From: Chloromonas sp. AAM2
Taxonomy: Eukaryota > Chlorophyta > Chlorophyceae > Chlamydomonadales > Chlamydomonadaceae
DNA: 11,436 bases
Reading direction: 5' to 3'
Assembly: GCA_004335635.1 (NCBI GenBank)
Contig: QAXH01004912.1
Coordinates: 6,327 to 17,762 of the forward strand
The notes beneath the pieces were generated by a model, which ran no database searches, was not told the DNA's origin, and saw only the letters and a list, made by a program, of their open reading frames with translations. Of this stretch, positions 1 through 11,436 are shown in pieces. Each line of letters begins with the position of its first letter. Within the stretch, counting starts at the first letter, position 1. Made by a program: the position numbers and the translations under genes.

Positions 1-596
1 GGGGAGGGGGGGCCAAGGGGGGTGGTGGGCAGTGGCGGCGTGGGGAGTGTTTGTGGAGGGGCACTGGTGCTTAGGTTGCATGGGAGACGTAGATTTTGAA
101 GTTCCTATCTACAGAAACGTAGAAGAAGCGAACGGTCGGACACCAGCATAGTAGTATTGCCCCCGTTGAAGAGAATGGATGGTGGTGGGCGACAAGCGGG
201 CTGGGAGCGGATCTGGTATTTGAAACAGAATTCATCAGCGGGGCCAGGCAGAGGTGTTGTACCGGTTTTGCACTCAATAGAGAGCTCATCAGCAGGGCCA
301 GGCAGATGTCCAGAACTTTTCAATCCATTGCTGCTATCTGTCCTGCTGCCTTTCCACGTGGCCACGTGGTGTGATACATTAGACCTGGACTGCTGGCTCG
401 TGCTGCCCTAGAGCTGGTCTTGCTACGGCATCTGCCATCTTCGTTTTCAGTCTTGTGACAGCTTGTTTTGTACAAGGTGTGAACTTGTAACTGCTTGCAA
501 CTTTTCGCCCTCTGTAAGTGTTGAAACTGATGGTGCAAGTGCAGCCCTCGCCTCCACCCGGGTTTGAAACTGTTGCGAGTGTTGTTGCCTCTGCAG
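1..596. other. Upstream region, probably intron; no firm exon
   Basis: The first 60 bases are G-rich with several runs of four or more G. A 21-base segment at 232-252 (TCATCAGCGGGGCCAGGCAGA) recurs at 286-306 with one change. A phase-0 open segment at 451-513 has a TTTTCAG acceptor and a GTAAGTG donor, but its Cys-rich product does not look like the rest of the protein. No start codon in a convincing context and no promoter motif were seen. Confidence 0.5.
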
Positions 597-661
597 GCGA
601 GCATTGCCAAGACTATCGAATACAATCCGTACTGGGGCCATGACCGAACCGACTTCTACCG
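597..661 (+). CDS. Exon 1 of the traced chain (residues 1-21 plus two bases)
   Basis: The acceptor is a pyrimidine-rich tract ending CTCTGCAG at 596 and the donor is GTATAAC at 662. Phase 0 entry gives ASIAKTIEYNPYWGHDRTDF followed by Tyr and two bases (CG), completed to Arg by the first base of exon 2. Tyr-, Trp- and charge-containing sequence of this kind suits a membrane-proximal loop or amphipathic helix just before the hydrophobic exon 2. The donor is the least canonical in the gene. More upstream exons must exist, because a FUSC-type domain should have earlier membrane helices. Confidence 0.62.
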
Positions 662-3600
662 GTATAACGCACTGTGAGCAAATGACAGTGAGCTGAGGTT
701 GTCATTGACCATTTGAGCAGGACTGGGAGCTAGTAGGGTAGGGTAACCAGGAATGTGTAAGTGTTCGCATGGACGCCCTATGGTTGGCTAGGTTGGCTGG
801 GTTGACTTTGATAACGGCGCTTTAGATTCTTCTGTACTGCAGTAATCAATGTGCTATGGATAACTGTGCTGCGGCTTGTGCTGCCCGTTGACACCGTACG
901 ATGCCCGCATGGCACCCTCTACCTGCACCCCCTTGTGTCCATGCGTGCTGTTGCATGTGGCATGACTGCATGTCCCATGCTTGCATGCAGCTACATGTGC
1001 CATGACTGCATGCCCCGTGCTTGCATGCAGCTACATGTGCCATGACTGCATGCCCCGTGCTTGCATGCAGCTGCATGTGCCATGACTGCATGCCCCGTGC
1101 TTGCATGCAGATACATGTGCCATGACTGCATGCCCCGTGCTTGCATGCAGATACATGTGCCATGACTGCATGTCCCATGCTTGCATGCAGCTACATGTGC
1201 CATGACTGCATGCCCCGTGCTTGCATGCAGATACATGTGCCTGTGTGCCGTTGGGCTGGCCGTCCTAGTTATCAACCGTGTGGGTGCCGACCCGCCCTTC
1301 CTCTGGGCCGTCGGCATGATCAGCTGCCTGGTAAGACAGACACCACATGCAGGGCACCCATTGTACGTAACCTTTCATGCAGCTTGGTTTCTTTCATTTC
1401 TCGTCTCTCACCTTTAGTTGACCCTTGACTCTTGGCTTCGTATTTTCTCTATTTTCTGTTTTCGAAACGGTTTTTCCCTGCTGCTTGGGTTTCGTCAGGA
1501 TGGCATGCAGCCCCATTTCTTGCTTCAACTTCAGGCTCAATGCACGTGGGCCCACCTTCTGCAATCTTTAAACAATCACAAAAGCAGTCACGTTGCAATG
1601 ACAGAACTGCGCATGCTGTGACTGCATGCATGTAACGTATCCAGACCAACCGATGCCAGCCAATCAAATGCAACAATTGTGCCATCAAAACACTGCCACG
1701 TCCAAGGTTGATACTAGCACTGGATGTCGAGTCTTGAACCTACCGGCGCCCGTCGGTCGCTCATGTGCTGTTTGTGCAGACATTCGGCATTGTGGTCAAC
1801 ACGGGCCAATTCGCCCCTCCAAAGGTGCCTGCACCGGCATCAGACCAGTTTGGAAACCAGTTCAACTGGTATTGGAGACAGGTAATCGATTCATCTTGGC
1901 TGCTGTCACCCTCTGTTACTCCTGGTCACTGCCCTTACTCTGAGGGCCAGTTCTTTGATCATTCACTTCCTTGATGGGCTTATCTTGCCTTCTGGGCGCC
2001 GTTGGTTCTGCATACGCCTTTGTTATGATTAAATACGGTGGAAGATTCAGCACCTAGAGGTTTCTAAATGCAATTCTAGCTGGCCTGAATACCCAATGCA
2101 TGGAACAGCACCATCAAACAGGGATAGTGTGGGTCAGTGACCCCCCTCAGTCCCACTCACAAGCAGGCTCCCATGCGAGTCCAACACCCATGCGCTGATT
2201 GTATATCTTGCAATAATGGTGTGTTTGTACCACAAAGTATCACATGAGCAGTCCATGCGACAAAGCAAGCCTTTCCAACCAGCGATGCAGGCACGTTTCA
2301 CCTTCTGCCTGCCTGCCTTCAACTTTCACCTTCCATGCCTGCCTGCAAATGCATGTGCCGGGCTACATGCCTGCCTGCAGCTTGTCAGTCGTATGCTGCT
2401 GGGCCGTGCTGACCAGCAACACAGCTACTTGCACCTTTCACCTGCCTATTATAAGGTTGTTGGTGTTGTTGTTGCTGTTTACATGGCTTTCAGTCCGGGG
2501 AGGACTGCTCAGCAGGGGCAAGGCAGGAAGGAAACCAGGTAACCTGTAAGTCTACCACATGTGTGCTTGCCTGCCTACCTGCCTGCAGGTTGTTAGCCGT
2601 ACTCTGCTGGACCTGGTCATAGCGCAGGGCACAGTGCTGTTCACAGGCTTGGTGGTGCTGCCCACATACGCAAGTGTGGAGCTGAGAAGTAAGGTGGCCA
2701 AGGCGCTCAACGGCATCGGCAACAGCGTGTCCAAGTACGCGTCCAAGGTACGTGCATGTTGATGTCTGCAGTACATATACCGTACTGCTCCAAACTAGTT
2801 TGCGTGGGGGTTTTGGGCATTTGCAAACTATCATCAGCAGATGTAACTAGGGCAGAAAGTTGCTCGTGGACTACACACACACACACATACAATCATTCAT
2901 TACATAGCTTCTCATGGCTCAACCCACCGCAGGACCAACCAGCTAGGCGCTCAGCAGCAGCCAACATCCCCAACCTAAGCAAAGCATGGGCATGGTGCCC
3001 CCAAGAAACATGCACATGCAAGGTTCACACACATACACAACATAATAGGTTTCTGCACTAGTAACACTCGCTGGTTGTGGAGTGAGGGTCTGTGGTGGAC
3101 CTGATTCAGTAACGGTCCAAGAGGTTCTGGTTCAAGCTTGAAATGCTACTTGGGACAGTCACAGTTGTTTACAGCGCAGTCACACAGTCTCTGCAATTCA
3201 ATCGTGTGCATTACACAAGATGATTTAACGGCGTATGCCTTTCAGAATCTCAACATGGATGCATTTCAATTCAAGGTGAACTAGTGTTAAATGAAATGCA
3301 ATGGTACAATGATACGTGCAGATCTTGGAGCCAGAGGACCCCCAAATGTTGTATGTGCGCCCGCCGTCCAAGTCGATTCCGAACCAGAATCCGAACTTTG
3401 TAACCGCCTCTGACAACTCCGAGGAGCTGCAGACTTCCCACACAAGCGGTAGCGGCGACGCACTGCCTCAGCAGGATGAGCTTGCATCAGCAAGGAACAT
3501 CTCTGATATGGACGCGATACTGGGATTGGTGAGTGGGCATGGCCCGAAGAATACAAACATCATCACGTTCTTGTGCGTGTGTGACAGTTTCACCACTCAA

Positions 3601-6600
3601 ACGCTTCTTCTCTTTAGTACCTGACTCGCATATTAGTACTCCTTACCGAAAACCTTCTTAGAGAGAGTCCGCAAAGGACGCAAAGGCGTGCCTGTGACTG
3701 CAACCGTTACTATGAAATGGGTGACGTGCATTTAAGCAGGTCTGATGATGCTCTTAAACGTGAGTCAAGACGTTTCCGTCCGTTACGTGTTCTGGCCTGC
3801 ACTACTCTATACAGGTGGATGTTGAGGATGAGGAGCCGGACGATGAAACCGTGCTCCAGTACCTTCGTGAGGTGAGAGCGAGAGAGAGTGAGAGGCTGAG
3901 AGAGTGTGACTGAGAGAGTGAGAGTGAGGCTGCAAGAGGGAGGCTAAGAGTGAGAGGAGGTTGAGAGAGTGAGAGGCTGAGAGAGTGTGAGAGTGAGAAG
4001 CTGAGATGGTGATGTCTTGCATGACCATCTGTTATGCAGTATTTGCGCGGTACTTGAGCAGTACTCACACTCAAATTGGTTCCATCCCTGTGTGTATGTG
4101 TGCAGTTGTCTGGTCCCATCCATGGTGGACCGCATGCAGCCACCAAGCCCGCCATGTCGCCTGTGCTCAAACTGGGACCGCCAGTGGCGTCCTACCGAGC
4201 TCTTCTGGGCAAAGCACGAGCTGTGAGTGGGGCACTGGCAGTGGGTTCCTGTGACGTGCTGTTGTGCGTGTAAGGCAAAGTCAGGTCAGAATTCATGGCC
4301 TTGACGTCTTCAGTACATGCAGTTGCGGCCACAACGTTGAGGTTCGCCTTATCATGAGGTACACACTTCAGTGTGACGTGTGTGAAATGCTACTCACTGA
4401 CTCACTGCTCCAGTTGCGATTGACAAGACTATCATGGCTGCTGGCGACAAGTGCCGCAGCCATTATACAGCCATACGTCGACAGTGGTATAAGACATGGA
4501 AAATACAAAAGCTTCAGAGATACATCGTCGTCGTTCAATGCTCTGTCGCTGCAGTTAATGCCGTTTTCCATCATCGAGCCGCCCTTTGTCACCGGATACA
4601 CCTTCCATTCAGGTGCGTGCTGCACGTCTTTGATGGTGCTTATGTGACTTGGTCTTAGGACCAACGCTTGTGTGCATGTGACTGTGTGCGTATTTGGATG
4701 AATTCAACCTCCCACATTCTGCCTCTTTCAGCGCTTGTCTTCCCGGCACCTGCCCTTTGCCTGCTCTTTGCTCGTATGCAACACTGTACCATTACCTTAA
4801 CCTGTACCATTACCTCAGCATTCCACTCAGGGGTGTGCCTCTGGCAAGTGTCCAAACCAATACCTGCTGCTACTGTCATTAACTGCCATATGACTTTGGA
4901 CATGGACGTTCTCTTGTCTCTTTCACTGGCATCTGGTCTGTGTGCATGCGTCCCAATCAGTCCATGTGCGCTCCTGAAACTCATCCCTGAACTCTTCCCT
5001 GACATGCCGCAGTGTTCACCGCTCCGAGCCGGTGCTTCACAGCAAGATAACCCTGCCTTAGCCCTTTGTCTCAGTGAGCCCAACATGTTGTTCCTTCTGT
5101 ACTTCAGATGCATGTCATGAGGAAAGCAATCAAATTGTTGGTCTCTGTCCAGATTGTCGCATGTCCTCAATTGTTCTTCCCTCTTCGTTGTTGATTTCCT
5201 TAGGTGCGTGGGGCCGAGTGATGGGCTGCTGTGAGGTGCTGCTGACGCGGGTGGCCGGCATGGAGGTGGTGGTGGAGGAAAGGAGGCAGGTGAGGCGGTT
5301 TGTGGTTCCGCCTCTTTATTTAATTATTTTATTTATTTAATTATTTATTTATTTTTATTTATAGCAAGGGGGTCAAGTATGATAGAAGGGGTGGGTCACG
5401 AAACATATAACAAAATCTGTATGGGGCAGATTGTTGGTACCGACAATCAGTGAGGCTGCGGAAGGTCTGGTGCAAAGGTTCCACTTGCAAAACCCCCATG
5501 TGTTGTGCACACGCCATGCATGGGTGGACTGCATGGGTGGACTGCATGGGTGGACTGCATGGGTGGACTGCATGAGTCCCATCTGGGACCCACTGCATCA
5601 CGAAGCTCATGTGCAAGCAAGCCTGCCCACAACCGGATGCAGTTACGCACCCTTCAAGCCATCACAGAAAGTGGACAGAACAAATGCCTTGAAGGTGGGC
5701 GCCTGGCTAATCAGAGTTGTGGTAGCATGAGTATGAGTAACAATTGAGTGAGTCTGTCAAGTGGCGGCCTGAGACCAGTGTCATTCTGCCTGCACAGGTG
5801 CTGGGCGAGACCTCACTGGAGAGTCACTTCACCGTCAGTGTGGTGCCCAACCTGCGGCTAGTGTTCGCAGAGGTGTGTGTGAGACTACTTTTCCATTCTG
5901 ATAGCCTGTTAAGGGGTTTTCACACGCATCATCTTGTTTGCGGAGGTGGGTGGAGCAGGCTTCAGGGACTGCTTGTCCAATCTGACAGCCGGTATGGGGG
6001 TGGGGATGTCACATGCCAGGTGGGTAGGACTCGAGATACTCCTGGGGTCTATCTCGTCCTGAGGCTCCCTTTGGCTCGCTGTGTCCGAGGTCCATGCAAA
6101 CTCTTGGATGCAACCTCCATGTGATGTTTGAAAACCCTTACATGGGCACCCCAACCACTACATCATCAAAATCGGGAGAGAAAGTAAAGGAGTGATCAGT
6201 TCAGTTAACACTTCAGTGGCCGACAGAAGCCGGTGTGTGTTGCATGCAGGTGGCTGCCACATGTGCCTCACTGTCCAGGACTCTGGACCCCAGCTTAACA
6301 CGAAGAAAGGTGAGCGGCGAAAATGAATGGGGCATGTGACTGTGAGTTGGACTGGCATGGAGCGCCAGCTGTCACGGCATGTCACCTGGTGCTTGCTGTC
6401 ATTCCGGCAAGTGCTTTCAGCACGGAGGAACAAAGGGAGTGGGAGGAGACAAGGGGACAAGGCAAGTGAGAAGGAAAACAGGAAAGAACAAAAGAGAGAC
6501 GAACGTGTTGATAGCCTATCACTAATAATGCAGGTCTCCCCATGATTGCATGACTTGAAACAGGCCACACCTGGTGGCACCCCGGGTCATTCCATGTGCC

Positions 6601-9600
6601 TCAATCACGCTAACCCGCCTTCAAACGCTTCAACATAGGCATCAACGCTCTCTAACCTCATACAAATACCACTGGCTGGCTCAAGGAGCGCGGCAAGACT
6701 GGAAAGGGTGGCCCAGGCTGAGCAAGGTTGATTGGAGGTTGTTTATGTCTAGCGAGCCAACCCCAGAGCGGAGTTCAGCTTTGAGCGCCTTGTTGGGATA
6801 GTCCTATCACAAGCTACCTAGCGTGCTTACCACGATCTTATGTGCTTAACAGACCGACGGTTCTGTGCGCGTTCTGGTGTGCTTGACAGAGACATGCTTA
6901 ACAGAACGAGGCCAGAAAAGCTGCTGCGTGTGAATTGAGACGCCGTGTGCGAGCAGAATGAGGTCAGAAAAGCATGCGGCATGGGCTACTGAAGACACCA
7001 AACGCGAAGCTGCGCACACCCGTGTGTTCGCCCGTTCGACCGTCACAACAAGCCTAGAGTCGTCGCATTTGTGCGGAAATGCCAACCTGTGCAGAAATGG
7101 CCAACCTGCATCAGCGGTTGAGACATTCAGTCATGGGGCGACCGACAGGCAACATATGACAATAGCAGCCAGTGCTTGCTGTGCTGTTTGGGTTACGTCT
7201 CGCTTCTCAGCTGTCAGTTTCTCAGCTGTCAGAGTTTCTCAGCTGTCAGTTTCTCAGCTGTCAGTTTCTCAGCCGTCCGAAGACGGGTTTATCTTGTTCT
7301 TTCTTGCGCGTTGCAGACGCACAAGCGCGGCATTGTTCTAGTGAATTAAGCAACCAAGCTGTCCAGAGGATAGGCATCGACCATGCATGTTTTGTTTGCT
7401 CATACGATAACTACACCTTTGTCTCCTTTGTGCAGACGCATGCAGTGGGTGGTTGCATGGCCATGTTTGGTCGCTCCTGGCAGGCCACCAGAAACGACCT
7501 GAGAGCGGTCATGGGCGCGGCAGCCAAGGGTTACATCAGGTGGGTACATCAACAAAACAGTCAGGGGTCCGACATGCACGCTGGCAAGCCATGCACAGGA
7601 CGAGGCTGGATATCATCCTGACCAAACCGCAAATAGTCGTAAATGGACACTGAGAAGTCACGAATGATCACTGTCTCAGTCAACTTGTCGACACGATCAA
7701 CACTGGCAGAATCACACCTCCCTGCTTCTGATAAGGATTCAGGTTCTCACAGGAGGGCTGCACACTTATTTTCGCCGACCTATCACTCACTTTTGGTCAA
7801 GAGTTGGAGCCCGCCCCATCCTTAGCAGCCAATCTTGAGGTCCAGACTTTGAGTATGCCATTGTGCTCAGTTTCCATAACAGCTTCCCAATGCATCATTG
7901 CAAGCAACAAAATGTTGAAGTTTGAGTCCGGCTCCAGGGGTCTGAATTCTCCGCCAGTCTGGGGCACCCCTGTCGGTTTCCGGCCATTTCCGGACTCCAG
8001 CATGGGGTTTCCGGACCTATCAGAGTATGCCATTGTGTAGCTCTCAACAAGCCCGGCACAATGGCATGTTCGGATATTGTTTCTGACTCATGGATGGCCT
8101 GCAAAACGATTTTACCGTGAGGCCTCATATTTCCTTTTTCACCCGTGACCCCCCCTCACACCCCCCTGTTCCTGACCAGCTCAGAATGGCCCCAAACTTG
8201 ATCGGAGGCTCCCCGGCAGGTAACTAAGCCAGTGCCGTGTGGTTGCCCCTTCACATGTCAAAAGTGAGGTTTGTGCCAACCCCCTGGGTATTCGAATTGT
8301 TTTCTCAGTTTCATTCTTATTCTGCGCAATGGGCAGGACATCCATCATGTTGGGTTGTTTGTGTGTTTGCAGGCGTGTGTACGATGACCTCAACAGTCAC
8401 ACAATCACAAAGGACGGCACAGTTGCAAAAGTGCACATCCTCGACGGCACGCGGGTGAGGCCCTGTTTTGAGCAGCAAGTCTTTGGTTGAGCTGAGGCCG
8501 TCTGTGGACATCATGATGATCGGATTGAAGAAGTGCTACTCTCTGAACCGGCTGAAGGTTACCAAGTGGGATGCTGAAGGTTGCTGACTGGCTTGCACTT
8601 TGAAAAAATACACGTGTTCTGATTCCTTGCCCCTTTTCTTCACACATCCTGGGCTTCGGAAATTTCAAAGAATCATGGCAAATGGCATTCTTGTTGAATA
8701 GTAGCTTTGAGTTATGTAAAAACTGACCCACATCATCCACTTTATCGTATATGCTCCAGCAGCTTGCTCTATCTTATGTGTTGTTGTATCAGCCATGCGC
8801 CATGCCGCAACTGTTATGCACTTGCGGGGTGCTGCATGTATGCTGTTGTGGCTGTGGAATAGCGACAACTGCACGTGTAATGGTGACTGCCACATGCATG
8901 GACTGCTGACTGTTGTATGCGTGAAACAGTGACAATTGTGTGCTGGCGTGTTCCACAGATGCGCGGCATCATGTACACCTTCAGCCTCACTCTGGGCATC
9001 ATAGACGCCATGGAAGACCTCGAAAAGGCAGTCCATGCACTGGTACTAAAAACGCGAGGAGCCATACCCAAAGGCCAAGGCCCGCCAGTACAACCAATGG
9101 ATTTGAGCATGGGTTTGGAAGCAGATATAGCAGCAGAAGCTGCTGAAAACAGCAACACCGCGCTAGCGACCGACAAGGACGCAAAAACGGTTTCGGAAAC
9201 CGTTTCCAAGGCGGTTGGCGAGGCCGTTGAGGTTGATGTGGAGAAGGGTGGTGTAGTGTCAAAGGCTGTGGTGGCTAAAGGGAACGGGCCGGCTGGGCCT
9301 GCGCCCCACAAGGCTCCACCTTCCCCACACATCCTCTGGCTTATCATGGTAATCACTGTAAGTGATCGGCTAACATGGAACTGATATTTATGCACATTAT
9401 TGCCTCAGTGTGACGGTGAGAGTTAGGCCAGATTGCTCACTCAGTCGCTTCTGAGGGGTGCGACTGACACGAAAATGCTCGGATTAGGTTTGGAACGTTT
9501 TAGCATCCACAACTCAAACATGGATGGATCTATGCAATGAATGGTAGCTGAGATTCTGCTTGTGCTTGCATCCCTAGCTGGTCAACCTGTTGTCTTCTCC

Positions 9601-11436
9601 CCGTATTGCACCAAGAGCCTGTTGCATCTGTGTTGCAGTTAGAAACGGGCGTTCCCCTGTGGGGCGGTCTGCTGCACTGGGTCACCAAGGATCTGCCCTC
9701 GGTGTTTAGGCCGGGCGGGCTCAGGGCGGCACTCCAGTCGAGGATGGTGCACATGTACCTCAAATACTATGTAAGTGTCAAGGCTGCGTCTGGGTAAGAA
9801 TAGTAGCTTAAAAATGACGAACTGAACCCGATGAATTGGTTTGGCTTTGGGGTAGTGTAGGATTGCTATGTTGAAGCAATAACGCTGCTAGTAGTAGGAC
9901 TGCTACTCCCAGGCAAAAATGTGGATCAAAGAGTCCAGCTCATTCACAAGCACCTGCTAGCTGGAAGTGTTAGTTGCAAATAATGGGAGTGTGAGTGACA
10001 GATGGTTCGGATTGAGACTTGGGTCGCGCAGACACAAAGCTACAACGTGCAGGCACAATGGCTGGTCTTGGCCACAATTGTGGGTCTTGGCTACAATTGC
10101 TGCTTGGCAATGCTGAGCACTTCACTCGCACAGCCAGAAATATACTGTTTTGTTCACACACCCAAACCTTTCCACCAGAGCTGCATGAAGGGCTCTGCGC
10201 CTAAGCTGAAATGAGATGATCACTATTATCGTTCTACTTGCCGTGCAGGCGTGCCGCCTCGCCCCTGCTGAGCAGTCCTCCCCGGACTGAAGGCCGTGTA
10301 AACAGCAACAGCAGTAACAACAACCTTGACAATTCCCCTGTGCTGTGCGTTGCCCTGCAGTCCTGTCTCCTGCTCATCATGATGCTGATCCAAGGACTGG
10401 GGGCAAGGGCTGACACCGTCAACGTGCAGCTCTACAGACCAGTCATTGCATTCAACGCGGCCACGCTCTCCATGTCTGAGCGGGTGAGGCCGTGCTTAAG
10501 CTTGTCAATCTGTTCTACAGGGAATGTTGTTGTATGTTGTTTACATGGCCGTCAGTCCGGGGAGGACTGCTCAGCAAGGGCGAGGGAGGGAGGGAGGGAG
10601 GGAAAGCAAATAGAACAACTGTTAACTAACAGACAGAGAACGTGTTCTATCGAGGTCGTTTCTTCACGTGAGTGCTTTCGTGCTGTAGGCGTACCACAGT
10701 GTGCTAGTGTAGTAATGATAGCTTGCCACTGCATTCGACACAGCTCTGCTCTTTATGTCTGAGAGGGTGAGACTCTGAGTGTATGTGTACGCTCATAGAT
10801 GCTCATGGGTAGGGTCCAGAGCGGCCATCGTAAAACTGAGAGTGAAGTTTGCCAAAGTCTGGAACACCCATATGTAGGTATTTGCCTTCAGCTGCGCTGT
10901 GCTCTCCATGTCCGAAAGGGTGAGACCGGGCGCGTGTAGTGTGTGCCTGTGCCTGTGCCTGTGCCTGGGCCTGGGCCTGGGGTCTCTGTCTGCGCGTGCG
11001 TGCTCTGTTTTTTACATCTGTATCGTTCCACAAGTGGAGCAGAAGATGGCGTAAACGTCAACCTCTCATCTGAGCAGGAAGCATGTCTCGCTGGACAAAA
11101 ATTGCCACACATGGCCCATGCATCCGCTAAGTGGCTCCCCAGGGTGAAGCCCGGCATTCACAACCATTGCATGTGTTGACATGGCCCGTATGGACTGTTG
11201 TCATCGCCCTCACGGATTCGTTTCACGGCCACAGCGCCTGGCCGCTTCTTATGGCACGCATCGACTCTTTCTCCAGTATACCCGCCCTTTGTTTCCTCGT
11301 CCCTACCTGTCAGCCATTGGCAGTAGGCCTGCCTTGCCTCTCCCTGCGCTGTGACTTGTGCTATATATATATGTATTTACACCAGGGAAGCCGTCAGAGG
11401 ACACGGAACGGGATGGGCACTGCCCTGGCCTACCCT
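597..11436 (+). CDS. Multi-exon FUSC/ArAE/ALMT-like membrane transporter gene, both ends missing (whole-gene entry)
   Basis: Sixteen segments, 597-661 to 9639-9770 and 10361-10483, join in one frame through GT-AG introns to give about 642 residues. The intron phases match at every junction, including three split codons (exons 1/2, 8/9 and 12/13), which is unlikely by chance. The order is a hydrophobic block (residues about 23-120), a basic amphipathic helix, a charged and helix-rich soluble middle (about 143-424), a long low-complexity linker (about 455-545), then a second hydrophobic block. FUSC, aromatic-acid-exporter and ALMT proteins have this plan: pairs of helical membrane domains with cytosolic helical parts, moving organic anions or aromatic acids. 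The substrate cannot be read here. Motifs in keeping are the Pro-Thr-Tyr turn followed by a basic helix after the exon 4 membrane segment, and Glu-Pro-Pro in exon 8. No start codon, promoter, stop or poly(A) site could be assigned. The family call is inference; the splice chain is directly seen. Confidence 0.72.
961..1240 (+). repeat. 40-base minisatellite, seven full units, ending inside exon 2
   Basis: Seven head-to-tail units begin at 961, 1001, 1041, 1081, 1121, 1161 and 1201. Each unit is CATGACTGCATG, then CCCGTGC or CCCATGC, then TTGCATGCAG, then a ten-base end such as ATACATGTGC. Variants are few: CTAC, CTGC or ATAC after the AG, and CCCCGTGC versus TCCCATGC. Every unit carries the same TTGCATGCAG acceptor. 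The last ten bases of the seventh unit are the first ten bases of exon 2. Open frames on both strands here are repeat artefacts. Confidence 0.97.
1231..1330 (+). CDS. Exon 2, first clear membrane segment
   Basis: It enters with one base completing the Arg codon from exon 1 and ends phase 0 at donor GTAAGAC. It encodes residues 23-55, starting YMCLCAVGLAVLVINRV, then a short polar turn with Gly-Ala-Asp-Pro-Pro, then FLWAVGMISCL. This reads as one membrane helix, a turn, and the start of a second helix continued by exon 3. The acceptor TTGCATGCAG and the first ten exon bases belong to the last unit of a seven-copy 40-base tandem repeat, so six look-alike acceptors lie upstream. Only the last acceptor gives the clean in-frame hydrophobic product. 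Confidence 0.8.
1331..1779 (+). other. Intron 2
   Basis: It runs from donor GTAAGAC to acceptor TTTGTGCAG, 449 bases. It contains scattered TGCATGC elements related to the minisatellite (near 1503 and 1620-1630) but no organised array. No further coding segment was supported. Confidence 0.75.
1780..1881 (+). CDS. Exon 3, end of membrane helix and Pro-rich loop
   Basis: The acceptor is TTTGTGCAG and the donor GTAATCG, both phase 0. The 34 residues begin TFGIVVNTGQFAPPKVPAPA and end with FNWYWRQ. The first part completes the helix begun in exon 2, the Pro/Ala stretch looks like an exposed loop, and the aromatic Asn-Trp-Tyr-Trp-Arg end would sit at the membrane surface before the exon 4 helix. 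ALMT/FUSC proteins carry a comparable loop with aromatic residues before the last helix of the domain. Confidence 0.85.
2370..2403 (+). pseudogene. Decayed copy of exon 4 acceptor and start
   Basis: The 11 bases before the AG (CCTGCCTGCAG) are identical to those before exon 4, and 18 of the next 23 bases match. The frame reads LVSRMLLGRADQ against VVSRTLLDLVIA in exon 4. Similarity fades after about 25 exon bases and no matching donor is present, so this is a truncated duplicate whose acceptor might compete with that of exon 4. Confidence 0.65.
2453..2527 (+). repeat. Dispersed repeat copy R1
   Basis: About 75 bases, starting AAGGTTGTTGGTGTTG and ending CAGCAGGGGCAAGGCAGG. It matches the reverse complement of copy R2 (10254-10326) at about 63 of 70 positions, and R3 over the core. 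The core contains two small inverted repeats, CAGTCC..GGACTG and CTGCTCAGCAG. It sits between the decayed exon 4 start and exon 4. No open frame or transposase is attached; it could be a short non-autonomous element or a fragment of a longer one. Confidence 0.85.
2589..2747 (+). CDS. Exon 4, last membrane helix of first domain and basic amphipathic helix
   Basis: The acceptor is CCTGCCTGCAG and the donor GTACGTG, both phase 0; 53 codons. It starts VVSRTLLDLVIAQGTVLFTG and goes on into LVVLPTYASVELRSKVAKAL. A hydrophobic helix of about 20 residues ends at Leu-Pro-Thr-Tyr and is followed by a Lys/Arg/Ser-rich amphipathic helix. This is typical of FUSC/ALMT-type proteins, where the last helix is followed by a Pro turn and a long cytosolic helix. 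It is the strongest family signal in the window. A decayed copy of the acceptor and exon start lies upstream at about 2370-2403. Confidence 0.88.
2748..3321 (+). other. Intron 4
   Basis: 574 bases from GTACGTG to TACGTGCAG. It contains a short CA microsatellite (2872-2887) and the possible 90-base cassette exon at 2933-3022. The remaining sequence shows nothing recognisable. Confidence 0.7.
2933..3022 (+). CDS. Possible cassette exon between exons 4 and 5 (low confidence)
   Basis: A 90-base phase-0 open segment lies between a CCACCGCAG acceptor and an AAG/GTTCAC donor. It reads DQPARRSAAANIPNLSKAWA and ends ETCTCK. Including or skipping it keeps the frame. The acceptor context is weak in pyrimidines and the donor is poor, and exon 4 joins well to exon 5 without it. 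It may be an alternative exon or chance. Confidence 0.2.
3322..3528 (+). CDS. Exon 5, acidic/Ser-rich cytosolic segment
   Basis: The acceptor is TACGTGCAG and the donor GTGAGTG, phase 0 at both ends, 69 codons (residues 143-211). It starts ILEPEDPQMLYVRPPSKS and becomes rich in Asn, Ser, Thr, Gln and acidic residues, ending SDMDAILGL. No membrane segment is visible. It looks like a flexible cytosolic region after the amphipathic helix of exon 4. The function of this segment is not recognised. Confidence 0.85.
3815..3871 (+). CDS. Exon 6, short acidic exon
   Basis: The acceptor is CTATACAG and the donor GTGAGAG, phase 0 both sides. It encodes 19 residues, VDVEDEEPDDETVLQYLRE, strongly acidic, joining the acidic tail of exon 5 to exon 7. 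The donor runs straight into a purine-rich repeat that carries many further GTGAG sequences. Confidence 0.82.
3872..4005 (+). repeat. Purine-rich GAGAGTG repeat directly after the exon 6 donor
   Basis: It is built from GAGAG, GTGAG and GCTGAG steps. A 28-base segment at 3882-3909 is repeated exactly at 3963-3990. Starting from the true donor (GTGAGAG at 3872) there are several further GTGAG matches in the array. The opposite strand reads as Ser/Leu repeats in two frames, an artefact of composition. The whole block could also fold as a polypurine triplex-type tract. Confidence 0.9.
4106..4222 (+). CDS. Exon 7, Pro/Gly-rich loop and helix
   Basis: The acceptor is TATGTGTGCAG and the donor GTGAGTG, phase 0, 39 codons (residues 231-269). 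The first half is rich in Gly, His and Pro. The second half, LGPPVASYRALLGKARA, is helical and runs into the Glu-Pro-Pro motif of exon 8. In FUSC-type cytosolic domains a helix with a small basic residue pattern commonly precedes a Trp/Glu-Glu-Pro motif, which fits this order. Confidence 0.85.
4223..4554 (+). other. Intron 7
   Basis: 332 bases from GTGAGTG to GTCGCTGCAG. Several internal AG sites (for example GTACATGCAG near 4322 and CTGCTCCAG near 4414) could act as earlier acceptors, but only the 4554 site gives the in-phase Glu-Pro-Pro product. Confidence 0.7.
4555..4612 (+). CDS. Exon 8, Glu-Pro-Pro motif
   Basis: The acceptor is GTCGCTGCAG and entry is phase 0. The donor GTGCGTG leaves one base (G). 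It encodes LMPFSIIEPPFVTGYTFHS and the first base of a Gly codon completed by exon 9. The Glu-Pro-Pro followed by an aromatic/Gly stretch resembles the Glu-Pro motif in the cytosolic helical part of FUSC-like proteins. The exon would be missed by simple ORF calling because of its length, but the phase match to exon 9 supports it. Confidence 0.85.
4613..5203 (+). other. Intron 8, flanked by a 9-base direct repeat
   Basis: 591 bases. The sequence AGGTGCGTG occurs at 4611-4619, across the donor, and again at 5202-5210, across the acceptor, so removal from either copy gives the same mRNA. Inside there is an 18-base imperfect tandem duplication (CTGTACCATTACCT, near 4784 and 4802). A 150-codon open frame here lies between two phase-matched splice sites and I do not treat it as a gene. 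No terminal inverted repeats were seen. Confidence 0.7.
5204..5289 (+). CDS. Exon 9, amphipathic cytosolic helix
   Basis: The acceptor is GATTTCCTTAG; two bases complete the Gly codon from exon 8. The donor is GTGAGGC, phase 0. The product AWGRVMGCCEVLLTRVAG continues with a Val/Glu-rich stretch ending ERRQ. It reads as a long amphipathic helix. Its first bases, GTGCGTG with a preceding AG, repeat exactly the sequence at the exon 8 donor. Confidence 0.87.
5315..5364. repeat. TTTA/ATTT low-complexity block
   Basis: About 50 bases almost only of A and T, made of repeated ATTT and ATTA steps, 25 bases after the exon 9 donor. It contrasts sharply with the surrounding near-50% GC sequence. It may be a decayed poly(A/T) tail or a simple microsatellite. 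No element body was found attached. Confidence 0.85.
5521..5572 (+). repeat. Four-copy 13-base tandem repeat
   Basis: The unit TGGGTGGACTGCA is present four times without change at 5521, 5534, 5547 and 5560. It shares GACTGCATG with the 40-base minisatellite at 961-1240. It produces a Gly/Trp/Met-rich frame that is a repeat artefact. Confidence 0.95.
5798..5872 (+). CDS. Exon 10, cytosolic segment
   Basis: The acceptor is CTGCCTGCACAG and the donor GTGTGTG, phase 0 both sides, 25 codons. The start is VLGETSLESHFTVSVVPNLR and the end LVFAE. It connects smoothly to exon 11 (LVFAE then VAATCASLSRTL), giving one predicted helix across the junction. This helix supports the join. Confidence 0.85.
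5873..6249 (+). other. Intron 10
   Basis: 377 bases from GTGTGTG to TTGCATGCAG. A weak 24-base duplication (about 5893-5916 and 5977-6000, 18 of 24 matching) is present. Its acceptor TTGCATGCAG is the same ten-mer as in the exon 2 minisatellite. Confidence 0.7.
6250..6309 (+). CDS. Exon 11, short helical exon
   Basis: The acceptor is GTTGCATGCAG and the donor GTGAGCG, phase 0, 20 codons: VAATCASLSRTLDPSLTRRK. It is an amphipathic helix ending in a basic cluster. The next intron (1126 bases) is the longest in the gene, so a missed small exon between 11 and 12 cannot be excluded. Confidence 0.8.
6310..7435 (+). other. Intron 11, the longest, repeat-rich
   Basis: 1126 bases from GTGAGCG to TTTGTGCAG. 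It contains a purine-rich stretch (about 6422-6503), short repeats around TGCTTAACAGA (6841-6910), a duplication of AGAACGAGGCCAGAAAAGC at 6902-6920 echoed at 6955-6973, a small duplication around GTGCAGAAATG (7069-7108), and the five-copy repeat at 7203-7276. A missed small exon is possible. Confidence 0.65.
7203..7276 (+). repeat. 15-base tandem repeat TTTCTCAGCTGTCAG, five units
   Basis: Five units with small variations (the second is followed by an extra AG and the last reads CAGCCGTC) occupy 7203-7276. Each unit carries a pyrimidine run followed by CAG, so each looks like a weak splice acceptor. No exon of the chain begins here. Confidence 0.9.
7436..7539 (+). CDS. Exon 12, helical cytosolic segment
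   Basis: The acceptor is CTTTGTGCAG and entry phase 0. The donor GTGGGTA leaves two bases (AG), completed to Arg by exon 13. It encodes THAVGGCMAMFGRSWQATRN followed by DLRAVMGAAAKGYI. It is helical, with Gly- and Ala-rich parts. The phase match with exon 13 is good evidence that it is real. Confidence 0.85.
7540..8372 (+). other. Intron 12
   Basis: 833 bases from GTGGGTA to GTTTGCAG. A 15-base word GAGTATGCCATTGTG occurs twice exactly (7851-7865 and 8023-8037). A C-rich tract lies at about 8149-8168. Open frames of 60-80 codons here do not fit the phase of exons 12 and 13. Confidence 0.7.
8373..8454 (+). CDS. Exon 13, polar cytosolic segment
   Basis: The acceptor is TGTGTGTTTGCAG; the first base completes Arg. 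The donor is GTGAGGC, phase 0. The product RVYDDLNSHTITKDGTVAKV ends HILDGTR. It looks like a surface loop or beta-like element between helices. I recognise no named motif in it. Confidence 0.85.
8455..8958 (+). other. Intron 13
   Basis: 504 bases from GTGAGGC to TTCCACAG. I see no repeat array, RNA gene or coding segment in it. Confidence 0.7.
8959..9357 (+). CDS. Exon 14, long exon: helix, low-complexity linker, start of second membrane domain
   Basis: The acceptor is GTTCCACAG and the chosen donor GTAAGTG (phase 0), giving 133 codons, residues 425-557. The first 30 residues (starting MRGIMYTFSLTLGIIDAMED) are helical. The middle is a hydrophilic linker rich in Ala, Val, Lys, Glu and Thr (for example VSETVSKAVGEAVEVDVEKG). 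The end, HILWLIMVIT, starts a hydrophobic helix continued by exon 15. A second in-phase donor, GTAATCA, sits nine bases upstream at 9349 and would drop Val-Ile-Thr. At 399 bases it is by far the longest exon. It also contains a 17-base near-perfect palindrome at 9187-9203. Confidence 0.88.
9639..9770 (+). CDS. Exon 15, second membrane domain, entry helix
   Basis: The acceptor is TCTGTGTTGCAG and the donor GTAAGTG, phase 0, 44 codons. It begins LETGVPLWGGLLHWVTKDLP, followed by FRPGGLRAALQSRMVHMYL. Together with exon 14 it makes a hydrophobic segment, then an Arg-containing amphipathic helix of the Leu-Arg-Ala-Ala-Leu type. Such a helix commonly precedes the first membrane helix of a FUSC domain. 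It leads into the hydrophobic exon 16. Confidence 0.87.
9771..10360 (+). other. Intron 15 with dispersed repeat R2
   Basis: 590 bases from GTAAGTG to TGCCCTGCAG. It contains a roughly 19-base tandem duplication around GGTCTTGGCCACAATTG (10062-10100) and repeat copy R2 (10254-10326) close to the acceptor of exon 16. No additional exon was supported. Confidence 0.7.
10254..10326 (-). repeat. Dispersed repeat copy R2, inverted
   Basis: It is the reverse complement of copy R1 with about 90% identity, and of R3 at 47 of 51 positions over 10257-10307. It lies 34 bases before exon 16. Together with R3 it forms an inverted pair around exon 16, with a loop of about 227 bases. Confidence 0.9.
10361..10483 (+). 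CDS. Exon 16, membrane helix and MSER end
   Basis: The acceptor is TGCCCTGCAG and the donor GTGAGGC, phase 0, 41 codons. The first part, SCLLLIMMLIQGLG, is a membrane helix. After a polar turn the product ends YRPVIAFNAATLSMSER. Two truncated copies of this last part, each followed by a GTGAG donor, lie downstream at 10722-10766 and 10878-10919. The exon is bracketed by an inverted pair of a dispersed repeat (10254-10326 minus, 10522-10590 plus). Which exon follows is uncertain. Confidence 0.85.
10522..10590 (+). repeat. Dispersed repeat copy R3
   Basis: It carries the same core as R1 and R2 (GTTTACATGGCC, then CAGTCCGGGGAGGACTGCTC, then AGCAAGGGCGAGG), 39 bases after the exon 16 donor. Its 5' part is more diverged. 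It runs into a short GGGA array (10582-10602). Confidence 0.88.
10722..10766 (+). pseudogene. Truncated copy 2 of exon 16 3' end (or optional exon)
   Basis: It encodes LATAFDTALLFMSER in phase 0, directly followed by donor GTGAGAC. Over 35 bases it matches the end of exon 16 at 26 positions. The membrane-helix part of exon 16 is absent. Four stop codons in a row (TAG TAA TGA TAG, 10710-10721) precede it in frame, so it can only be read if the TAG at 10721 acts as acceptor. It may be a decayed duplicate or a mutually exclusive/extra exon. The sequence cannot decide. Confidence 0.55.
10878..10919 (+). pseudogene. Truncated copy 3 of exon 16 3' end (or optional exon)
   Basis: It encodes VFAFSCAVLSMSER in phase 0 after a possible ATGTAG acceptor and before donor GTGAGAC. 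Over 42 bases it matches exon 16 at 29 positions, and the Met-Ser-Glu-Arg end is exact at the protein level. A stop (TAG, 10875-10877) lies immediately upstream in frame, so use requires splicing at that AG. A GTGCCT hexamer array starts about 25 bases downstream. Confidence 0.55.
10943..10982 (+). repeat. GTGCCT / GGGCCT hexamer array
   Basis: About six hexamers, first GTGCCT and then GGGCCT, begin about 24 bases after the donor of exon 16 copy 3. It is a simple microsatellite. The minus-strand Ala/Gln and Gly/Thr frames it generates are artefacts. Confidence 0.9.
11143..11220 (+). CDS. Candidate continuation exon, second membrane domain (low confidence)
   Basis: After a CTCCCCAG acceptor an open phase-0 frame reads GEARHSQPLHVLTWPVWTVV, then IALTDS. 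The Trp-Pro-Val-Trp-Thr-Val-Val stretch resembles the second helix of ALMT/FUSC domains (Trp, then Thr-Val-Val, hydrophobic). No strong donor was found: GTTTCAC at 11219 is poor and would leave two bases at TTC. The frame in fact stays open to the end of the window, so the boundary given is only approximate. Confidence 0.35.
11386..11436 (+). CDS. Candidate last exon in window, cut by the edge (low confidence)
   Basis: After acceptor TTTACACCAG the phase-0 frame reads GSRQRTRNGMGTALAYP and runs off the end. The Asn-Gly-Met-Gly-Thr-Ala-Leu-Ala order resembles the Arg...Gly-Thr motif that follows the second helix in FUSC/ALMT domains. A different phase gives another Gly-Thr-containing reading (EAVRGHGTGW), so the frame is not settled without transcript data or the next bases. 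Confidence 0.35.

Follow-up and report, generated by a model that had tools for sequence, protein, structure and literature searches.

Tandem exon duplication and mutually exclusive exons, as described in PMC9013439, PMC5740500 and PMC6071210, involve the duplication of whole exons of similar length, and the predictor of mutually exclusive exons presented in PMC5740500 allows a length difference of up to 60 nt. In Drosophila, according to PMC2891723, tandem duplication around a proto-splice site in coding sequence has led to the gain or shift of introns. The locus analyzed here, in which parts of the end of exon 16 recur in the intron that follows it, resembles the tandem duplications of the first three reports in that related exon sequence lies in the neighboring intron, in the same frame and with splice sites, but differs from what they portray in that only the last third of exon 16 is involved and that copy 2 lacks a usable acceptor. 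Like the Drosophila case, it displays a short duplication around a splice-competent site, with one copy now intronic; however, whereas PMC2891723 outlines a new intron made within coding sequence, the present copies lie inside an existing intron and carry donors of their own.

The window, an 11,436-nt stretch of contig QAXH01004912.1 from Chloromonas sp. AAM2, accommodates a gene model built by hand that comprises 16 exons with consistent phases and encodes 693 residues without a stop; the host is a probable green-alga gene. The first-pass annotation had reported three copies of the end of an exon, each with its own GTGAG donor, and both the coordinates and the relatedness of these copies hold (Table 1). 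The aligned stretches of approximately 50 nt (10446-10495, 10729-10778, and 10882-10931) contain GTGAG in the matching place in all three, and copies 2 and 3 are, by our own count, 68% alike over 50 nt. Chance is excluded as the source of the resemblance of copies 2 and 3 to the end of exon 16 because their local alignment scores exceed the maximum of 18 (mean 9.6) reached when the intron was dinucleotide-shuffled 1,000 times. The exon-like part of copy 2 (10722-10766, 45 nt) reads LATAFDTALLFMSER and that of copy 3 (10878-10919, 42 nt) reads VFAFSCAVLSMSER, each followed by GTGAGA; four in-frame stops immediately precede copy 2. Given that all three lengths (123, 45, and 42 nt) are divisible by three, the earlier statement that any copy or combination would keep the frame is arithmetically correct.

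Table 1. Exon 16, its intronic copies and other features of the window
Feature	Position	Strand	Details
Tandem array of a 40-nt unit	937..1241	+	seven acceptor-like sites; exon 2 starts in the last unit (1231)
Intron 3 echo of the acceptor edge of exon 4	2356..2405	+	77% identity over 52 nt; acceptor 9.9 bits
Exon 4 acceptor edge	2564..2613	+	exon starts at 2589; acceptor 11.7 bits
Exon 16	10361..10483	+	length 123 nt; both ends in phase 0; donor 9.3 bits
Copy 1 (last 42 nt of exon 16)	10442-10483	+	ends VIAFNAATLSMSER, then GTGAGG
Dispersed repeat, MITE-like (our label)	10525..10627	+	between exon 16 and copy 2
Copy 2, echo of exon 16 end	10725..10778	+	72% identical to copy 1 (50 nt aligned); score 25; donor-like GTGAGA at 10767
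Copy 3, echo of exon 16 end	10878..10931	+	74% identical to copy 1 (50 nt aligned); score 24; donor-like GTGAGA at 10920

The match of copies 2 and 3 is limited to the last 42 of the 123 nt of exon 16, and both span the exon-intron junction, as a duplication remnant should, with 42 exonic and about 12 intronic nucleotides each. A recognizable tandem unit in the intron between the copies, another expected mark of such a remnant, was not found: in three comparisons, the intron segments that separate or follow the copies did not score above shuffles. Because these stretches do not align, a tandem origin is unproven; such absence of similarity is the expected outcome where both intron copies drift freely, and a tandem mode of duplication is our inference. 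Copies 2 and 3 differ from each other at 19 of 54 positions and from exon 16 at 15 each, and this greater mutual divergence is among the evidence for decay. Most likely, copies 2 and 3 are what remains, in decayed form, of short local duplications across the junction of exon 16 and intron 16, a reading supported by the partial nature of the copies, the lack of visible codon-position constraint and the recurrence of such echoes at other exon edges, with broken examples. Short local duplications would have copied the junction into the intron; exon 16 and its own donor would remain in use, maintained by selection, and the intron copies would drift, retaining a donor-like GTGAG for a time and functioning as decoy donors at most. 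Splicing presumably ignores both. Against decayed duplication we count the residues kept in copy 3 (a post hoc observation), the unaligned intron between the copies and, among the echoes of the genome sample considered below, the pooled third-position excess, the bias at locus L043 and the junction share.

The differences from exon 16 at codon positions 1, 2, and 3 number 4, 4, and 3 in copy 2 and 4, 3, and 6 in copy 3, so that no third-position excess was found in the two copies combined (8, 7, 9). Both frames are open and share 8/14 (copy 2) and 10/14 (copy 3) residues with the end of exon 16. The suggestion that the conserved MSER motif points beyond neutral decay is not supported for copy 2, in which the residues kept are unexceptional (P = 0.67 in a one-sided model, 0.38 under free change), and is weakly supported, post hoc, for copy 3 (P = 0.034 and 0.004, respectively); the codon positions fit no constraint, yet the residues of copy 3 lie above expectation. 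The TAG before each copy had been considered usable as an acceptor. That of copy 2 scores -4.8 bits, equaled or surpassed by 61.6% of the 706 AGs of the window, and is not credible; that of copy 3 (4.9 bits; 11.2% equal or better) is weak or marginal, with few of the 16 modelled acceptors (4.1-12.5 bits) scoring lower. The matrix used includes the 16 sites of the window itself; with a second matrix, the values are -8.5 and 2.4 bits. The donors of copies 2 and 3 score 6.1 bits each, compared to 9.3 for exon 16 and 4.6-12.4 for the 16 modelled donors.

These results bear directly on the proposal that exon 16, copy 2, and copy 3 alternate as mutually exclusive exons, thereby varying one membrane-proximal helix. 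Their phase-0 lengths, open frames, same-frame similarity and donors inside the modelled range are all compatible with such a scheme, but we consider it highly improbable: the lengths differ by 78 and 81 nt, beyond the 60 nt accepted by the predictor of PMC5740500; with two thirds of exon 16 missing, a swap would cost 26-27 residues; usable splice sites on both flanks of each copy are lacking, above all at the acceptor of copy 2; and no third-position excess accompanies the open frames, which 81-86% of neutral copies should preserve anyway. Copy 3 could instead be a cassette exon of only 14 codons (42 nt), at times added after exon 16. This option, although unlikely, retains some probability owing to the 10/14 residues kept, and its TAG falls just within the modelled acceptor range, with a donor of 6.1 bits; nevertheless, the acceptor is poor by the second matrix, a stronger AG inside the copy (7.8 bits) would yield a frame-breaking exon of 28 nt from 10892, a second partial helix would be inserted, and the third-position differences (6/13) match the neutral one-sided mean of 5.6.

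The intact GTGAG of copies 2 and 3 would also suit regulatory decoys, maintained to modulate how strongly the donor of exon 16 is used. Such maintenance is very unlikely, given that the copy donors are weaker than that of exon 16, that differences beside the donor are not significantly rarer (8/40 vs 18/56, P = 0.25) and that splice sites have been lost in echoes elsewhere. As for an assembly artefact caused by diverged haplotypes or misjoined reads, the assembly consists of 2,324 contigs and one echo of the genome sample (L041) straddles an N gap, but three copies within 490 nt of sequence free of N, 68-74% alike and separated by unrelated sequence, make this explanation exceedingly improbable.

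The decay of local duplications into decoy donors, the other possibility raised in the first-pass annotation, is supported by the recurrence of echoes in the gene and in the sampled genome, some of which contain a stop or a frameshift or have lost a splice site. Within the gene, 3/32 exon edges are echoed in the intron they border, among them the acceptor edges of exon 2 and exon 4; the score of the exon 4 echo was reached in 0/200 shuffles. In a genome sample of 18 sequences, 298 exon edges were scored against their own adjacent introns and 13 (one of them a gap-edge artefact), about 4%, had an echo, compared to 3/313 for the opposite intron, 0/323 for reversed own introns and 0/644 for random stretches. 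A glucan-synthase-like gene carries five echoes, some broken; the broken echoes at L043 include one with a stop, one with an 8-nt deletion and one with the donor lost. Three L043 echoes are strongly biased to the third position (1,2,4; 1,2,5; 1,0,6), a pattern equally compatible with these echoes having once been coding. Pooling eleven chosen echoes gives 25, 21, and 41 differences by codon position, a third-position fraction of 0.47 that exceeds one third (P = 0.005) and is close to the 0.43-0.44 simulated on exon 16 with one copy held and the other free. Among all local echoes on two contigs, the junction share (6/25 vs 11.4% expected) is not clearly enriched, and the six junction echoes all lie on one contig.

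If decayed duplication is the correct reading, in-phase exon-like intron copies with intact donors belong to the local-duplication background of this genome and may mislead gene prediction. Should the share of about 4% of scored edges apply to the whole genome, Chloromonas sp. AAM2 would be well suited to following how duplicated splice sites decay or give rise to new exons. A broader reading, which is improbable, treats echoes of exon edges as a lasting trait of the genome: short copies of exon ends, splice sites included, would build up in adjacent introns, supply competing sites and occasionally, as in copy 3, serve as small frame-keeping exons. The dispersed repeat downstream of exon 16 has at least 41 further genomic matches, not counting its occurrence in the window (40/698 candidates scored).

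The proposal of the first-pass annotation that the end of exon 16 is echoed twice downstream holds up: the last 42 nt of the exon, together with about 12 nt of intron, recur in the following intron as copies 2 and 3, with alignment scores of 25 and 24 against the exon 16 end, compared with at most 18 (mean 9.6) when the intron was dinucleotide-shuffled 1,000 times. Over 54 nt, the exon 16 sequence (copy 1) differs from each of the other copies at 15 sites and copies 2 and 3 differ from each other at 19, this largest gap being expected if two free copies drift while one is held. We infer that copies 2 and 3 are decayed remnants of short duplications spanning the splice junction, in which the exon side would still be recognizable because one partner was held, whereas the intron stretches, free in both copies, would have diverged twice as fast and lost their alignment. 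With the dispersed repeat, a MITE-like element, excluded, a search for a long tandem unit yielded no alignment of the between-copy intron better than shuffles. In the sampled sequence L039 of the same genome, an identical 41-nt echo lies at a spacing of 99 nt with mostly unrelated flanks, so that some echoes may have been short from the outset. One copy of the dispersed repeat is located in the stretch from exon 16 to copy 2, and another separates exon 4 from its echo; we read both as independent insertions.

With respect to coding constraint, copy 2 departs from exon 16 at 4 first, 4 second and 3 third codon positions, and copy 3 at 4, 3 and 6, respectively; nine or fewer third-position changes among 24 has P = 0.0001 if three-quarters are expected there, a share that we assume for constrained pairs, the two comparisons being non-independent because exon 16 is common to both. 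An open frame is retained by 81-86% of simulated neutral copies. Residue identity is ordinary in copy 2 (8 of 14; P = 0.67 with only synonymous change in the exon, 0.38 with free change) and high in copy 3 (10 of 14; P = 0.034 and 0.004, respectively, in a post hoc test on 14 codons), and this retention in copy 3 is the main result that counts against decayed duplication. Extra conservation beside the donor was not significant (8 of 40 versus 18 of 56 sites differing, P = 0.25).

Tandem exon duplication tied to mutually exclusive splicing has already been described (PMC9013439; PMC5740500), and the first-pass annotation offered such exons as one of two possibilities here. The candidate acceptor of copy 2, the TAG at 10719-10721, scores -4.8 bits on a matrix derived from 55 acceptors of predicted exons and 16 from the window itself; four consecutive stops lie immediately upstream in the copy 2 frame, and an exon running from the 9.1-bit acceptor ending at 10688 to the copy 2 donor meets them in that frame. 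The copy 3 TAG, at 4.9 bits, is among the weakest when set against the 16 modelled acceptors (4.1-12.5 bits), and use of a 7.8-bit AG within copy 3 would define a 28-nt exon that breaks the frame. A second acceptor matrix gives -8.5 bits for the copy 2 TAG and 2.4 bits for the copy 3 TAG. Replacement of exon 16 by copy 2 or 3 would remove 26-27 residues. Thus, mutually exclusive exons do not fit this case in either length or splice sites. The donors of the copies score 6.1 bits versus 9.3 for exon 16, and extension of exon 16 to the donor of copy 2 or copy 3 would add 283 or 436 nt, shifting the frame.

When the 32 exon edges of the gene were compared with both flanking introns (64 comparisons, 200 shuffles each), no shuffle scored as high at three edges, those of the exon 2 and exon 4 acceptors and of the exon 16 donor, in each case in the intron bordering the edge itself; all remaining comparisons gave z <= 2.6. 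The exon 2 edge terminates an array of 40-nt units with seven acceptor-like sites in series (9.4-11.1 bits), three of them in the frame of the gene; of these three, only the modelled acceptor, which comes last, gives stop-free reading. The exon 4 echo, in intron 3, has a 9.9-bit acceptor, 25 nt of exon-side similarity and a frame that runs for 53 codons until its first stop, so that no breakage is visible.

Across 18 sequences totalling 256 kb, of which no less than 18 kb is N, 362 exon edges were tested, with exons from our own small gene finder except in the window, where the hand model was used. In its last round the gene finder, for whose training the 16 window exons of the hand model had been used, returned 13 of them exactly and added 10 others; the comparison is therefore not independent. 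A score of at least 16 was found in 13 of 298 own introns (59 of 357 own-intron comparisons having been excluded as low complexity), 3 of 313 opposite introns, including a donor echo of a short exon in the sequence L043, 0 of 323 reversed own introns and 0 of 644 random stretches. The own-intron rate is rough, because the 13 include one gap-edge repeat in L041, one match confined to the intron side and another of 16 nt, and lack the window exon 2 and 4 echoes, both presumably removed by the filter. In L041, a perfect 76-nt repeat occurs at 1756-1831 and 1999-2074, one on each side of an N gap; these are probably two contig ends left unmerged.

An ungapped scan of 200 kb from two contigs (18,417 bases N) yielded 29 local echoes, 25 after removal of 4 satellite, tandem or gap-edge repeats: 15 without contact with predicted exons, 6 with a predicted junction, 2 with one-sided exon overlap and 2 repeats within coding sequence. 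Many local echoes are thus unrelated to exons. Junctions occur in 2,097 of 18,331 random pairs (11.4%), and all 6 junction echoes come from contig C1141, with none in C1633; their enrichment is at most modest, and they are clustered. A narrow literature search of titles and abstract starts found no partial exon-edge echoes treated as a genome feature, from which we claim no absence.

The closest parallel is a glucan-synthase-like gene at 7142-9202 of L043 (contig C1141), in which four exons jointly match the Pfam 1,3-beta-glucan synthase domain FKS1_dom1 (E = 3.3e-12) and five echoes represent four exon edges.

Exon edges and their echoes in the window and in L043
Sequence	Exon edge	Echo	Echo position
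Window	Exon 2 acceptor	Tandem array ending at acceptor	937-1241
Window	Exon 4 acceptor	Acceptor-edge echo	2356-2405
Window	Exon 16 donor	Copy 2	10725-10778
Window	Exon 16 donor	Copy 3	10878-10931
L043	Exon at 7397	Two acceptor-edge echoes	7145, 7294
L043	Exon ending 8013	Donor-edge echo	8085
L043	Exon ending 8617	Donor-edge echo (spotted by eye)	8684
L043	Exon ending 9095	Donor-edge echo	9146

Three of the L043 echoes are broken, by a stop, an 8-nt deletion and a change of GTGCGT to TTGCGT. Third-position bias is strong in three of the five (1,2,4; 1,2,5; 1,0,6), which could reflect an earlier coding life. In a hand-picked set of eleven echoes, including the three of the window (one aligned stretch containing one donor base), differences at positions 1, 2 and 3 total 25, 21 and 41. 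The third-position fraction, 0.47, is above 1/3 (P = 0.005), below 0.75 (P = 2e-8) and close to the 0.43-0.44 that simulations of exon 16 gave with one of the copies held and its partner free.

The window forms the right-hand end of a 17,762-base contig, the first 6,326 bases of which are N, in a genome of 74.4 Mb and 2,324 contigs. The hand model comprises 16 exons on the + strand (597-10483), with all phases in agreement, and encodes 693 residues without stops. No homologues of the protein were found among 7,999 scored candidates or in PDB, and its last 221 residues matched only themselves in this genome at E <= 0.001. A sub-threshold Pfam match to ALMT (E = 0.066; 12.5 bits versus a cut-off of 20.6) hints at an ALMT-like membrane protein. 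In the same genome there are 30 chlorophyll a/b-binding matches, and one fragment matches the CP26 chains of 6kac (E = 5.5e-65) much more closely than those of 5mdx (E = 1.2e-34); as we take the former to be from a green alga and the latter to be of land-plant origin, the source is probably a green alga. A candidate exon 17 at 11386 was dropped because 11362-11436 belongs to a repeat with at least 39 other genome matches at 95-99% identity, a lower bound from 40 of 1,196 candidates scored; the contig ends within this repeat, which starts at 11362.

Exon 16 is also flanked by oppositely oriented copies of the dispersed repeat (10257-10307 and 10535-10585; 51 nt, 92% complementary). The predicted RNA fold of 10240-10640 (-198.6 kcal/mol; z = -8.57 versus 100 shuffles) contains a hairpin enclosing exon 16 together with its acceptor and donor, which could lead to in-frame skipping of this 123-nt exon or to circular RNA.
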